A stretch of DNA of 64,000 nucleotides, taken from an uncultured Halobacteriovorax sp. Lineage in GTDB: Bacteria > Bdellovibrionota > Bacteriovoracia > Bacteriovoracales > Bacteriovoracaceae. Below the pieces are notes generated by a model. That model did no database searches, was not told where the DNA came from, and saw nothing but the letters and a program-made list of their open reading frames with translations. The stretch is taken from positions 1-64,000 of the forward strand of contig CAJXVS010000001.1 in the NCBI GenBank assembly GCA_913061265.1. Direction: 5' to 3'. Positions 1 through 64,000 of the stretch are shown one piece after another. A program made the translations under genes and the position numbers. Numbering within the stretch: the stretch's first letter is position 1; each line of letters opens with the position of its first letter.

Positions 1-103
1 ACTCGCCAGAGTTTAAAAAAAGTATGTTTATAACATACAACCTTTCTCGTCTTGGATTCAACGGCTTATAAATAAGCCGAGAAACTTTGTTCATTTATTA
101 AAA

Positions 104-115
104 TGTTAAAGAGCA
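104..115 (-). promoter_or_regulatory. boxA antitermination element of an rRNA operon leader
   Basis: The minus strand reads TGCTCTTTAACA, identical to the bacterial boxA bound by the NusB/NusE (S10) antitermination complex in rRNA leaders. It lies about 60 nt downstream of a good minus-strand promoter at 176-204, so bases 1-170 are the leader of an rRNA operon whose 16S gene would begin to the left of the window. No 16S 5' consensus is visible within the window itself. Confidence 0.8.
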
Positions 116-175
116 ACTAAAAATGTTTTAAGTTTTTAGTGACTTAAGTTCGCTTCCGAATTAGTCGTGAAGGGG

Positions 176-204
176 AATATAGGTCGGTGTTCGAACAAGG
201 TCAA
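176..204 (-). promoter_or_regulatory. rRNA operon promoter (sigma70 type)
   Basis: On the minus strand TTGACC (199-204), a 17-bp spacer and TATATT (176-181) form a strong sigma70-type promoter pointing left into the boxA-containing leader. The C-rich discriminator just after the -10 is of the kind often seen at stringently controlled promoters, but it is not GC-rich throughout. The rest of 205-297 holds no gene that I can see. Confidence 0.75.
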
Positions 205-297
205 CTACTTTTTTGTAAGATAAAGTTATTTTTTTTCACTAAATATTTTTCATGTATGACGATAGGCATCAAATCCCCCTATTTTTAAAAAAGCTAG

Positions 298-303
298 TAT
301 AAT
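298..303 (+). promoter_or_regulatory. -10 element of a probable leaderless transcript
   Basis: A perfect TATAAT ends 7 nt before the ATG at 311, so transcription should start on or one base before the start codon. There is no Shine-Dalgarno sequence and no convincing -35. This is one of several such arrangements in the window. Confidence 0.5.
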
Positions 304-310
304 AAAAACT

Positions 311-715
311 ATGAAAAATTGGGATACACAGCTTTCAACTATACTAAAAGATTCACTCTCCCCTATGAAGTTCACCTTCTTTCATAGTGAAGATGCCACA
401 AATGACTACCAAAAAATCTTTAGCAATATGGATAATTACCAAGATAAAGAGCTTTGGGACCTCTACTCCATTCCCTCTCTTGTAAGAGTTTTAACCCTCA
501 AGAATCAAATCCTCTCTGAGGAATGTCTAGAGGAATTCTACAAAGATAGCGCTGAAGAAGTCTGTTTTGTCCTAGAGTGGAGTCCCAAGACAAGAAAAGT
601 CATAGTCTTTAATACAGAACAGGCTAGCGTCTTTGACCAAGAAACTTTTATAGAATCAATCAACCAAGAACAAGAAAACTTAAAAAAACTGTTTAATAGG
701 GCGCTCTTTTCATGA
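311..715 (+). CDS. hypothetical cytoplasmic protein upstream of a PilZ gene
   Basis: This is a 134-aa soluble protein without signal peptide or membrane segment. I recognise no domain. The start has no Shine-Dalgarno but a TATAAT sits 7 nt upstream, consistent with a leaderless mRNA. The TGA stop overlaps the ATG of the following PilZ gene (ATGA, 712-715), so the two are probably translated together and this protein may share a c-di-GMP-related role. That functional link is only inference from coupling. Confidence 0.7.
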   Translation: MKNWDTQLSTILKDSLSPMKFTFFHSEDATNDYQKIFSNMDNYQDKELWDLYSIPSLVRVLTLKNQILSEECLEEFYKDSAEEVCFVLEWSPKTRKVIVFNTEQASVFDQETFIESINQEQENLKKLFNRALFS

Positions 716-1074
716 ACCACGATAGCCGCATTTTTCCTAGATACGTTACTAAGGCAATGAAGATAGAGTTGTTTATAGATGGCGAGCATGACCCCGAAAC
801 AATTGTTGAGAATGTCTCCCTTGGTGGGATCCAAATATCTTCGGAAGTAATGCCTAAAGCAAAAGGTCCAGTCAAGGCCGTCTTAAAGCTAGGTACTCAG
901 GAGTTTAACTTAAGCGCTCATAGTGTTTGGGGCCAGCCTTTAAGTACTGGAGAGGATTCTCGATATAGTTATGGCTTTAGACTTATCTTCGACAAACAAG
1001 AGCTTTATAAGAGGTGGTTAACTTTTATGAAGGCCCTTCATCAATACCAATCAACCCAAGATAAGAAGGCCTAA
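712..1074 (+). CDS. PilZ-domain protein (c-di-GMP receptor)
   Basis: The 120-aa protein is essentially a single PilZ domain. It carries the N-terminal RxxxR motif (R6, R10 in RIFPRY) and the (D/N)xSxxG motif (N34, S36, G39 in NVSLGG), the two elements that bind cyclic di-GMP. Known single-domain PilZ proteins act as c-di-GMP effectors controlling motility, exopolysaccharide or gliding through partner proteins. Translation is coupled to the upstream 134-aa gene. Its stop overlaps the stop of the convergent radical SAM gene by 4 nt. Proximity to the exopolysaccharide locus makes polysaccharide control plausible but unproven. Confidence 0.85.
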   Translation: MNHDSRIFPRYVTKAMKIELFIDGEHDPETIVENVSLGGIQISSEVMPKAKGPVKAVLKLGTQEFNLSAHSVWGQPLSTGEDSRYSYGFRLIFDKQELYKRWLTFMKALHQYQSTQDKKA

Positions 1075-2126
1075 AAAGAATCTTTATTCTTATGCCTGAC
1101 TTGCGCCACTCTTAAGGCCATAGGATCGCAACCAGTATAGTTTTCAGCATTCACAAAGGCAGAGCCACTGCTTCGATTACATTGATGTTTAAATTCACAG
1201 ACAACACAATCAGAGAAGTCTTCTTTCTTAAGCTCTCTAATCTTTTTAAACTCTTGAGAGTCATTCCAGATATCTTTAAAGCTATGCTCTTTTAAGTCGC
1301 CTGAAGGAATAGGGGCTCCTATACAGGGGTAGACCACTCCATCGAGGCCTATGCCTACGACATTTCTGGCGCAGGAGCACTGGAAGGATTCCTCTGAGTT
1401 ATCATGCCAAAAGAGGTCTTTATGGGGACCTTTTAGGAGTTCATTGTATTGATCAGGTGTTATTCCAAAGTCTTGAGAGCTTTCAGTTCCATCATAGCGG
1501 GCCGTTACTTCGTCTGAGAATTGATAAGGAACCCCTAAGGTTTCAGCTAATTTAATAAGCTTTCCAATATCCATGCAGTTGTCTTTATGCAAAATGATAT
1601 TAAAGTTTATCTCCATATCAAAGGATAGGGCTCGCTTAACTCCTTCTAAGACTTTGTTATAACCATCGGCCATACCAGTAAAATTCTTATAAGACTTTTC
1701 ATCAGCGCCATAGATAGAGATATCCAGGGCCCGGCAGCCGGCCTTATAAAGTTTGTTGCAAACTTCTTCAGTCAGCAGATGGCCGTTGGTTTTTACTCTT
1801 GGCATAGACTTATTATGAATAACTCTTTCGATAAGGGAGTAGATATGAGGATATAAAAGGGCCTCTCCGCCTGTGAAGGAAATATAGAAGGCTCCGGCAT
1901 CACATAGTTCATCGATAACTCTAATAAACTCTTCTTTCTTTAAAGGCCTGCCCTTTATATTTTCAGGCATGCTACTAGATCGATCAAAATTATAGCAATG
2001 AACACAGCTATAATTACAGCCTAGAGTGGTCTCTATTGTTGCAAATAAGGGAATGCATTTATCAAAAGCAACCTGTGTTGTTTGATCGAGAATAGATGAA
2101 TCTTTCTTAATTAATTTACGAACCAA
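1071..2126 (-). CDS. radical SAM/SPASM peptide maturase
   Basis: The 351-aa protein has the radical SAM CxxxCxxC motif near its N-terminus (C37, C41, C44) and a cysteine-rich SPASM region (roughly residues 248-335: CSC, PCIG, CVVC, QC, GC) that would hold auxiliary iron-sulfur clusters. SPASM enzymes such as PqqE and AlbA modify ribosomal peptides, typically forming C-C or thioether links. The likely start is TTG at 2126, with AGGGG just upstream, and it overlaps the PqqD-like gene by 11 nt, the classic partner arrangement. The probable substrate is the 61-aa peptide at 4966-5151; the specific chemistry cannot be told from sequence. Confidence 0.85.
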   Translation of the reverse strand: MVRKLIKKDSSILDQTTQVAFDKCIPLFATIETTLGCNYSCVHCYNFDRSSSMPENIKGRPLKKEEFIRVIDELCDAGAFYISFTGGEALLYPHIYSLIERVIHNKSMPRVKTNGHLLTEEVCNKLYKAGCRALDISIYGADEKSYKNFTGMADGYNKVLEGVKRALSFDMEINFNIILHKDNCMDIGKLIKLAETLGVPYQFSDEVTARYDGTESSQDFGITPDQYNELLKGPHKDLFWHDNSEESFQCSCARNVVGIGLDGVVYPCIGAPIPSGDLKEHSFKDIWNDSQEFKKIRELKKEDFSDCVVCEFKHQCNRSSGSAFVNAENYTGCDPMALRVAQVRHKNKDSF

Positions 2127-2391
2127 CGATGACCCCTAATTTTTCCATATTTCCAATGAACTCTAAGAGGTCTTTTTCAGCGAGCTCTTTAGAGATAGAG
2201 TATTCAGCGCAGACCGCTGACATTATGGCAGCTAAATCATTTTTTCCATTGAGCTCTTTCCAAATAAAGGAGCCAACACTATTTAAACGATGAACCATTT
2301 TTTTTGGACCAAGATCCATTAGTATGATTTGCTCATCAATTTCTTTCCACGCTATATCTTCACGCTGTGATAATATCTTTGTAAGTAACAT
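2116..2391 (-). CDS. PqqD-like peptide chaperone (RiPP recognition element)
   Basis: This 91-aa protein has the PqqD-family layout: an N-terminal beta region, the central HRLNSVGSFIWKELNG motif (family pattern of hydrophobic/NxxGxxIWxLLdG type) and a C-terminal helical part ending in a leucine-rich helix. PqqD proteins bind the leader of a precursor peptide and present it to the maturase. It is directly upstream of and overlaps the radical SAM gene, so the two form one unit. A second PqqD-like protein is encoded at 3780-4067, suggesting each serves a different enzyme. Confidence 0.8.
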   Translation of the reverse strand: MLLTKILSQREDIAWKEIDEQIILMDLGPKKMVHRLNSVGSFIWKELNGKNDLAAIMSAVCAEYSISKELAEKDLLEFIGNMEKLGVIVGS

Positions 2392-2419
2392 ATCAATATC
2401 TTAATTGTGGACAGGACGA

Positions 2420-3382
2420 ATGACAAAAGAATCTCTCTATAGTGGAACCATTTTTGTCGACTATCTACGAAACCAAGAGTTCTTGGATAGTAGAAGAGGA
2501 TTAAAAATAATAAACGAGCATATGCTCTTAGGCTGGCTTGCAGGCCAGGGGTTATCTCTTGATGAGACTCTCGCCCATATGGCAAAGTCAGAATTTAAGA
2601 GGCAATGGCACTTAAATCAATGCTACTTAGAGCTTCTTAGTGAACTCTCGTGTGAGTTTATTAGTCGAGGCATAAGCCCAGTTCTTTTAAAAGGAGCTGT
2701 TCTCCTAGAACAGATATACCCGGAGCTTGGTTCTCGCTCTATGTCAGATGTCGATATCTTGATTTCTAAAGAGGAGCTTCCAAGTGTAATAGAGGTCTTA
2801 AAACTGAATGGCTTTGAAGAACATAATCATCAAAAATGGAAAGCTAATGCCCATAAAGCAGAGCTCATAAGAAGAAAAAATGGCATTGAACTTGTGGTTG
2901 AGCTTCATACTTCTCTTTTCTATCACTGTGAAGATCCTTTGTGGGAAACTGAAGAGCTCTCAACCCTACCTTATAGAAGCTTAAAAAAAGAGCACTTCCT
3001 TTTATTTCAATGCACTCACCTTGGGTTTCAGCATAGTTTTCTCAAGCTCTTTTGGATTATAGATATTCATTATTGGCTTATAAAAAATCAAAGTATTGAC
3101 GAAAAAGAAGTTCTTAAATTGGCCAAGACCCATAAGGTTTATAACTCATTAGTTTTTACCCTCTTTATCTTGAATAAGTTCTTTTCAACACCAATGGGAC
3201 CTGACTTTAAGAAGGCCTTACAAAGAATATCCCCAATAAAAAAGAAAGTTTTTAGTTCAAGATTCTTGATCGAGCCTAAGGCCAGCATGCCTCATTACCT
3301 TCTAGTAAAGCACCTCTGTAAAGATAGCTTTAAAGAGAGTCTTACTTATGACTTAGGTTGGTTAAAAGATAAACTAGGTTAA
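2420..3382 (+). CDS. nucleotidyltransferase family protein (NTP_transf_5 type)
   Basis: Starting from ATG 2420 the protein is 320 aa. It contains the family signature: a KG pair at 91-92 (LLKGAVLLEQIYPELG) followed by SDVDIL with two aspartates (D110, D112) typical of nucleotidyltransferase metal sites. Members often accompany HprK-related kinases and PqqD proteins in polysaccharide/peptide loci; the acceptor is unknown. It is oriented opposite to the rest of the cluster. Its start is only about 29 bp from the divergent PqqD-like start and its stop overlaps the S26-type peptidase stop by 4 nt, so it is locked between the two halves of the cluster. An in-frame TTG at 2405 is a less likely start. 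Confidence 0.8.
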   Translation: MTKESLYSGTIFVDYLRNQEFLDSRRGLKIINEHMLLGWLAGQGLSLDETLAHMAKSEFKRQWHLNQCYLELLSELSCEFISRGISPVLLKGAVLLEQIYPELGSRSMSDVDILISKEELPSVIEVLKLNGFEEHNHQKWKANAHKAELIRRKNGIELVVELHTSLFYHCEDPLWETEELSTLPYRSLKKEHFLLFQCTHLGFQHSFLKLFWIIDIHYWLIKNQSIDEKEVLKLAKTHKVYNSLVFTLFILNKFFSTPMGPDFKKALQRISPIKKKVFSSRFLIEPKASMPHYLLVKHLCKDSFKESLTYDLGWLKDKLG

Positions 3383-3780
3383 TCTTTTGTGAATAAAAGA
3401 GGGGCTGTCATAATGAGCGCTACTCTTGAAATTTGCCTAAAGATTCTAACGGGGCTTAAGAGTTTCTTAGAAAAGAAAAGATAGAGGCCTAGAAGAAATC
3501 CCTTAGAGAAGGAATAGGATCGCCCTTCTCGCCTAAAGCCAATTACACGAGCGAAGACTTCTTCTCCTTTTGGAGCTTCACTTAATATGGCCCAATCTCC
3601 TTTAGTTATAAGAGGTCTCTCTTGAATAACTCTATGGACGACAAACTCTCCATTAAGACTATCTTTGAAGAGGAGGACATCACCTAAGGAGATCTTAGCG
3701 CTTATTTTCTCAATAATGACTAAATCCCCATCTTTGAGAAGGGGCTGCATACTTATACCTTTAAAAGGAATAGGCTCCAT
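3379..3780 (-). CDS. S26-type signal-peptidase-like protease
   Basis: The 133-aa protein starts with the S26 box around the nucleophile serine (GISMQPLLKDGD, S10) and has VVHRVI (H49), the His found in place of the Lys general base in archaeal/SipW-like S26B peptidases. A hydrophobic stretch near the C-terminus (FLLGLYLFF) and a second short one could anchor it. The start ATG overlaps the PqqD-like stop by one base (TAATG). Within this cluster it is a good candidate for removing a leader from the modified peptide or for processing a secreted product; that role is inference. Confidence 0.75.
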   Translation of the reverse strand: MEPIPFKGISMQPLLKDGDLVIIEKISAKISLGDVLLFKDSLNGEFVVHRVIQERPLITKGDWAILSEAPKGEEVFARVIGFRREGRSYSFSKGFLLGLYLFFSKKLLSPVRIFRQISRVALIMTAPLLFTKD

Positions 3781-4067
3781 TAACTTAAGAGCCTCACTAA
3801 TTTTAACTCTTCTAGTTTATTGATAAGAGAAGTGAGATCCGTTTCAAGGTCCTTAATATCCGCTTCGTAGGTTTTGTTAAAAGCCTCTAGTAAGTCAGAG
3901 AACTTTTGAGGGCCTGGACCAAGTAAGTTCCAGATAAAAGAGCCTGAAGAGTTCAGTTCGTGAGTCATAGGTGGATGACAACTTGCTTGTAAAACTATGA
4001 CCTGCCCACTTAACTCTTTCCAGGTACATTTTGGGTCAATACTTATAAGTTTATCCTTTAGTGACAT
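3780..4067 (-). CDS. second PqqD-like protein (HPr-rel-A-type peptide chaperone)
   Basis: The ORF is open upstream to 4100, but ATG 4067 gives a 95-aa protein matching PqqD-family length, so I chose it; the start then overlaps the kinase-like gene by 17 nt. The central HELNSSGSFIWNLL motif closely matches HRLNSVGSFIWKEL of the PqqD-like protein at 2116-2391, so the two are paralogues. Being between the HprK-like gene and the S26-type peptidase, it resembles the PqqD proteins of the HprK-related 'HPr-rel-A' systems, where it is proposed to bind a small peptide. Confidence 0.75.
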   Translation of the reverse strand: MSLKDKLISIDPKCTWKELSGQVIVLQASCHPPMTHELNSSGSFIWNLLGPGPQKFSDLLEAFNKTYEADIKDLETDLTSLINKLEELKLVRLLS

Positions 4068-4959
4068 AATTCCAAAACTCCCCGTCTTTTTTAAATTCAA
4101 GTTGATAAAAATTGGATTTAGAAGCTATCTGAAGCGACAGTTCTAGTAATTCCTCTCTGCGCTTATAAGGCATAAGCTCCCAAAAGATATTGGCCAGTGA
4201 GGCTAAAATTTTTGTCGCTCCACTTGAAGCGCTAACTTTTGTTCTAGAAGATTGAGTGCTTTGCTTTAACCAAAAAAAACCAGCCACTTCAAACTCGTTT
4301 ACATAGTCTGTATTAGAAAAAGAAAGACCACCTAGACCACCAGACTTTGCGTAGACCTTCTCGCCATCAAAACGCATGACATTCATATCATCACCTAGAA
4401 CTATTCTCTGACCAGATAAAGACGCCACTGTCGATTTACCAGCACCAGAAGCGCCCAAAAAGAAATAGGCTAATCCATTATCAACAACACAGGAGCTATG
4501 GAGCAAGAAGGTATCCATCACTAGCATTCTCCTAGGGAGAAGCCACCTTAATGCATTGAAAATTCCATCAGCATGTAGATCAGTGAGGCTTAAAATGGCA
4601 TGGTCTCTATAGTCGAGTCCAAGAAAGTCTCTTTGGATAGCCGATTCAAACTGACCTGTTTCCTGAATAAGGCAATTTGGGTTCACTTCATAATCCCAGT
4701 CCCTATTCCAATTATTTTCTAAGTAGATATCTAAATTGTTCTTTGATTTAAAAGATGCTGAAACAGTCCATTCTTCTGGAAGAAAATTTAGTACCTTTGA
4801 GGTAAACGCTGGATCCGTTGAATGAAAGTTGACCTTTATCCCATGAAAGAGATAGGCCGAAATAAAGGTAGATTTTTGTTTTATATTCGTTTTTTCGAGT
4901 AAATTTAAGAGGTTCTTTTTTGAATTGATTAATTCAGTGTTTTCAAAAAGGTTTTCCAT
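4051..4959 (-). CDS. HPr-kinase-like (HprK-related) ATP-binding protein
   Basis: The 302-aa protein carries a Walker A P-loop, GASGAGKST (residues 169-177), followed by a LGDD motif near residues 188-191 as in the C-terminal domain of HPr kinase/phosphorylase. The N-terminal half is divergent. HprK-related proteins of this size occur in exopolysaccharide/PqqD loci and in some lasso-peptide clusters, where a homologue phosphorylates a serine of the precursor. No HPr or PTS gene is present here, so HPr is unlikely to be the substrate; the C-terminal Ser61 or another Ser/Thr of the peptide encoded just upstream is a possible target. Only 6 nt separate the two genes. Confidence 0.8.
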   Translation of the reverse strand: MENLFENTELINSKKNLLNLLEKTNIKQKSTFISAYLFHGIKVNFHSTDPAFTSKVLNFLPEEWTVSASFKSKNNLDIYLENNWNRDWDYEVNPNCLIQETGQFESAIQRDFLGLDYRDHAILSLTDLHADGIFNALRWLLPRRMLVMDTFLLHSSCVVDNGLAYFFLGASGAGKSTVASLSGQRIVLGDDMNVMRFDGEKVYAKSGGLGGLSFSNTDYVNEFEVAGFFWLKQSTQSSRTKVSASSGATKILASLANIFWELMPYKRREELLELSLQIASKSNFYQLEFKKDGEFWNYVTKG

Positions 4960-4965
4960 AGTTAC

Positions 4966-5151
4966 TTAAGACGTTAGTTTTTTTGCATTACAAAAGTTTG
5001 GACCACCTGTCGAAGCCTTCCTACCACCAGAAGCTGCTCCATTACAAAGTGCACCAAAAGTAAGAAGCTCTTCAGACTCTATCTCTGGTTTCTCATATGC
5101 TTTCTTTTTGATTAAAATATCTTCTTTATTTTTCTCATCTTTGGTACTCAT
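4966..5151 (-). CDS. candidate RiPP precursor peptide
   Basis: This 61-aa peptide has a charged leader (many K/E/D), a KAYEKPEIESEELLTFG segment (residues 17-33) of the YxKPxIxxE type seen in precursors that pair with PqqD-like proteins, and a small-residue-rich C-terminal part with two cysteines (C36 and C54) separated by GAASGGRKASTGG. This is what a modified core looks like. A clear SD (AAAAGGAG) precedes ATG 5151. It heads the kinase/PqqD/peptidase genes and has its own TATAAT at 5172-5177. The assignment is from architecture and context; no modification site is proven. Confidence 0.7.
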   Translation of the reverse strand: MSTKDEKNKEDILIKKKAYEKPEIESEELLTFGALCNGAASGGRKASTGGPNFCNAKKLTS

Positions 5152-5171
5152 GGAAACTCCTTTTCCTCTCT

Positions 5172-5177
5172 ATTATA
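5172..5177 (-). promoter_or_regulatory. promoter -10 of the precursor peptide operon
   Basis: A perfect TATAAT on the minus strand lies 21 nt upstream of the precursor ATG, leaving a short leader of about 14 nt that contains the strong SD AAAAGGAG. The -35 is poor (T-rich). It places the peptide and the genes after it under separate transcription from the glycosyltransferase genes that end only 58 bp upstream. Confidence 0.55.
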
Positions 5178-5209
5178 ACGTAAAAACCCCTTAAAAATAA
5201 ATAGTTAAG

Positions 5210-6367
5210 TTACTGTAAATAGGCAAGTTCTAATATTTTTAAGTCTGACTTGGCCAGAGATTGAAAGCTTTTATACTCTTCTCTGCCTCGATCGCGAACC
5301 TCTGAAATGGCCTTAGTATCGTTAAAGAGGCGCTCAAGTTTCGAACAAAGCCCGCCATAATCAAACGAGTAATGAATAAGTTCAGGAAAGCTCTTCATCA
5401 ACTCCCCTGATCCTCCAAGCCCTGTTGATATGCAAGGTACCCCATAAGCAAAAGATTCGAGGAGGACTCTACCAAAAGGCTCTTCTTTTACTGATAAGTG
5501 TAGCATTACATCGATAGAATCAAATATTTGATCAGGGCTTACTAAGCCTTTTTTGACTATTAAACTTGAAGGAAACTTTTTAGATAATTGATCTACTTCA
5601 GACTCATAAGATTGATGATCCCCCTTGGTGTGATAAATATTTTTACCAAAGACTGCAATCTCTTTTATACCCATCTTAATCAAGTCATCTTCATAGAGAG
5701 AGGCAAAAAGGTAGAGTTCATGAAGCCCTTTCCAAGGAGCGCTCATTCCCGCAAAGCCAATCACTCCTTTATTCGTTTTTTCTAAGACTTCAGGCACTTC
5801 TTCTACAGGATTATAAACTCTGTGAATTTTTAGGTTTTTATACTTTTCTTTATAGGCCTCTACCACCGAAGTCGAATTTCCAATGAGGGAAATTTCAAAT
5901 TCAGAGAACTTATCAATAAGCCAAGCTATTAAGTTATTCACCTTACCCTCAGCAGGATAATCTCTAAGGTGCCAAAGAAGTGTTCCTTTATAACGAAACA
6001 AAAGGGCACCAATAACTATGGGGTAGAAAACCTTATTCCCATTGCACCAAATGGTTTTAAAGTTAAAGAATCCATCAATCTTAAAGAGAAAGGCCTGGTA
6101 CAGGAGAAAGAATAAACTAAGAATTAGGTCTGTTTTACTACTTCTACTTTTTCTATAAAGACTCTCTTGATACTGAAAGCCCTTTAATTCTAAGTTGCTC
6201 TTACTTTTTACAAATTCTTCAAGTTGCTCGGATGCCTTTATTGATCCTACCATTGGGTAGAATAGTTCAAGCCTAGAACTATCTTCTAGCAAACTTAGTT
6301 GAGTGATAAAGCTACGTTCAGCACCCCCTAACTCAGGACTATTTAATAAACAAGCTACCTTATTCAT
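5210..6367 (-). CDS. GT4-family glycosyltransferase
   Basis: The 385-aa protein has a GT-B fold layout: an N-terminal LNSPELGGAERSF motif (donor/acceptor domain start) and the C-terminal EPFGRVLLESFAYGVP motif with the EX7E-type glutamates typical of family GT4. It would add one sugar from a nucleotide-sugar to the lipid-linked exopolysaccharide repeat unit on the cytoplasmic face. Its start overlaps the preceding GT4 gene by 8 nt. The acceptor and sugar cannot be read from sequence. Confidence 0.85.
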   Translation of the reverse strand: MNKVACLLNSPELGGAERSFITQLSLLEDSSRLELFYPMVGSIKASEQLEEFVKSKSNLELKGFQYQESLYRKSRSSKTDLILSLFFLLYQAFLFKIDGFFNFKTIWCNGNKVFYPIVIGALLFRYKGTLLWHLRDYPAEGKVNNLIAWLIDKFSEFEISLIGNSTSVVEAYKEKYKNLKIHRVYNPVEEVPEVLEKTNKGVIGFAGMSAPWKGLHELYLFASLYEDDLIKMGIKEIAVFGKNIYHTKGDHQSYESEVDQLSKKFPSSLIVKKGLVSPDQIFDSIDVMLHLSVKEEPFGRVLLESFAYGVPCISTGLGGSGELMKSFPELIHYSFDYGGLCSKLERLFNDTKAISEVRDRGREEYKSFQSLAKSDLKILELAYLQ

Positions 6368-7382
6368 TATGACTCCCTATCATTTTACTTAAGAGTCTTT
6401 GAAAAACATCCATGCTATGGCTGTTTATTAAATGATCGATACAATTTTGAGACCAAGAACCGTATTGATCTAAACTTCTATTATAAAATTCTTCTACCGA
6501 GTTCTCATTTATATCATTCAAGCGGTAGCCATTGAAATCATGATGGATATTCTCTTTGAGACCTCCAGAACTTGAGACTATGCTTGGTGTTCCATATTTT
6601 GCGGCCTCAAGAGTCGTAAGTCCAAAGCCTTCTATAAAGCCTTTACTTGCATCGTTCTTACTAAGAAGAATATTATAATCTGAGTCTTGATAGACGGATC
6701 TTAGTTTAGAGTCCGAGATATTAGAGATATCAGTATAGGAAACATCAGAAATGCTATTAAATCGATGAGAGGTCATGCTTAACTCAACCTTTCTTTTTGA
6801 AATTTTTGCTAATATTTTAGCAAATTGAAAAACCCCATCTAAATTCTTATGAGGAACATCTCTAGCGATAGAGCAAAGTTTTATGGACTCATTAGTCTTA
6901 AGTAACTTTGAGACTGGGATGGTCTGAGGAAGTGGAATACAGTTATGAAAGACTATGTCTCGACCATAGTTAATCTTTAGCCCACTTTTTTGGAGAATCC
7001 CTCTAGTATATTTTGAAATAAATATGTTCTGAGAGCTCTCTTGAAAGTATTGAAGACTCTTATCCTTCGTTATTTTTTTTACGATTCGTTTCAATATATT
7101 TGGTGAAGTGAAAAACAACTCAGAACCATGACAAAAGTTAACTGATTTTGATCTAGGAAAACCTCCTAAAAGTCCTCCTAAATAGTGAATATGGAAAAAG
7201 AGATCGAACTCTTTATTTGAGGCATAAGTATGTGAGGCTTCACGAACATTTGTCCAACAAAGAACTTTAACATCATGACCATTGTCCTCTAATAGCTTCA
7301 CTAGATTCTTACTAAAAGTAGATAATCCCCCAAGTTTGGGAGGATAATCAGGGGTCGTTACCAATATCTTCGTTTTCGTCAT
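6360..7382 (-). CDS. GT4-family glycosyltransferase
   Basis: This 340-aa protein begins with TTPDYPPKLGGLSTF, the usual GT4 N-terminal motif with the glycine-rich loop, and has the C-terminal FGLTTLEAAKYGTPSIVS motif. Likely role: transfer of a sugar during exopolysaccharide repeat assembly. A TATAAT at 7391-7396 leaves essentially no 5' leader before ATG 7382, so it probably starts its own transcript together with the overlapping GT4 gene at 5210-6367. Confidence 0.85.
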   Translation of the reverse strand: MTKTKILVTTPDYPPKLGGLSTFSKNLVKLLEDNGHDVKVLCWTNVREASHTYASNKEFDLFFHIHYLGGLLGGFPRSKSVNFCHGSELFFTSPNILKRIVKKITKDKSLQYFQESSQNIFISKYTRGILQKSGLKINYGRDIVFHNCIPLPQTIPVSKLLKTNESIKLCSIARDVPHKNLDGVFQFAKILAKISKRKVELSMTSHRFNSISDVSYTDISNISDSKLRSVYQDSDYNILLSKNDASKGFIEGFGLTTLEAAKYGTPSIVSSSGGLKENIHHDFNGYRLNDINENSVEEFYNRSLDQYGSWSQNCIDHLINSHSMDVFQRLLSKMIGSHNE

Positions 7383-7390
7383 TGGTACTT

Positions 7391-7396
7391 ATTATA
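7391..7396 (-). promoter_or_regulatory. -10 of a short-leader promoter for the GT4 pair
   Basis: TATAAT on the minus strand ends 8 nt before ATG 7382; TTGTTT lies 18 bp further upstream as a -35. The predicted leader is 0-2 nt and there is no SD. Confidence 0.5.
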
Positions 7397-7422
7397 CAAG
7401 TTAGTTGGAAGAGAAAACAAGC

Positions 7423-8619
7423 TTAGGCGGACTTTGGTTCCTTTTTATCTTCATCAACTTCATCATGAATCTCTTCGACGGGTCGTTCGAGAATAGTCAG
7501 CTTAAAATTATCAATCTGAGATGAATCTATGATGAGTACATCTTTTTTTCTGAGATACTTCAGCATATTCCGTGGTGAAAGACTGAGCGAGTCCTTCGTA
7601 TGCCAGTACTTATGCCCCACCGCTAAGTAGATACTTACTTGCATGATGATAAGAGAAGCTAGTGCAATATAGGGATGAGTTAGAATTTGAATATATATGG
7701 CAAAGGACATTGTCAGTAAGTAACCTGATGCCATGATAGTAGCTGTTAAAGATGGGCTAAAGCCAAACTCTTGATTGAGAATATGGTGGACATGAAGCCG
7801 GTCCCCTCTAAAGGGAGATTTCCTATTATAAATCCTTCTTAAAAAACTGACCCCAAGCTCTACCATGGGAAGTGTTAACGGTATAATGGCCAAAACTGCA
7901 GATCTAACCGGACTAAAGTGATTGGCTTTTACAGCATGCCATAAAAAGCTACTTAGAATTAATAGACTAAAACCAACGATACTCCCACCAATTTCACCTA
8001 AGTGGATCTTCGCGGGCGCTTTATTAAAAAAGTAAAAGGCCATTAAACAAGAGAGAAAAAGAGCTGAACAAATAACTATCTTTGGACTGTTATGATAAAA
8101 GCCTAGAAATAGAAAAACACTATAAGAGACAGTTCCTAACTTTAAGGTAAGAGTATCTAGTCCATCTAGGAGGTTTGATCCATTCACAACTCCTAAACCC
8201 CAAAAGCAAATGACTAAAAAAGTGATTTGACTATGATGTTGAGTATGTAAATGTGAAGAAAGAGTAGCATAGGCAAATACTGATAAGATTTGTCCAAAGA
8301 GTTTAACGATAGGTCTTAATTCCAGCTTATCATCGAAGTAGCCATATAAACTTATAATAAGACCACCAAAGATAAAGTTTTGAATCAGTCTATGATCGAC
8401 TTTATTAAAGAATATACTTAAATCTGTAAAACGAGATGCTACGACTAAGCTACAAAAAAAACCTAGGGCCAAAGCCAATCCACCTAACTGAATCGCATTG
8501 GTCTTTGACTTGCGAGCTGGAACATAAAAGAACCTCTTCCAATTTTTCCTATTGCCTTTAGAGACAACAAAAAGAAAGCCGAAAATTAGACTCGTAAAAA
8601 CAAAAGAGCTAATGGCCAT
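7423..8619 (-). CDS. WecA/MraY-like undecaprenyl-phosphate sugar-1-phosphate transferase
   Basis: The 398-aa polytopic protein shows the PNPT family motifs in order: GYFDDKLELRP (DD pair), NLLDGLDTL (the NxxDGxD motif), HLGEIGGS and the cytoplasmic RLHVHHIL histidine motif. These enzymes move a HexNAc-1-phosphate from UDP-sugar to undecaprenyl phosphate and so start O-antigen or exopolysaccharide repeat units at the membrane. The C-terminus carries an extra cytoplasmic tail rich in charged residues. It is the probable initiating enzyme of the locus. Confidence 0.88.
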   Translation of the reverse strand: MAISSFVFTSLIFGFLFVVSKGNRKNWKRFFYVPARKSKTNAIQLGGLALALGFFCSLVVASRFTDLSIFFNKVDHRLIQNFIFGGLIISLYGYFDDKLELRPIVKLFGQILSVFAYATLSSHLHTQHHSQITFLVICFWGLGVVNGSNLLDGLDTLTLKLGTVSYSVFLFLGFYHNSPKIVICSALFLSCLMAFYFFNKAPAKIHLGEIGGSIVGFSLLILSSFLWHAVKANHFSPVRSAVLAIIPLTLPMVELGVSFLRRIYNRKSPFRGDRLHVHHILNQEFGFSPSLTATIMASGYLLTMSFAIYIQILTHPYIALASLIIMQVSIYLAVGHKYWHTKDSLSLSPRNMLKYLRKKDVLIIDSSQIDNFKLTILERPVEEIHDEVDEDKKEPKSA

Positions 8620-8796
8620 TATGAAAAAATGAGATTCTAAGAATAGTTGTTGGATACTTCCTCCAAAGTCTTCTTCTACTCATCGACATTTTCATAACTT
8701 ATTATTAATTTCGATAACTTCTATCAATTTTTTGGCCCTTTTTTCCTGTAATCATTTACAATATTAAGTGAATATACTGCTATTAACGGAGTCAAT

Positions 8797-9945
8797 TTGT
8801 CAGGCAACAAAATCTGCTTCTTTGTCCATGAATGTGTCCTTGAAGCAGGCCATACAAGGGCCATGCTAGAGACAATTAGATCTATGCCTTCTGAGTCGGT
8901 GAAAGAAATTCATTTGGTCTATTTCGAAGGACAACCTTCAGATAAACTACTTCCAGAATTTAAGGGAGATATCTATCATCATCAAGTACCTGGTAAATGG
9001 CTCTTCCCATTCTTGATCAAATCGGTATTCTTTCAATTATGGTGTAGCTTCTTCATTCGCTTTTTTCTAGAAAAAGATATTATTAAAATAGGAATCGGAA
9101 CCGCCTGCTTAGGGGTCGATATTTGTAATATTCAATTTATTCAAACTCAATGGAAGAAGCATTACTTTAAAAACCTATCCATACTAAGTCTTAGGTTTAT
9201 TTATAAGAAGGTCCTCTTTTCTTATTTTAGTTTTTGTGAAAACCTTCTCTTTAGAAATACAGAAACAAAATTTCTTTCTTTAAGTCATTTTATTACCCAT
9301 TTTTTAATAGATGAATTTCAAGTTTCACCAAAAAATATTATTACCGAATATAGTAGTGTTAATCTAGAGCACTTCCCTCTTCCTACCAAAAATAAAACTG
9401 AGCTCTATGAACTTCTATCTAACAAGTACAGTTCCTTAGAGGGTCTAGATTTAAATAGGCCAATCTTTTTATTTGTCGGAGCCTTTGAAAGAAAAGGTCT
9501 ATCTAAGGCCCTTGAACTAACCTCATTAGCAGATAATGGACAGATCATAGTCATAGGCAAAGGTGAACATTCAGAGGGAGCACCTTCAAAAGAAGGTGTC
9601 CGTATTTTTCCAATCAGCTTTACAAAAGAAATTGAACTCTTTTACCAGCTTTCAGACTATTTTTTATTCCCTACTATTTACGAACCTTTTGGGCTCGTTA
9701 TCGCTGAAGCAGCTGCCATGGGAAATATTGTTCTTACTCATAAAGAAAATGTCGGGGCCAGTGAGATCTTAGAGAACCTTCCGAGTGTTAAGTTTCTAGA
9801 TACTGAAACATTTGATTTTAAAAAAGCCGCCCCCCTCTCTTTAGAGATGAGGTCAGCACAAGCTAAAGTGGTTAGGGAAAGATTAGGGCAGTATAGCTGG
9901 TCTAAACCAGCCAAGGCTCTTGAAAGTCTTCTTAGTTCTTTTTAA
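8797..9945 (+). CDS. GT4-family glycosyltransferase
   Basis: The 382-aa protein starts at TTG 8797, preceded by GGAG at a proper distance. The C-terminal FLFPTIYEPFGLVIAEAAAMG motif is a clear GT4 signature, and FVGAFERKGLSKAL is the usual start of the C-terminal Rossmann domain. It is transcribed opposite to the rest of the locus; its 3' end overlaps the SLBB gene by 14 nt. It probably adds a sugar to the same polymer, though an LPS role is equally possible. Confidence 0.85.
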   Translation: MSGNKICFFVHECVLEAGHTRAMLETIRSMPSESVKEIHLVYFEGQPSDKLLPEFKGDIYHHQVPGKWLFPFLIKSVFFQLWCSFFIRFFLEKDIIKIGIGTACLGVDICNIQFIQTQWKKHYFKNLSILSLRFIYKKVLFSYFSFCENLLFRNTETKFLSLSHFITHFLIDEFQVSPKNIITEYSSVNLEHFPLPTKNKTELYELLSNKYSSLEGLDLNRPIFLFVGAFERKGLSKALELTSLADNGQIIVIGKGEHSEGAPSKEGVRIFPISFTKEIELFYQLSDYFLFPTIYEPFGLVIAEAAAMGNIVLTHKENVGASEILENLPSVKFLDTETFDFKKAAPLSLEMRSAQAKVVRERLGQYSWSKPAKALESLLSSF

Positions 9946-10501
9946 CTTGTCTATAGAGAAGAATACTTGAAAGTAGCGTAGCAACAACTCCTATAAGACT
10001 TGTATAGTATGCTCGGTTTTCATACCAATAATCTTTCTCGACAAAAACCATATCTCCAGGCTTTAACGCCCTTAAGGCTGCATTGTTATTGCCACCTTTC
10101 TCTAGATTGTAGAAGCTATTAATAATATTCCCCTCTTCTGCTTTTGTCATAATCCTAACTTCACTAAGCTGAGCCTGAGGATTTGGTCCTCCTGCATAAC
10201 TAACTCCTTCGAGAAGGCTAGATTCAACAGGGATAAAATGTAGACCCGGCTTATTAAAATATCCCCAAAAATGAACGGGCATTAATACTTTCCCTTTAAC
10301 TGCTGGGGAGTAATAAATAGACCCTGAAGATTTACCGAGGTTCTTTACTTCAGATGGCAGAGCTAACTCATTTAAGTCGTAACTAGCTTTTTTCTCTTTT
10401 ATCATTTTTTTTGATGATTGAGAAAAAGCTGGAGATGAGGCCAGTACTAAAGAAAGGTTAAGAAAGAGAATTCTAAGGTGTTTAAAGATTTGATTTTTCA
10501 T
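9932..10501 (-). CDS. single-SLBB polysaccharide-export-like protein
   Basis: The 189-aa protein has an N-terminal signal peptide (through about SSPAFS), one SLBB-like domain (about residues 70-120, GKVLMPVHFWGYFNKPG ... GVSYAGGP) and a C-terminal hydrophobic segment (YTSLIGVVATLLSSILLY). Wza-type exporters normally have a Poly_export domain before the SLBB repeats and a C-terminal outer-membrane helix; here the Poly_export part is missing. It may be a minimal OPX-like accessory protein or a periplasmic connector. It has its own promoter just upstream of the ATG. Confidence 0.75.
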   Translation of the reverse strand: MKNQIFKHLRILFLNLSLVLASSPAFSQSSKKMIKEKKASYDLNELALPSEVKNLGKSSGSIYYSPAVKGKVLMPVHFWGYFNKPGLHFIPVESSLLEGVSYAGGPNPQAQLSEVRIMTKAEEGNIINSFYNLEKGGNNNAALRALKPGDMVFVEKDYWYENRAYYTSLIGVVATLLSSILLYRQVKKN

Positions 10502-10507
10502 AGGGAA

Positions 10508-10537
10508 ATATTAGCACTTGCCCTGAAGTAGTGCCAA
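10508..10537 (-). promoter_or_regulatory. extended -10 promoter of the SLBB gene, leaderless start
   Basis: On the minus strand TTGGCA (10532-10537), an 18-bp spacer ending in TGC and TAATAT (10508-10513) give a strong extended -10 promoter. The -10 ends 6 nt before ATG 10501, so transcription should start at the A of the start codon; there is no SD. Confidence 0.6.
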
Positions 10538-10543
10538 GAGGTT

Positions 10544-12103
10544 TTAATTCTTTAAAACAATTCCTTTAACCTTTGGAAAAGCTTTGTAGAAAGAAGTCAT
10601 CCCGAGCGCCACATAAAACCAATAATACTGAAACTCAGGTGGGTAGATAAGCCCAACAGCTCCCCATTGACCAACTGTAATGACAACAACCGACACGGCG
10701 CAATAACAGACGGTTCTAAAAACTACATAGTTCTTTGCTCTTAAGGCTGAAAACATCAAGGAGGCCAGGATCAATGGAATTCCGAGAATAGTCAGCATTA
10801 AAAAAAGCCCACCGATTCCCATCTCACCGGCTATTGAGACAAAAAGATTATCATTTGACCAAAAATAGGATTGGTTTACATCAACAAGTTGCCGTCTTTT
10901 TTCTGCATAGGCCGGTAGATAGTTCGTCGTCATTCCAAGACCCAGTCCCATGGGCCTTAAGAAGCGCTCTCCTATTGCATTAAAGATCAGACTTCCTGAG
11001 CCCCTCTGACTTGCGGCACCATCAATGGTGCCGATCTCTTCGTACCTCTCAAGAGCTTTTCCAAAAGTCATCATCTGATCAAAGCTAGTTGTTTGGCTAA
11101 GGACAAAAGAGCCTAGTATGAGAAAGCCAAAGACCCCGGCGCCTACAGCTATAATTCTTTTTGCAACAAACCTTGTTCCTAAAAAAGAAAAGAAGAGTCC
11201 TAGTGATATTATGAGAACTTCTTTTATAAAACTTGCTCTCACTTGGGAAATAAAGACTGCAAATAAGGTAAGAATTGTAAAAGTAAAAACAAAGAGTTTT
11301 TTTGTAAAACTTATTTTTTGCTCTTCATCTCCACCGGGCTGGACAGTCCAAAGAAAAGTAAACCCCGAAGATAAAAAGAAAAAGGTTGAATAGCCTCCAG
11401 GGTGACCAGTTGTTCCCCACGGCCTAAATGTTGAGGCTTCTGCAAAAAGAGTATATTTTTCAAAGAGTGACCTATAGTTATTATTCAATGTGAACATAAA
11501 CTCTGGCCCCTGAACTGATTGATGGATAACAAGGGCAGCTTCTAAAATAACGAAGAACATATAAACTTTAAGAAAGTCTTTAAAGTATTTTGAAGTGACA
11601 TCAAAATCTTGACTGATGATAGCAAAGAAATAAAAGATCGGGAGAATATAAAACTTTCCTGAAGCAAAAGAAGGGATAAACCCAGCTCCGCTTGGATTAA
11701 AAAGCTCCACGATAAACCAAAGGAAATGCCCTACCATCATCCAAACCATAAAGTTTGGAACCTTGGTAAAGTCGAATAGTTTCCTTGTTTTAACAAAATT
11801 ACGAAAGACAAGGATCACCATTAAGAAATCCCCTGCAAGCCTGAAGACAGGCTGATAACCCCAGATGACCTTAATCTGCCCGCCAACCAAAGAATAAAGG
11901 ATGGCAATATAAAAGGCCTGTTGCCATCTTAAGAAGATAACTGAAAATAAAGCTGAGCATGCAACTAATGCCCCTGAATAAATGACTAAAGGAGACCCTA
12001 AGAAGTTTAAAATAAAATGAATCATCATAAAGAGCATAAAAGCTCTGAAGAAATAAATCTGCTCCCCCTGCTTTGCAGGAGTAATGACTTCTGGTTGATT
12101 CAA
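10544..12103 (-). CDS. O-antigen ligase/polymerase family membrane protein (Wzy/WaaL-like)
   Basis: The 519-aa protein is very hydrophobic with about 11-12 predicted membrane spans and one large periplasmic loop in the middle-to-C-terminal part (around TSFDQMMTFGKALERYEE and following). FRPWGTTGHPGGYSTFFF resembles the conserved loop of O-antigen ligase-like (Wzy_C) proteins. In this locus it most likely polymerises flipped repeat units. Sequence alone does not separate a polymerase from a ligase. Confidence 0.75.
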   Translation of the reverse strand: MNQPEVITPAKQGEQIYFFRAFMLFMMIHFILNFLGSPLVIYSGALVACSALFSVIFLRWQQAFYIAILYSLVGGQIKVIWGYQPVFRLAGDFLMVILVFRNFVKTRKLFDFTKVPNFMVWMMVGHFLWFIVELFNPSGAGFIPSFASGKFYILPIFYFFAIISQDFDVTSKYFKDFLKVYMFFVILEAALVIHQSVQGPEFMFTLNNNYRSLFEKYTLFAEASTFRPWGTTGHPGGYSTFFFLSSGFTFLWTVQPGGDEEQKISFTKKLFVFTFTILTLFAVFISQVRASFIKEVLIISLGLFFSFLGTRFVAKRIIAVGAGVFGFLILGSFVLSQTTSFDQMMTFGKALERYEEIGTIDGAASQRGSGSLIFNAIGERFLRPMGLGLGMTTNYLPAYAEKRRQLVDVNQSYFWSNDNLFVSIAGEMGIGGLFLMLTILGIPLILASLMFSALRAKNYVVFRTVCYCAVSVVVITVGQWGAVGLIYPPEFQYYWFYVALGMTSFYKAFPKVKGIVLKN

Positions 12104-12167
12104 GATTGTTCCTAGAAGATTAGTTCTCTAATAGGATATCAGAGAACTAAAATAATGATAGAGTATT

Positions 12168-13670
12168 TTAGTGAAAGTCGGGTGTATTGCCGATTATTTC
12201 AAGGTCTTCGAAATTGTTCTTGAGCTCGTACTCGTCGTAGATTCGACCATCAAAGATATATCTAAGGATGACTACGAAAAGGAGAAGGAAGCAAGAAAAG
12301 AAGATCGAGACAAAGATCATCTTTGTTTTAGCAATCTTCTTATAGCTAGAGAGCTCTGATTGAAAATTGTCAAAAAGAAGATCTGAGACAATTGTTGATT
12401 CAGCAAGGTTAAGCTGAACAAGCTTTTGTTCTAGGAGCTTGATTAATTGAAGATTTGGATCATGTTCCTTTAACCTAATATCAATCTCTGCTGCACTTTT
12501 AACGGCAGTTTCTAATTCCTTATTTAAGTTACTAAACTCTACCTTAGTCTTACTAAATTGCTTTCTAGAGACCTTATAATCATGTTCGGTATTCATTTGC
12601 TTATTTTCTTTGCTCACTGCAAAACGCTCATTCTGAGCAGCTGTATCGACGTTTCCGATAGAAGCAAGACGTCTTTCATTTACTACTAACTCAGTCTTTA
12701 ATTTTTTAATAATATTAGTTCCAGAGACTTCTTCAGTGCCAAATGATGTTTTAATACTAGCGATGTCTTCTCTTAATTGGCGGTTTTTTTCTTTTAATTT
12801 TTTGGCCTCTGCCACTTTAAAAAGCTCATTATTCGAAGACTTATTTGATTTAGACAAAGTCTCTCTTGTCTGAGACCTTTCAGTTTCCAATTTGTTTAAC
12901 TTTGTTCTATCTGAGTAATAAATTCTTCTTATCTCATCAGCTCTGTCTTTTAATGCGTCAATTCGCACCATTAGACTGGCTTTCTTATCAACCATTTTTT
13001 TGATCTTTTCAATGTTAACTTCTTCTTTCTTTTTAGAAAGGAGCTCTTTAGAGATCTTAACTTGAGAAGTTACAAAATACCGAATCTGACCAAGTCGGTC
13101 TTTGTCTATTGATTTAGAAACAATTTTAACCAGAGACTCTGTTGTAAAGTGATCAAGAGTTCTTACTATCAAATGGTAACGGTCAATAATATTAGTATCC
13201 ATTTTAACTGAATAAAAGCTTCCTATAATTCTTGCAATCCTATCTCGCCGACATTCCTTACTATCCCCACATGAGTTAAAGATCTCATCATAAGACTTCA
13301 TATCCCTTGTTCCTACGGAATTGAAGTTCATTTTTTTAATATCAGGTGTATTTAAAAGTTCATCTGCAATTTTATACTGGAAATCGACAGAGGTTCCGTA
13401 TGAGATAATTTCTGTTGGGTCTAGCTTTGATGTCTTTTCACCTAGCATTGAGAAGATCATGCTTGTTGGTGAATTAGAGCCTTCATTTACATATTTAAAA
13501 CCAACTTCTCCACTATAGATTGTGTTCTGTCCGAGAAAAATGCTAATCGAGTAAATGGCAGCTATGGCCGGTACCGAAATAGAGAGAAACTTGTAGCGCT
13601 TTATCAATTTCCATAAAAAAGGAAAGTTAATAATCGAAGTCTCATTTAAAACAATATTTAGTTTTTTCAT
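12168..13670 (-). CDS. Wzz/GumC-like chain-length determinant (PCP family)
   Basis: I chose ATG 13670, giving 500 aa, because it overlaps the previous stop as ATGA and has GGAGG at proper spacing; an in-frame GTG at 13688 is unlikely. A first membrane helix lies near residues 27-45 (FLSISVPAIAAIYSISIFLG), a second near the C-terminus (MIFVSIFFSCFLLLFVVILRY), and between them is a long periplasmic coiled coil. This is the polysaccharide co-polymerase layout. The two upstream genes encode BY-kinase-like proteins that would be its cytoplasmic partners. Confidence 0.85.
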   Translation of the reverse strand: MKKLNIVLNETSIINFPFLWKLIKRYKFLSISVPAIAAIYSISIFLGQNTIYSGEVGFKYVNEGSNSPTSMIFSMLGEKTSKLDPTEIISYGTSVDFQYKIADELLNTPDIKKMNFNSVGTRDMKSYDEIFNSCGDSKECRRDRIARIIGSFYSVKMDTNIIDRYHLIVRTLDHFTTESLVKIVSKSIDKDRLGQIRYFVTSQVKISKELLSKKKEEVNIEKIKKMVDKKASLMVRIDALKDRADEIRRIYYSDRTKLNKLETERSQTRETLSKSNKSSNNELFKVAEAKKLKEKNRQLREDIASIKTSFGTEEVSGTNIIKKLKTELVVNERRLASIGNVDTAAQNERFAVSKENKQMNTEHDYKVSRKQFSKTKVEFSNLNKELETAVKSAAEIDIRLKEHDPNLQLIKLLEQKLVQLNLAESTIVSDLLFDNFQSELSSYKKIAKTKMIFVSIFFSCFLLLFVVILRYIFDGRIYDEYELKNNFEDLEIIGNTPDFH

Positions 13671-14497
13671 CCAAAGATCCTCCACCAAGGTTTTTCATTT
13701 TTCCCTTTAGCGTCCTCTATTATTTCTTTTTGTTTGGTATCAAATAGTAATCCTTTTAAATTTATCCCATAGCCCATGAAGAAGTTCTTAATTTCTTTGA
13801 TATCCCCAGAATTACTTAGAGATTGAGCAACAATAATTGAAAGGCTTTCAAACTTCATAATAACTGGAAAGTATTTTTCAGAATCTTTCTTTATCTTTGC
13901 TAAGTCAGGAACATCCCAAAAGATGATGTCATATTCATCTACAAGTGAATCAAACACTTCTTCATAGCTAAGAGTGGCTTCATTATTTGAGATTTTTAAT
14001 AGTTCGTCTAAGTCAAAAAAATCAAAATGTTGATAGAAGCTATAGACTGTGCAAGGCTCTTCATTGTCCCCTAGCTCTAGCTTTGATTCCTTTGAGATTG
14101 AAACGATTTCTTTAAAAGCCCCATTCGTGAGGTTGTCAGAAACTATTCCAATTTTAACATCTTCTTTGTGATCAAAAAAGCTCGCAAGTCCTAAGATACT
14201 ATTTTGCTGACTGGCCTGATATCCAGTGGAGCCAACAGCAAAAGACTTAACTCCTCTTTTATAATCATCGTAAAAGCTTGAACCGATCTTAAACAGTTCG
14301 TGATGATTACTAACTTTATAAAAATATCGATTTGATCTTTTCTGTGTTTCTACTTTCTCTTTAACGGGCTCTTCTGGCCTTAAAAGCTCTGGCTTAGGGA
14401 CCCCAACCTTCGATGAAGGAATATCTAAAACAGCTACCTCTTCCTTTTCTTTGAAAGAACCTTCAGCATCTTTGAATTTTAGTTTCAAACCTGCCAT
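13667..14497 (-). CDS. BY-kinase-like (Wzc/CpsD C-domain) protein without P-loop
   Basis: The 276-aa protein keeps the fold landmarks of the MinD-like/BY-kinase family, including EYDIIFWDVPDL, equivalent to the Walker A' / B region (YDxVxxDtPP) of CpsD and Wzc. Where family members have GEGKSxxAxNLA, it has GSTGYQASQQNSILGLASFF with no GKS/T. It also lacks a tyrosine cluster at the C-terminus. It is coupled to the Wzz-like gene by ATGA. The likely role is a structural or regulatory partner of that protein rather than an active kinase. Confidence 0.7.
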   Translation of the reverse strand: MAGLKLKFKDAEGSFKEKEEVAVLDIPSSKVGVPKPELLRPEEPVKEKVETQKRSNRYFYKVSNHHELFKIGSSFYDDYKRGVKSFAVGSTGYQASQQNSILGLASFFDHKEDVKIGIVSDNLTNGAFKEIVSISKESKLELGDNEEPCTVYSFYQHFDFFDLDELLKISNNEATLSYEEVFDSLVDEYDIIFWDVPDLAKIKKDSEKYFPVIMKFESLSIIVAQSLSNSGDIKEIKNFFMGYGINLKGLLFDTKQKEIIEDAKGKNEKPWWRIFG

Positions 14498-14500
14498 GTC

Positions 14501-15907
14501 TTAAGCGCCCTTCTTCAATTTTGATTCTTTTTCATCTGGATTATAAAGAAGCCCTTTAATTTCGACCTGGTACCTTTTGTAATACCCGACAAGATCATTA
14601 ACTTCCTGAATTCTTGTTTTATCTTTTGCTACAATTAATGAAACACTATCTAGTGAACGAATAATTGGAAAATAGATTTCTTTTTGAGCGTCAAGAACAG
14701 ACACTTCTGGCATATCCCATAGGATCAGATCGTAACTATCGACAAGAAAGTCTATAAAGTCTTCAAAATCAAATGTTCTAATCTTTCTTGCGATCTTTTT
14801 TAAATGATCAAAGTCTAATAACTCTATCCCATCAGAAATACCAACTTCGTAAGTAAGCTCTTCATCAAATACTTGACGAGTTTCTTTCTCATCTATTTCC
14901 ATGTACTCATAGTAAAATGAATGTGCCATTCCCTCTGAAACAATTAGAGTTTTTACATCTGTATGGTAATTAAAGAAAGTTGAGACTCCGAAGACGGTCT
15001 TTTGTCTTATCAAATCTAAGTCATAAGAGCTAAAGGCAAAGCTTTTCAATCCCTCTTTAAAATCTTTTAGGTATTGGCTACCTGTTTTAAAAAGTTCTAC
15101 ATGATCTTTGGCCTTATAATAGAAACCGTTATGCTGTTTTCCACGTTTCTTAGAAAGTGTATGTTTTTCATAAGAGAGTTTTTTAAGTTCTTGCTCCGTT
15201 TTAGGTGCTGATTTCTCAAACTCTTCAATATTTTCGTTAATTTCATTTTCTGTTTTATCGGACTCAGTGAATTTAGATTTAAAAACAAACTTACTTTCAC
15301 TTTTTTTCTCTATTTTACTATTAAAGTCTAAATGGCTTTCTTCTTCGTTGTTTTTGTTCTTCTTCCCTTTTAATTCAGGAATAGGGTTAAAGAAGTCACC
15401 GTTAAGGTCTTTTTCAATTTCATAGAGGTTAATTTCGATGCCTTTAGATTTAAAGGCCTCTTGCTCCTCAGTTAACTGTTCTAGCTCACTTCTTCTTTTA
15501 TAGTTAAACTTTTTATATTTTTGTTCTTCAACTTCACTAGGTTTTTCATTATCGTAAAGAAACTCAACTCTATTCGCTTCTTCAACTCCGAATTTTTCGA
15601 CGACTACTTTTCTAATCCCCGTATTGTTTTTCATAAAGTCTGTAAGATCTCTTGGGTCTACATTCCTTACTTCATTATCCTTGAACACTGTTATGTTAGT
15701 GACCTCTGGTTGAGATTTCTCTTCTTCCGTAAGCTTCTTCATAACCATTTCTGATTCAGAGTATTCTGACTTTACGGAAAAGTTCTCAAGAGGATCATTG
15801 CCCTCTTCTAAGACTTCATTCTTACTCCTAGACTCTGGACGCTTATACGAATCCTCGTCTACGATGATAAAGTTTTGTGAATCTTTTTTCTTTGCACTAT
15901 TTCCCAT
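14501..15907 (-). CDS. large BY-kinase-like protein without P-loop, long acidic N-terminus
   Basis: From ATG 15907 the protein is 468 aa (the open frame runs upstream to 15991 but that part looks non-coding). Residues 1 to about 270 are highly charged, low complexity and probably disordered. The C-terminal 200 aa is a paralogue of the protein encoded at 13667-14497, with shared FYYKAKDHVELFKTGSQY, YDLILWDMPEVS and GLLYNP/GLLFDT motifs. Like its paralogue it has no Walker A motif. The stop lies 3 nt before the next ATG. It heads the minus-strand co-polymerase/polymerase genes. Confidence 0.7.
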   Translation of the reverse strand: MGNSAKKKDSQNFIIVDEDSYKRPESRSKNEVLEEGNDPLENFSVKSEYSESEMVMKKLTEEEKSQPEVTNITVFKDNEVRNVDPRDLTDFMKNNTGIRKVVVEKFGVEEANRVEFLYDNEKPSEVEEQKYKKFNYKRRSELEQLTEEQEAFKSKGIEINLYEIEKDLNGDFFNPIPELKGKKNKNNEEESHLDFNSKIEKKSESKFVFKSKFTESDKTENEINENIEEFEKSAPKTEQELKKLSYEKHTLSKKRGKQHNGFYYKAKDHVELFKTGSQYLKDFKEGLKSFAFSSYDLDLIRQKTVFGVSTFFNYHTDVKTLIVSEGMAHSFYYEYMEIDEKETRQVFDEELTYEVGISDGIELLDFDHLKKIARKIRTFDFEDFIDFLVDSYDLILWDMPEVSVLDAQKEIYFPIIRSLDSVSLIVAKDKTRIQEVNDLVGYYKRYQVEIKGLLYNPDEKESKLKKGA

Positions 15908-16075
15908 AAATTCTTTTGAGCCCAAAAAAAGGGCACACCTTGCATTACTTTTCGACAGGTTGAGAAAAAAAATTAACCTTCTATAGTACAATTGTGAGGG
16001 GAAAATATTACTAGGGCGATGAACTTTTCTAGATATGTCTGTAACTACCCAGAAAAGCTCACTTCTTTAGGAAAA

Positions 16076-18487
16076 TTAGCCTTGCTTTAAGAGGAACCCG
16101 GCAGACTCTAAGGTCTTAATAATTAATGCCTCCGATTCCTTAATGAAATCACCCTCCAAGGTCTTTTCAGGGTTAAAAAATGTCGTTCTTAGGGTAACGG
16201 ACTTTCGATCACTTGCGTGCTCATAAACATCAACTATTTTATTATGTCTAATTTCCTTTATTTTTATTTTCGATAGAGCTTCCAATAACTTAGAGACGTC
16301 AGTTTCTGAAGAAACATCAAGAGTATAATCAAAGATCGCCTCAGGAAACTTTGCCAGAGGAGAATACTTGGTTTTATCTTTCATTGGTTTTGACTCAAAA
16401 CTAGAGAGATCAAGTAGGGCCATTGAGAGATGTCCTTTGATTTTATTTTTCTTGAGTAAAAGAGGATGAATACTAAACAGACTTCCCCAAGGCTTACCCA
16501 TTATCCTTATATTTTTGAATTCAAATGGGTGGAGCCCACTCCAATCTTCGTCGACAACTAAGCTTTTAAACTTTGCATGCTTATCAACAATATCTGCTGG
16601 AAGTGAAAGGTTATCTGAGAGTCTTTGCATAGTATTAGTTAATTCTAAAAAGGGAGAACTCTCTTTAGAATAAAACATCACAGCAAGAACAGACTTTTCT
16701 TTATCAAAATCTGGATAAACTCTACCTATCTCAAAACACCTATAGTTATCAAAGTTTTTGGTATTCTTTGCTGCTGCCTCTAACAGTGTAGGAATAAGAC
16801 TATCTCTCATTCGGTCATGATCTTTAGAAATAGAGTTCAAGATTCTAAGACCACCAGTACTTGGCCAGTCTGCCTTCTTTAAGACTTTCTCGCCTACTAA
16901 AGGATAGGTCATTACTTCATAAGACTCAGAGTTCATACTTAGGAAACTTCTTATGCTTCTATGAATTCGTTGAGCAGTCGTTAATCTTACAGGAGTTACA
17001 GAAAGCATTGGGCCTTCTGGAGTAATATTGTCGTATCCAATGATTCTGCCGATTTCTTCAATTAAGTCAGCATCACATTCAAGGTCCTTTGTAGATCTAT
17101 AACTTGGAACAATGACTTTAAGAACCTCTCCGACTTCTTCTACTTTGAAATCGAGGCTTTTAAAGATGCTTAATATTCTACTTTTTTCTAATTCTTTTCC
17201 AAGAACTTTACAGATATGAGATGGAGTAATCTTAATTTCAAGAGGAGAAAAGGCGCTTAGGTCCTCTCCACAATAAACAGGCTTCCCTATAACTTTAGCT
17301 TCAGGACATATTTCCTTGATCAGTTCAACAATTCTTAGAAGTGACCTATAAGTGAGCTGGCTATCAAGAGTTTTTTCAAATCTTTGTGAAGAGTCTGTTC
17401 TTAACCCAAGGCGAGTTGATGTACTTCTCACTTCAGCGGGCTTCCAATTGGCGACTTCTAAGAAAAGGTTTGTTGTTTTTTCAGTAACACCTGAAGAAGA
17501 TCCCCCCATAATTCCAGCAATGACCAATGGTTTTTTTCCATCAGAGATAATAGTGTCCATTGGTTTTAAATTACGTTCTTCTTCGTCGAGGGTTGTGAAC
17601 ACTTCTTCCCCTGCTTTTTTAATCACAATCTTGCTTTCTTCAATTTTATCGCGGTCAAAGATATGGTTCGGCATTCCGAGTTCTGTCATAACATAGTTCG
17701 AAATATCAACAATGCTATTAATTGGTCTGAGTCCAACTGCCGTAAGCCTTCTTTGCATCCATGCGGGAGACTCAGAAACTGTCACGTTCGAAACCGATAG
17801 GCCCCAGTAAGCGATACAAGAAGTTTCACCCTCAATAATTGGAGTGATAGGCGCTGCTTCGTTAGTAAAGAAAGCTTCAGTTTTACTTACAAATTTTTCA
17901 TCAAAAGGGTTCTTCAATTCTTTTTCATAAAGAGCTGAAAACTCTCTAGCGATTCCATAGTGACCCCAAAGATCAGGTCTATGGGTAAGAGATTTATTAT
18001 CAACATCTAAGAGAATATCACTTTTTTCATTTAAATATTCACCAAGAGTCATGCCTAGTTTAGAATCAGCGGGCAGTTCAACGATCCCCTCTGAAGAGTC
18101 AGCAAGTCCCAATTCTTCATCAGAACAGAGCATTCCTTCAGATAGTATTCCTCTGATTTTTTTAGGTTCAAGTGTAAAGCCTATGGGAAGGGTTGTACCG
18201 ATCGGGGCGTAATGAGTCTTAAGCCCTACTTTTACATTCGAAGCTCCGCATACAACGCGAGCATTTTCACTCCCGCCAAAATTAAAAGTGACTAAGTTTA
18301 ATTTATCAGCTTCAGGGTGTTTCTCAATGCTTACGATTTCGGCAATCTTTATCTGGCTCAAATAAGCGCCAGATTCAATAACCTCTTCAACTTCAGCAGT
18401 ACCAAGAGTAAACCTAACCCCAAGGTCTTTAGAGGAGACATTTGGTAGTTCAACAAATTCAGAAATCCATTCAGTAGAAATAAGCAT
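16076..18487 (-). CDS. pheT: phenylalanyl-tRNA synthetase beta subunit
   Basis: The 803-aa length fits full-size bacterial PheT. The N-terminal EMAP/tRNA-binding domain is visible (IKIAEIVSIEKHPEADKLNL ...VVCGASNV), followed by the B3/B4 core (PDLWGHYGIAREFSALY, VDISNYVMTELGMPNHIFD), the B5 domain and a C-terminal anticodon-binding FDX domain (LSKIKIKEIRHNKIVDVYE). With PheS it forms the alpha2beta2 enzyme that charges tRNA-Phe; the beta subunit edits mis-charged Tyr. It follows pheS after 8 nt. Confidence 0.97.
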   Translation of the reverse strand: MLISTEWISEFVELPNVSSKDLGVRFTLGTAEVEEVIESGAYLSQIKIAEIVSIEKHPEADKLNLVTFNFGGSENARVVCGASNVKVGLKTHYAPIGTTLPIGFTLEPKKIRGILSEGMLCSDEELGLADSSEGIVELPADSKLGMTLGEYLNEKSDILLDVDNKSLTHRPDLWGHYGIAREFSALYEKELKNPFDEKFVSKTEAFFTNEAAPITPIIEGETSCIAYWGLSVSNVTVSESPAWMQRRLTAVGLRPINSIVDISNYVMTELGMPNHIFDRDKIEESKIVIKKAGEEVFTTLDEEERNLKPMDTIISDGKKPLVIAGIMGGSSSGVTEKTTNLFLEVANWKPAEVRSTSTRLGLRTDSSQRFEKTLDSQLTYRSLLRIVELIKEICPEAKVIGKPVYCGEDLSAFSPLEIKITPSHICKVLGKELEKSRILSIFKSLDFKVEEVGEVLKVIVPSYRSTKDLECDADLIEEIGRIIGYDNITPEGPMLSVTPVRLTTAQRIHRSIRSFLSMNSESYEVMTYPLVGEKVLKKADWPSTGGLRILNSISKDHDRMRDSLIPTLLEAAAKNTKNFDNYRCFEIGRVYPDFDKEKSVLAVMFYSKESSPFLELTNTMQRLSDNLSLPADIVDKHAKFKSLVVDEDWSGLHPFEFKNIRIMGKPWGSLFSIHPLLLKKNKIKGHLSMALLDLSSFESKPMKDKTKYSPLAKFPEAIFDYTLDVSSETDVSKLLEALSKIKIKEIRHNKIVDVYEHASDRKSVTLRTTFFNPEKTLEGDFIKESEALIIKTLESAGFLLKQG

Positions 18488-18495
18488 ATATAATC

Positions 18496-19560
18496 CTAAA
18501 AAGTTTTAAATTGTTCAGAGAAACGTAAGTCAGCACTATGGAGATGCCTGATATCGTCGATGTGATACCTCATCATAACCAAGCGATCGAGCCCTAGGCC
18601 AAAAGCAAATCCGTTGAATTCATCTGGATCTATTCCACCAGAGCGTAAAACATTTGGATGAACCATTCCGCACGGAAGAAGCTCAACCCATCCTACTTGC
18701 TTACAAACACTACAACCGTTGCCCTTACAAATAAGGCATTTAATATCAAGTTCAAAACCAGGTTCAACAAAAGGAAAGAAGCCAGGTCTTAATCTTACTT
18801 CAACTTCTTTTTTGAATATTTCACTAAGAAGAGACTTCATAAAATAGATAAGGTTAGAGACGGAAATATTCTTCCCGACCATCATCCCTTCTAATTGATG
18901 AAAGACCATCTCGTGACTTGCATCAGTTCTTTCACAACGGAAGACTTTTCCAGGAGCGATAAACCTAAAGGGAGGCTTACGAGACATCATCCCTCTTACT
19001 TGGATGGTACTTGTGTGTGTTCTTAGTAAGTATTTCTTTTCATCTGTCTTAGTATGAGGGTCATGAAACCAAAAGGTATCTTGCATATCACGGGCAGGAT
19101 GATCATCAGGAATATTAAGCGCTTCGAAGTTATGAAATTCATCTTCAATATGGGGACCGTCTAAAATATCAAATCCCATAGAAAGGAAGATATCTTCAAT
19201 TTCATTTTGAATGATCGTTACCGGATGAATTCCGCCATGTCTTGAATTAGAGGCCATAACTGAGTCAGTTAAACTTAGGTCTCTTTTTTGAGCTGCAAGT
19301 TTCTCATTGATGGCCTCAACTTCAATTCTATTCAATTTTTCATTTATTAAGTCTTGAATCTTATTTTTTACTTCATTGGCAGCAGGGCCAAGCTCTTTTT
19401 TTTCCTCAGGCGTACAATCTCTTAGGCCTGCGAGAATCTTTGAAATGGCACCTTTCTTTCCAAGGTACTCAGATTTTAGATTGAGAATATCGGCTTCTTT
19501 ACTGAGGCTTTCTAATGATGATTTAAATTCTAAGAACAGTTTATCTAACTTTTCTAACAC
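18496..19560 (-). CDS. pheS: phenylalanyl-tRNA synthetase alpha subunit
   Basis: The 354-aa protein has the N-terminal coiled-coil arm and the class II motifs: DDHPARDMQDTFW (motif 1 region), FRCERTDASHEMVFHQLEG (motif 2) and GFAFGLGLDRLVMMRY (motif 3). It also retains the zinc-type CLICKGNGCSVCKQVGW cysteines found in some bacterial PheS. The start is GTG 19560 with a strong purine-rich SD (GGGGAG). The gene follows a strong terminator of the upstream RNA, so its promoter must lie within 19561-19600. Confidence 0.97.
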   Translation of the reverse strand: MLEKLDKLFLEFKSSLESLSKEADILNLKSEYLGKKGAISKILAGLRDCTPEEKKELGPAANEVKNKIQDLINEKLNRIEVEAINEKLAAQKRDLSLTDSVMASNSRHGGIHPVTIIQNEIEDIFLSMGFDILDGPHIEDEFHNFEALNIPDDHPARDMQDTFWFHDPHTKTDEKKYLLRTHTSTIQVRGMMSRKPPFRFIAPGKVFRCERTDASHEMVFHQLEGMMVGKNISVSNLIYFMKSLLSEIFKKEVEVRLRPGFFPFVEPGFELDIKCLICKGNGCSVCKQVGWVELLPCGMVHPNVLRSGGIDPDEFNGFAFGLGLDRLVMMRYHIDDIRHLHSADLRFSEQFKTF

Positions 19561-19597
19561 GGGGCTCCCCTTCCTTATAGATGCCCGTTATATTGAC

Positions 19598-19626
19598 AAA
19601 AAAAAAGGGGATGAACAAGCATCCCC
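19598..19626 (-). terminator. intrinsic terminator of the RNA upstream of pheS
   Basis: The minus strand has a perfect 7-bp GC-rich stem (GGGGATG / CATCCCC, 6-nt loop) followed by nine T residues (19598-19606). This is a textbook Rho-independent terminator for transcripts coming from 20015 leftwards. Confidence 0.9.
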
Positions 19627-20015
19627 CGAATATAAATCTATACTGATAGTTAGAATTTTTCACGCTCAATGGCGTTTCGTCCCGGGTGTTCTACGGCACT
19701 TGTGAAAAAACACTCCTGGTTAAGCAAGCAAGTTTCACCGGCTATCCATGAACTCCGTAATGGATAATTTTTTTTGAATGTCTAAAGTAAAGCTACGGAC
19801 CCAAGTTCCTCCCAAAGACTCTCACCCTCCCTCCAAGAATCGCTCACCACGACTCTTGACCCGTTCCGTACCTGGCAATGCCAGCAAGGGGGCGGCCTTC
19901 TCCGCTACGGCAACCATCAACCCATCTGCAAAGCATTACGGGTGGCGGCTTTGTTCGAGTAGACTTTCGTACAACTCTCACCTTTTCCACGGGGTTTCTT
20001 AAGACTAATTTTAAC
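19598..20015 (-). ncRNA. unidentified structured RNA of about 0.4 kb
   Basis: No protein gene fits 19561-20010. The minus strand has a perfect TATAAT at 20023-20028 and ends in a strong terminator at 19598-19626, giving a discrete transcript near 418 nt. It is GC-richer than its surroundings and rich in hairpins: CAAAGC/GCTTTG, CTGGC-ATT-GCCAG inside CCGTA/TACGG, CAAGAGTCG/CGATTCTTG, TATCCAT/ATGGATA and ACGC/GCGT. The size fits RNase P RNA or tmRNA, but the universal RNase P sequence GAGGAAAGTCC and ACAGAA are absent, as are the tmRNA T-loop and a plausible tag frame. I do not recognise the family. It could be an independent sRNA/ribozyme or a long pheST leader with attenuation. Confidence 0.7.
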
Positions 20016-20568
20016 GCCGAGTATTATATGAATCAAGCTTTTGTAGCTTAAGCGTTTCATGAAGTTCGATTCTTGTGTGATTAAAGAAACTTATGACCTC
20101 AATTTCTTTGTAATCAGGATAGGTCCATTCTAGAGGCGAATAGGAGCCAGAAATGTATAAGAGGTTTAAATCAGCGTAGACACCCTGACCTAGGTAGGGC
20201 CTGTGACCATAAATCTTGCCAGTTCCTAGGATTATGTTCTCTAAGGTCATCAGTCCTGGATCAATATTGATATGCCTGCCTTTTGTTTTACGGTTATCTT
20301 CTTCGGCGACGGCCCAAAGCTTAGCTTCGACAAGGACTTCTCTCTCATAGAGCTTTTTAGAGACGACGAGGAGCCTTTTTAAGCTTTCCTTATCACCCAT
20401 CTCTTTAGAGTAATACTCGATCATGGGATTATGAGTTGGGCTAAAGACATCAGCTTCTCCCCATTTACTCTCCCAAAGCTTTAAGGCCTCGTCTTGATTC
20501 ATTAATTCTGTATTGAAGAGAAGGCTAGCAAAGAGAAAGCCTGGTGGTGGTAGAAAAAGGGAGCTCAT
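20011..20568 (-). CDS. DUF4416 family protein
   Basis: The 185-aa protein carries the DUF4416 signatures GRHINIDPGLMTLENIIL, HRPYLGQGVYADLNLLY and EWTYPDYKEIEVISFFN. The function of the family is unknown; it is common in Deltaproteobacteria and related phyla. Its start overlaps the heptose-kinase stop by 4 nt, so it is in one operon with it. An internal Met (residue 23, MNQDEALKLWE) is an alternative start, because the first 22 residues are not typical of the family. Confidence 0.85.
   Translation of the reverse strand: MSSLFLPPPGFLFASLLFNTELMNQDEALKLWESKWGEADVFSPTHNPMIEYYSKEMGDKESLKRLLVVSKKLYEREVLVEAKLWAVAEEDNRKTKGRHINIDPGLMTLENIILGTGKIYGHRPYLGQGVYADLNLLYISGSYSPLEWTYPDYKEIEVISFFNHTRIELHETLKLQKLDSYNTRR
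20023..20028 (-). promoter_or_regulatory. -10 element for the unidentified RNA
   Basis: A perfect TATAAT on the minus strand lies inside the last codons of the DUF4416 gene and should start transcription near 20015. The matching -35 (TTAAGC with 17-bp spacing) is weak. Confidence 0.55.
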
Positions 20569-21590
20569 TTATAGCGCAGTCTTAAGCGGTTATAAAAATC
20601 AGAAAGCTCCACTGTATCAACAGTTGCAGTCCCTCTTTTCCCAACGACAACTCCGGCCCCGCAATTTCCAATCCATGCAGCCTCTTCTAAAGACGCTCCA
20701 GCTTGGATGGCAATAGTTAAGAGCGTTATACTTGTATCCCCAGCTCCAGAGACATCAAAGACTTCTGGCGCTACTGTGGGGATTCTCTTAAGCTTTGGCT
20801 CTTCGAGGCTCATAAGACCCATGCCTTCAGCGCCAAGAGTGATCACCACTTGTTTAAGATCAAGTTTATCTAGAAGGACTTCCCCCATTTCTTCGATTGA
20901 TTTTTGATTAAAACCATAGCCCAAAGATTCAAGCATGATTCTGCACTCTGCAAGATTTGGTTTTAAAAGATCTGCCCCTTTATAAACTAAGGGATTTGTC
21001 TTTCTCCCTGGATCTACGGCCACAAAGATTCCGAGTTCCTTAGCTTTTTTAATAGAGGCTTGGGTTAGTTTTTCTGTCAGCATCCCTTTTGAATAATCTT
21101 CGATGATCATAGCTGAGTGGTTATTTAAAAGATCTTCCACTCTTTTAAAGACCGTACTTTCAGTTTCAGTATCTATGGTTTCTGTAGATTCATAATCAAT
21201 CCTACAGATCTGTTGAGCCGCAGTAGTTGCCCTTTCTTTGTAAGTTGTCATTCTTCCGTTAGACCTAACAATACCCCAAGTCTTTAAATCACAAGCTTCG
21301 AGTAAGTTTTCTAATTGATCAGCAAATTTATCTTCACCAACGACTCCACAGAGTGTTGATGAAACTTCTAAAGTCTTTAGGTTATGAGAGATATTGGCTG
21401 CAAGCCCTAGCTTCTCCCATTCTTTAGTAACCCTAAGAACAGGAACGGGCGCTTCAGGAGAAATTCTATTAACTTCACCAAAAGTATATTTATCAACCCC
21501 AACATCTCCTAGGACAAATACTGGGCCTAGCTTTTTAAAACCAGAAGTTATTTCGTTAAATCTTTTTGCATCAATTAATGGTGCTGTCAT
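20565..21590 (-). CDS. D-glycero-beta-D-manno-heptose-7-phosphate kinase (RfaE domain I/HldE-type)
   Basis: The 341-aa PfkB/ribokinase-family protein has VLGDVGVDKYTFGEVNRISPEAPVPV at its start (the RfaE1 signature) and the anion-hole motif DVSGAGDTSI near the C-terminus with the catalytic Asp. It would phosphorylate heptose-7-phosphate on the way to ADP-heptose for LPS inner core. The nucleotidyltransferase half of bifunctional HldE is absent here. The adjacent heptosyltransferase gene supports the assignment. In-operon partner: DUF4416 downstream. Confidence 0.88.
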   Translation of the reverse strand: MTAPLIDAKRFNEITSGFKKLGPVFVLGDVGVDKYTFGEVNRISPEAPVPVLRVTKEWEKLGLAANISHNLKTLEVSSTLCGVVGEDKFADQLENLLEACDLKTWGIVRSNGRMTTYKERATTAAQQICRIDYESTETIDTETESTVFKRVEDLLNNHSAMIIEDYSKGMLTEKLTQASIKKAKELGIFVAVDPGRKTNPLVYKGADLLKPNLAECRIMLESLGYGFNQKSIEEMGEVLLDKLDLKQVVITLGAEGMGLMSLEEPKLKRIPTVAPEVFDVSGAGDTSITLLTIAIQAGASLEEAAWIGNCGAGVVVGKRGTATVDTVELSDFYNRLRLRYK

Positions 21591-21597
21591 ACAAACC

Positions 21598-22695
21598 TCA
21601 ATCTTTTAATTCTGTTAATTCGAAGATGGCGTTGAAAACATCTTCAACCTCTATCTTTGCCATACACTCAAAATAAGGACAGGTCTTTCCTGCACACTCA
21701 AACTGCTCACCACATACAACATCAGGAACAATAATTTTAGTGCGGTCGTCCCTGTTAAAGGGACCCCATCTTGAAGCACTCTGAACCTTAATGGGAGAAT
21801 AAAGCCCGATCATCTTAAGCCCAAGAGTGTTAGCAATATGAGTTGTCCCAGTACTCGGGCCTATGAAAATATCGGCGATACTTAAAAAAGAAATATAATG
21901 CCTAAGCCCTTTAACAGAGCCATCAAAGAAGAGAACCTTCTTCTTTAAAAAGGCATAGTCTTCTCTGACTAATTGTTCTCTAAGTCCTGTAAGAAACTTT
22001 TCATCACTCGGCGTAAAGCTTATGACGAAAGTAAAGCGGTTAGGCATTTCACTCTCTATTCTTTTAATAAGCCTTGCATAGTTACGGCTGCCCCAATTAA
22101 GAGTGTGACCTGTCATACCGGGATGAATAACAAGGATTTCACTACCACCCTCAGGAGTAAATTGTTCCTTATCTTTTTGAAATAGATTCTTCGCTTCTTG
22201 TTTTTCTATTGAGCTAATTGAAATCAATGGTGAGAATGATTTTCGTTCGCTACTTTTATAAATAGTGCCAAGAGGAGAGAGTAAATTAAGATTGTAATCA
22301 CTCTCATGCATGCTAACTAAACTACGGCTTTGCCTTACAGCTTTATTTAAAAAAACAAACGACTGCCATTTAGATTTAAGGCCCCCTCTAAAAGGGACTC
22401 CAAGCTTCCATGAAACCATTCCAGGAAGATGGGATCCTCCTACGTGAAAGAAAGTATCTGCCTTAAAGTTTTTAAATTTTTCTTTAAGGAACTTATTTTT
22501 TTTATATAGGCTTTGATTTTTATCTAAGACCCAACACTCATCGACATAAGGGTGGTTTATAAAAAGGTCTTTGCACACAGGGGAGACGATGAAAGCCACC
22601 TTAGACCCTGGGTACTTATCTTTAAGGAACTTACCCATTGGCAGGGTAAGAATAGTGTCACCAATAGCATCTGTTCTATTGATTACAATATTCAA
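21598..22695 (-). CDS. GT9-family LPS heptosyltransferase
   Basis: The 365-aa protein shows the GT9 start INRTDAIGDTILTLPMGKFLK (with the catalytic Asp in the DAIGD loop) and the C-terminal FIGPSTGTTHIANTLGLKMIGLY motif binding ADP-heptose. It should add heptose to the LPS inner core at the inner membrane. Four cysteines at the C-terminus (CGEQFECAGKTCPYFEC) are unusual but seen in some GT9 proteins. The start overlaps the cmk stop by 4 nt. Confidence 0.9.
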   Translation of the reverse strand: MNIVINRTDAIGDTILTLPMGKFLKDKYPGSKVAFIVSPVCKDLFINHPYVDECWVLDKNQSLYKKNKFLKEKFKNFKADTFFHVGGSHLPGMVSWKLGVPFRGGLKSKWQSFVFLNKAVRQSRSLVSMHESDYNLNLLSPLGTIYKSSERKSFSPLISISSIEKQEAKNLFQKDKEQFTPEGGSEILVIHPGMTGHTLNWGSRNYARLIKRIESEMPNRFTFVISFTPSDEKFLTGLREQLVREDYAFLKKKVLFFDGSVKGLRHYISFLSIADIFIGPSTGTTHIANTLGLKMIGLYSPIKVQSASRWGPFNRDDRTKIIVPDVVCGEQFECAGKTCPYFECMAKIEVEDVFNAIFELTELKD

Positions 22696-23381
22696 ATTTC
22701 AATCCCATTCTTTTGCGCTTTTTCTAAGACCTTCTTTTTTAAGGTACTCATTGTTTTTTCAAGACATTCTCCATTTTCTACAAGAACGGCATCTTCAGTT
22801 TGAATGAGCGGGGAATGGGATCTATTTCGATCTGATTTATCTCTCTCTTCAATATCATGAGCAATTTGCTCTAAAGTAAGATCTACCTGACCTTTGGCCT
22901 TTAATTCATCTAACCTTCTCGATGCTCGTAGATCAGTCTTAGTCGTAATAAAGAATTTACAAAAAGAATGTGGGAATACAACAGAGCCGATATCTCGACC
23001 TTCCATGACACAAATATTTGAACTTGGAAGAGTCCTTTGAAAATCCACCAAGAAATTTCTAACGGATGGGACTTGAGAGATTATGCTCGCGAGCTTACTG
23101 ACTTCATGCTCCCTAATCTTCTCAGTTAAATTAGTTCCATCAATTTCTATTAAGTTTGTTTCAGATTGTCCGTACTTAAGGTCTATATCTTTTAAAAAAC
23201 TATTTAAGAGCTCACCTTCTTCAAAGGGAATTGATTTTTCTTGGGCCCAAAACCCTATGGCCCTATACATGGCTCCAGTGTCTATATAAAGAAGGCCTAA
23301 TTCTTTTGCCAACTTCCTTGCACAGGTACTCTTACCACTACCACTTGGCCCATCTATGGCTATGACCCTTTGCATTTTCAA
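22692..23381 (-). CDS. cmk: cytidylate kinase
   Basis: The protein (229 aa) has the P-loop IAIDGPSGSGKSTCARKLA, the DTGAMYRA substrate motif and GRDIGSVVFP, all diagnostic for (d)CMP kinase in pyrimidine nucleotide synthesis. A TTG at 23381 sits 6 nt after AAGGAG and is probably the real start; an in-frame ATG at 23375 is the alternative. It heads the heptose operon rather than lying before rpsA as in many proteobacteria. Confidence 0.95.
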   Translation of the reverse strand: MKMQRVIAIDGPSGSGKSTCARKLAKELGLLYIDTGAMYRAIGFWAQEKSIPFEEGELLNSFLKDIDLKYGQSETNLIEIDGTNLTEKIREHEVSKLASIISQVPSVRNFLVDFQRTLPSSNICVMEGRDIGSVVFPHSFCKFFITTKTDLRASRRLDELKAKGQVDLTLEQIAHDIEERDKSDRNRSHSPLIQTEDAVLVENGECLEKTMSTLKKKVLEKAQKNGIEI

Positions 23382-23439
23382 TTTGCTCTCCTTAGCTATT
23401 AGCTATTTTAGCAAGAATTTGAACTATAACAAAAGACCT

Positions 23440-24078
23440 TTATAGAATCTCAATACTATTTCCAAGGGCCAAAGACTTGGCCTTTTCCGCTTCGTGGCGA
23501 AGAAGAAAGTAACGGCTTCTAATTTTATCCCAATACTTCATCTTAGGAACACCACTAGTTCGGATTCTGCGTAAAAGACCACTTCGCCCTAGATTATAGG
23601 CCATGGTGGCCAGCTTATGGTTGCCCTTGAAGCGTACTAATAGTTTCTTTAAGTAATAAGCTCCAAGGAGGACATTTCCCTTAGGATCTAGCCAGTGTGG
23701 AATCTTCGATGCCGGTATTTCTTCAAGAATCTCAAGAGCAGTTGTAGGCATGAGCTGCATAAGCCCACGCGCGCCCTTCTTACTAACGGCTCGGGGGTTA
23801 AAGCTTGATTCAGTCCAAATGATAGCTGTTACCCATAAAGGGTCTAGGCGCATCTTAATACTGGCCTCTATAATATGTTCGGCGGGAATGACTTTGTTGT
23901 GAAATTTCTTCTTTAAGACGTTCTTTATACCCACACGCATCTCACTGCGGGAGAATTGGGAAATATCTAACCAGTTAATTTGGTTATAATTGAAAAAGCT
24001 ATGCTTTGGACCTTCTAACTTGGGAATAAATCCTATGAAGAGAAGAACACTAAGCGTCATCAGAAATTTTATTTGCAT
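23440..24078 (-). CDS. SLT-type lytic transglycosylase
   Basis: The 212-aa protein has an N-terminal signal/anchor segment (LMTLSVLLFIGFIPKL) and a C-terminal SLT lysozyme-like domain with the catalytic glutamate in AIIWTESSFNPRAVS, then GARGLMQLMP and AMAYNLGRSG. It cleaves peptidoglycan glycan strands with anhydro-MurNAc formation in the periplasm. The upstream region has TTGACT at 17-bp spacing to a poor -10. Confidence 0.9.
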   Translation of the reverse strand: MQIKFLMTLSVLLFIGFIPKLEGPKHSFFNYNQINWLDISQFSRSEMRVGIKNVLKKKFHNKVIPAEHIIEASIKMRLDPLWVTAIIWTESSFNPRAVSKKGARGLMQLMPTTALEILEEIPASKIPHWLDPKGNVLLGAYYLKKLLVRFKGNHKLATMAYNLGRSGLLRRIRTSGVPKMKYWDKIRSRYFLLRHEAEKAKSLALGNSIEIL

Positions 24079-24204
24079 CCTAGGGCCTTAATGCCTTTGA
24101 TGTCCTTCTGAGTCAAGTAATGACGCGATTCAAAGTTAAATCTTTTGCAGTGGCGTAAGGCCTTAACTACAATAGGTATCTAAATTTAGATTTTGGTGGA
24201 AACT

Positions 24205-26259
24205 ATGAATGACAATAAAACCTCTTACAATAGACTGGCCTCTGAAAAGTCAGCCTACCTCTTACAACATAAAGACAATCCTATTCATTGGTGGCCCTTC
24301 GGACCTGAGGCCATTCAAAAAGCAAAAGATGAAGATAAACCAATCTTTTTATCTATTGGTTATTCTTCCTGCCACTGGTGCCATGTCATGGCCCATGAAT
24401 CATTTGAGGACCAGGCCACAGCAGATTTTATGAACAAGGAATTTATAAATATCAAAGTAGACCGCGAAGAGTTCCCAGATATAGATTCTTATTATCAACA
24501 GGCTTGCCAAATATTTATTCAACAAGGGGGCTGGCCTCTCTCAGCTTTTCTAACTCCAGAACTAAAGCCTTATTTTGCAGGAACTTACTTTCCTAATGTT
24601 TCAAAAGAAGGTCACGCTAGTTTTATGGAAGTGATGAATGAACTCTCCCGCGCTTATAAAGATGATAATGAAACAGTCTTAAAAAATGCTGAAGAAGTAA
24701 CTAAGAAGATTGAAGAAGGCTTTGTACCAAAAGAAAAAGTTCCTTTTGAAGGTCACTTCCCTCATCCCTCTTCCATCTCTGAGGCCCTTGCCCAGTATGA
24801 AGATAAAACTGGTGGCGGCTATGGAAGCAGTCCAAAGTTTCCACACTTTCCTTATTTAACATGGGCCTCAGAACAAATGCTAGAAGGCATGATAACTAAA
24901 GAGCAAGGCGGAGATCATGTGGTCATGACATTTGAAAAAATGCTCATGGGCGGAATCAATGATCATGCTCGTGGTGGGATTCACCGCTATAGTGTTGATG
25001 AGAATTGGAAGGTTCCCCACTTTGAGAAGATGCTCTACGATCAAGCCGGTCTCTTAACAGCGCTTTCTCGCTTTAGCCTCATCTACCCTTCCCCTCTTGT
25101 TTATGATTCGATCATCAATACACTTAACTACCTTGAGAACGAGATGCTAAGTGAAGAAGCTTTTTTCTTCTCTGCTCAAGACGCTGATAGTGAAGGAGTT
25201 GAAGGTCTTTATTTTTCTTTTAACCAAGAAGAGTTTGAAGACTTAGTTAATAACTGCTCAGAGGAAACTTCCGCTATGATGGAAGACTTAAAGAAGTGGT
25301 TTGATATAACCAAAGAAGGAAACTTTGAAAATGGCCTTTCCGTCATCTCACTAGATTATCAACATTCTAGTGAGATCTTTACGCAAAAAGGATGGGAAGC
25401 CGTTAGAGAAGTACGCCAAGAAGTCTTAAATCAACGCAAGCTTAGAATTCCTCCTGCAACTGACAGCAAAGGTGTAGCGAGTTGGAACTTTTTAATGATT
25501 ACCGCCCTTGTCGATGTCATGCAATATGTACAGATTGACGTTATAAAAAAGATGGCGGGGTCCCTCTTTAATAAGGCCATGGAAGGAATCTATAAGAACT
25601 TCTTAATCTCTAAAGACGAAAGTGGTATGAGGTTAAAACACACTACTACTAAAGAGAACTCACTTCCCTACTTTGAAGACTATGTCTTTTTCACTGAGGC
25701 TCAACTTCGAGTCTATGAAATTACAGGGAATCCTATCTTTAAAGATAATGTGGTTCAAACCTTAAACTTTATTAATAAAGAATTTATCGATGGAGATTCA
25801 GCTTTAACCAGAGCAAAATCCACTGAAGAACTAGAGTTATATCCCAATCAAAAACAAACATCATTTGATAGCTCTTTTAAATCTCCTCTTGCCACTTTAG
25901 TTGGCCTTATTAGAAGAGTCGAAGTTCTTTGCCCAGGTGATCTTGATATTGAACCAGAAGCTCTGATTGAAGCTGTCACCCACGAATGTTTAAAGAACCC
26001 TCTTGCTTCAGGTGAGGCCTTGAGAAGTTTAACATACCCGACTGCCGCCTATAGGGTCGTAAAGCTTCCTGTTGCTTGGCTTAACGATGATAAATTTATC
26101 AATTTTATGAATTACTTTCTTCCAAGATTTGTCCTTAGTTGGCATGAAGACGGTGATGAATGGCAAATCTGTAATAAGGACGCTTGCGAGTTACAAGGCA
26201 CTGGTATCGATAACTTTATTGAGACTTTAAGACCAGCACCCCCAGAAGAGGAAAAGTAG
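24205..26259 (+). CDS. YyaL/DUF255 thioredoxin-domain protein
   Basis: Starting at ATG 24205, preceded by GGTGGA, the protein is 684 aa. It begins with the DUF255 thioredoxin-like domain ([33 protein letters not shown] with a CxxC) and continues with an (alpha/alpha)6-barrel-type region ([32 protein letters not shown]). This family (YyaL, human SSP411) is widespread and its function is unresolved. A TTG at 24193 is in frame but lies before the SD. The next gene starts 1 nt after the stop. Confidence 0.9.
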
Positions 26260-26260
26260 T

Positions 26261-27151
26261 TTGACTCTTCTAAAGAATTTTAAAGTTATTGATTTTACCC
26301 ATAGATTGCCTGGACCTTTAGCTGGAAAGATCTTTGCCGATTTGGGAGCGAATGTGATTAAGGTCGAGGATCAAACCTTTAAGGACCCCTTTATCCAAGG
26401 ATTCTTTAATCAGAGCGATTCTCAATTTAAGACTTGGTATGAGGAACTTAATAAAGAAAAAGAGCTTAAACGTTTTGACTTTAAAGCACCAGATGCCGTT
26501 GAAGTACTCAATGATCTTATAAAAGATGCTCAAGTTCTCTTACTGGCCCAGCCTACAAAAATCACTGAAAAATTTAACCTTACTCCAGAGTTATTAAGAT
26601 TAAGCCACCCTAATTTGACAGTGATGCAATTGATTGCAGGGGAAGGAAGATTTAAAAACCTTCATGACTTAAATGCTTTAGCGATAGCTGGACTTTTAGA
26701 CATGCATCTCTATTCAAGGAATGAAAATATAATCTCTCCTCCATTTCTTCCTGTAGCAGGGATTTCATTTGGTCATTGGGTTGTTACCAAATCCTTAGCA
26801 GCCGTCATCTCAAAAGAGAAATGGGTAGTCGCAAGTCTTCAAGAGGCCACTGAAAATATTCTTAGCCCTTTTCGAAGCCAATCCGAGGACCCTAAATTTC
26901 TCCATAATGGTAAGTTTCCTTGCTACTCCTTGTACAAAACAAAAGATGGGAAGACTTTGGCCATTGCTGCCGTAGAAGAAAAATTTTGGGTTAAGTTCAC
27001 AGAATTGTTTGATCTTAAAATAGCGTTAGAAGACAGATTTGATACCTCTTTGAAAACTTTCTCAATTGTTAGTGATAGGATCCTAAGCTTAAGATCTTGC
27101 GAGGTAAAAAGCCTCTTAGATGATCAAGATATTTGCCTTACATTAATTTAA
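26261..27151 (+). CDS. short CoA-transferase family III (CaiB/BaiF) protein
   Basis: The start is TTG 26261 with GAGGAAAAG upstream, overlapping the previous stop region. The 296-aa protein has the family III N-terminus (VIDFTHRLPGPLAGKIFADLGANVIKVE) and a later core (FPCYSLYKTKDGKTLAIAAVEEKFWVKF). Typical members are about 360-410 aa with a catalytic Asp in the middle; here the middle region is short and I cannot identify that Asp with confidence. It may be a reduced or inactive homologue (racemase/CoA-transferase fold). Confidence 0.75.
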   Translation: MTLLKNFKVIDFTHRLPGPLAGKIFADLGANVIKVEDQTFKDPFIQGFFNQSDSQFKTWYEELNKEKELKRFDFKAPDAVEVLNDLIKDAQVLLLAQPTKITEKFNLTPELLRLSHPNLTVMQLIAGEGRFKNLHDLNALAIAGLLDMHLYSRNENIISPPFLPVAGISFGHWVVTKSLAAVISKEKWVVASLQEATENILSPFRSQSEDPKFLHNGKFPCYSLYKTKDGKTLAIAAVEEKFWVKFTELFDLKIALEDRFDTSLKTFSIVSDRILSLRSCEVKSLLDDQDICLTLI

Positions 27152-28267
27152 GACTCTTAAGTAAAGATCTTCTAGTGAATTGTTCATTATTTTAGGAGTA
27201 TGAAACTCTTTGATAAATCTAATGCCCTCTTCTTTCATTTTTTCAACTTCAAAGGTTCGTCCATCTAAGTATTCCTCAATGATTCCGGCTAGAATCAACG
27301 AAGCTGTTTTCGAGAATGAATCATAGAGAATACCGCGTTCATTATTTCCAACGAGTCCTGCAACTCCCCCGTGAGAACTAGATACGACAAAGAGTCCATG
27401 CCCTAAGGCCTCAGCCACGACTAAACCAAAGCTTTCAGGAATAACAGCTGAATGAATAAGAGCATGAGAAATATTATAAAAGCGGCTCATGTTTTTTTGT
27501 CCATGAACAATACTGACTTTATTTTCTAATTTTAACTCGGAAATTCTGAGTTTAATTCTATTAAGATATTCTTGATCTTCTTTGTTGGTGGCTTCACCTA
27601 CTGCTATGAAATGCCAATCACTTCTCTCATCTAGATGACCTAATGCTTCAATGGCCAAGTGCAGACCTTTTCCCACACAGATTCTTCCAATCCATAAGAG
27701 AACTTTTTGATCCTTTTTAATTCCATAAAGAGAGGGATCGATATCCGTTCCACTTGATACTTCAACACCTAGAGGAACTACTAAAGAGTCCTCGTCAAAG
27801 TTTGGTCCAAAGATCTTTGAATGTTCATTTTTTAAAAATTCAGAATTAAAAAGGACCTTCCTAAAAGGGAGGAGCTTTCCAACTTGATCCCATATACTTC
27901 CAACAGGTCCATGTTGAAACCAAACTTCAGGAACTCCGGCAAAGAGGGCCGCCGGCGATACAATGATATGGGCATAGGCCATGGTTGAATGAGCTAAAGA
28001 TATCTTTTCTTTTTTTATAAGCAGGAATAAAAAGAATATAGCGCGAATCACTGATAGAGGCCGACTCATTCTTAATTTAAAAGGAAGAACATGGACTTTG
28101 AATCCTAAACTCTTCAAGTCTTCAGAGATAGGCCCGCTTTCAAAAAAGAGGACTTGAGCCAAAAACTTCCCACTTTCTTGATGGAGCTTCAAGTTATCGA
28201 GGACAAACTTCTCTGCCCCACCCCTAAAAGCATTTGGGGATATATATAGAATTCTCTTCTGATCCAT
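27143..28267 (-). CDS. GT4-family glycosyltransferase
   Basis: The 374-aa protein has SPNAFRGGAEKFVLDNL at the N-terminus and WIGRICVGKGLHLAIEAL plus PESFGLVVAEALGHG in the C-terminal domain, a full set of GT4 marks. It is not next to other polysaccharide genes except the flippase 2 kb away, so its product could be LPS or exopolysaccharide. An extended -10 promoter ends 6 nt before its ATG, predicting a leaderless mRNA. Confidence 0.87.
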   Translation of the reverse strand: MDQKRILYISPNAFRGGAEKFVLDNLKLHQESGKFLAQVLFFESGPISEDLKSLGFKVHVLPFKLRMSRPLSVIRAIFFLFLLIKKEKISLAHSTMAYAHIIVSPAALFAGVPEVWFQHGPVGSIWDQVGKLLPFRKVLFNSEFLKNEHSKIFGPNFDEDSLVVPLGVEVSSGTDIDPSLYGIKKDQKVLLWIGRICVGKGLHLAIEALGHLDERSDWHFIAVGEATNKEDQEYLNRIKLRISELKLENKVSIVHGQKNMSRFYNISHALIHSAVIPESFGLVVAEALGHGLFVVSSSHGGVAGLVGNNERGILYDSFSKTASLILAGIIEEYLDGRTFEVEKMKEEGIRFIKEFHTPKIMNNSLEDLYLRVLN

Positions 28268-28273
28268 AAGATT

Positions 28274-28282
28274 ATTCTAACA
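28274..28282 (-). promoter_or_regulatory. extended -10 promoter, leaderless start
   Basis: TGTTAGAAT on the minus strand (TG + 1 + TAGAAT) ends 6 nt before ATG 28267. There is no SD, so the mRNA should begin at the start codon. Confidence 0.5.
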
Positions 28283-28404
28283 TGTCCTATGAAGTTGGGT
28301 ACTTAAGGCACCTACGTTCTGGTCCAGTTTTGGCCCTAGGTGCAAAGTGTCAATCCACACAGACCTAAATTCAGGTACTTACTTCCTATCAGTGGTCTGC
28401 AAAC

Positions 28405-28432
28405 TTGGCATAGATATTGGATATATAAGAAT
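28405..28432 (+). promoter_or_regulatory. possible promoter upstream of the 28461 and 28537 genes
   Basis: TTGGCA (28405-28410) is followed after 16 bp by AAGAAT (28427-28432), a modest sigma70 match. The same bases read TGGCATA-N4-TTGG, one base off the GG-N10-GC core of a sigma54 promoter, so the class is uncertain. Apart from this and the small ORF, 28283-28536 holds no other gene that I can see. Confidence 0.35.
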
Positions 28433-28460
28433 CAGTATCGGGCTTAAAAGGAGTTTAAGT

Positions 28461-28523
28461 TTGAAGAGACACGGATGTTTGGACACAGATCAGGTGCATG
28501 GAGAATTAACAGGCGCCTCGTAA
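28461..28523 (+). CDS. possible 20-aa upstream peptide
   Basis: TTG 28461 is preceded by AAAAGGAG at ideal spacing and opens a 20-codon frame ending at TAA 28523, just before the SD of the 28537 gene. The peptide (MKRHGCLDTDQVHGELTGAS) matches nothing that I know. It could be a leader peptide or a chance frame; the strong SD is the only support. Confidence 0.3.
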   Translation: MKRHGCLDTDQVHGELTGAS

Positions 28524-28536
28524 AAAGGATTTTATT

Positions 28537-28953
28537 ATGAAAAAGATCGTCCAACTTATAGCTTTAGCAGTAATAGGAATGCTTATCGCAGGCGCTTCAG
28601 AAGTAGAGGCAGGAACGCGGTATAAGAAAGTTACTGAGATCGTAAAAGTTACAACTGAGAAAGTAACCAAATCAACAAAGGCAGCTGGTCTTGAATTAGG
28701 TTCTGGTAGAAAGATTCATATCGATAGAGTTGTTAAAAGAAGATTTAAGAAGAAAAGAGTTTCTGAAATCTTAAGAAGAGATCAGATCGAACTAACTAAC
28801 GGAGAGATTATCTATCCTGAAGAAGTTCAATTTGCTCTAGTTCCTGAAACTCGTCTTATCAGACTTCGTTATGATGAGAAATCTCCCAGAGGAGATGATG
28901 AAAGAGCTCCACGTGGAGATGATGAAAGAGCACCTCAGGATAATGATCAATAA
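28537..28953 (+). CDS. secreted basic protein with acidic repeat tail
   Basis: The 138-aa protein has a signal peptide (cleavage likely after VEA, about residue 25), a strongly basic middle rich in K/R/V/T (KKVTEIVKVTTEKVTKSTK) and a tail of short PRGDDERA repeats (residues 116-131). I recognise no family. SD AAGGA precedes ATG. It ends before a clear terminator at 29013-29040, so it may be a single-gene transcript together with the small upstream frame. Confidence 0.7.
   Translation: MKKIVQLIALAVIGMLIAGASEVEAGTRYKKVTEIVKVTTEKVTKSTKAAGLELGSGRKIHIDRVVKRRFKKKRVSEILRRDQIELTNGEIIYPEEVQFALVPETRLIRLRYDEKSPRGDDERAPRGDDERAPQDNDQ
28882..28929 (+). repeat. two tandem 24-bp coding repeats
   Basis: Two near-identical 24-bp units encode SPRGDDER and APRGDDER, followed by a degenerate third (APQDNDQ). 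Such in-frame repeats can change copy number by slippage. Confidence 0.8.
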
Positions 28954-29012
28954 GAAGAACTCGCTCTATTTCCCCCACCCTTAGGGCGAATCAAATAAAA
29001 CTAATGTTTCCT

Positions 29013-29045
29013 AAAAGACCCTGTGAACGCAGGGTCTTTTTTTTA
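29013..29045 (+). terminator. intrinsic terminator after the 138-aa secreted protein gene
   Basis: AAAAGACCCTG and CAGGGTCTTTT pair around a 6-nt loop and run into a T tract, a strong Rho-independent terminator on the plus strand. Confidence 0.9.
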
Positions 29046-29050
29046 TTTTC

Positions 29051-29059
29051 TGTTATACT
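29051..29059 (+). promoter_or_regulatory. extended -10 promoter, leaderless start
   Basis: TGTTATACT (TG + 1 + TATACT) ends 6 nt before ATG 29066. There is no SD and only a T-tract upstream from the preceding terminator, so the mRNA is predicted to start at the ATG. Confidence 0.5.
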
Positions 29060-29065
29060 TTATCT

Positions 29066-29989
29066 ATGAAGTATATTTTGTTTTCCCTACTGTTATTGTC
29101 GCCTATCTATGGATCTGAAGCTCCTCTAGAGTCGGTTGATTCGATCTTAGAGAAATACAAAGATATTAGCCAAGAGATCAAAGAACTTAAAGCCGTTGTA
29201 AAAACAACAACAGGTATCCTCTATGCCGATGTTGGCCTTGAGTATCCTGTTCATTCATTAAGAAAAGGTGAAATCCTTAACTTAGCCAATTTTGAAGTTA
29301 AGACAGAGAATGTCTATCCTATTTTAATCAATGGTGGTGTCGGTTATGTAAAAGGTGGCGACATTACTATTCAAAAACGCTTCTCAAATCAGTCTGCTTC
29401 TAAGCTAACCGATCATAAGATTGATTATCAATTTGAAGAGATTGTAACAAAGCTTAACGGAAGAACGAACTTACTAATAAAGATTGATTCATTCTCACCA
29501 GGACCTAACTGGTCTGACTTCAATGAACTTGCAGGGGACGTAAATCAAGGCATAAAGGCCTATCAATTCCTTGTCGAGTTTCATCCAAGAAATGAAAGGT
29601 TTGCCTTTGGCATCGGCACGGGGTTTTATTCCTCTAAGCAAGAAATCATTAATATCAACTCTTGGGTTTTTGAAGGCCAGCTTAGTTATTCGCCTTTAAA
29701 GTGGGAAATCTTTCAATGGGACTTTCAAATTGGTGGCGGTTTCTCTAGTGGCATAAATATTGAGATCAAAGATATTGAAGGTGTTAATAAAGGCTATCTC
29801 TATTCATGGAATATAGGAACAACAGTTAGGATTCTACCAGAATCTAAAATTGGAGGAGTCCTAGGTGTTAATTATAAAAGTTGGAGTATTTCAGGCATGA
29901 AAGACATCGTTCTTCCTAGCCGACTCCTCGTAGATTTAAACGGATTTGCCGGAACAGATTTCTTTTTTGGACTAAGTTATAAGTTCTAG
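29066..29989 (+). CDS. secreted SH3-like/outer-membrane-barrel protein (paralogue of 32288-33151)
   Basis: The 307-aa protein has a signal peptide (to about YGS, residue 17), an SH3-like region (residues about 50-110: VYADVGLEYPVHSLRKGEIL ... GYVKGGDI) and a C-terminal beta-rich barrel-like half ending in an aromatic residue (FFFGLSYKF), the usual outer-membrane signature. A paralogue with the same layout is encoded at 32288-33151. The two flank a polysaccharide flippase gene. Role unknown; possibly wall-facing domain plus membrane barrel. Confidence 0.7.
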   Translation: MKYILFSLLLLSPIYGSEAPLESVDSILEKYKDISQEIKELKAVVKTTTGILYADVGLEYPVHSLRKGEILNLANFEVKTENVYPILINGGVGYVKGGDITIQKRFSNQSASKLTDHKIDYQFEEIVTKLNGRTNLLIKIDSFSPGPNWSDFNELAGDVNQGIKAYQFLVEFHPRNERFAFGIGTGFYSSKQEIININSWVFEGQLSYSPLKWEIFQWDFQIGGGFSSGINIEIKDIEGVNKGYLYSWNIGTTVRILPESKIGGVLGVNYKSWSISGMKDIVLPSRLLVDLNGFAGTDFFFGLSYKF

Positions 29990-30009
29990 AAAAGGGAAAG
30001 TAGAAAAAG

Positions 30010-31509
30010 ATGATAAGAGAACTATTTAATAAGGGTATAAAGAACTACACCTACACTGTTATTGCTCTAGTCATAACGACTCTTATTTCATTTGTCGGCA
30101 CCCCTATTATTATTCGCCATATAGGGGAGAGCGAATACGGTATTTATCAACTCATTCTTCAATACTTAGCCTACCTTTCAATTTGGGATTTTGGACTATC
30201 TACATCCTCTTGCAGCTTACTTAATAAGGCGCATACCTCAGGAGATAGAAAAGCTATTATTAACACTATTAAGTTTATACTGAGACAGTACTTAAAGATC
30301 GTTCCCCTAATTCTTTTTGCTCTCATGGCCATCATTTATTTAATCTATAACTCAGTCATGAAAGATCAGCCTACTGAATATATGCACGCTCTTTTAATCA
30401 TGGCGGCTTGTGGAATCTATATTCCCCTCAATGTTTTTAGGGACCATTTAAGGTCTAGTGAAAAATTCTATATCATCTCTAAGTTATCAACCTATCAACT
30501 TTCTTTGATGACTTGCCTGAATATATATTTTTCTTATAAAGGATATGGCCTTCTAGGCCTTGCCTATTCGTATTTTCTTTTAAATTTTCTCTTTGTAGCT
30601 TTCATCTTCTTAATGTCTTATCGAGAAATTGTTAAGCTTCCAATTTTGAACATTGAATTTGAACTCTCTGGTGTTAAGCTTTGGAATACTAATTTTCATT
30701 CGTTCTTTCAAAATATATTTGGTCAATTAAGTTTTGCTACTGACACTATCATTCTCTCTTTCTTTCAGCCCACATCGGCTATTACTAACTTTGTCACAAA
30801 TCAAAGGCTAGCAAAGCTGGTTGATACCTTCTTAAGTAATATTGGAAATAGCTTTTGGTCTTCTATTTCACAGACTTCAGAGGATCAAGGTCAAAAGCAA
30901 AGGGCCATAGACTTAATCAATAAAGTCTTTTTAATCTTAGCCTTCCCTACCATCTGCGCCCTTGGTATCAACAATAAGAGCTTTATTCATCTATGGCTTG
31001 GTTCTAAGTTCTATATCTCTGATCTCTTCACTTGGATCTCATTTTCTAACTTCCTTATCTTTGGAATCCTCTCTTTTTGGGGATGGCTTTTTGTTGGGCA
31101 GCAAAAGATTCAGATGAAGACCAAAACAATTGCTATAGCTGGGTTTATAAATATTACGGCAAGCATTATTCTTACTAAGACGATTGGGATAATAGGACCA
31201 GTTCTTGGAACATTCTTGAGTTTCTATTTTTTCTACATATGGCATATTAAGGCTGTAATGGAAGCCGAGTTGAATATAAATGTCTCAGACTTCTTAAAAA
31301 GGTTTATTTTCCTAATTGGAATAGCTTCGCTAATTGCTTATTTTCAATCGAGCTTTCAGTTCATTCAAGTGACTTCATGGGGCGGGTTAATCCTTAATTT
31401 AGGCCTAAACTACCTTCTTTTTCTTATAACATTTCTTTTCATTGTCTTTAAGCGCGATGACCTCGACTTGGCCATCAAGTATCTCAAGAAAAGTTTTCAA
31501 AAAGAATAA
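30010..31509 (+). CDS. Wzx-type polysaccharide flippase (PST/MOP family)
   Basis: The 499-aa protein has 12-14 predicted membrane spans and the family N-terminus (GTPIIIRHIGESEYGIYQLI, as in RfbX/Wzx proteins). Such proteins flip undecaprenyl-pyrophosphate-linked oligosaccharides across the inner membrane. The WecA-like transferase and polymerase genes lie 20 kb away, and no other flippase gene is visible in that locus, so this may be its missing component. SD: AAAGGGAAA at a longer spacing. Confidence 0.85.
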   Translation: MIRELFNKGIKNYTYTVIALVITTLISFVGTPIIIRHIGESEYGIYQLILQYLAYLSIWDFGLSTSSCSLLNKAHTSGDRKAIINTIKFILRQYLKIVPLILFALMAIIYLIYNSVMKDQPTEYMHALLIMAACGIYIPLNVFRDHLRSSEKFYIISKLSTYQLSLMTCLNIYFSYKGYGLLGLAYSYFLLNFLFVAFIFLMSYREIVKLPILNIEFELSGVKLWNTNFHSFFQNIFGQLSFATDTIILSFFQPTSAITNFVTNQRLAKLVDTFLSNIGNSFWSSISQTSEDQGQKQRAIDLINKVFLILAFPTICALGINNKSFIHLWLGSKFYISDLFTWISFSNFLIFGILSFWGWLFVGQQKIQMKTKTIAIAGFINITASIILTKTIGIIGPVLGTFLSFYFFYIWHIKAVMEAELNINVSDFLKRFIFLIGIASLIAYFQSSFQFIQVTSWGGLILNLGLNYLLFLITFLFIVFKRDDLDLAIKYLKKSFQKE

Positions 31510-31535
31510 AAAAAGGCCCAAGAAAATCTTGGGCC
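31508..31535 (-). terminator. intrinsic terminator for the 31564-32148 gene
   Basis: GGCCCAAG and CTTGGGCC pair around a 5-nt loop; on the minus strand seven T residues follow. The T tract abuts the flippase stop codon. It is the only convergent junction in the window with a terminator in the gap. Confidence 0.85.
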
Positions 31536-31563
31536 ATTCATCAATCTTTAATTTACATAAGAA

Positions 31564-32148
31564 TTAATTTGCTTCGAACTTAAGTGAATTCTTAAGAAAA
31601 GTTTCAAACTTAATTGAATACCCTCTATTTGCTTCAACAACCTTTCCTGAAACAGTTACGTTGTCTGAAGAGATTCTATCTTGACGAAACTCAATCATAA
31701 AAACTTCTCGCTGCTCACCAGAGAGTCTAGCTGCTTTTTTAAAGTTTAGTCTGATGTCTTTGTTACGAGTTACCATTACAGTATCCCATTTAATACAACG
31801 TCTCTCAGTTGTGTAGTAACCTGGTCTCCAGACGTTTCTACAAACTGTTCTTGTGTTACCATTTCTATCAGTTACAACGTGACATACACGATCATGATAT
31901 CCAGGATGCCAAACATCTTCATAACGGTAATCAGTACATACTTGCTCACTTTCTTTAACAGAATAAGAGAGGTCTACTTTTTTTGGTGTTTTCTTTGTTC
32001 TTATCACTTCAACACGGTCTAAAGCGGCTGTTCTAGTCGCTTGATGAAGAGGACCGTAGTTTACGTCACTGCTATTTAACTCTAGAGCATCTCCACCAAA
32101 TGCGGCGGCTGATAGAATAGCAAAAGCTGCAATAATTAATGTTTTCAT
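31564..32148 (-). CDS. secreted protein with duplicated W-PGY/Cys motif
   Basis: ATG 32148, with AAAGGAGAAG upstream, gives 194 aa with a signal peptide (to about AFG, residue 18). The middle contains two similar blocks, VWHPGYHDRVC and VWRPGYYTTERRC, each flanked by cysteines (four Cys in all), suggesting two small disulfide-tied units. I know no family for it. An in-frame GTG at 32172 lies before the SD and is unlikely. It has its own terminator. Confidence 0.7.
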   Translation of the reverse strand: MKTLIIAAFAILSAAAFGGDALELNSSDVNYGPLHQATRTAALDRVEVIRTKKTPKKVDLSYSVKESEQVCTDYRYEDVWHPGYHDRVCHVVTDRNGNTRTVCRNVWRPGYYTTERRCIKWDTVMVTRNKDIRLNFKKAARLSGEQREVFMIEFRQDRISSDNVTVSGKVVEANRGYSIKFETFLKNSLKFEAN

Positions 32149-32251
32149 TAACTTCTCCTTTAAATGTTCCACAATATTGAAAGGCTACCTCGGTAAATTC
32201 TTGATGTAAGGCCCAAGGGCATAAATATAAATAAATTACATTAAAGTAGTT

Positions 32252-32280
32252 TTGCGCCATAGCGCCCTTTGTTATACAAT
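32252..32280 (+). promoter_or_regulatory. promoter of 32288 gene with no leader
   Basis: TTGCGC (32252-32257), 17 bp, TACAAT (32275-32280). The -10 ends 7 nt before ATG 32288 and there is no SD, so a leaderless mRNA is predicted. Confidence 0.5.
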
Positions 32281-32287
32281 TATCCTA

Positions 32288-33151
32288 ATGAAGCTTTTAA
32301 TATTACTATCTTTATGCTTTGCATCAATTAGCGCCCATGCTTTTAAGGTCGCCGTTGTTAATGTTCCTAAAACTACGGTCTTCTCAGACCTAGCAATGAC
32401 ATCTTCAATAGGCTTTATTAGAGGCGGCAAGGTTCTAAGAGTTGGCGAAAAAGCGCGAATGAAAGGAACCCTAGTTCCGGTTATCGTCTCAGGAAGAGTG
32501 GCCTATATTCAATCAAAAGATATCCGTTACGTTGAAGAAGAAAAACAGGTCTACTCCCCTAAAATAACTGAACATAATATCAATAATGATGAGTTCAAAG
32601 TTAATGACTCATTAAAAGACAATAATCATTTGGTCATTCAAGGTGGTCAGTTCTCCCTTGGAGAAAATTGGGAGAATATTAGTACAGCAGCTGGAGACTC
32701 TTCGTTTTCGGCCATGACTTATTATTCAATAATGCTAGAGCACAGATCTCCTATTAAGTCATACGGCTTTGGTCTTGGAGGTTCACTTTATAGAGTCAGT
32801 CAGGAAAGTATAGAAGCAGCAGCACTCTCTATCGACGGTCAGATTTATTACAGCCCGATTAAGTTTTCTTGGGTGAGTATTGACCTTTTATTAGGTGGAA
32901 TGATTTCATTAGACACAAGAGTAAAAGTTACGGGTGTCGCTGGTACATCTAAAGGGAGCTTTTATGGTTGGCATTTTGGAACACAAGCTAGAATCTTCCC
33001 CGAGAAAAAAATCGGTTTTGTCGCAGGCTTTGGTATAAAAAGAATCACGGTCTCTAGTATAAAAAGTATTATCCTCGCTGATAACTCTGAAGTCTCATTA
33101 GATCTTCTCTCTGGTGCCCATGCTTATGGTGGCTTGAGTTACAGGTTTTAA
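32288..33151 (+). CDS. secreted SH3-like/outer-membrane-barrel protein (paralogue of 29066-29989)
   Basis: From ATG 32288 the protein is 287 aa with a signal peptide (cleavage near SAHA). The SH3-like part (VVNVPKTTVFSDLAM ... GRVAYIQSKDIRYV) and the barrel-like C-terminus (SGAHAYGGLSYRF) match the arrangement of the 307-aa paralogue, for example GQIYYSPIKFSW beside GQLSYSPLKWEI, and TSKGSFYGWHFGTQARIFPE beside NKGYLYSWNIGTTVRILPE. The upstream part of the open frame from 32252 overlaps the promoter and is not coding. Confidence 0.7.
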   Translation: MKLLILLSLCFASISAHAFKVAVVNVPKTTVFSDLAMTSSIGFIRGGKVLRVGEKARMKGTLVPVIVSGRVAYIQSKDIRYVEEEKQVYSPKITEHNINNDEFKVNDSLKDNNHLVIQGGQFSLGENWENISTAAGDSSFSAMTYYSIMLEHRSPIKSYGFGLGGSLYRVSQESIEAAALSIDGQIYYSPIKFSWVSIDLLLGGMISLDTRVKVTGVAGTSKGSFYGWHFGTQARIFPEKKIGFVAGFGIKRITVSSIKSIILADNSEVSLDLLSGAHAYGGLSYRF

Positions 33152-33152
33152 T

Positions 33153-34424
33153 CTACTCTCGTAGAATATTATCCTTATCGTCAATATTACCACCATCATC
33201 CTTAGCTTTTTGTAAGAAGAACTTTATCTTATCTTCGTCGGAGTTAAAGCTCCCTTCAATATTATCAACATTTCTCTTACGTTCAGTTTCAATCTCTTTA
33301 TCTAACTCTTCTTTGGTCTTTCTCTCTAGCCTTTTCTGGGCGGTCTCTTTTCGGTTTTTATCTTCACCGGAATAATTACTTCCATATTTTTTATAGGCAA
33401 ATTCATAAAGTGGTTGAAGATGAACATTGTTGTTGATTCCTCGCTCTAAGAATTTTATCATTTCTCTAAGGAAGCTTTCGTTATCAATATTATGGGTCCA
33501 TGCCGCGAAAAGGTAGATCATCCCTTCTTGGTCAATTCTCTGTTCGTAATTCAATTTTTTGTATTCGTTGTAGATTTGTATAGAATCTTCAATAGCAGAA
33601 GCTTTGTACTTTAACTGCATGAGCACCCTTTTCCTAAGGGCCTCCGTGACTAAATCAAAGCTTTTTGTTTTTAATTTTAACCTGTGAATGATTCCATCTT
33701 CTAGGATATAAATATATTCAACCCGATAATTATCTTTAATGATTGAGTCAGTTTCAAATTCTACTTCTACTATGCCAAAGTTCTTAGGACCAAAGTAACT
33801 GATCTTTTGTACTTTCTCAGGAAATAAAACCTTTCTCATATTTAAGATAAACAGATTATAGACTAGCTCTTTATAAGAAGCGCCGGAAATGATACTAGGG
33901 TCTAGAATGGAGAAGCCCTCTAATGTTAGATCCTTATTAAAAATATCCTTCCAAATTTCTTGCAGGTCTTTTTTTAAAATATAATTCTTAAAGGCAGGAA
34001 GATTAAAGATCTTATGTGAACCGAAGTTTAATATAAAGTCTATATCCTTCATTGTATGAATTGAAGCTCGCAGACTCTTTATAGAATCAAGCATCTTCAC
34101 TCCTAGTCTAGGTGGATCATAATTAACCTTTAAATCTGGAACGACTAAAAAATAAGGATGATGCACAGGCATTGGAATTTCAAATTTTTGAAAATGGAAA
34201 AGTTTCCAATTCTTTTGCTCTTCAGAGAAAACTCCATCGACTCGATCCCACTCATAAGATCCACCTTTAATCATATTTTCGCTGTCTACTTCGAGTTTTA
34301 GATAACTAGAATCAACTCCCTCTTCTAAGGTAAGTCCATAGAAGTGAAAGGGTGCCATCGCCAACAGATAAACTGAGGTTATAAGGACAAGTCCTACTAA
34401 TATAAGGGAAATAAGTATCCGCAT
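33153..34424 (-). CDS. hypothetical membrane-anchored or secreted protein
   Basis: The 423-aa protein has an N-terminal hydrophobic segment (ILISLILVGLVLITSVYLLAM) serving as signal anchor, a long beta/alpha region and a highly charged C-terminus (K/E/D/R-rich, from about residue 370). I recognise no domain. It ends 1 nt from the convergent barrel-protein gene. No SD is obvious before ATG 34424. Confidence 0.6.
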   Translation of the reverse strand: MRILISLILVGLVLITSVYLLAMAPFHFYGLTLEEGVDSSYLKLEVDSENMIKGGSYEWDRVDGVFSEEQKNWKLFHFQKFEIPMPVHHPYFLVVPDLKVNYDPPRLGVKMLDSIKSLRASIHTMKDIDFILNFGSHKIFNLPAFKNYILKKDLQEIWKDIFNKDLTLEGFSILDPSIISGASYKELVYNLFILNMRKVLFPEKVQKISYFGPKNFGIVEVEFETDSIIKDNYRVEYIYILEDGIIHRLKLKTKSFDLVTEALRKRVLMQLKYKASAIEDSIQIYNEYKKLNYEQRIDQEGMIYLFAAWTHNIDNESFLREMIKFLERGINNNVHLQPLYEFAYKKYGSNYSGEDKNRKETAQKRLERKTKEELDKEIETERKRNVDNIEGSFNSDEDKIKFFLQKAKDDGGNIDDKDNILRE

Positions 34425-34529
34425 ACACGACTTTTCGGCAACTTAGGAACAAGCTTAAGAAAATTCTAAATTAAGTCTGGAAAAGGACGAAAAGGTATTA
34501 AGTTAATCCCAAAGCCGAGGTTTTTGGTT

Positions 34530-35213
34530 ATGAAGAATATAATTCGTTTAGCCTTTTTAGTACTTCTTGTTGCTACTATGGCCTGTGAAGGTCCAAGAGA
34601 TGCAAGAAGCAGAAGAGGCGCAACAGATGATGCATTTAGTAGCTCAACATCCACAGATTCAGATAATGATGATGGAGGTGTTACTGTCGCTGATAATGAT
34701 AATGGCAATACAACCTCAACCGACACAGGCACTCAGATTCCACCGGAGATTGATCACTGTAATTGGTCTACTGATGGGGTAAATGGATTTGAATCATCAA
34801 GCACACACCTTGGAAGCTATACCTTTTGTCAGGCAGAGTCTCCTGGTGTTGAAACTGATGTTTATCTTCAACTACAAATGCCTATCTCAGACTCTCAAGT
34901 TTGTGTCATACCAACCTTTAATAATGGAGCAAATTCTATTTATGTTGGTGAGCCGAGATGCCTAAGCGCTACTGATAATAAAAGAATCTATAAGATTGGG
35001 CTTATTAAGAACCGCCCTGGTTATTCGAACTTTGCCATTACTGGTGCCATGATTATGAAGGATAAAGCCTTCTTGTATCCAGCTCCTTTCAATCAGTATG
35101 TTCTATCACCTGATGCCTATCTCTTTTGCGCAAATTTTTTGGATCAGTACGGAGATGGAAGTTACTGCCAGGCCTTTTCATCTGTGGCGCAGTATAAATA
35201 TCATCAATTCTAG
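34530..35213 (+). CDS. lipoprotein with acidic low-complexity linker
   Basis: ATG 34530 gives 227 aa with a lipoprotein signal peptide ending in the lipobox VATMAC. A Ser/Thr/Asp-rich linker (SSSTSTDSDNDD...) follows, then a globular C-terminal domain with six or more cysteines (including HCNW, FCQA, VCVI, RCLS, FCAN, YCQA), probably disulfide bonded. It should be anchored to a membrane through its Cys. Function unknown. An in-frame TTG at 34524 is the alternative start. Confidence 0.75.
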   Translation: MKNIIRLAFLVLLVATMACEGPRDARSRRGATDDAFSSSTSTDSDNDDGGVTVADNDNGNTTSTDTGTQIPPEIDHCNWSTDGVNGFESSSTHLGSYTFCQAESPGVETDVYLQLQMPISDSQVCVIPTFNNGANSIYVGEPRCLSATDNKRIYKIGLIKNRPGYSNFAITGAMIMKDKAFLYPAPFNQYVLSPDAYLFCANFLDQYGDGSYCQAFSSVAQYKYHQF

Positions 35214-35214
35214 A

Positions 35215-36105
35215 TTAATTTTTAAGGGCCCCAGTCAACTTGGTGCCCTTCTTATAAAACTCATATAACTCTCCATCTAGACTAGGAAAGGTTAAAATAG
35301 GAAGAAGTGTTTCCATTCCTTCTTTTTGTGAGTTTTCGTATTTCATACAAAGACAAAAGTAATAGAAGCTAGTTCCATTGAGTTCATGGGCCTTGATATA
35401 AGTTAAGACCTTATCCCCTTCTTCATCAGTATTAATAAAAACCTCATCAGGCTCTTGTAATGTCTTTTCAATAAATTCATCATACATATTGAATCTTTCA
35501 AAAGGAATATCCGAAGGGCTTCTCTCTTCTAAAAGGCTTGCTAAAAAATTAGATTTCTTTAATTCGATGGACTCTATCAATTCTTCATCAACTTCCACAG
35601 ATTGAAACCCTTCTTCATCAGCCTCGGCTTCTAAAGTTAAAGGCTTATCCACTAATTGCTCGCGCTTATAATGACCCACCATCTCTTCGCTTCGAGAGGC
35701 GGTTACAGCTAGAATAAAGCTTGGTTTATTATCAAAGATTAAACAAGTAGCTATCATCGAGAAAGGCTCACTTCCTTTCTCCGTTACTTTTCGTATAAAG
35801 TGAAAGTACTCTTCGTTTAAATCATTTGTATTTTTCCAAACTTCGTTAGGAGAGGAAAGAACCAGCTCCATAAGCTTAGGCTTACCAACAAATTTAAGAC
35901 AGTCTTCATCTGCTAGAGAAAGATCATCTCGAAGGGATTTATCCCTCTCTTCGAAGAAATCGACTAGGTGTTGGTAGAACTTTTCAATACAATTCTCGCT
36001 ACAAAACCCTTTGCTAGAACTTTCTTCTACAAAAAGTAAGTCTTCAAGTTCGTCGATAAAGGCTTTGCAATGATTGCAATAATAAACTTTAGATTCATTA
36101 GTCAA
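35215..36105 (-). CDS. hypothetical protein with N-terminal zinc-binding Cys motif
   Basis: The 296-aa acidic, cytoplasmic protein begins with YYCNHCKAF and, 20-25 residues later, GFCSENCIEKFY; the four cysteines (CxxC ... CxxxC) look like a treble-clef/MYM-type zinc finger. The rest is alpha/beta without a family that I know. It follows the barrel-protein gene at 36113-37048 by 7 nt, so the two are probably cotranscribed. Confidence 0.65.
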   Translation of the reverse strand: MTNESKVYYCNHCKAFIDELEDLLFVEESSSKGFCSENCIEKFYQHLVDFFEERDKSLRDDLSLADEDCLKFVGKPKLMELVLSSPNEVWKNTNDLNEEYFHFIRKVTEKGSEPFSMIATCLIFDNKPSFILAVTASRSEEMVGHYKREQLVDKPLTLEAEADEEGFQSVEVDEELIESIELKKSNFLASLLEERSPSDIPFERFNMYDEFIEKTLQEPDEVFINTDEEGDKVLTYIKAHELNGTSFYYFCLCMKYENSQKEGMETLLPILTFPSLDGELYEFYKKGTKLTGALKN

Positions 36106-36112
36106 TTTAGTC

Positions 36113-37048
36113 TCACATGCTTAGCGATAATCCCGCCAAGATACTAGAGCCATAAGCTCCTTTTAAATCATAAAGTCTTGCATCAACTAGATCTTCATTC
36201 TTAAGTCTCTTAGATCTGAAGATGGCCCCTAGATCAAGGGACACAAAAGGTGATATACCTAAATGAACTTTAGGAGCTACATATCCAAAGGAAGTCTTTT
36301 CTTCTAATGAATTATTACCAGCAGCCTCGCCAATCTTATAAGTTCCACCTTCAAAAGAGAAACGAATATCTGGCGTCGCCATCCAACCTAGGATGGCATA
36401 GATCTTTTGAATATTTCCAATTGTTAACTCTTCAGTGTTTGAAGGAGTTCCAGTGATTCTGTATTCATAACCAAAACCTAAGACCATAGAAGCAATTTTT
36501 TTAGTCGTTTCTATCCCAAAGATCTTATCTGTTCTAGAGCTAGCAAAGTCTGAGCCCGTCTGCCCAAAGCTAGCCCCTGCAATAATATCAATCGTTCCTG
36601 CATCAGCTCCTGATCCAAACCTTAACCAATTAAACCCAATCAATGCTTTAGGGTTTCCTTGCTGAGATCCGCTATTGACTGCCAAGGTCTCACTTTCACT
36701 TGAAGCCATATAGTGAGAAGCATTTAAGTAAAAACCGTAATTTGTTTGAAAGTGACCATCAAAATGCCAAGAGTCGACCTTTCCAGTTCTATCACCTACT
36801 TCAATATTATTTGATTGATAACCAGTACCAAAAGAGAATTCACCAAACGAGGAACCTGCACTAGATCTTTGAGGTGCTGAACTTCTTAATGAATTCGAAG
36901 GGCTTTTATTGATCTTTATAGGCCTAGCTTTCCTTTTCGTGGGAGCCGCTGGCGCTGAACTTTCAGAGTAATCAACCAACGCAAAGGCTGATCCTGTAAG
37001 TAAGAAAGTCGAGATTATTAAAGAAGAGTAAAATGTTTTGTTTTTCAT
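36113..37048 (-). CDS. predicted outer-membrane beta-barrel protein
   Basis: Three ATG codons in a row (37054, 37051, 37048) follow AAGGA; the third has the best spacing and gives 311 aa. A signal peptide (cleavage near SAFA) is followed by a proline/serine-rich segment and an alternating-hydrophobicity barrel region (FGEFSFGTGYQSNNIEV ... SSILAGLSLSM) of 10-12 likely strands. No family that I recognise. 37055-37273 holds no other gene; the run of C/T there has no clear hairpin. Confidence 0.7.
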   Translation of the reverse strand: MKNKTFYSSLIISTFLLTGSAFALVDYSESSAPAAPTKRKARPIKINKSPSNSLRSSAPQRSSAGSSFGEFSFGTGYQSNNIEVGDRTGKVDSWHFDGHFQTNYGFYLNASHYMASSESETLAVNSGSQQGNPKALIGFNWLRFGSGADAGTIDIIAGASFGQTGSDFASSRTDKIFGIETTKKIASMVLGFGYEYRITGTPSNTEELTIGNIQKIYAILGWMATPDIRFSFEGGTYKIGEAAGNNSLEEKTSFGYVAPKVHLGISPFVSLDLGAIFRSKRLKNEDLVDARLYDLKGAYGSSILAGLSLSM

Positions 37049-37273
37049 CATCATTCCTTGATTTGTTAGGGAAACTCCTATTCCCGTTCACTTCAATATT
37101 GTATCAAGGTAAGGATCAGTTTTCCACCCCCTTTAAATAGTGGATCTTTTTACTCTCCCGTTTCTATAACCCCCCGTAATCCCCTTAGTTGGAAAAGCTT
37201 TCCCGCTCAAACTGATTGGCTTTATAAAGTATTATTAAAGGGTGCACTATAGACCTTTAAGGAGGCTTAAGCT

Positions 37274-37579
37274 TTGGAATTTTACGATAGAAACGACAGA
37301 TCGATTAAATCATTAGTAGAACTAGGAGCAAAGGGACATTTTCCTCTCTTCGATTCAAGATGGCTTAACGAATTTTATAACGTTGCTCCTAAGAAGCTTA
37401 CGGGTAATGAAAAAGTCCAAGCTAAAAAACTACTTTCGAGAGTTTCTAAGCATCGAAGCTTAGAGAGAAAGAAAACAGTAATGCTTTCAATGAATGAAAC
37501 AGAAAGACATCTTGTTCTTAAGGCCTTTTTTAAAATGGTTGAAAACAAGATCTTAGACGCGAAGCCAGAACTTCAATAA
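37274..37579 (+). CDS. small hypothetical protein
   Basis: TTG 37274 is preceded by the very strong SD AAGGAGG at ideal spacing, which supports this start. The 101-aa basic, helical protein has no signal peptide and no known domain. Its stop overlaps the next start (TAATG), so it heads a three-gene unit with the small secreted protein and the coiled-coil/alpha-crystallin protein. Confidence 0.65.
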   Translation: MEFYDRNDRSIKSLVELGAKGHFPLFDSRWLNEFYNVAPKKLTGNEKVQAKKLLSRVSKHRSLERKKTVMLSMNETERHLVLKAFFKMVENKILDAKPELQ

Positions 37580-37890
37580 TGTTTATGAAAAAACTAAGCT
37601 TAGGCTTTATCATATTCAACCTGCTTTTAGTTTTGATGATAGAAACGTCACAAGCTGAATACCGCGTTTATCAATACAGCATAAAGATGCGAACTCTTTA
37701 CGAAGTAGATATCAAACCCTATTTAGTAACAAGTACGTTAGACCCTGTCAGTTATGTTTCTTACCACGGTGGAAGAGAGACAGTATCAGTTGATCTTTTA
37801 AGATCATGGACCTGTAAAGGTCACACTGGACAAAGACAACCTCACTGCCCTTCTCCCTATGAGAAGGCAAAAGAAGTTAAGAACTTCTAG
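37579..37890 (+). CDS. small secreted protein
   Basis: The 103-aa product has a signal peptide (cleavage near SQA, residue 26) and a short mature part with two cysteines (TCKGH, PHCPS) that could pair. I know no family. It is translationally coupled to the 101-aa gene and its stop codon forms part of the SD of the next gene. Confidence 0.65.
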   Translation: MFMKKLSLGFIIFNLLLVLMIETSQAEYRVYQYSIKMRTLYEVDIKPYLVTSTLDPVSYVSYHGGRETVSVDLLRSWTCKGHTGQRQPHCPSPYEKAKEVKNF

Positions 37891-37899
37891 GAGTATTTT

Positions 37900-39081
37900 T
37901 TGAAGGTAAGACCTCAAGAAGAACTTTCATGGCATAAGCATAAGCTCAAGCAGCTTACGAAAGATCGTCAACAAGAGATCAAGAACCAACAAGATACAAC
38001 GACAAAGATTCGCGAAAACTTCAAAGATCAGAAGAATCAAATACAAATTCAAGGTGAAGAGGACCTCCATGTAGCGACTAAAAATAATAGAAAGGAAATT
38101 TCTAAGGTCTTAGATGGTAAGAAAGAAAAGTTAGAACAATTTAAGACTGACAACATAAAACACCAAAGGGTTCTTGAGAATCAGAGGCTTGATTTAGACA
38201 AGTACAATGACTTAAGAACGACTGAAATGAATGGTCAGTTCGAAACTAAATATAATGACATCTTTAGCAATAATTCTGAACAAGTAAAAGAGTTTGAAGA
38301 TGAGGCCTCTAGAAAGTATGCCGAAATTAGGGCCAATACGGACTTAGAGATTCAACATTATAGAGCTGATATGGATGCTCAGTTGATGGATTCTTCAGCG
38401 GATTTTGGCTCTCGTGTTACAGATAACCAAGATGTTCAAAAAGAAATGCTAAGAAGAAATGATATCAAGCACGCCTCAAATGTTGGTAGGCAAAGACTTG
38501 ATCATAAAGACTCTACTTCGAAGTTATTGTTGGGGCAAAGAAATGAAACGGAGTCTCGAGTAGTACTACAAAAGAAGAAGATTGAAACTTTAGAAGATCA
38601 CAACAAAGAACAAGTTAAATCAAAACAAACCGCCTTTGAACTTAAGACTCAAAGAATGGAAAAAGAGCACCTAAGTCTGCTGGCCTTAATGAAGGACAGA
38701 TTTTCAACTAGGCTTAATGATTTAAAAGATTCATTTTCTAAGAAAAAAGAAATGGTTGAGAGCAAGAATACAGATCCTTTTTATAATGTTGGGAAGCTAT
38801 CCCCCACTATGAAAGAAACACCTGATTCTTATATCGTTTCATTAAAAGTTCCAGATCATGAACGCGAGAATATCACTATTTCCCCTAGGAATAGATATAT
38901 CAAGATTACTTATCATAGAAAGCATTCAGACCGAGTTGAAGAACAAGATGGTACGAGCCATACTTCAAAGAGAACTGAACTTATGACTAAGCAATTTCCC
39001 ACTGAGGCCATCTTAAACCATAAAGGCGTTACTCAAAAGTATGAAGATGGTGTTCTAAAGTTTAAAGTTCTTAAAGCTTAA
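37900..39081 (+). CDS. coiled-coil protein fused to an alpha-crystallin/Hsp20-like domain
   Basis: TTG 37900 has AGGAG 6 nt upstream. Of 393 aa, residues 1 to about 285 are a long, charged, heptad-like coiled coil (Q/K/E rich). The last 100 residues (ETPDSYIVSLKVPDHERENITIS ... YEDGVLKFKVLKA) follow the Hsp20/ACD pattern: a strand-rich 'VxVxVPGxxxxdI' start, an 'iKITyHRK' edge strand and a final 'GVLKFKV' in place of 'GVLxVxxPK'. Ordinary small heat-shock proteins are about 150 aa, so the coiled-coil fusion is unusual. It may be a chaperone or a scaffold. Confidence 0.65.
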   Translation: MKVRPQEELSWHKHKLKQLTKDRQQEIKNQQDTTTKIRENFKDQKNQIQIQGEEDLHVATKNNRKEISKVLDGKKEKLEQFKTDNIKHQRVLENQRLDLDKYNDLRTTEMNGQFETKYNDIFSNNSEQVKEFEDEASRKYAEIRANTDLEIQHYRADMDAQLMDSSADFGSRVTDNQDVQKEMLRRNDIKHASNVGRQRLDHKDSTSKLLLGQRNETESRVVLQKKKIETLEDHNKEQVKSKQTAFELKTQRMEKEHLSLLALMKDRFSTRLNDLKDSFSKKKEMVESKNTDPFYNVGKLSPTMKETPDSYIVSLKVPDHERENITISPRNRYIKITYHRKHSDRVEEQDGTSHTSKRTELMTKQFPTEAILNHKGVTQKYEDGVLKFKVLKA

Positions 39082-39818
39082 GAGCTAGTATCATTTTCCT
39101 CATCTAGATCGTAATCATTATTCGCAGCAAAGTGATAATTCACCTTTTTAACCTGAATAATATTGGCAAGTTCTTCCATTAGAAAAGGCACTCTTCTTGG
39201 ATGAAGAGATATATAGATGTTGAGAAGTCGTTGATTAGAATCAGGATCGATGATTTTTTCAAATATTTCATGAATAACATCCACTTCTTGAAGTACGACT
39301 TCCTTAACAGAATGTTTAACCCCGCCTCTAGAGAGGATCTCAAGATGAACTGTCTTACGCTCACCCTTACGCTCCATTAACTTATAGATAGGATCAATAA
39401 AGGTTAGAACTATTAAAACTGTGACTGTAAATAAAGAGGCTACGACTGGGTAACCCATACCGACAACCATGCCAATGGCCGCAACGAGCCAAATGGTAGC
39501 CGCCGTCGTCATACCAATAACCGAGCCTCTTGATTGAATAATTGATCCAGCGCCTAAGAAGCCAATTCCACTTACAATTTGCGCGGCAGTCCTATTAGGA
39601 TCGGCAGTTGCTACGTCCTCAGAAGCTAATAGGCTTACTGCAGTGTACATACAGGCCCCTAGACAAATAAGCATATTGGTTTTTAGACCCGCTGACTTCA
39701 TCTTCTTTTCACGATCATACCCGATCAAAAGCCCCAAGATTGTTGCGGTGAAAATCTTTATTCCAAAGCCATAATAAAGCCCAACTGGTCCTAAAAATTC
39801 GATAAACATTTCTTTCAT
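39078..39818 (-). CDS. MgtC/SapB family membrane protein
   Basis: The 246-aa protein has 4-5 N-terminal membrane helices with the family motif LLIGYDREKKMKSAGLKTNMLICLGAC and GIGFLGAGSII, then a soluble C-terminal domain resembling an ACT fold. MgtC-like proteins affect Mg homeostasis, ATP synthase or membrane potential; the exact role here is unknown. SD GAAGGT precedes ATG. Its stop overlaps the coiled-coil gene's stop by 4 nt. Confidence 0.88.
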   Translation of the reverse strand: MKEMFIEFLGPVGLYYGFGIKIFTATILGLLIGYDREKKMKSAGLKTNMLICLGACMYTAVSLLASEDVATADPNRTAAQIVSGIGFLGAGSIIQSRGSVIGMTTAATIWLVAAIGMVVGMGYPVVASLFTVTVLIVLTFIDPIYKLMERKGERKTVHLEILSRGGVKHSVKEVVLQEVDVIHEIFEKIIDPDSNQRLLNIYISLHPRRVPFLMEELANIIQVKKVNYHFAANNDYDLDEENDTSS

Positions 39819-39857
39819 GATTCATTACCTTCACTGGTGTAAGTCATTATTTTACCA

Positions 39858-39863
39858 TAGAAT
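39858..39863 (+). promoter_or_regulatory. -10 element with very short leader
   Basis: TAGAAT ends 9 nt before ATG 39873, giving a predicted leader of about 3 nt and no SD. Confidence 0.35.
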
Positions 39864-39872
39864 ATTAAAAAT

Positions 39873-41003
39873 ATGAAAAGACCAAACCTCGTCCATTTTC
39901 TTTCTATTATGACCGATGATTATGTCGCCATCAAGGCCTCAGTCACAATGAAAGAGAATGCTCTGGCCATGGGAAATACCCCCGTTGACCTTGAGAAGCT
40001 GGCCCCGAGCTTTCCTATTCAAGCTTTAAGGCTCTTATCTGCTTATGAGTTCAAGATGAAAATAGTCGGTCTCGATGAAAATCAAAAAGAGATCTACAAA
40101 AAATCTTTTGATTCAGATTCATATGGAAACTTTAATTTCAAGATCCCTTTAACTGAAGAATCAAAAGGATTAGTCATCCTTCAACTTTATGAAGTAGGTA
40201 AAGAACCTGGTCTACAAATTCACTTAGGCACGGCCATTCCTCTTAGGATACCAGAGCCAAAGAAAATAATTATATGTGATTTTGATAAGACTCTTGTGGA
40301 TACAAGGTATTCAACAACACGAGACGTTTATAACTCTTTAACAAAACCATTAGAGAGTTTCCCCACCCTAGTTAAGAGTGTCGATATCTTACAAGACTAT
40401 ATTAAGGATGGCTTTCACCCTTTTATCCTTTCAGCTTCGCCTCACTTTTACGAAGACGCCATGAGGGATTGGCTTTATCAAAACCATATCTATACAGCTG
40501 GTATATTCTTAAAAGATTATAGAAAGATCTTTAGTTTCTTTGAAGGCGACTTGACTACTAAAGACTTAAAAGTCCAAGGTCTCTATAAATTAAACCACCT
40601 TCTCGATATCTTACTAATGGCGGGTATCCCAAAAGACATTGTTCTCATGGGAGATAACTTTGAGTCAGATCCCATTATCTATCTAACAATGGCAATGATC
40701 CTAAAGCAAGATCATGAACCTTGGAAGCTTTGGAAAATCGTTAAGTCTCAAGATGCCTTTCAATTAAATAGAAAACAGAATGGGCAGTTCTTAAATAAGA
40801 TTTTTCAGTTAAATAATATGATTGGAAGGCTACCTTATGAAGTTAGCCTAAAGATCTATATTAGAAAAAAAGCGAATGAAGAAAGCATTAAGGTGCCTAC
40901 TAAGTTTAAAGGTAGGCTGCCTTTGATTGAGCTTTATGATGGAATGCCTCTTTTAGCTGAGAAGGATTCCAGGAGCAAAGAAGACAATATAGCCGATGCT
41001 TAA
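39873..41003 (+). CDS. APP1-like (DUF2183) HAD phosphatase
   Basis: The 376-aa protein has a beta-rich N-terminal region and a C-terminal HAD domain with the catalytic DFDKTLVDT motif (two Asp) and GDNFESDPIIY. This is the Pah1/App1-type phosphatidate-phosphatase-like layout known from fungi and many bacteria (DUF2183). It likely dephosphorylates a lipid phosphate or an unidentified phosphometabolite. The 3' end overlaps an antisense small gene by 51 nt. Confidence 0.8.
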   Translation: MKRPNLVHFLSIMTDDYVAIKASVTMKENALAMGNTPVDLEKLAPSFPIQALRLLSAYEFKMKIVGLDENQKEIYKKSFDSDSYGNFNFKIPLTEESKGLVILQLYEVGKEPGLQIHLGTAIPLRIPEPKKIIICDFDKTLVDTRYSTTRDVYNSLTKPLESFPTLVKSVDILQDYIKDGFHPFILSASPHFYEDAMRDWLYQNHIYTAGIFLKDYRKIFSFFEGDLTTKDLKVQGLYKLNHLLDILLMAGIPKDIVLMGDNFESDPIIYLTMAMILKQDHEPWKLWKIVKSQDAFQLNRKQNGQFLNKIFQLNNMIGRLPYEVSLKIYIRKKANEESIKVPTKFKGRLPLIELYDGMPLLAEKDSRSKEDNIADA

Positions 41004-41192
41004 ATATAGTCCGGATCTATGAAACTTTTGAAGCTGATCTTCACTAGAGTTTTTTCCTAAGGCTTTTGTAATAGGCAGACTTCCAAAGTCAAAACCAATC
41101 ACCTCGAGATATATTCTGAAGACAGCAAAGATTAGGCAAAAGATTATTAATCCTTCATTGCTAGCTATTTCATTCCAGTTTAAAATAGACAT
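40953..41192 (-). CDS. small membrane protein
   Basis: The 79-aa product has two hydrophobic segments (IIFCLIFAVFRIYLEVIGF and GLYLSIGYIVFFAPGILL), so it should be a two-helix membrane protein. AAGGGG sits 5 nt before ATG 41192, which supports translation. It overlaps the HAD gene end by 51 nt on the other strand and is divergent from the C45 gene. No family that I know. Confidence 0.5.
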   Translation of the reverse strand: MSILNWNEIASNEGLIIFCLIFAVFRIYLEVIGFDFGSLPITKALGKNSSEDQLQKFHRSGLYLSIGYIVFFAPGILLS

Positions 41193-41218
41193 TGAAACCC
41201 CTTGAATTAGGTAAATTT

Positions 41219-42844
41219 ATGACAAATACATCCATTGATTTGCCCATCATTAAACTCTTCGGGGATCCCACTGAAAATTTTTACCAATTAGGTCTAAAAG
41301 ATAAGAACCGGCATAATGTAGTTCTTGACCATATTAATTCGTTAATAAAAACCCCTTGGAAAGGGGTTAATTTAGTCGCCGGAGAAGTTTTAAAGCAAGT
41401 TTTGGCCAGGACTCTGGCCAACTGCCCTCATTTTAAAAAGAATATTTCTGCTTACAGTGAAGGATTAGGGACTCCTTTTGATGAAGTCGCTAGGGCCCTT
41501 CTTACACCTGAACTTCTCAGTTTTATGAGCAAATGGATTCCAGGGCTTCCTCCAGGTCTCCTAGGTTGTTCAAGTTATTTCTTTTGGGATGATAAGCTAG
41601 GCTCCCCTGCCCATGGGAGAATTCTTGATTTTCCACTGCTTGGAAGCTTTGATAAAGAAGAGAGGGTGATTATTACTAAGTTTAATAATTCCCCAAAGAT
41701 CGTCTCTTATGGATCAGTAGGGATGCCCTATCCTGGTCTAACGGCCATGAATTCTGAAGGCGTCAGCTACGCCCTTCATCAAAAATTTACAGATTCACTT
41801 AATCAAAATGGAACTCCTATCTTTGAGTTAGCTTTTCAACTCATGTCAAAAGTTGGGGATAAAAAATCGGCAATAGAGTTCTTAAAAAAGAATCAAAGTA
41901 TAACTCCATGGGGAATGAACCTAGGTTTTAGTGACGGCTCGGTTTTAACCGCTGAGTTATCTGGCGCTGAACTTTTCTATAGAGAGCACCAATTAGAACC
42001 AGGTAAAGTCATCTATGTTAACAATAAACTTGAAGATACTTCATTAGATCAAAAAGACTTTTTCCCCTATGGCCTAGATGAGTTTAATAATCTAAGAGAA
42101 GAAGTCGCCTTAGAGAAGATTGATAAATTCCTTAACAAAAAAGAAGTTGATGATAAAAGAGTCTTAAGAGTGATCTCCTCACCATTAATAAATAAGAAGT
42201 CTCCTTTGAGACCAGACCCAACGACGATGTCCTCTCTTGGTATCTCTATCTTTAATCCTACCGAGGGAAGAGCGCTTATCATCTCAAAGGAAGGACCCAA
42301 GTATTTTAAGGCTGAAGCGCATAAGATTACTGATCTATGGAAAGAAGAGGTCAGCTCGATAGAAAAGTATAAAGAAAGTAAGACCGATGAAAAGTACTGC
42401 CAAGGAATGAGACATCTTATGCTCGCACAAGTCGCCTTTGATAAGGATATTAAAGAGGATATCTATCACCACCTTCAAATGTCTATAGAACTCCTTAAAG
42501 ATTATAAAGAAAAGAACTTAGCGGCTTTTTATTTCTTAATCTTTCAATATAAAGAAGAAAAACATGAAAAAGTAAGAAACAATCTTCTCGATCAATTTAG
42601 AGATCTTCGCGGAAAATTAACTCCCTACTTAGAAGATAATATAAGCCTCTTTATTTATAGGTTAGAGCGCTTAACGAAAGTAGGATCCACCATAAATGCT
42701 GAATCTTTTTCTTTTGAAAAGATTAAGACCCTTTATATTGAAGAAGAAAAGATCCCGGACTTCTTGCTCCATAAGGCCACGGCAACCTTACTCAATCCTC
42801 GAATAGATATGTGGGATTGTATTCATGCCCATATAAAGGCCTAA
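41219..42844 (+). CDS. C45-type Ntn-hydrolase (acyl-CoA:penicillin acyltransferase family)
   Basis: ATG 41219, with AGGT upstream, gives 541 aa. The GCSSYFFWDDK motif around C117 and HGRILDFPL match the C45 family, in which the Cys becomes the N-terminal nucleophile after self-cleavage of the preceding propeptide. TAMNSEGVSYALHQ is the usual following block. Family members hydrolyse or transfer acyl/amide groups. The C-terminal 200 aa is helical and not part of the core domain. Substrate unknown. An in-frame TTG at 41192 is less likely. Confidence 0.8.
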   Translation: MTNTSIDLPIIKLFGDPTENFYQLGLKDKNRHNVVLDHINSLIKTPWKGVNLVAGEVLKQVLARTLANCPHFKKNISAYSEGLGTPFDEVARALLTPELLSFMSKWIPGLPPGLLGCSSYFFWDDKLGSPAHGRILDFPLLGSFDKEERVIITKFNNSPKIVSYGSVGMPYPGLTAMNSEGVSYALHQKFTDSLNQNGTPIFELAFQLMSKVGDKKSAIEFLKKNQSITPWGMNLGFSDGSVLTAELSGAELFYREHQLEPGKVIYVNNKLEDTSLDQKDFFPYGLDEFNNLREEVALEKIDKFLNKKEVDDKRVLRVISSPLINKKSPLRPDPTTMSSLGISIFNPTEGRALIISKEGPKYFKAEAHKITDLWKEEVSSIEKYKESKTDEKYCQGMRHLMLAQVAFDKDIKEDIYHHLQMSIELLKDYKEKNLAAFYFLIFQYKEEKHEKVRNNLLDQFRDLRGKLTPYLEDNISLFIYRLERLTKVGSTINAESFSFEKIKTLYIEEEKIPDFLLHKATATLLNPRIDMWDCIHAHIKA

Positions 42845-42989
42845 ACGACCACTTTTTGAGTCAGTTTGTTTAGGGCTTTATCCAATATTTTCAGACAGTT
42901 ATGTCATTTCCTTTATCCAGTTTTAAATTCATCTAATAATAAAGAAGTTGGCTTTTAATGCCGATAAGTAAAGAGAAACACTCCCCTAT

Positions 42990-44915
42990 TTGGAGGGACT
43001 TATTTTTATAAAGCTATCGATTCTATTTATACTTTTTGCAACTTCTGTATACTCGCCGATTTGGGCGATTTGTGCTGATAGTGCTAGAGCTATGGAACAA
43101 GTAGTTAATGCAGCAACAAACGGACGTCCCGTCCCTCAAATAAACGCTAGAATTTTTTCAACAACGGCCAATGGACTAGACGACTTTGGAGAGATCATCA
43201 CTGATTCAAAGGGCCTGCCTAAGCTTATGAAAAATGGAAAGATTACTGACATTGGTCCCAATGATACCTTAAGGTATTGGGCTAAAGATCATAAGGGAGT
43301 TCGTTTAGAGCGTTACATAACTGGTGAAGACAAAGGTATCAAAGCCGTAGAAGGTTTTTTTGGCAATAGTAAAAATGGAAAGATAAGTGCCTCTGAAGCT
43401 GATAAATTAGGCAATAGATTTAAAGCGATGAAAGCCTCTGATCAAGCCGCCCTAGTTGGTGGTATTGAGAATAAACTTCGCCGGGGTGAACAGATTACTG
43501 AGGCTCAGTTCTTAATCGCCGTAAAAGGACAAACAGGATGGAGAACGGGAAGTGGGCTTTTAAAAACTCACTTATCTGATCTTCAAGCGGCTTACCGATC
43601 AAGTGATATAAATCAAGGCCTAAACCGAGTCCTTGCCAGTTGGAAAGGCTCTAACTCAGTTGAGACAAAAAGTAGAGTTTCAAGGGTTGCCTCATTATTA
43701 AGTAACAATCATAACAACAGACCACTTCCAATTCCTGTTCAAAATACAAGTATTGCGAAAGTTCCAAATACAAATGTTGCTAAAATACCAACTACAAATG
43801 TCGCTAAAGTTCCAACTTCAACAGAACTAGTCATTCCAAAGCCCCTTGAAGGGGTCATTATGCCTAGAGAAACAGGTCTTGTTACAACTACTCCAAGAAT
43901 AAAGATAGAGTCCCCCGTTATAGAAGGAAACTTTAGAGTTGTTGATGATGGAGTCATCTCTGCCGCACCAAAACAGATTACTTCCGGAGTTGCTCCAAAT
44001 CCGTTGCGCTTAACTCAGACGACATCTCCCAAAATGCCAAGTATTGATGAAGTTAGGTGGCCAAGAACAGACTTACCTCCAGGGTTTAAACCAAGACCAT
44101 TTGAAGGTCCTCCTGCTCCTGTTAAGCCAGTGTTAAGAAGTACAGCTTCAAGTCCTCCTAAAGTTCCTACAATTCCAGCTCGAACAACGGCAGCGGGTAA
44201 TGCTCCTCAACCAATTCCTGACGCTTCTAGCGATGTTGCGCCTGCTTATGTTCCACCGGTTCCACTCGTCATTTCTGAAGAAAGGGGTCTTATTTTAGAA
44301 GTTACAAAAAAAGAAGTTGAAGGTGCCCTCCAATGTAGTTGGCGGATAATTCCAGAGGAGTTCAAAGATAAGACTGAAGAAGAAAAGGAAGCTGAAGGGA
44401 AAAAGATGGCTGCCAGTATTGCCGGCTCAAGTAATAGCTTTGTTGAATGGGTTCCTTCTAAGAACCTCGAGGGCAAAGGTAAAGAATGTAAGAAGAATGA
44501 TAACCCCTGTATTATCGTGGCTGAGCTTTTAACTGATAAAGAAGTAGTGGCCTCTTACGAAGCTCATTTTAAATTAGATGGTCAAATTAAAGCTTCAAAT
44601 AAAACGTCCTGTACTAGAGGATCAGCCACCGAACAACCAAAACCTACAACAACGAATACAACTACAAATACACCTGGAACAGATACGGCAAAGACTGAAG
44701 ATAAAAAAGATTGTTCTAAAGAAGAATTTTGGGCAGAAGTTGATTGCGAAAAAGAGAAAGATAAAAAAGAAGAAAAAAGAGGCCCTGCCGCCTTTGACCC
44801 AGACCCTTGGAATATTTTAGGTGGTAACACTGGAAAAAAATATCCTCTGACACCACCCCAGCCCTTAGTGGCCCCTAGAAACCCTACAATGTATGTGACT
44901 CCTGGCTATTATTAA
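42990..44915 (+). CDS. large secreted protein with Thr/Pro-rich repeats
   Basis: The product is about 640 aa: a signal peptide (LSILFILFATSVYSPIWA), a helical N-terminal domain (residues about 30-225), a Pro/Thr-rich middle with 8-residue VAKxPxTN repeats, and a C-terminal Cys-containing, highly charged region. The start is uncertain: TTG 42990 lacks an SD, whereas GGAGGG at 42992-42997 would fit an in-frame ATT at 43002. No family that I recognise. The stop overlaps the next gene's stop by 4 nt. 42845-42989 shows nothing else. Confidence 0.7.
   Translation: MEGLIFIKLSILFILFATSVYSPIWAICADSARAMEQVVNAATNGRPVPQINARIFSTTANGLDDFGEIITDSKGLPKLMKNGKITDIGPNDTLRYWAKDHKGVRLERYITGEDKGIKAVEGFFGNSKNGKISASEADKLGNRFKAMKASDQAALVGGIENKLRRGEQITEAQFLIAVKGQTGWRTGSGLLKTHLSDLQAAYRSSDINQGLNRVLASWKGSNSVETKSRVSRVASLLSNNHNNRPLPIPVQNTSIAKVPNTNVAKIPTTNVAKVPTSTELVIPKPLEGVIMPRETGLVTTTPRIKIESPVIEGNFRVVDDGVISAAPKQITSGVAPNPLRLTQTTSPKMPSIDEVRWPRTDLPPGFKPRPFEGPPAPVKPVLRSTASSPPKVPTIPARTTAAGNAPQPIPDASSDVAPAYVPPVPLVISEERGLILEVTKKEVEGALQCSWRIIPEEFKDKTEEEKEAEGKKMAASIAGSSNSFVEWVPSKNLEGKGKECKKNDNPCIIVAELLTDKEVVASYEAHFKLDGQIKASNKTSCTRGSATEQPKPTTTNTTTNTPGTDTAKTEDKKDCSKEEFWAEVDCEKEKDKKEEKRGPAAFDPDPWNILGGNTGKKYPLTPPQPLVAPRNPTMYVTPGYY
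43743..43814 (+). repeat. three tandem 24-bp coding repeats
   Basis: Three in-frame 24-bp units encode NTSIAKVP, NTNVAKIP and TTNVAKVP within the Pro/Thr-rich linker of the secreted protein. Confidence 0.8.
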
Positions 44916-45337
44916 GGCCGAGAGTCCATGTCTTTAACCCTAGTCTCTAGAACTGAAACTTGTTCAAGAAGATCGATAATCCGATTCTTTAAAGTTTTCA
45001 ATTGTCCCCTAGACTCCTCGGCATATTTCTTCTTAGCGTAGTCTTCACTACTTGAAACCTTAGCGATACTCGCCTCTAATTTTTTAACCTTGGCTTCGAG
45101 ACTGTTGTTCATCTCGTCTCTCAACTTTACTTCTAAACTCTTAAGTTCTTTCTTAAAATCTTTCTTCATGTCATCATGAACTTTAGCAAGGCTGCTTGAA
45201 AGGCCTGTGAGATAGGTCTCTAGCTTCCCAATTCTCTCGTACTTGTTCTCCCCTTCATTACTTCTGTCTTTATAGGAAAGGTCATCTGCCATGGCGCTTT
45301 GGCCTAGAATTATTAAAATGAAAAATAGCTTAAACAC
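44912..45337 (-). CDS. secreted coiled-coil protein
   Basis: The start is GTG 45337 with GAGGAGA upstream. The 141-aa protein has a signal peptide (cleavage near SAMA, residue 17) and a mature part that is almost wholly heptad-like coiled coil (LETYLTGLSSSLAKVHDDMK and beyond). It resembles short periplasmic coiled-coil proteins such as YbgF N-termini or Lpp-like spacers but I cannot assign a family. Confidence 0.65.
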   Translation of the reverse strand: MFKLFFILIILGQSAMADDLSYKDRSNEGENKYERIGKLETYLTGLSSSLAKVHDDMKKDFKKELKSLEVKLRDEMNNSLEAKVKKLEASIAKVSSSEDYAKKKYAEESRGQLKTLKNRIIDLLEQVSVLETRVKDMDSRP

Positions 45338-45509
45338 GTGATTCTCCTCGGTTTATTCTATTTTAACGAGTTTCTAAAACATGTCCACGAGATAGCTGTG
45401 CGACTAAAAGCTGGACAATAAGAGCTCATAATCTCTAGTATATTCAACAACTTACCTTGGCAGCTTAATTGCAATTAAAAAGAAAACAATACTGATAAGC
45501 GAGGAATAT

Positions 45510-45908
45510 ATGAAGATGATCTTAATCCTTTTAGGACTAACGGTAGGCAGTCTAAACGCCGCTGTTGTTAAGAACTTTGACGATGCTAATGAATGTACTA
45601 GGTACACTCTTAAGCACGCCCAAAAAGGTGAGAAGCTTCAGCTCGAAGATGGTGAGTCTCTTCACTTAAAGGGAGTCATCTATGGTTTTTCTTTTGAAAA
45701 CCTCTCCATTAATTTTGATGAAAGAAGCGCAAGCTTTGATACAAAGATCAGGAAGTTTGGTCTCAATAAATCTCTTGGAAAAGTAGTTATGCGTGCGGAT
45801 CATGAAAAGTTTGATCAGGCCCTCAATAGAATTAATAAATCAGTCGCTACGATGGATGAGGTTTGTATTAACCGTAAAGGTGAACTCGTCGACTTCGTTC
45901 TTCCTTAA
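45510..45908 (+). CDS. small secreted hypothetical protein
   Basis: The 132-aa protein has a signal peptide (to about LNA, residue 17) and a small mature domain with two cysteines (ECTRY, VCINR). GAGGA precedes ATG 45510; ATG 45516 is an alternative start. No known domain. It ends 3 nt from the convergent hydrolase-like gene. Confidence 0.6.
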   Translation: MKMILILLGLTVGSLNAAVVKNFDDANECTRYTLKHAQKGEKLQLEDGESLHLKGVIYGFSFENLSINFDERSASFDTKIRKFGLNKSLGKVVMRADHEKFDQALNRINKSVATMDEVCINRKGELVDFVLP

Positions 45909-45911
45909 TAT

Positions 45912-47126
45912 TTATACTTTGGGACCAAAAGAAAGTTCAAAGAGCTTATCAAACCAGGTCCCAAAGCCTCTTATCCCCCAGTGACCACCAAAAGGGATCA
46001 ACAAAAGTCTATCCTCTTCGATATTAAGTTCCTGAAAAACTTCTGGCACATTTAAGAAATCATCCATGCTCGTAAGAATTCTTAATTTATTATAACCATT
46101 ATCCTTAGCAAGATTTACCCAAGTGTCGATCCTTCCCCATTTTGAGTTTAGAAGTATCTTCCCCTCAGGGTTATATATATCGTAAAAACGAGCGAAGTTC
46201 ATATTCTTACGCCAATGCTTAAAACCTTTCTTTGGGATTGAGTTTAAAGAATTTAATTTATCGAAGAGCTGGATACTTTTAATCATATGGGAGTGAAAGC
46301 CACTATGAATGGTAAGAAGCTTAGCCTTTTCTAAAAGGTTTGAATCTAATTCCAACTGAGAATCACTACGGCAGATCTTCCAGTAACTTGGAATTAATCT
46401 TAACAAGTGAGAGTTTAGGCCTTCTCTAACTTCTTCCATATAACCATCAAGGTGTTTCATGGTTTGAGACCAAATCATTGGGGCTGCAATAGAAGTGGCT
46501 GTTCCTGATAAGATAGGGTTTCCTGAAATTGAATCAAGACCAGCGACCATGGCTGTTAAATAACCACCGCCGGAGATACCCATAACTGATATTTCTTCTA
46601 GAAGAAGTCCGCGGCTTTTTAACTTAGATACGGCAGAACGCATGGCCATATAAATGGCTTCCCCCTCTTTAACAAAAGAGCCCATCGTAAAGTAAGGACG
46701 TTCTTTAATAAACTCTAATCCCCATGGATTAGGCAGGGTCACCACATGGTAACCTCGAGCAAAGAATCTTTTTGCCATTCTCACAGGTTGAGCTGCCTGA
46801 GTTGTTGTAAAGGCACCAGGAAGGACAATCATTAGTTTCGCAGGAATAACGCGATCATTTCTATTTTGAAGAACAAATACTGAGTTTAACCGCCCAGAAC
46901 TCATAGATTCAACTCGCAGCCTTTTCTTCTCAATGACAGCATCATCGATTTCTTTGTATTTAAGCTTATCAACCTTACAAACCCCAAGCATAGTTGAAGC
47001 AAAAGGGTCTTTATAACTAGTTCTAAGGGTATTGAGGTGACCTCTTGTCTTAGGGCTCCACCACTTAGAGGCCAAAGCTGGCTTTAGAAAACAAAAGAGA
47101 AATAGGATTGCGATAGCAACCTTCAT
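45912..47126 (-). CDS. secreted alpha/beta-hydrolase-like protein
   Basis: ATG 47126 gives 404 aa with a clean signal peptide (AIAILFLFCFLKPALA). The nucleophile elbow GISGGG (in SVMGISGGGYLTAM) and a preceding VVTLPNPWG strand-turn mark an alpha/beta-hydrolase fold; a GGHWG histidine near the C-terminus fits the catalytic triad. The frame is open upstream to 47189, but that part would hide the signal peptide. The substrate is unknown; ester or peptide bonds of prey or host matter are possible. Confidence 0.75.
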   Translation of the reverse strand: MKVAIAILFLFCFLKPALASKWWSPKTRGHLNTLRTSYKDPFASTMLGVCKVDKLKYKEIDDAVIEKKRLRVESMSSGRLNSVFVLQNRNDRVIPAKLMIVLPGAFTTTQAAQPVRMAKRFFARGYHVVTLPNPWGLEFIKERPYFTMGSFVKEGEAIYMAMRSAVSKLKSRGLLLEEISVMGISGGGYLTAMVAGLDSISGNPILSGTATSIAAPMIWSQTMKHLDGYMEEVREGLNSHLLRLIPSYWKICRSDSQLELDSNLLEKAKLLTIHSGFHSHMIKSIQLFDKLNSLNSIPKKGFKHWRKNMNFARFYDIYNPEGKILLNSKWGRIDTWVNLAKDNGYNKLRILTSMDDFLNVPEVFQELNIEEDRLLLIPFGGHWGIRGFGTWFDKLFELSFGPKV

Positions 47127-47200
47127 GAATAGACCCCGAAATTTTATGTTAAGTTTGCTTAACATAGGTCTAAGACTTGAAGATGGCAATGCATGACGGC

Positions 47201-47206
47201 TAGAAT
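47201..47206 (+). promoter_or_regulatory. -10 element with short leader
   Basis: TAGAAT, with TTGAAG 18 bp upstream, ends 9 nt before ATG 47216; predicted leader about 3 nt. Confidence 0.4.
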
Positions 47207-47215
47207 GGAAGCACT

Positions 47216-48310
47216 ATGAAAATTCTACTTATCTTTTTTATTATATTTCAAGCACATGCTGCGCCGCCCCCTTGGAGAGAGGCTACGCCTAAAGCAACTG
47301 GCGTGAAGGCCCCTGAATGGGAAGCCTTTTTAGCCTACGCTAAAAGCACAGAGCACGGCTTTTCAACTAATGCCTTGATGGTCATTTACAAGGGTCAGCT
47401 TATTGAGCATTCGACCTTTAATGGTTTTAAGAAGGGACAGACCCATAGGCAGTGGTCTGTAAGTAAAAGCATAACAAGCACTCTTATCGGGATCGCAATT
47501 GATAAAGGCCTCCTGACTTTAGAGACGCCAGTTAAGAGGTACTATCCGCTTCATAAGAACACTAAATACAGTCCGGTCTTAAAAGAGCTTTTAGGGATGA
47601 GTTCTGGTCTTGACTGGAATGAAGGTTATGAATCAAACCCTCTAAAAAGTAGCGTTATTGCTATGCTTTACACAGAAGGTTTTAACGATATGGCGAGCTT
47701 CACAGCTGCCCGTCCCTTTAGGGCCATTCCAGGTGAGGAGTTTTATTACTCCAGTGGAGAGACTAACCTCATCATGGGTATGCTTAAGAAAACCATGGGC
47801 CAAAATGACTACTCAAATTACCCCTGGAGCCAACTCTTCAATCCCATGGGAATTAAGAGCGCCACTTGGGAAAAAGATAGTTCAGGAACTTTTGTAGGAT
47901 CCTCTTATTTATACATGGCTCCCGAAGACTTAGCTAAGATTGGACTTCTCTATTTAAAGAAAGGAGTTTTTCAGGGAAAAAGGCTCTTGAAAAAAGAATG
48001 GGTCGAATACTCCTACCAACTTTCCCCGCCTTTTTTAAAGTTCTCTCAAAAGAAGATTGATGAGAGTGAGAAATCAAGAGTTGAAACCTATGGGGCACAA
48101 TGGTGGCTCAATGCTGACGTGCCTGGTTTTCCTAACACTCATCCCTATCCAGGCCTACCAACAGACGCCTATATGGCCTTAGGTCATCATGGACAGGTTC
48201 TTCTTATCGTTCCTAGTAAAGACTTAGTCGTCGTTAGAAATGGAGCTGATAAAGATTCTAAGATGGATAGGGTTAAGTTCTTTGATCTTTTAACAAAGGC
48301 CCTACCATGA
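47216..48310 (+). CDS. class C beta-lactamase-like serine hydrolase
   Basis: The 364-aa protein has a signal peptide (LLIFFIIFQAHA) and the SxxK motif SVSK (S81, K84), a YSS motif (FYYSSGETN) in the YxN position and GHHG near the C-terminus in the KTG/HxG position. These mark the serine beta-lactamase/DD-peptidase/esterase fold. With the other surface enzymes it may act on cell-wall peptides or esters; beta-lactamase activity should not be assumed. It overlaps the next lipoprotein gene by ATGA. Confidence 0.85.
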   Translation: MKILLIFFIIFQAHAAPPPWREATPKATGVKAPEWEAFLAYAKSTEHGFSTNALMVIYKGQLIEHSTFNGFKKGQTHRQWSVSKSITSTLIGIAIDKGLLTLETPVKRYYPLHKNTKYSPVLKELLGMSSGLDWNEGYESNPLKSSVIAMLYTEGFNDMASFTAARPFRAIPGEEFYYSSGETNLIMGMLKKTMGQNDYSNYPWSQLFNPMGIKSATWEKDSSGTFVGSSYLYMAPEDLAKIGLLYLKKGVFQGKRLLKKEWVEYSYQLSPPFLKFSQKKIDESEKSRVETYGAQWWLNADVPGFPNTHPYPGLPTDAYMALGHHGQVLLIVPSKDLVVVRNGADKDSKMDRVKFFDLLTKALP

Positions 48311-48576
48311 AGATTTTAACACTCTCTCTTCTGCTCTTTTTAACAGGCTGTAAATTTCCAAAGGCCGTTTCTGCTTTTTATGCCAAAGAAGTTTGTTCAT
48401 GTTTATTTGTCGTTGGGCAGGAAGAAGAATATTGCCATGAATACGGAAAACAAATCATTCCCATCTGGACTAAAGAAATAGATCGTAAAGCAAAAACAGT
48501 CAAGGCCTATGGTCTATGGGAGTCTACTAGCGCTCGCTTTATATCTAGCCGAGCCGGATGCATCATAGAGAAATAA
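48307..48576 (+). CDS. small lipoprotein
   Basis: The 89-aa product has a lipoprotein signal peptide ending in LTGC (C15), then four further cysteines (EVCSC, YCHE, GCII). It is translationally coupled to the serine hydrolase (ATGA) and followed 1 nt later by the CPBP protease gene, so the three form an operon. No family that I recognise. Confidence 0.65.
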   Translation: MKILTLSLLLFLTGCKFPKAVSAFYAKEVCSCLFVVGQEEEYCHEYGKQIIPIWTKEIDRKAKTVKAYGLWESTSARFISSRAGCIIEK

Positions 48577-48577
48577 T

Positions 48578-49330
48578 ATGGATAAACTCTTAAGAAGATA
48601 CTTGCCTCCAATTTTCTTTCATGAAAAAGGAATCAGAAGCGCTCTTACTATTGTTTTAATCGCCGCAATTATGTTGGTTATTGAATACTATGGTTGGCAA
48701 GGACCCTTTTTTCGATTCGCTAAAGAAACAAGCTTCTTTCGCTTTGAAGAAAAAAACACCGTCATCTTAATGGCTCAGTTATACACATCAACTTCTTTTG
48801 CCCTTCTCTTTTTTCTCGTTCCTCTGCTTTTTAATTATTTTTTACCCATCGATAGAAAGGATAATTCTGTAGGTCTGGGACTCCCCCCTAAAGGAGATTT
48901 GTTAAAAGACTATTTTCCTTTAGTGCTCATCATGCTTCCTGTTTTATGGGTAGCCTGTTCTAGGCCCAGCTTTTATCAGTTCTATCCCCTCTACAAACCT
49001 GAATCGCTTAAGATGCTTTTGGTCTATGAGCTTATTTACTTAACTCAATTTGTTTCAGTGGAGTTCTTCTTTAGAGGTTTTGGAGTCTTTCGTTTAGAGA
49101 AACTCTGCCCTGGTTACGGGGTCTTACTTATGGTGATTCCCTATTCCTTTGTTCATATTCATAAGCCTTTTGGAGAGGCCGTCGGAAGTATTTTTGCAGG
49201 GATTATTCTTGGTAGGCTCGCACTAAAATCAAACTCAATTTGGCCCGGAGTTCTTGTTCATGCCTGCATAGCCTTAAGCGCGGACCTCTTTAGCCTCTTT
49301 CACTCAGGCCGCTTAGCTCAGATGTTTTAA
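48578..49330 (+). CDS. CPBP (CAAX-like) intramembrane metalloprotease
   Basis: The 250-aa polytopic protein has the family motifs VEFFFRGFG (E...R, equivalent to EExxxR) and FVHIHKPFGEAVGSIFAG with the metal-binding His and nearby Glu, then a final HACIAL helix with another His. CPBP proteases cleave substrates within the membrane, often in bacteriocin self-immunity or envelope stress. It ends 18 nt inside the convergent Rieske gene. Confidence 0.85.
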   Translation: MDKLLRRYLPPIFFHEKGIRSALTIVLIAAIMLVIEYYGWQGPFFRFAKETSFFRFEEKNTVILMAQLYTSTSFALLFFLVPLLFNYFLPIDRKDNSVGLGLPPKGDLLKDYFPLVLIMLPVLWVACSRPSFYQFYPLYKPESLKMLLVYELIYLTQFVSVEFFFRGFGVFRLEKLCPGYGVLLMVIPYSFVHIHKPFGEAVGSIFAGIILGRLALKSNSIWPGVLVHACIALSADLFSLFHSGRLAQMF

Positions 49331-50371
49331 GAAGGTTTCTTTTAGCTTCTTATGAAATGAATACATGGGCTTTTCAAACTGAGGTGCATAAACACCTTGA
49401 TCATAAACTCCTGAGTTAAGACCCGTCTGAACCATCTGGCAAATATCCATATCTTCTAATTGAACTTGATGAGAGGCCCTAAGAGATTCTTCTAAGTCTA
49501 TTGGTTCTTCTTCATGAAAGTATTCAAAGATGACCTTACAATTATTTTCATCAATAGGAATGGCCAAGTTTGTATCCATCCATTTTCCGTATCGGTTGAT
49601 CATGAGATTTGGAAACAACCACGTGTACTCGCTCCTTCCCTCTACTCGTCCAGTGTTATCGCTCTCACAGCTTTGAATACTATAAGATTCATATATCTCA
49701 GTTTTATAAGATTCTAAGGATAAATCTGAGGCTAAGTCTGGGTGCATATGAGAGACATGGTAACCACCATCTAGATAGTTATCCACAAAGACTTTCCAAT
49801 TGCAGGGGATATCGTATTCAATACGTTTTAAAAAATTTAAGTTCTTATAAAAATCTCTCGTTAAATGACTTTCTATGTCAGGATTAAACTCGGTAACTTC
49901 ACCCTGTCCAAGGTAAATAAAGATAAAGTTTCCAATTACTTTGAGAGGAATAGGTTTTAAGTTTAAGTTTTTTTGATGAATATCTTGAATACTCCCGGCT
50001 TTAGGAATCTTCTTTAACTTACCCTCTAAGTTATATTCCCATCCATGATAAGGACAAACTAATTTCTTCGTGTTTCCCGATCCCCTAGCGACGCAAGTGC
50101 CATGATGAGAACAGACATTATAAAAGGCCTTAAACTCTCCACCTTGTCTGATCAGAACATAAGGCTTTGATCCTACTAAAGAAGTTAAATAGTCCCCCTC
50201 GTTAGGCATGCTTTGAGAGTAGCCTCCCATGGACCAGCCATTGAAGAGGGCTTTTTTCTCTAGAAGATGAAAGTCTCTTTCTCGATACCATGAAGCAGGA
50301 GGAGTAAATGCATTCTCGACTTCAAGAGTATGATCAAATCTATGAATTTCTTTTAATAAAAGCTCGCTCAT
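49313..50371 (-). CDS. Rieske non-heme iron oxygenase, alpha subunit
   Basis: The 352-aa protein has the Rieske 2Fe-2S ligands C87, H89, C106 and H109 (CSHHGTCV ... CPYHGWEY) and the mononuclear iron site in DNYLDGGYHVSHMHPDL with two His. The layout is that of choline/carnitine monooxygenase-like or aromatic ring-hydroxylating oxygenases. No reductase gene is adjacent; the ferredoxin-like protein at 61626 is far away. Substrate unknown. Confidence 0.85.
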   Translation of the reverse strand: MSELLLKEIHRFDHTLEVENAFTPPASWYRERDFHLLEKKALFNGWSMGGYSQSMPNEGDYLTSLVGSKPYVLIRQGGEFKAFYNVCSHHGTCVARGSGNTKKLVCPYHGWEYNLEGKLKKIPKAGSIQDIHQKNLNLKPIPLKVIGNFIFIYLGQGEVTEFNPDIESHLTRDFYKNLNFLKRIEYDIPCNWKVFVDNYLDGGYHVSHMHPDLASDLSLESYKTEIYESYSIQSCESDNTGRVEGRSEYTWLFPNLMINRYGKWMDTNLAIPIDENNCKVIFEYFHEEEPIDLEESLRASHQVQLEDMDICQMVQTGLNSGVYDQGVYAPQFEKPMYSFHKKLKETFLKHLS

Positions 50372-50412
50372 GATGTCCTAGAATTGAGAAAAAGACATTA
50401 TAAGGGCTAGGT

Positions 50413-50616
50413 TTACAGAATATCTAGTTTTTTCAAACTACCTTGCTCTTCTTTGAATTTCTTTTGGGACTTCTTTAAAAGAAGAAAGGCATCCGAGCCA
50501 TTCCGGCCCTCTTGTTCAAGAGAACTTGAGGTTGCTACTAACTCATCGCTTACCTCTGCTGATTCAGTCCAGTCAGGGGCACGTGGTCCTTCAAATGGTT
50601 TTATATTGAGAGCCAT
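50413..50616 (-). CDS. small hypothetical protein
   Basis: The 67-aa, charged, soluble peptide (start MALNIKPFEGPRAPDW) has no known domain. Support comes from a promoter: TGGTAAAAT (TG + 1 + TAAAAT, 50622-50630) ends 5 nt before its ATG, the same layout as other leaderless genes in the window. A competing plus-strand frame has no such signal. Confidence 0.45.
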   Translation of the reverse strand: MALNIKPFEGPRAPDWTESAEVSDELVATSSSLEQEGRNGSDAFLLLKKSQKKFKEEQGSLKKLDIL

Positions 50617-50621
50617 AGCTC

Positions 50622-50630
50622 ATTTTACCA
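50622..50630 (-). promoter_or_regulatory. extended -10 promoter, leaderless start
   Basis: TGGTAAAAT on the minus strand ends 5 nt before ATG 50616; no SD present. Confidence 0.4.
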
Positions 50631-50675
50631 TATATCAAGAATTTGAATAAAATGGAGTTATTTTAGGCAGTTAGA

Positions 50676-50699
50676 AGGCCGTTTTAAAGTAAACGGCCT
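50676..50699 (-). terminator. probable intrinsic terminator after the C25 peptidase gene
   Basis: A perfect 9-bp stem (AGGCCGTTT / AAACGGCCT, 6-nt loop) lies right after the stop codon. The following minus-strand bases are only partly T-rich, so efficiency is uncertain. Confidence 0.6.
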
Positions 50700-50706
50700 G
50701 ATTCGA

Positions 50707-52347
50707 TTAGAATCTAATATTCATACTTGGATCGCCAAAAAGGTGATACCAGATCAAGTTCTCTTCAGCTGCCGCTCTATCGTCATAGTTAGCAAGTAGA
50801 TAAAGCTGACCTTTAAGAAGTGATTCCCCTAGCCCCTTTACTCCATCTTTCGCTATAGCCTGATTAATCCCGCGTGCCATTACTGCTGGTGGGTGCCAAG
50901 AGATATCAACAGAGCCGCCATAATAAGCGACTGCCCCAATGGCCGCACCATTTTTAGTTTCATTCATAAAACGCTCACCAAGCCTTCCGTCATAAGAGAA
51001 CCTACCATTTTGGCAAGCAACATCGATAATGACAGGCTTAACAATTCCTGGGCTTAGGTCTTTAATATGAGTTGTATTGTAGTCCCCTCTATTAACTGAT
51101 GACCAAGATGTTCCTGATCCATGCCCAATATAAGAGAGCCAGCTAGCTCCTGTGTTTAAGGCCTTATTAATATTTCTAGAACTTGAATTTGAAGATTCTT
51201 GAAAGAAGAAAGATGTCTTAGTTTTAAATACATCAATAAATTCTTTAGCAAAGCCTTCCATATACTCAACATCAGTTGGATCTGATCCCTCATCACTTGC
51301 AATTCCTACAAAGTGATTTGTTCCAGAGCTGTCTGAATAGCTTCTTTGATCATATTCTTTAATCTTGTGTAATTGGTTTTTCACATCACTGGCAGTATTA
51401 GCGACTATTCTACCGTAATAAACATCAGGGATAAGGTCGGTACTTCCCCCCATAGTAAAATACTTAAGATCACTTGGCGTTTGAGCGTCACTTGAAGTTT
51501 CAATATACTCTGTAGGCATTGTATCTTCGTGCCCAACCAGAAGAGCAAAGTTATAACCATTTCTTTTATATTCTTCATGAAAGAATGTTTTTAGTTTTGC
51601 TGAGGTTTTTCCAATCGTCTTGAGATCTACAACCTTTACCTTAAAGCCTTGTGTCCTTTTGTATTCAGCAAGTTCGTTAGTTGCTTTTACTAAGTGAGAT
51701 GCCGCAACTATAAGGTAGTTCTTTTCAGATTTAAGATCTCTAGGGAGGTCTTCTATATTGAAATCGATACTATTTTTACTCTTAGAAACTATTGAAAATT
51801 CAATCTTTGGGTAGACTTCAAACAGTCCATTCTTATACTTACTTGGTGAAAGAGTTACTTTTGAAAGCTCTACACCCTTAAAGTCTCCAAGGTACTCTAT
51901 TTTATAAAGCCCTCTTCCTTCTTCGTATTTAAGAACATCAATATTAGGATTAAGATCTTTATCTTTAGCACAACGACAAGGAAGCTCTTTCGCGGGAGCT
52001 GGTTTTAAACCTTTAACCGTAAACGCCTTTCCTTTATTTAAAGTGACCTTAAAGTCAGATGGAACACCTTTTACAATAAAACTATAATAAGGAAGGGCTG
52101 CTTTTGAGACTTCTTTAGTATTGTCTAGTCCCTTGAACTTCAAACTTTGAAAATCATCTTTGATAATTCCATAAGACTTGTCGCTTTTGGCCTCAAAAGA
52201 AGGAACTAAGAACTTAACCGCAACTCCCGTTGGCGTGAGGGTCTTCTTAACAACCTCTCCAGAATATAGTTTTGTCTCTAAAAGCTGATAAGTCTTTGCT
52301 TGAACTTGAATAGACACAAATATCAATAGAACGATTAGTTGCTTCAT
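50707..52347 (-). CDS. gingipain-like C25 cysteine peptidase, secreted
   Basis: The 546-aa protein has a signal peptide (to about VQA, residue 17), a propeptide-like N-terminal domain and a C25 catalytic domain with the His in SYIGHGSGTSW and the Cys in VACQNGRFSYDG. Then follow AYYGGSVDISW and LFGDPSMNIRF, all as in Lys/Arg-gingipains and related surface peptidases. No obvious C-terminal sorting domain is present, so it may be periplasmic or secreted by a type II route. GGAGAA precedes ATG. Confidence 0.88.
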   Translation of the reverse strand: MKQLIVLLIFVSIQVQAKTYQLLETKLYSGEVVKKTLTPTGVAVKFLVPSFEAKSDKSYGIIKDDFQSLKFKGLDNTKEVSKAALPYYSFIVKGVPSDFKVTLNKGKAFTVKGLKPAPAKELPCRCAKDKDLNPNIDVLKYEEGRGLYKIEYLGDFKGVELSKVTLSPSKYKNGLFEVYPKIEFSIVSKSKNSIDFNIEDLPRDLKSEKNYLIVAASHLVKATNELAEYKRTQGFKVKVVDLKTIGKTSAKLKTFFHEEYKRNGYNFALLVGHEDTMPTEYIETSSDAQTPSDLKYFTMGGSTDLIPDVYYGRIVANTASDVKNQLHKIKEYDQRSYSDSSGTNHFVGIASDEGSDPTDVEYMEGFAKEFIDVFKTKTSFFFQESSNSSSRNINKALNTGASWLSYIGHGSGTSWSSVNRGDYNTTHIKDLSPGIVKPVIIDVACQNGRFSYDGRLGERFMNETKNGAAIGAVAYYGGSVDISWHPPAVMARGINQAIAKDGVKGLGESLLKGQLYLLANYDDRAAAEENLIWYHLFGDPSMNIRF

Positions 52348-52398
52348 AATTTCTCCGCAGAAATAAATAAGGTATGAAGGCTTAACGGTGGATAAGGC

Positions 52399-52571
52399 CT
52401 TTGAGTAAAAAAGGACTCAAAGTTAAATGACCGAGAGGCAGATATTCCCCATAAACTCGGGAAGATTATGCCGTGCGCCAACGATAAACGAATTTCGTCA
52501 CGCGTCTAGTATTTGATAATTCGATCAAGTTATGGCGATTTTTTATTATATAACCGAGTCACAAGCTCGGT
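52399..52571 (+). promoter_or_regulatory. structured region upstream of the phn-like operon
   Basis: The 296-bp divergent gap (52348-52643) has no gene but many hairpins: a perfect 8-bp stem CTTTGAGT/ACTCAAAG (52399-52422); CCGAG (52431-52435) able to pair with CTCGG (52456-52460) or, exclusively, GGCA...TTCCC with GGGAA...TGCC (52437-52472); and ACCGAG/CTCGGT (52553-52571) followed by a short T-rich stretch that looks like a weak terminator. Mutually exclusive pairings suggest an attenuator or riboswitch-like leader for 52644. The minus-strand promoter of the peptidase must also lie here. Confidence 0.4.
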
Positions 52572-52643
52572 ATTTTATGTTACATTCCGCTCACTAAAAA
52601 ATTTAAAAGATGAACAGTTTTCATAACTTAAGGAGCCCACCCC

Positions 52644-53549
52644 ATGTTTAACAAATTAGCAGCCACTCTTTTTATTGCCCTGACTTTAGTGTCTTGTGTG
52701 AATGAAGATAAATTAGGAACAAAGAACAACCCTATTAAACTTTATTTTACTCCTTCAGTTGATAGCGACACGATCTCTAGCAACTCAGTGCACTTCTTAA
52801 AGTTCCTAGAAAAAGAAACGGGTTATATCTTTAAGACAGGTATTCCAACTAACTACATCGCTGTTGTTGAAGCTTTTGGTTCAAAGAGAGCTGATATTGG
52901 TGTGATGAATTCTTTTGGTTATATTATGGCCAATGCAAAATACGGCGCAACTGCTAAGCTTAGAGTTATCCGTTATGGGCATGACTACTATCAAGGTCAA
53001 ATCATCGCTCACGTTGATAGCGATATCAACTCTATCGCAGATCTAGAAGGAAAGAAGTTTGCTTTTACAGACCCTTCTTCAACTTCAGGTTATATGTTCC
53101 CTCTTAAAATAATGAAAGATGCCAAAGTTACTCCTAGTAATACAATGTTTGCTATCAAGCACGACAATGTTGTTACTATGGTTTATCAAGGCCAAGTAGA
53201 CGCTGGAGCCACTTATTACTCAGCTCCTTCAGCCGAAGGGAAAATTAGAGATGCTCGTGCCAGAGTAAAGACTCAGTTTCCTGATGTAGAAGATAAAGTA
53301 AAGATCATCACAACAACGGAAAAGATTCCTAATGATCCTTTTGTTTTTAGAAAAGATCTTCCAGTAGAAGTAACAACAAAATTCATCGCTGCTCTTAAGA
53401 AATATATTGGCACAGAAGCTGGTAAGACAGTTTTTAAGAACATTTATTCAGTTGATGGGATTATTGAAACAAGTGACGCTGACTATGATGGCCTTAGAAC
53501 CATGATCAAGTCAGTAAATATCGATATCGAAAAACAACTTAAGAACTAG
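52644..53549 (+). CDS. PhnD-like phosphonate-type ABC transporter substrate-binding lipoprotein
   Basis: The 301-aa protein has a lipoprotein signal peptide (lipobox LVSC, C18) and the PhnD fold features: an ILYFTPSVD-like first strand, VVEAFGSKRADIGVMNSFGYI and DLEGKKFAFTDPSSTSGYMFPL, the family ligand-loop pattern that binds oxyanion headgroups. SD AAGGAG precedes ATG. The transporter genes follow directly. The real ligand may be a phosphonate, phosphite or another organophosphate. Confidence 0.87.
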   Translation: MFNKLAATLFIALTLVSCVNEDKLGTKNNPIKLYFTPSVDSDTISSNSVHFLKFLEKETGYIFKTGIPTNYIAVVEAFGSKRADIGVMNSFGYIMANAKYGATAKLRVIRYGHDYYQGQIIAHVDSDINSIADLEGKKFAFTDPSSTSGYMFPLKIMKDAKVTPSNTMFAIKHDNVVTMVYQGQVDAGATYYSAPSAEGKIRDARARVKTQFPDVEDKVKIITTTEKIPNDPFVFRKDLPVEVTTKFIAALKKYIGTEAGKTVFKNIYSVDGIIETSDADYDGLRTMIKSVNIDIEKQLKN

Positions 53550-53567
53550 TATTTAACAGGATAAATA

Positions 53568-54326
53568 ATGTTAGAGATAAAAGACCTACAAAAAGTTTAC
53601 CCAAATGGAACTCACGCCCTAAAAGGTGTGAGTTTTAATGTAACTAAAGGTGAGTTCCTTGTCATCATTGGTCTATCAGGATCAGGCAAGTCGACTCTCC
53701 TTCGTTGTGTAAATAGACTTCACGAACCAACTTCAGGCAGCATTGTCTTTGAAGGTGAAGAGACAACGACTAAACGAGGAAAAGAGCTAAGATCACTTCG
53801 CGCTAGAATCGGAATGATCTTTCAGCATTTTAACCTCATCCCAAGAGCTACTGTTATGACCAATGTTCTCTCAGGAACATTATCAAGAACAGGAATCTTC
53901 GCTTCTATAATGGGTAACTACTCAGTTGAAGATAAAGAGAAGGCAAAGAAGTATATCGCAATTGTGGGTCTTACTGGTAAAGAAAACTCAAGAGCTGATA
54001 ACCTCTCAGGTGGTCAGCAACAGAGAGTTGCCATTGCTAGGGCCCTTATGCAAAACCCTAAGATTCTCTTAGCTGATGAGCCCGTTGCTTCTCTTGACCC
54101 GGCCACTAGTCACTCAGTGATGAAGTACCTTAAAAAGATTAACGAAGAACTAGGCGTAACTGTTGTCTGTAATCTTCACTTTCTCTCACTGGTTCGTCAG
54201 TATGCCGGTAGAGTTGTGGCGCTTAAAGATGGAAAACTAATTTATGAAGGCTCTCCCCTAGAGATCAATGAAGAATGGTTTCAGACGATCTATGGTGAAG
54301 ACGCTGTTGAAGTAACGATTAATTAA
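53568..54326 (+). CDS. PhnC-like ABC transporter ATP-binding protein
   Basis: The 252-aa protein has Walker A GLSGSGKST, the ABC signature LSGGQQQRVAIARAL and Walker B ILLADEPVASLDP, with the PhnC-type insert TRTGIFASIMGNYS. It would power the importer with the PhnD- and PhnE-like proteins. Spacing: 18 nt after the PhnD-like gene and 13 nt before the permease gene. No phosphonate-degrading lyase genes are in the window. Confidence 0.92.
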   Translation: MLEIKDLQKVYPNGTHALKGVSFNVTKGEFLVIIGLSGSGKSTLLRCVNRLHEPTSGSIVFEGEETTTKRGKELRSLRARIGMIFQHFNLIPRATVMTNVLSGTLSRTGIFASIMGNYSVEDKEKAKKYIAIVGLTGKENSRADNLSGGQQQRVAIARALMQNPKILLADEPVASLDPATSHSVMKYLKKINEELGVTVVCNLHFLSLVRQYAGRVVALKDGKLIYEGSPLEINEEWFQTIYGEDAVEVTIN

Positions 54327-54339
54327 GGAATAGATAGAA

Positions 54340-55407
54340 ATGGCAACACAAACTGAGAGACTACCTCACGAACCAACAAATATGCAGATCGTGCGAAAAA
54401 CTGCCCAGGCATTTTGCCTTGATGTTTTTCTCATGGCCTACGTCATACTCGTAACTCATAAGATCATTTATGAGAAAATAATCCTAGGCCTTCGCTACCC
54501 TGACTTTAATTGGAACCAACCAATGACTGCTCTTGGAATTGGATTCCTAATGGCCGTAGCCTTATTTTTTACAAAGTTTTCAATTGGAAAGGCCGTCTTT
54601 GGACTTTACGAAGATGATCCAGAAAAGACTGTTTTAAAACAACCTTATACTCTTTTAGGTTTTCTTATTCTTATTCTAACAATTATTGCAGGGATCTTTA
54701 TCTCTCAAATTAGTATTAGAGAATTCTTATCAGAATCAGGGCTTAACGGAGCAAGACGAATCTTTACTGCTCTCTTTCACCCAAATCTTGATATCTTCGA
54801 ACCTGCTCTTTTTGCAGCTATAGAGACCATTTATATGGCCTTTATTGCGACTATCGCAGCTCTTCCTATTGCGTTTATTCTTGGTTTTTTCGCAGCAAGA
54901 AACCTAATGGCCGATTCAAGATTTTTCTTTAGCATCTATGTACTTATTAGATTTTGCCTTAATATGACTCGTTCAATTGAGCCATTAGTTTGGGCGATTA
55001 TCTTTTCAGTATGGGTTGGAATTGGACCTTTCGCAGGTATGCTTGCTCTTAGTTTGCATTCAGTTTCTTCACTTGCAAAACTATACTCAGAACAAATTGA
55101 AAATATCTCTGATGGACCTATTGAGGCCATCAAAGCAACAGGCGCTCACCCTATCCAAGTTGTTTGGTACGGGGTTGTTCCACAGATCGTTCTTCCCTAC
55201 TTATCATTTACAATTTACCGTTGGGATATCAACGTAAGAATGGCCACAGTTATTGGTCTTGTCGGTGGTGGTGGTATTGGTACTATGCTTATGCAGTATC
55301 AAGGTCTCGCTAAGTGGAATGAAGTAGGACTTCTCGTTCTTGTGATCGCGGCTATTGTGTGGGTAATGGATTACAGTTCATCAAAGATTCGTGAGGCCAT
55401 CAAATAG
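54340..55407 (+). CDS. PhnE-like ABC transporter permease
   Basis: The 355-aa permease has 7-8 membrane spans and the EAA loop (GPIEAIKATGAHPIQVVWYGVVPQIVLP) that docks to the ATPase, plus the family motif NVRMATVIGLVGGGGIG. N-terminally it is about 90 residues longer than typical PhnE, with two extra hydrophobic segments. It completes the PhnDCE-type importer. Confidence 0.9.
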   Translation: MATQTERLPHEPTNMQIVRKTAQAFCLDVFLMAYVILVTHKIIYEKIILGLRYPDFNWNQPMTALGIGFLMAVALFFTKFSIGKAVFGLYEDDPEKTVLKQPYTLLGFLILILTIIAGIFISQISIREFLSESGLNGARRIFTALFHPNLDIFEPALFAAIETIYMAFIATIAALPIAFILGFFAARNLMADSRFFFSIYVLIRFCLNMTRSIEPLVWAIIFSVWVGIGPFAGMLALSLHSVSSLAKLYSEQIENISDGPIEAIKATGAHPIQVVWYGVVPQIVLPYLSFTIYRWDINVRMATVIGLVGGGGIGTMLMQYQGLAKWNEVGLLVLVIAAIVWVMDYSSSKIREAIK

Positions 55408-55447
55408 GTTTCAACATTCTTAAGAGCTTAGTAAACAAAGGATTGTT

Positions 55448-57490
55448 ATGAAGTTAGGAAATTATGTAGAAGGCTCTTGGAAAGAGGGCCTTGGTTCTTT
55501 CGCCCCTCTCTTTGATGCTTCAACAGGTGATGTTATCGCTGAAGCTTCAACAGAGGGAATCGATTTTGGATCCATGCTTGGCTACGCTAGAACTGTTGGG
55601 TCTCCTGCCCTTAGAAAATTAACCTTTCATGAAAGGGCCCGAATGCTTAAGGCCCTTGCTCTTCACCTCAATTCAAAAAAAGAAGAATTTTATAAGATCT
55701 CATTTAAATCTGGAGCTACTAAAGTAGACTCCTGGATTGATATTGAGGGTGGGTTTGGTAACCTCTTCACCTATTCCAGTATTGGCCGTAGGCAAATGCC
55801 AAATACTCCGCATTTTGTTGATGGTCAATATGTACCTCTTTCAAAGGAAGGAAGTTTTGGAGGGCATCATATCTATGTCCCAAAAGAAGGCGTGGCCATT
55901 CATATCAATGCTTTTAACTTTCCAGTTTGGGGAATGCTAGAGAAGATCGCTGTAAACCTATTGGCAGGAGTTCCTGCTGTAGTAAAGCCTGCAAGTATTA
56001 CAAGTTATTTAACCGAAGCTGTCGTTCGAGAAATTATTGCTTCAAAGATTCTTCCTGAAGGAGCGCTTCAACTTATTTGTGGTTCTGCGAGAGGAATTCT
56101 TGATCATGTTACCTCTCAAGATGTTGTCACTTTCACGGGCTCTGCCGTAACTGGAAAGATGCTTAAGTCTCATAAGAATATTGTAGACCTTGCGGTTCCT
56201 TTTAATATGGAAGCAGATTCTTTGAACTGCTCAATCCTTGGCATAGATGCAGTTCCTGGTACTGAAGAGTTTAAGATCTTCATCAAAGAAGTTTCTAAAG
56301 AGATGACCGTCAAAGCAGGTCAAAAATGTACTGCTATTAGAAGAATCATCGTTCCAGAGGGAATGATTGGAGAAGTTCATACAGCGCTTCAAGAACGATT
56401 CAAGAAATTAACCATAGGAAACCCTAGTACTGACGATGTTAGAATGGGCCCTCTCGCTGGTAAAACTCAGCAAAAAGAAGTTCTTGAAAGAATTGAAGAG
56501 CTCTCTAAATGCTGTGATATTTTAATTGATGGAAGAGAGAATCTAAACTTAGTTAGTGGAGATATGGATAAAGGCTCTTTTCTAGGGCCAACTCTCTTAA
56601 TGTGTCCAAGTCCAATGACTTCAACTATCCCTCATGAAACAGAGGCCTTCGGACCTGTCAGTACAATCATGGGATACAAGTCTACTTCAGAAGCGATTGA
56701 GCTTAGTAAGAAAGGCCAAGGCTCATTAGTTGGTTCAATTGTTACTAGTGATGATGATATAGCAACGCAGATGGTTTTAGGAATGGCGTCTCACCACGGT
56801 AGAGTGCTTGTTCTCAATAAAGATTCCGCCAAAGAGTCCACAGGGCATGGCTCTCCTATGCCTCAACTTTGCCATGGTGGACCAGGGCGAGCTGGTGGTG
56901 GTGAAGAGATGGGCGGAATGCGTGGAGTCTTCCACTATATGCAAAGAACCGCTATCCAAGGACATCCTACTACTCTTTCAAAGATTACTGGCGTCTATCA
57001 ACCAGGCGCTGCTCAACCAGAAGATACTGTTCATCCTTTTAGAAAATATTTTGAAGAGTTAAAGATTGGCGATACCTTAATTTCAAAGACGAGAGACATA
57101 ACAAGAGAAGTCATTGATCAGTTCGCTGATCTAAGTGGTGATCATTTCTACGCCCATAAAGCCGATAGTGACTTTGAAGGCACTCTCTTTGATTCTCAGG
57201 TTGCTCATGGTTATTTTATCATCTCAGCCGCTGCAGGACTCTTTGTAGACCCTCCGAAAGGTCCAGTCCTAGCGAATTATGGGATTGATGAATTAAGGTT
57301 TATAAAGCCAGTCTATGTGGGATCTAGCATAAAGGTTCACCTAACAGTGAAAGAGAAGATTCAGCAAGAACCTAGAGAAGACGAAGTCCCCCGAGGTATT
57401 GTTAAATTTCAAGTTGATGTTAGAGACGAGGAAAATGAATCTGTGGCCTTAGCAACGATACTCACTCTTGTGGCCAACAAACCTAGTTAA
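55448..57490 (+). CDS. PaaZ-like aldehyde dehydrogenase/MaoC hydratase fusion
   Basis: The 680-aa protein has an N-terminal ALDH domain (catalytic C294 in GQKCTAIRR, FTGSAVTGKML NAD-binding region) and a C-terminal MaoC-like hot-dog domain (about 535-680, LSGDHFYAHKAD ... VAHGYF with the D/H hydratase motif). In phenylacetate degradation PaaZ opens the oxepin-CoA ring and oxidises the aldehyde. No other paa genes are present, so another aldehyde/CoA-thioester pathway is possible. It follows the PhnE-like gene by 40 nt and may share its transcript. Confidence 0.9.
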   Translation: MKLGNYVEGSWKEGLGSFAPLFDASTGDVIAEASTEGIDFGSMLGYARTVGSPALRKLTFHERARMLKALALHLNSKKEEFYKISFKSGATKVDSWIDIEGGFGNLFTYSSIGRRQMPNTPHFVDGQYVPLSKEGSFGGHHIYVPKEGVAIHINAFNFPVWGMLEKIAVNLLAGVPAVVKPASITSYLTEAVVREIIASKILPEGALQLICGSARGILDHVTSQDVVTFTGSAVTGKMLKSHKNIVDLAVPFNMEADSLNCSILGIDAVPGTEEFKIFIKEVSKEMTVKAGQKCTAIRRIIVPEGMIGEVHTALQERFKKLTIGNPSTDDVRMGPLAGKTQQKEVLERIEELSKCCDILIDGRENLNLVSGDMDKGSFLGPTLLMCPSPMTSTIPHETEAFGPVSTIMGYKSTSEAIELSKKGQGSLVGSIVTSDDDIATQMVLGMASHHGRVLVLNKDSAKESTGHGSPMPQLCHGGPGRAGGGEEMGGMRGVFHYMQRTAIQGHPTTLSKITGVYQPGAAQPEDTVHPFRKYFEELKIGDTLISKTRDITREVIDQFADLSGDHFYAHKADSDFEGTLFDSQVAHGYFIISAAAGLFVDPPKGPVLANYGIDELRFIKPVYVGSSIKVHLTVKEKIQQEPREDEVPRGIVKFQVDVRDEENESVALATILTLVANKPS

Positions 57491-58002
57491 AGACAATTCT
57501 TATTAAGCTCTGGGTAGGAAACTACCCAGGATTTTTTAATTCGATAAGACTTTCTAATCTCGCAAACGTTTTTCTTAGTATCTTCTTTAAACCTATCTTC
57601 GTAGTATTCCCAAAGAACTTCGTCAAAAGATCTAATATTGATAAGAGCAACTTTCTCAGTTTTCCATGTATCTAGGTTCTTATGAAAATACTCTTGAAGG
57701 TCACTAATACCTTCTGTGCAAAAGCTTGATAACTGACTAGAGATTTCTTTTCCTTGGTCAGAGTTCGCCATATCTTTAACCACAACAGTGGGAAAATGAC
57801 CGGTTCCTTCAGTCTTTGGAAACAAGATAAGATTCCCATGCTTAGTTTTTACTTTGCCGCCTATATTGGCCTTTCCTGACTTAGATAGAGAGCACCAGAT
57901 CTTAAAAGAAGGTCCAATATAGATGGCCCTATCATCAGTCAGTGCGTAGTCATCAGAAGCAAAACAATGCAGTGATATAAAGAAAATTAAAAACTTATAC
58001 AT
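57487..58002 (-). CDS. small secreted hypothetical protein
   Basis: The 171-aa product has a signal peptide (FLIFFISLHCFA) and a mature domain with four Cys (WCSLS, SFCTE, NVCEI, KNCL). No family that I recognise. Its stop overlaps the PaaZ stop by 4 nt, and a -10 ends 6 nt before its ATG. Confidence 0.65.
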   Translation of the reverse strand: MYKFLIFFISLHCFASDDYALTDDRAIYIGPSFKIWCSLSKSGKANIGGKVKTKHGNLILFPKTEGTGHFPTVVVKDMANSDQGKEISSQLSSFCTEGISDLQEYFHKNLDTWKTEKVALINIRSFDEVLWEYYEDRFKEDTKKNVCEIRKSYRIKKSWVVSYPELNKNCL

Positions 58003-58008
58003 ACTTAT

Positions 58009-58014
58009 ATTCTA
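58009..58014 (-). promoter_or_regulatory. -10 element, leaderless start
   Basis: TAGAAT on the minus strand ends 6 nt before ATG 58002; no SD. It faces the similar plus-strand promoter at 58035-58063. Confidence 0.45.
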
Positions 58015-58034
58015 GCCATAACGAAGCAATATTG

Positions 58035-58063
58035 TTTTCAAAGGCATTCTCTTCCCCTATTAT
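58035..58063 (+). promoter_or_regulatory. promoter with leaderless start
   Basis: TTTTCA (58035-58040), 17 bp, TATTAT (58058-58063). The -10 ends 6 nt before ATG 58070. Confidence 0.5.
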
Positions 58064-58069
58064 AAGGGC

Positions 58070-58639
58070 ATGGGACTACTCTATCCATTTCCAGCCACAG
58101 AAGAAGAAGTTGATCGAATTGATCAAACAGATTCATCAATCACTCTTAAGACTTATGGTTTACCCATTATCTTTTGGGGATACTTATCAGCGTTCTTAGT
58201 GGTTTTAGGCGCCATGGTTTTGGCCATAAAAGCGCCATTGTTAACCATGTTAATGAGTGAAGATCAGATCAACAGACTTATAGCTTACGTAGTCCTTGCT
58301 ACTTTAATAGCCATACCTGCTGGGGCGTTGATGGCGTTCTTTTACGAGAAATGGCTTATTAAAAGCTCAACTACTTTGATCGTTCAGCACCGTATCTTCT
58401 TTCTCCCTTTGTATAAAAGAACTTATAAATTAGATTCAAAGACCCCCTTTATAGTTGATCATTTTCTTGATTCGCCAAATATTGCGAAGATTGAGAAGGA
58501 TCCAAAGATGCGGGCTTTTGAAAACCAAGGTCACTTTCTTTTGAGAGCTCATCTTGAGAATAAGAAATTCATAGACCTAGATAGGCATTCTAGAAAAGCT
58601 GACTTAGTTAAGATTAAAGAGCTTCTCTCGAAGTACTAG
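58070..58639 (+). CDS. hypothetical membrane protein
   Basis: The 189-aa protein has two strong membrane helices (about residues 38-60 and 73-95), then a soluble C-terminal part of about 90 residues containing strands like a bacterial PH-like domain (WLIKSSTTLIVQHRIFFLPL). The assignment to PH-like is tentative. Predicted leaderless mRNA. The 3' end overlaps the convergent GT-C gene by 26 nt. Confidence 0.6.
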   Translation: MGLLYPFPATEEEVDRIDQTDSSITLKTYGLPIIFWGYLSAFLVVLGAMVLAIKAPLLTMLMSEDQINRLIAYVVLATLIAIPAGALMAFFYEKWLIKSSTTLIVQHRIFFLPLYKRTYKLDSKTPFIVDHFLDSPNIAKIEKDPKMRAFENQGHFLLRAHLENKKFIDLDRHSRKADLVKIKELLSKY

Positions 58640-59792
58640 GCTCAATTCTAAAGTAAAGAAATCCAATAATATTAAGAAGAATCAGATCTAAGATATACTT
58701 GTCCCAGCAAACGGGGCTAAAAGTAGCGATACCAAACATTAAAGTTATCCAGACCTTAATGATCAGTGGGGTCGAGCTTGATCTTATATATAAGGCGCAC
58801 CTTCCCCCGTAGAACGAGCAAAAGAATGCCATTAATCCCGTTCCCACAAAACCCATCTTAAGCATGGCCTTATGATAAAAGCCTAGAGGAAGTCCTAGGT
58901 AAAAATTCTCAATGGGAGGAAAGATTAAAAATAAAATGAGAGCAATCACAGCTCCTATATAAAAGGTCTTATCTTTTAAGAAATCTTTGATCCCAATAAG
59001 ATTCATAGGTAAGAGGTAGAAACCAAGTGCACTTAGGTAATAGACACTATAGCTGATAATAATGCTGCCGTGATCAGACTTCACTAAGTCGGCCTTCGTC
59101 CCAAATCCAGTTGAAGGCTGAAACCTCCCCCAATAAATAAAGAGGAAGATGATGGGTGATAAACAAAGAAGGCTATAAGTAGCTCTTTTTAACCAACCGT
59201 CCTTTCTTTCAATAAGATTAGAGAAGAAACTCCCAAGAGAAATAAAAAGTCCAAATTGCCTAGACAAGGGAGCCAGTAAGGCAGCTATATAAAACTTTGA
59301 TTCCTTGTTAAGAAAATAAAAACGAAGGCAAATTGATGTGAGAAGTAGATAGAGCCCATCAGCATAATAATGAGCAGAGATAAGAAAGAAGTATGGATTG
59401 AAGAGAATCATCGCCGAGCAAAGAAGAAGTATCTTAAAAGATTCTCTCTTAAAGTTTCTCTTGAGAAGATCAAAAAAGAAAAACAGAGTAAAGAAAGAAA
59501 AGAGTGCATTCATCACTCTAAAGATCTTTATTGAAATACCTTCATAATAGATCAGCCCAGAGATGGTATGAATAAGGGGCGCTTGTGGTGGATAATAAGA
59601 CTTTAAATGATCAAAATAAGAACTCAAGCTAAGCGAGCTGAAGTCTTTGGCCCCCATCATAAAAAAAGTTTCATCTTTTATATATTCATCTCCCGTAAAA
59701 AAGAAAATATAACAAAGACAAAAGATAAAATAGAAAAGAGGAAGTAAAACACTCCAGTTTTTTTCAAAAATCTTTCTACTTCTTGTTAGCAT
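58614..59792 (-). CDS. GT-C-type membrane glycosyltransferase (GT39/PMT-like)
   Basis: The 392-aa protein has about 10 membrane spans. An acidic pair in an early periplasmic loop (EYIKDETFFMMGAKD) resembles the catalytic Asp/Glu loop of GT39/ArnT-type enzymes that use lipid-linked sugars, followed by SYYPPQAPL near the second loop. Donor and acceptor are unknown. A promoter with extended -10 ends 6 nt before its ATG. Confidence 0.7.
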   Translation of the reverse strand: MLTRSRKIFEKNWSVLLPLFYFIFCLCYIFFFTGDEYIKDETFFMMGAKDFSSLSLSSYFDHLKSYYPPQAPLIHTISGLIYYEGISIKIFRVMNALFSFFTLFFFFDLLKRNFKRESFKILLLCSAMILFNPYFFLISAHYYADGLYLLLTSICLRFYFLNKESKFYIAALLAPLSRQFGLFISLGSFFSNLIERKDGWLKRATYSLLCLSPIIFLFIYWGRFQPSTGFGTKADLVKSDHGSIIISYSVYYLSALGFYLLPMNLIGIKDFLKDKTFYIGAVIALILFLIFPPIENFYLGLPLGFYHKAMLKMGFVGTGLMAFFCSFYGGRCALYIRSSSTPLIIKVWITLMFGIATFSPVCWDKYILDLILLNIIGFLYFRIEPSTSREAL

Positions 59793-59798
59793 AAAAAA

Positions 59799-59807
59799 AT
59801 TTTAACA
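59799..59807 (-). promoter_or_regulatory. extended -10 promoter, leaderless start
   Basis: TGTTAAAAT on the minus strand (TG + 1 + TAAAAT) ends 6 nt before ATG 59792; only T residues separate them and there is no SD. Confidence 0.5.
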
Positions 59808-59876
59808 CGCCTCGGTTTTTTTATCTATTGATTGGGGCATAATAACCCTAATCGAAGCAATCAAAATGAGGTAATT

Positions 59877-60248
59877 ATGGCAATAACAGGTGTTCGAAGT
59901 TTTCATTATTCAACGAGTAAGCTTGACCTCGCCAGAGAGTTTTATATAAAGGCACTAGGTTTTGAACTAGATTACGAACAACCTGGTTGGTGTGCCCTTA
60001 AGATGAATGGAGTTCAAGTGGCCCTTCATCCAGAAGAGAAAGCGATTCCTGAAATACCGAGAGATTCCCACGGCCCCAAAGCTGGTGGATGTCTTACTTT
60101 AAAGAGTGATAATATTCCTGAAGATAAAGAAAGACTCGTCTCAATGGGGGCCATTATATTAGGCGATAACGACGAGCCTTGGGGTCATATGTTAGTCTTT
60201 GAAGACCTAGATAAGAATGTTCTTATCCTTATGAATGCTAAGTATTAG
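59877..60248 (+). CDS. VOC-family (glyoxalase-like) protein
   Basis: ATG 59877 with GAGGT upstream gives 123 aa. It has the VOC beta-alpha-beta-beta-beta pattern (VRSFHYSTSKLDLAREFYIKAL ... WGHMLVFEDLDKNVLIL), with metal ligands likely H11 and E114-region residues. Family members include glyoxalase I, dioxygenases and antibiotic-binding proteins; the role here is not defined. An in-frame TTG at 59832 is an unlikely start. Confidence 0.8.
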   Translation: MAITGVRSFHYSTSKLDLAREFYIKALGFELDYEQPGWCALKMNGVQVALHPEEKAIPEIPRDSHGPKAGGCLTLKSDNIPEDKERLVSMGAIILGDNDEPWGHMLVFEDLDKNVLILMNAKY

Positions 60249-61509
60249 TTTTCTTCCTAGGCCTTCTTGAACCTTTATTTCCATCTTTTGCCGTGTTCTT
60301 TTTTGGGCTTCTTTTTGGAATACGGCCCCTAGCAACTGAATTAGCAAAAGGCTTCTTAACTTCTTGCGCCGGTGCTCCGTGATACTCATGATTCTTATCA
60401 ACTGTAATTGAAAGCTTAATTGTTTTTTCAATCCCTTTTAAATAAGTACGCTCATCTCCAGCGCAAAATGAAATAGCGATCCCTTCTCTACCAGCTCTCG
60501 CTGTTCTTCCAATTCTGTGAACGTAGTTCTTAGGGTCTTCAGGAAGGTTGTAGTTAATAATATGTGTGACATTATCAATATCAATCCCTCTAGCAGCAAT
60601 ATCAGTAGCGACTAAGACTCGGATCTTCCCTTTCTTTAAGTCATCTAAGGCCCTCTCTCTTGCTCCTTGAGACTTGTTCCCATGAATGGCAGCAGAAGGG
60701 ATAGAGACTTTATCAAGATGTTTTACAACTCGATTTGCACCGTGCTTTGTTCTTGTAAAGACTAAGACTGTTTTAATTCCCTTATCTTTTAAGATGCTCT
60801 CTAAAAGAAGCGGCTTATTAGTCTTATCCACCATCATGACGATTTGCTCAATCTTATCGACAGTAGATGCCTCTGGAGTTACTTCAACTCGTACAGGGTT
60901 CTTCAAAAGCTTTTGGGCAAGTGTTGAGATATCTTTTGGCATCGTCGCTGAGAAAAGAAGAGTTTGTCTTTCTTTAGGTAATTTAGCGATGACCTTTTTT
61001 ACATCATTAAAGAAGCCCATATCGAGCATTCTATCAGCTTCGTCTAAAACGAAGACTTCAAGTTGCTCATACTTAATATGACCTTGACCCATTAAATCTA
61101 AGAGCCTTCCTGGAGTAGCGATAAGAATATCAACGCCCTTACTCATGGCCTGGACCTGAGGCCTTTGCCCTACTCCACCAAAGATTACAGTAGACTTAAG
61201 CCCCATGCCTTTAGAGTATTCCTTAATATTTTGTTCAATTTGAGAAGCAAGCTCTCTTGTCGGAGTTAGGATAAGCACTCTCATACGAGCTGGCTTGGCC
61301 TTAACCTTATTACTAAAGAGATGATGAATGATAGGAAGCGTAAAGGCCGCTGTTTTACCAGTACCTGTTTGAGCTATTCCTAAGAGGTCCCTTTTCTCTA
61401 AAAGATGAGGGATACTTTGTTCTTGAATGGGTGTTGGGGTTGTATAACCTTTTTTTGTAACGGCTTCCAATATCTGAGGAAGCAGTTTCAGTGAACTGAA
61501 ATCTGTCAT
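60238..61509 (-). CDS. rhlE: DEAD-box RNA helicase (RhlE type)
   Basis: The 423-aa protein has all core motifs: Q motif (PTPIQEQSIP), AQTGTGKT, PTRELA, TPGRLLD, DEAD (VLDEADRML), SAT, TDIAARGIDI and HRIGRTARAGREG. The basic C-terminal tail (KKPFANSVARGRIPKRSPKK) is typical of RhlE, which remodels rRNA or mRNA structures. Family assignment beyond RhlE-like is uncertain. Confidence 0.93.
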   Translation of the reverse strand: MTDFSSLKLLPQILEAVTKKGYTTPTPIQEQSIPHLLEKRDLLGIAQTGTGKTAAFTLPIIHHLFSNKVKAKPARMRVLILTPTRELASQIEQNIKEYSKGMGLKSTVIFGGVGQRPQVQAMSKGVDILIATPGRLLDLMGQGHIKYEQLEVFVLDEADRMLDMGFFNDVKKVIAKLPKERQTLLFSATMPKDISTLAQKLLKNPVRVEVTPEASTVDKIEQIVMMVDKTNKPLLLESILKDKGIKTVLVFTRTKHGANRVVKHLDKVSIPSAAIHGNKSQGARERALDDLKKGKIRVLVATDIAARGIDIDNVTHIINYNLPEDPKNYVHRIGRTARAGREGIAISFCAGDERTYLKGIEKTIKLSITVDKNHEYHGAPAQEVKKPFANSVARGRIPKRSPKKNTAKDGNKGSRRPRKKTNT

Positions 61510-61625
61510 GTATATCCAATTTTTTATGAGTTACTACTTAATCTAAACACTAGTAGCAACAAATTATTATCGGCATGTTCAGATCTTACCTAGGTATCCC
61601 TTAGGCTAGGGCTAAAGTCAATTAT

Positions 61626-62249
61626 CTACTTTTTGTCTTTAGAATCAGCTGAGTCTTTTGAGTACTTATTGATTTTATGTTCTCTTTTTTCTTTTTCTTC
61701 TTCTACAACTTTTTCAAGCTCTTCTGGCTCTATTGATTTAAAAAGTTTTGGTCTCTTAGCACCACCAAGACGTTTTGGATTCATAGGGTCATCTTCTTGT
61801 TTCCAATGAGTCTTCCAATCATCTTTTGTTTTTAGGTACTCTTCACGCTCAGCGGCTTTTTCTTTAAGGTCTTCTTGGACTTGAGCTTTCTTTTTTACGA
61901 TGATCTTAGATTTAGCGAAATCTTTATTCTTCGCTTCTCTCTTTTCTTGATCGGCGGTTAAATTGTGATGAGAAATATCAATGGTGACATCTCCTGAGAT
62001 CTTTAACTGACAAGAAAGTCTCTCTTTGGTTAGGTGAAAAACATTTCCTAAGAGCTGAATTTCTTCAAAGCCAGGAGGGTTTATATTATCTTCTCCAGAC
62101 ATAATTTTGATCATGCAATCAGAGCATGAACCGTTCCCTCCACAGCTTGAGCGTACATAGATTTCTTCCTCACGGAGTCTCTCTAGGACAGGCTTATCTT
62201 CTGAGATTTCTAAAACTGTACCCATTGGGTGTAATATTAACTTTGCCAT
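61626..62249 (-). CDS. 2Fe-2S ferredoxin-like protein with long charged tail
   Basis: Residues 1 to about 90 form a plant-type/ISC ferredoxin domain with C-x5-C-x2-C (SSCGGNGSCSDCM) and a later ligand in RLSCQL. The remaining 115 residues are mostly K/E, predicted helical or disordered, and not part of known ferredoxins. It starts 1 nt after the stop of the 94-aa gene, in a unit with dut. It may be an electron carrier tied to a partner through its tail. Confidence 0.8.
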   Translation of the reverse strand: MAKLILHPMGTVLEISEDKPVLERLREEEIYVRSSCGGNGSCSDCMIKIMSGEDNINPPGFEEIQLLGNVFHLTKERLSCQLKISGDVTIDISHHNLTADQEKREAKNKDFAKSKIIVKKKAQVQEDLKEKAAEREEYLKTKDDWKTHWKQEDDPMNPKRLGGAKRPKLFKSIEPEELEKVVEEEKEKREHKINKYSKDSADSKDKK

Positions 62250-62534
62250 CTATACGTACTTTTGTAGTTTTCTCTCGACTGTCTCAAGAACTTTGCCTTT
62301 AAAGGCCCTTAGTAATAAACCAAACTCAGAAGAAAGCTCTACTCCATCATCTTTAAAGTTAAGAGCTAGTTTAAAACCCTTTCCCTTCGCAACGATAGTT
62401 CCAGCGGCCTTATCTGTTTGAACGTCTGCTTTAACATTGAACTTGGCTATATACTCTTCAGTAATCTGAGCACAGGCCACATCAAAGGCTTCATCTTTAG
62501 TAGTAACATTTGAATAAGGTACTTTTAAATCCAT
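62250..62534 (-). CDS. polyhydroxyalkanoate-system-like small protein (PHA_gran_rgn type)
   Basis: The 94-aa protein has the family layout: a helix (DEAFDVACAQITEEYIAKFN), a beta pair with VKADVQTDKAAGTIVAKGKGFKLALNF-like repeats of short strands, and a C-terminal amphipathic helix. The stop is followed directly by the ferredoxin-like gene and the start overlaps the dut stop by 1 nt. The family assignment is moderate; no PHA synthase lies nearby. Confidence 0.6.
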   Translation of the reverse strand: MDLKVPYSNVTTKDEAFDVACAQITEEYIAKFNVKADVQTDKAAGTIVAKGKGFKLALNFKDDGVELSSEFGLLLRAFKGKVLETVERKLQKYV

Positions 62535-62992
62535 TATTTTTTTCCTGTACTTCCAAAACCACCAGCACCACGGTTAGTATCTCCAAGCGCATCTGCTACT
62601 TCGTAGCTTGCTTGAATCACTGGGGCCAAGACTAGTTGGGCCACTCGTTCACCATGGTTGATAACTTCATCCTTACTTCCAAGGTTTCCAAGAATGACCT
62701 TAACCTCTCCTCTATAATCACAATCGATTGTTCCAGGAGAATTACAAACCATAAGGCCTGTCTTAAAAGACAGACCAGATCTTGGGCGCACTTGAATCTC
62801 ATAACCAAAAGGAATTTCCATCGCAAGCCCAGTAGGAACAAGTGTGCGTTCCCCAGGCTTGATAGTGATGGATTCCCCAGGACCTATCGAGGCGCGAACA
62901 TCAGCTCCGGCCGCCCCAGTAGTTTCATAAGCAGGAAGCGCTAGCTCCCTGTCATAATTTTCTAAGAGTTTTACTTTTACGCTAACACTCAT
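62534..62992 (-). CDS. dut: dUTP diphosphatase
   Basis: The 152-aa protein shows all five trimeric dUTPase motifs: [51 protein letters not shown] and the C-terminal [12 protein letters not shown] that closes over the active site. It hydrolyses dUTP to dUMP, keeping uracil out of DNA and feeding dTMP synthesis. It lies 2 nt after pnp. Confidence 0.96.
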
Positions 62993-62994
62993 AT

Positions 62995-64000
62995 TTACTT
63001 ACTCTTTTTTGCTAGAGGAGCTGCAGCTTTCGCTGAAAGCTTAATTCTACCCATACGATCGATCTCGATAACTTTAACCTTGATCTTGTCGCCTTCAGAA
63101 ACATACTCATTAGGATCAGAAACTCTTTCATCAGAAAGCTCAGAGACGTGAACAAGACCAGAGATTCCTTGAGCGATATCAGCAAAGGCACCGTATTCTT
63201 TAATTGTTCTGACAACTGCTTCGTACTCAGTACCAACGGCTGGTCCTTCAAGTTGAAGTTGAACAAGAGAGATACACTCAGCGATCTTGTCTTTATCAAT
63301 ACCAAGAACACGAACAGTTCCGTCTTCTTCGATATCAAGGTTAACATCAAAAGATTCTTGAATAGCTTTGATGTTTTTCCCACCAGGACCAATAAGACCA
63401 CCGATCTGATCAGGCTTGATTTTGAAAGATTCAATTCTTGGAACGCCGTCTTTAAGTTCTTCTCTGTGAGTTGTAATAGTTTTTTCCATCTCACCAAGAA
63501 TATGATTACGACCTTCTTTTGCTTGATTCATTGCTTTTTCAACGATCTCACGAGTAAGACCTTGAATCTTAATATCCATTTGAAGTGCTGAGATACCGTC
63601 TTTAGTACCAGCTACTTTAAAGTCCATGTCTCCTAGGTGATCTTCATCTCCTAAAATATCTGTAAGGATCTTAAAACGAGTTCCATCAGTGATAAGACCC
63701 ATTGCAATTCCTGCTACTGGACTCTTGATTGGAACACCAGCATCTTGAAGTGCCATAGACCCAGAACAAACAGAACCCATTGAAGAAGAACCGTTAGATT
63801 CTAAAACTTCACAAACAAGTCTCGTTGTATAAGGAAATTCTTCTTTAGATGGCATAACTGATTTGATTGCTCTTTCAGCTAAGTTCCCGTGACCTAGTTC
63901 ACGACGACCAACACCTCTAACTCCACGAGCTTCACCTACTGAGTAAGGAGGAAAGTTATAATGTAGATAGAAGTTAGCGTATGAAAGACCGTCGATTCTG
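62995..64000 (-). CDS. pnp: polynucleotide phosphorylase, C-terminal part (cut by window edge)
   Basis: The frame is open to base 64000, so the 5' part is outside the window. Visible are the end of the second RNase PH core domain ([26 protein letters not shown]), the KH domain with [11 protein letters not shown] and the S1 domain ([20 protein letters not shown]). PNPase degrades RNA phosphorolytically as part of the degradosome. The upstream rpsO cannot be seen here. Confidence 0.96.

Follow-up and report, generated by a model that had tools for sequence, protein, structure and literature searches.

A variant c-di-GMP-I-type aptamer in a probably free-standing RNA of Halobacteriovorax and its relatives, with a conserved Shine-Dalgarno sequence and a candidate micro-ORF

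A discrete RNA element of ~418 nt is present on the minus strand (~20016 to 19598) of the 64,000-nucleotide stretch of uncultured Halobacteriovorax sp. DNA analysed here (contig CAJXVS010000001.1, positions 1 to 64,000; hereafter the window), and its 5' part (19902-19996) is very probably a c-di-GMP-I-type (GEMM-I) aptamer. Comparison among homologs supports this aptamer with its ligand contacts intact, two downstream helices (P5 and P6), a GGAGG sequence with a candidate micro-ORF, a terminator and partial independence from the neighboring gene pheS. We therefore lean, on comparative grounds, toward reading the element as a merRNA-like, free-standing RNA that runs from its own promoter to its own terminator and would act as a c-di-GMP receptor. 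All features of the element described below are on the minus strand.

The element lies between a DUF4416 gene (20011-20568) and pheS (18496-19560), with an hldE-like sugar kinase gene beyond the former; the usual place of this RNA is between hldE and pheS. The 3' end of the DUF4416 gene overlaps the promoter and the start of the RNA, and no intact copy of this gene is found at the corresponding place in one relative (G001). As originally predicted, the element has a TATAAT of its own (20023-20028, expected start ~20016) and a terminator (19598-19630), is GC-richer than its surroundings (47% vs. 38% in the flanks, the 99.7th percentile of equal windows) and fits no protein, its sole, spurious plus-strand ORF having no match in a Pfam search. 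The terminator, GGGGATG-CTTGTT-CATCCCC followed by nine U, had been called perfect but is near-perfect, and the -35 sequence paired with the TATAAT is weak (TTAAGC, ~20046-20051). In the largest sister genus, promoters resembling TTGAC[AT]-N17-TAT[TAG]CT precede the aptamer by 32-38 nt, and a conserved sigma-70 promoter is clear in part of the RNA family only. A DNA-similarity search in phages gave no match to the element. Immediately 5' of the GTG start of pheS, a GGGC...GCCC hairpin (19559-19587) that is near-identical in three species of the genus surrounds the pheS Shine-Dalgarno sequence and could hide the ribosome site. Elsewhere in the window (13667-15991), two adjacent minus-strand ORFs of 276 and 496 aa have similar C-terminal halves and are apparently a tandem duplicate.

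A DNA search recovered the RNA from two other members of its genus; identity to the copy in another species is 81%. A covariance model built from six sequences (R1) had matches, some of them weak, in 48 of the 129 genomes of the class. A model built from 44 sequences (R2) places the RNA, with scores of 80-165 bits, in 44 of these 129 genomes and 22 of 48 genera, with no other genome of the class among the matches listed. Among the named carriers are Halobacteriovorax sp. SP2999 and the cultured strain Bacteriovorax sp. DB6_IX, in which the RNA is located at NZ_AUNJ01000424.1:8724-8931 (L119). In the phylum-wide search (369 genomes), the other clear members were confined to two genomes of family f24 (72 and 56 bits), although absence elsewhere is only tentative because large searches apply strict filters. 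R2 matches in two genomes (G161 and G182) were discounted as apparent coding sequence, and those in family f8 are queE-type riboswitches and not members of the RNA family.

Covariation analysis of the 44 homologs, which had been proposed as a check, revealed strongly covarying helices. In 91% of cells bases were paired, and changes on both sides of a pair numbered 223 vs. 66 in shuffles, or 295 vs. 89 with a refitted model; the alignments fitted to the models (A4 and A5) are biased in favor of their structures. Covariation of P2, P3, P5 and P6 was far above both shuffled and slid controls. The folding energy of the single sequence is no better than that of shuffles (z = +0.97) and thus lends no support, so that we accept the structure on the comparative evidence.

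The original prediction had noted a weak resemblance of the 5' region to a c-di-GMP-I riboswitch, which proved right in kind. Searching relatives with the Rfam model RF01051 produced matches in G001, G002, G008, G015 and G023 (24-36.5 bits) that coincide precisely with the 5' part of each RNA homolog, the same place as the aptamer in the window. The Rfam cut-off (35 bits) was reached by one of 20 homologous loci tested, and the window has no such match; at gathering level the Rfam search returned nothing in the whole window, neither RNase P nor tmRNA but also not c-di-GMP-I. The L20 leader and PYLIS_3 matches seen in the stretch at E 5 are chance near-misses, the former sitting on the terminator.

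Bases equivalent to G20, G21, C46, A47, A48, C92 and C93 are invariant in 44 of 44 homologs. These include the c-di-GMP-I ligand contacts G20, A47 and C92 (as listed in PMC4744006), which correspond here to the G at 19982 (position checked), the A of the C46 and A47 pair of positions (19952-19953) and the first of C92 and C93 (19909-19910); the A47 and C92 portions of the aptamer had been singled out earlier as the AACAAAGCC and GGTTGCCG pieces. The pairs flanking the pocket are kept as well, with G21-C46 being GC in all 44 and 22-45 covarying (CG 25, UA 15, UG 4). Each of the five outer pairs of P2 (19957-19977) shows both-side changes, and this hairpin carries a GAAA loop, of the GNRA type found in RF01051, in nearly all homologs; the P3 arm (19912-19950) also covaries. 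A CCUAAG/UAUGG-like P3 receptor, into which the P2 loop might dock, is seen in many homologs but is absent from the window's genus. P1 is short (~4 bp) and bulged.

The aptamer departs from RF01051 at the interhelical C44-G83 pair, a universally conserved C-G in the c-di-GMP-I class (PMC4744006). The equivalent of C44 is A (19955 in the window) in 44 of 44 homologs, and the first base of the P3 bulge, the source of G83, is U in 43 of 44; by our reading of the sequences, the two f24 members retain C at position 44. These bases are consistent with a swapped A-U interhelical pair, which would represent one fixed double change and not repeated covariation. The window RNA also has a shorter, 2x2 internal loop in P2 and a sub-cut-off Rfam score, and nine loci of the family have no regulated gene downstream. 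With its interhelical pair replaced and its Rfam score in the window too low, the aptamer is a variant and not a textbook member of the class.

Downstream of the aptamer, P5 is formed by a 5' strand (19886-19892; both-side changes in six pairs) and a 3' strand (19825-19834) whose covariation comes from the refitted model. The same domain contains a variable hairpin (CUGGC..GCCAG, 19872-19884), a distal ACGGGUC (19858-19864), the covarying P6 hairpin (GAGUCG-UGGUGAG-CGAUUC, 19837-19855) with its conserved UGGYGAG loop and, further on, a conserved GACAUUCA motif (19775-19782; 31 of 44 homologs vs. 5.5% in shuffles). The 5' strand of the RNA (CCCCGU, 19989-19994) has two complements, namely the P1 3' strand (19902-19905) and the distal ACGGGUC, the latter being its potential partner or competitor. 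Complementarity of the distal ACGGGUC to the 5' ACCCGU is high relative to shuffles (z = 11 over 25 representatives), and the same 5'-strand bases also match the P1 3' strand (z = 4.6), so that the two pairings are mutually exclusive. Riboswitch platforms typically have such exclusive pairings. For most of 20 representatives, ligand-free ensembles favored the distal helix as soon as transcription had passed it; these ensembles are of secondary structure, and P5 and the distal helix together would form a pseudoknot. We put the modelled two-state switch between P1 and the distal helix at even chances, with c-di-GMP possibly shifting the balance between them. Sequestration of GGAGG by the P5 3' strand (R1 helices 8-9) was rejected in an unfitted comparison (z = 1.1 vs. 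2.9 for the upstream P5 pairing).

This GGAGG (19808-19812) is a conserved Shine-Dalgarno sequence at a fixed position in nearly all members, and is followed by a candidate micro-ORF, UUG GGU CCG UAG in the window (19793-19804) and usually UUG GGN CCN UAR in the family. In 16 of 25 genera a start codon (UUG or AUG) lies 3-8 nt after GGAGG and is followed by two sense codons and then a stop, compared with 0.7 in shuffles, a test that demonstrates conservation and not coding; the micro-ORF is absent or different in 6-9 of the 25. Coding is instead suggested by four other features. Entropies are maximal at third codon positions (1.78, 1.45 and 0.98), start (AUG/UUG) and stop (UAA/UAG/UGA) codons interchange among homologs, the frame is retained despite loss of CC in three loci (L058, L067 and L094), and the f24 members have AUG GAG UAG. 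We thus consider it somewhat probable, judging from these patterns, that the micro-ORF is translated. The sequence after GGAGG might instead be a structural motif of the RNA, a less probable but serious alternative. In some genera GGRYCC can pair with the distal GGGUC, the best cases being the large genus and L077, but this pairing is weak overall (z = 2.8), and we rejected pairing with ACGGGUC as a general reason for conservation of the micro-ORF; a purely structural motif also fits poorly with the third-position entropy peak, the exchange of starts and stops, the frame kept without CC and the f24 sequence. A second GGAGG-like site further down (19712-19719 in the window) is also at odds with this alternative, never carrying such a micro-ORF (0 of 27). 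Comparably small minigenes, e.g. mg2 in axe-txe (PMC8708949), likewise combine a strong Shine-Dalgarno sequence with a frame that stops after two or three codons, but these known regulators affect a downstream gene in cis, whereas RNAs of the window type require none.

The ligand of the aptamer is probably c-di-GMP itself, given the conserved pocket. The changed interhelical pair and the shorter P2 internal loop might point to something else, such as another cyclic dinucleotide, but this seems improbable with A47 and C92 intact and a G at position 20 in all 44 homologs. Variants of the cGAMP type have A at position 20.

Of 44 scannable loci, 32 have a strong terminator 300-540 nt away from the start of the aptamer, vs. 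none of the 44 when shuffled, and pheS is directly downstream in 32 of 42 informative loci. The RNA might thus be a cis-acting pheST leader, with terminator read-through governed by c-di-GMP or some other signal; the terminator sits between RNA and gene, 38 nt before pheS. However, the gene downstream is convergent in nine loci of two families, including both f24 genomes (L056, L058, L084, L089, L090, L093, L096, L191 and L192), and other, unrelated genes follow the RNA in L077 and L083, such that the RNA is not simply a pheS leader and a universal leader role is excluded. In a further, rearranged locus (L085, in G020) the RNA is divergent from pheS, which is on the other strand. The Rfam search detected no T-box or other leader, and the micro-ORF contains no Phe codons, leaving a leader an unlikely explanation. 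We conclude that the RNA is very likely free-standing, although it may have a pheS-linked role where pheS is directly downstream. Only size and GC content would suggest a housekeeping RNA, whether a divergent RNase P, a tmRNA or another, and this reading can be dismissed; the original prediction had already noted that RNase P and tmRNA conserved sequences are missing. The RNase P RNA of this genome (RF00010) is elsewhere (C3:165621-165936, 232.6 bits), even a search at E 5 gives no Rfam match of such kind in the stretch, and ARAGORN finds no tmRNA in the window and no tRNA at the element.

The closest known counterpart in kind is merRNA of Bdellovibrio bacteriovorus HD100, an attack-phase-specific, massively expressed RNA reported not to be conserved outside the Bdellovibrio lineage and to have no conserved ORF downstream of its riboswitch (PMC3627812). 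Both are free-standing RNAs of ~420-445 nt with a c-di-GMP-I aptamer, from predatory relatives of one phylum, and both have GGAGG and a short ORF. In contrast, the aptamer is at the 5' end of the window RNA but 234 nt inside the 445-nt merRNA (RF01051 match in G154, identified as HD100 by coordinate match to PMC3627812), and the ORF follows the aptamer with two sense codons in the former but precedes it with 12-16 codons in the latter. R2 did not match the JSS merRNA locus (L050) at E 0.1, HD100 is absent from the phylum-wide R2 matches, and no motif common to the two RNAs outside the aptamer was seen by eye. The suggested relation to the attack-phase RNA thus applies to the type of RNA but not to its layout: the window RNA is merRNA-like in kind, and homology is unsupported. 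An abundant or trans-acting role like that of merRNA, argued by analogy, has slightly less than an even chance.

Although reported as non-coding, merRNA itself has a Shine-Dalgarno sequence and a conserved 12-16-codon ORF upstream of its aptamer, e.g. MKHRIHDHHDEPPK and, in HD100, MRTHEHHDDELK, each followed by a stop, with differences mostly synonymous and at H, D and P codons (L227 (HD100), L202, L205, L207, L208, L211-L213, L215, L216, L218, L031, L220-L223, L226, L231, L232 and L234). Canonical c-di-GMP-I aptamers also occur in other Bdellovibrionota (L030, L052, L193, L194 and L195). The majority immediately precede a reading frame resembling queE (7-carboxy-7-deazaguanine synthase), which is an atypical target for riboswitches of this class. 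These queE-type riboswitches share the aptamer class with the window RNA and give weak R2 matches (23-27 bits; L193-L195), but they show no GGAGG/micro-ORF domain downstream and have a queE-like start close by in L030, L052, L194 and L195.

If the RNA is indeed a c-di-GMP receptor, binding would stabilize P1 and so bar the 5' CCCGU strand from pairing with the distal ACGGGUC, whereas the distal helix would form without ligand. This two-state change might alter the downstream domain and hence ribosome access to GGAGG and the micro-ORF, which could set the stability of the RNA or its hold on the ribosome, while the RNA meanwhile binds c-di-GMP or signals in trans. More speculatively, and with odds clearly against it, predatory Bdellovibrionota might possess a class of free-standing c-di-GMP receptor RNAs with ligand-gated ribosome loading on an ultrashort ORF and an aptamer fold maintained by a swapped interhelical pair. 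The ORF would then be M-G/D-P-stop in Bacteriovoracia and a 12-16-codon peptide in Bdellovibrio merRNA, and the output would be the RNA or a stalled-ribosome state and not a regulated downstream gene. Our comparisons suggest that free-standing c-di-GMP aptamer RNAs exist in Bacteriovoracia too, in a form overlooked by Rfam, and that both these RNAs and merRNA carry conserved translation signals. The RNA family also offers a naturally occurring alternative to a tertiary pair much studied in riboswitches, and the long-standing question of whether such RNAs serve as a c-di-GMP store or as a regulator becomes testable by simple mutations.
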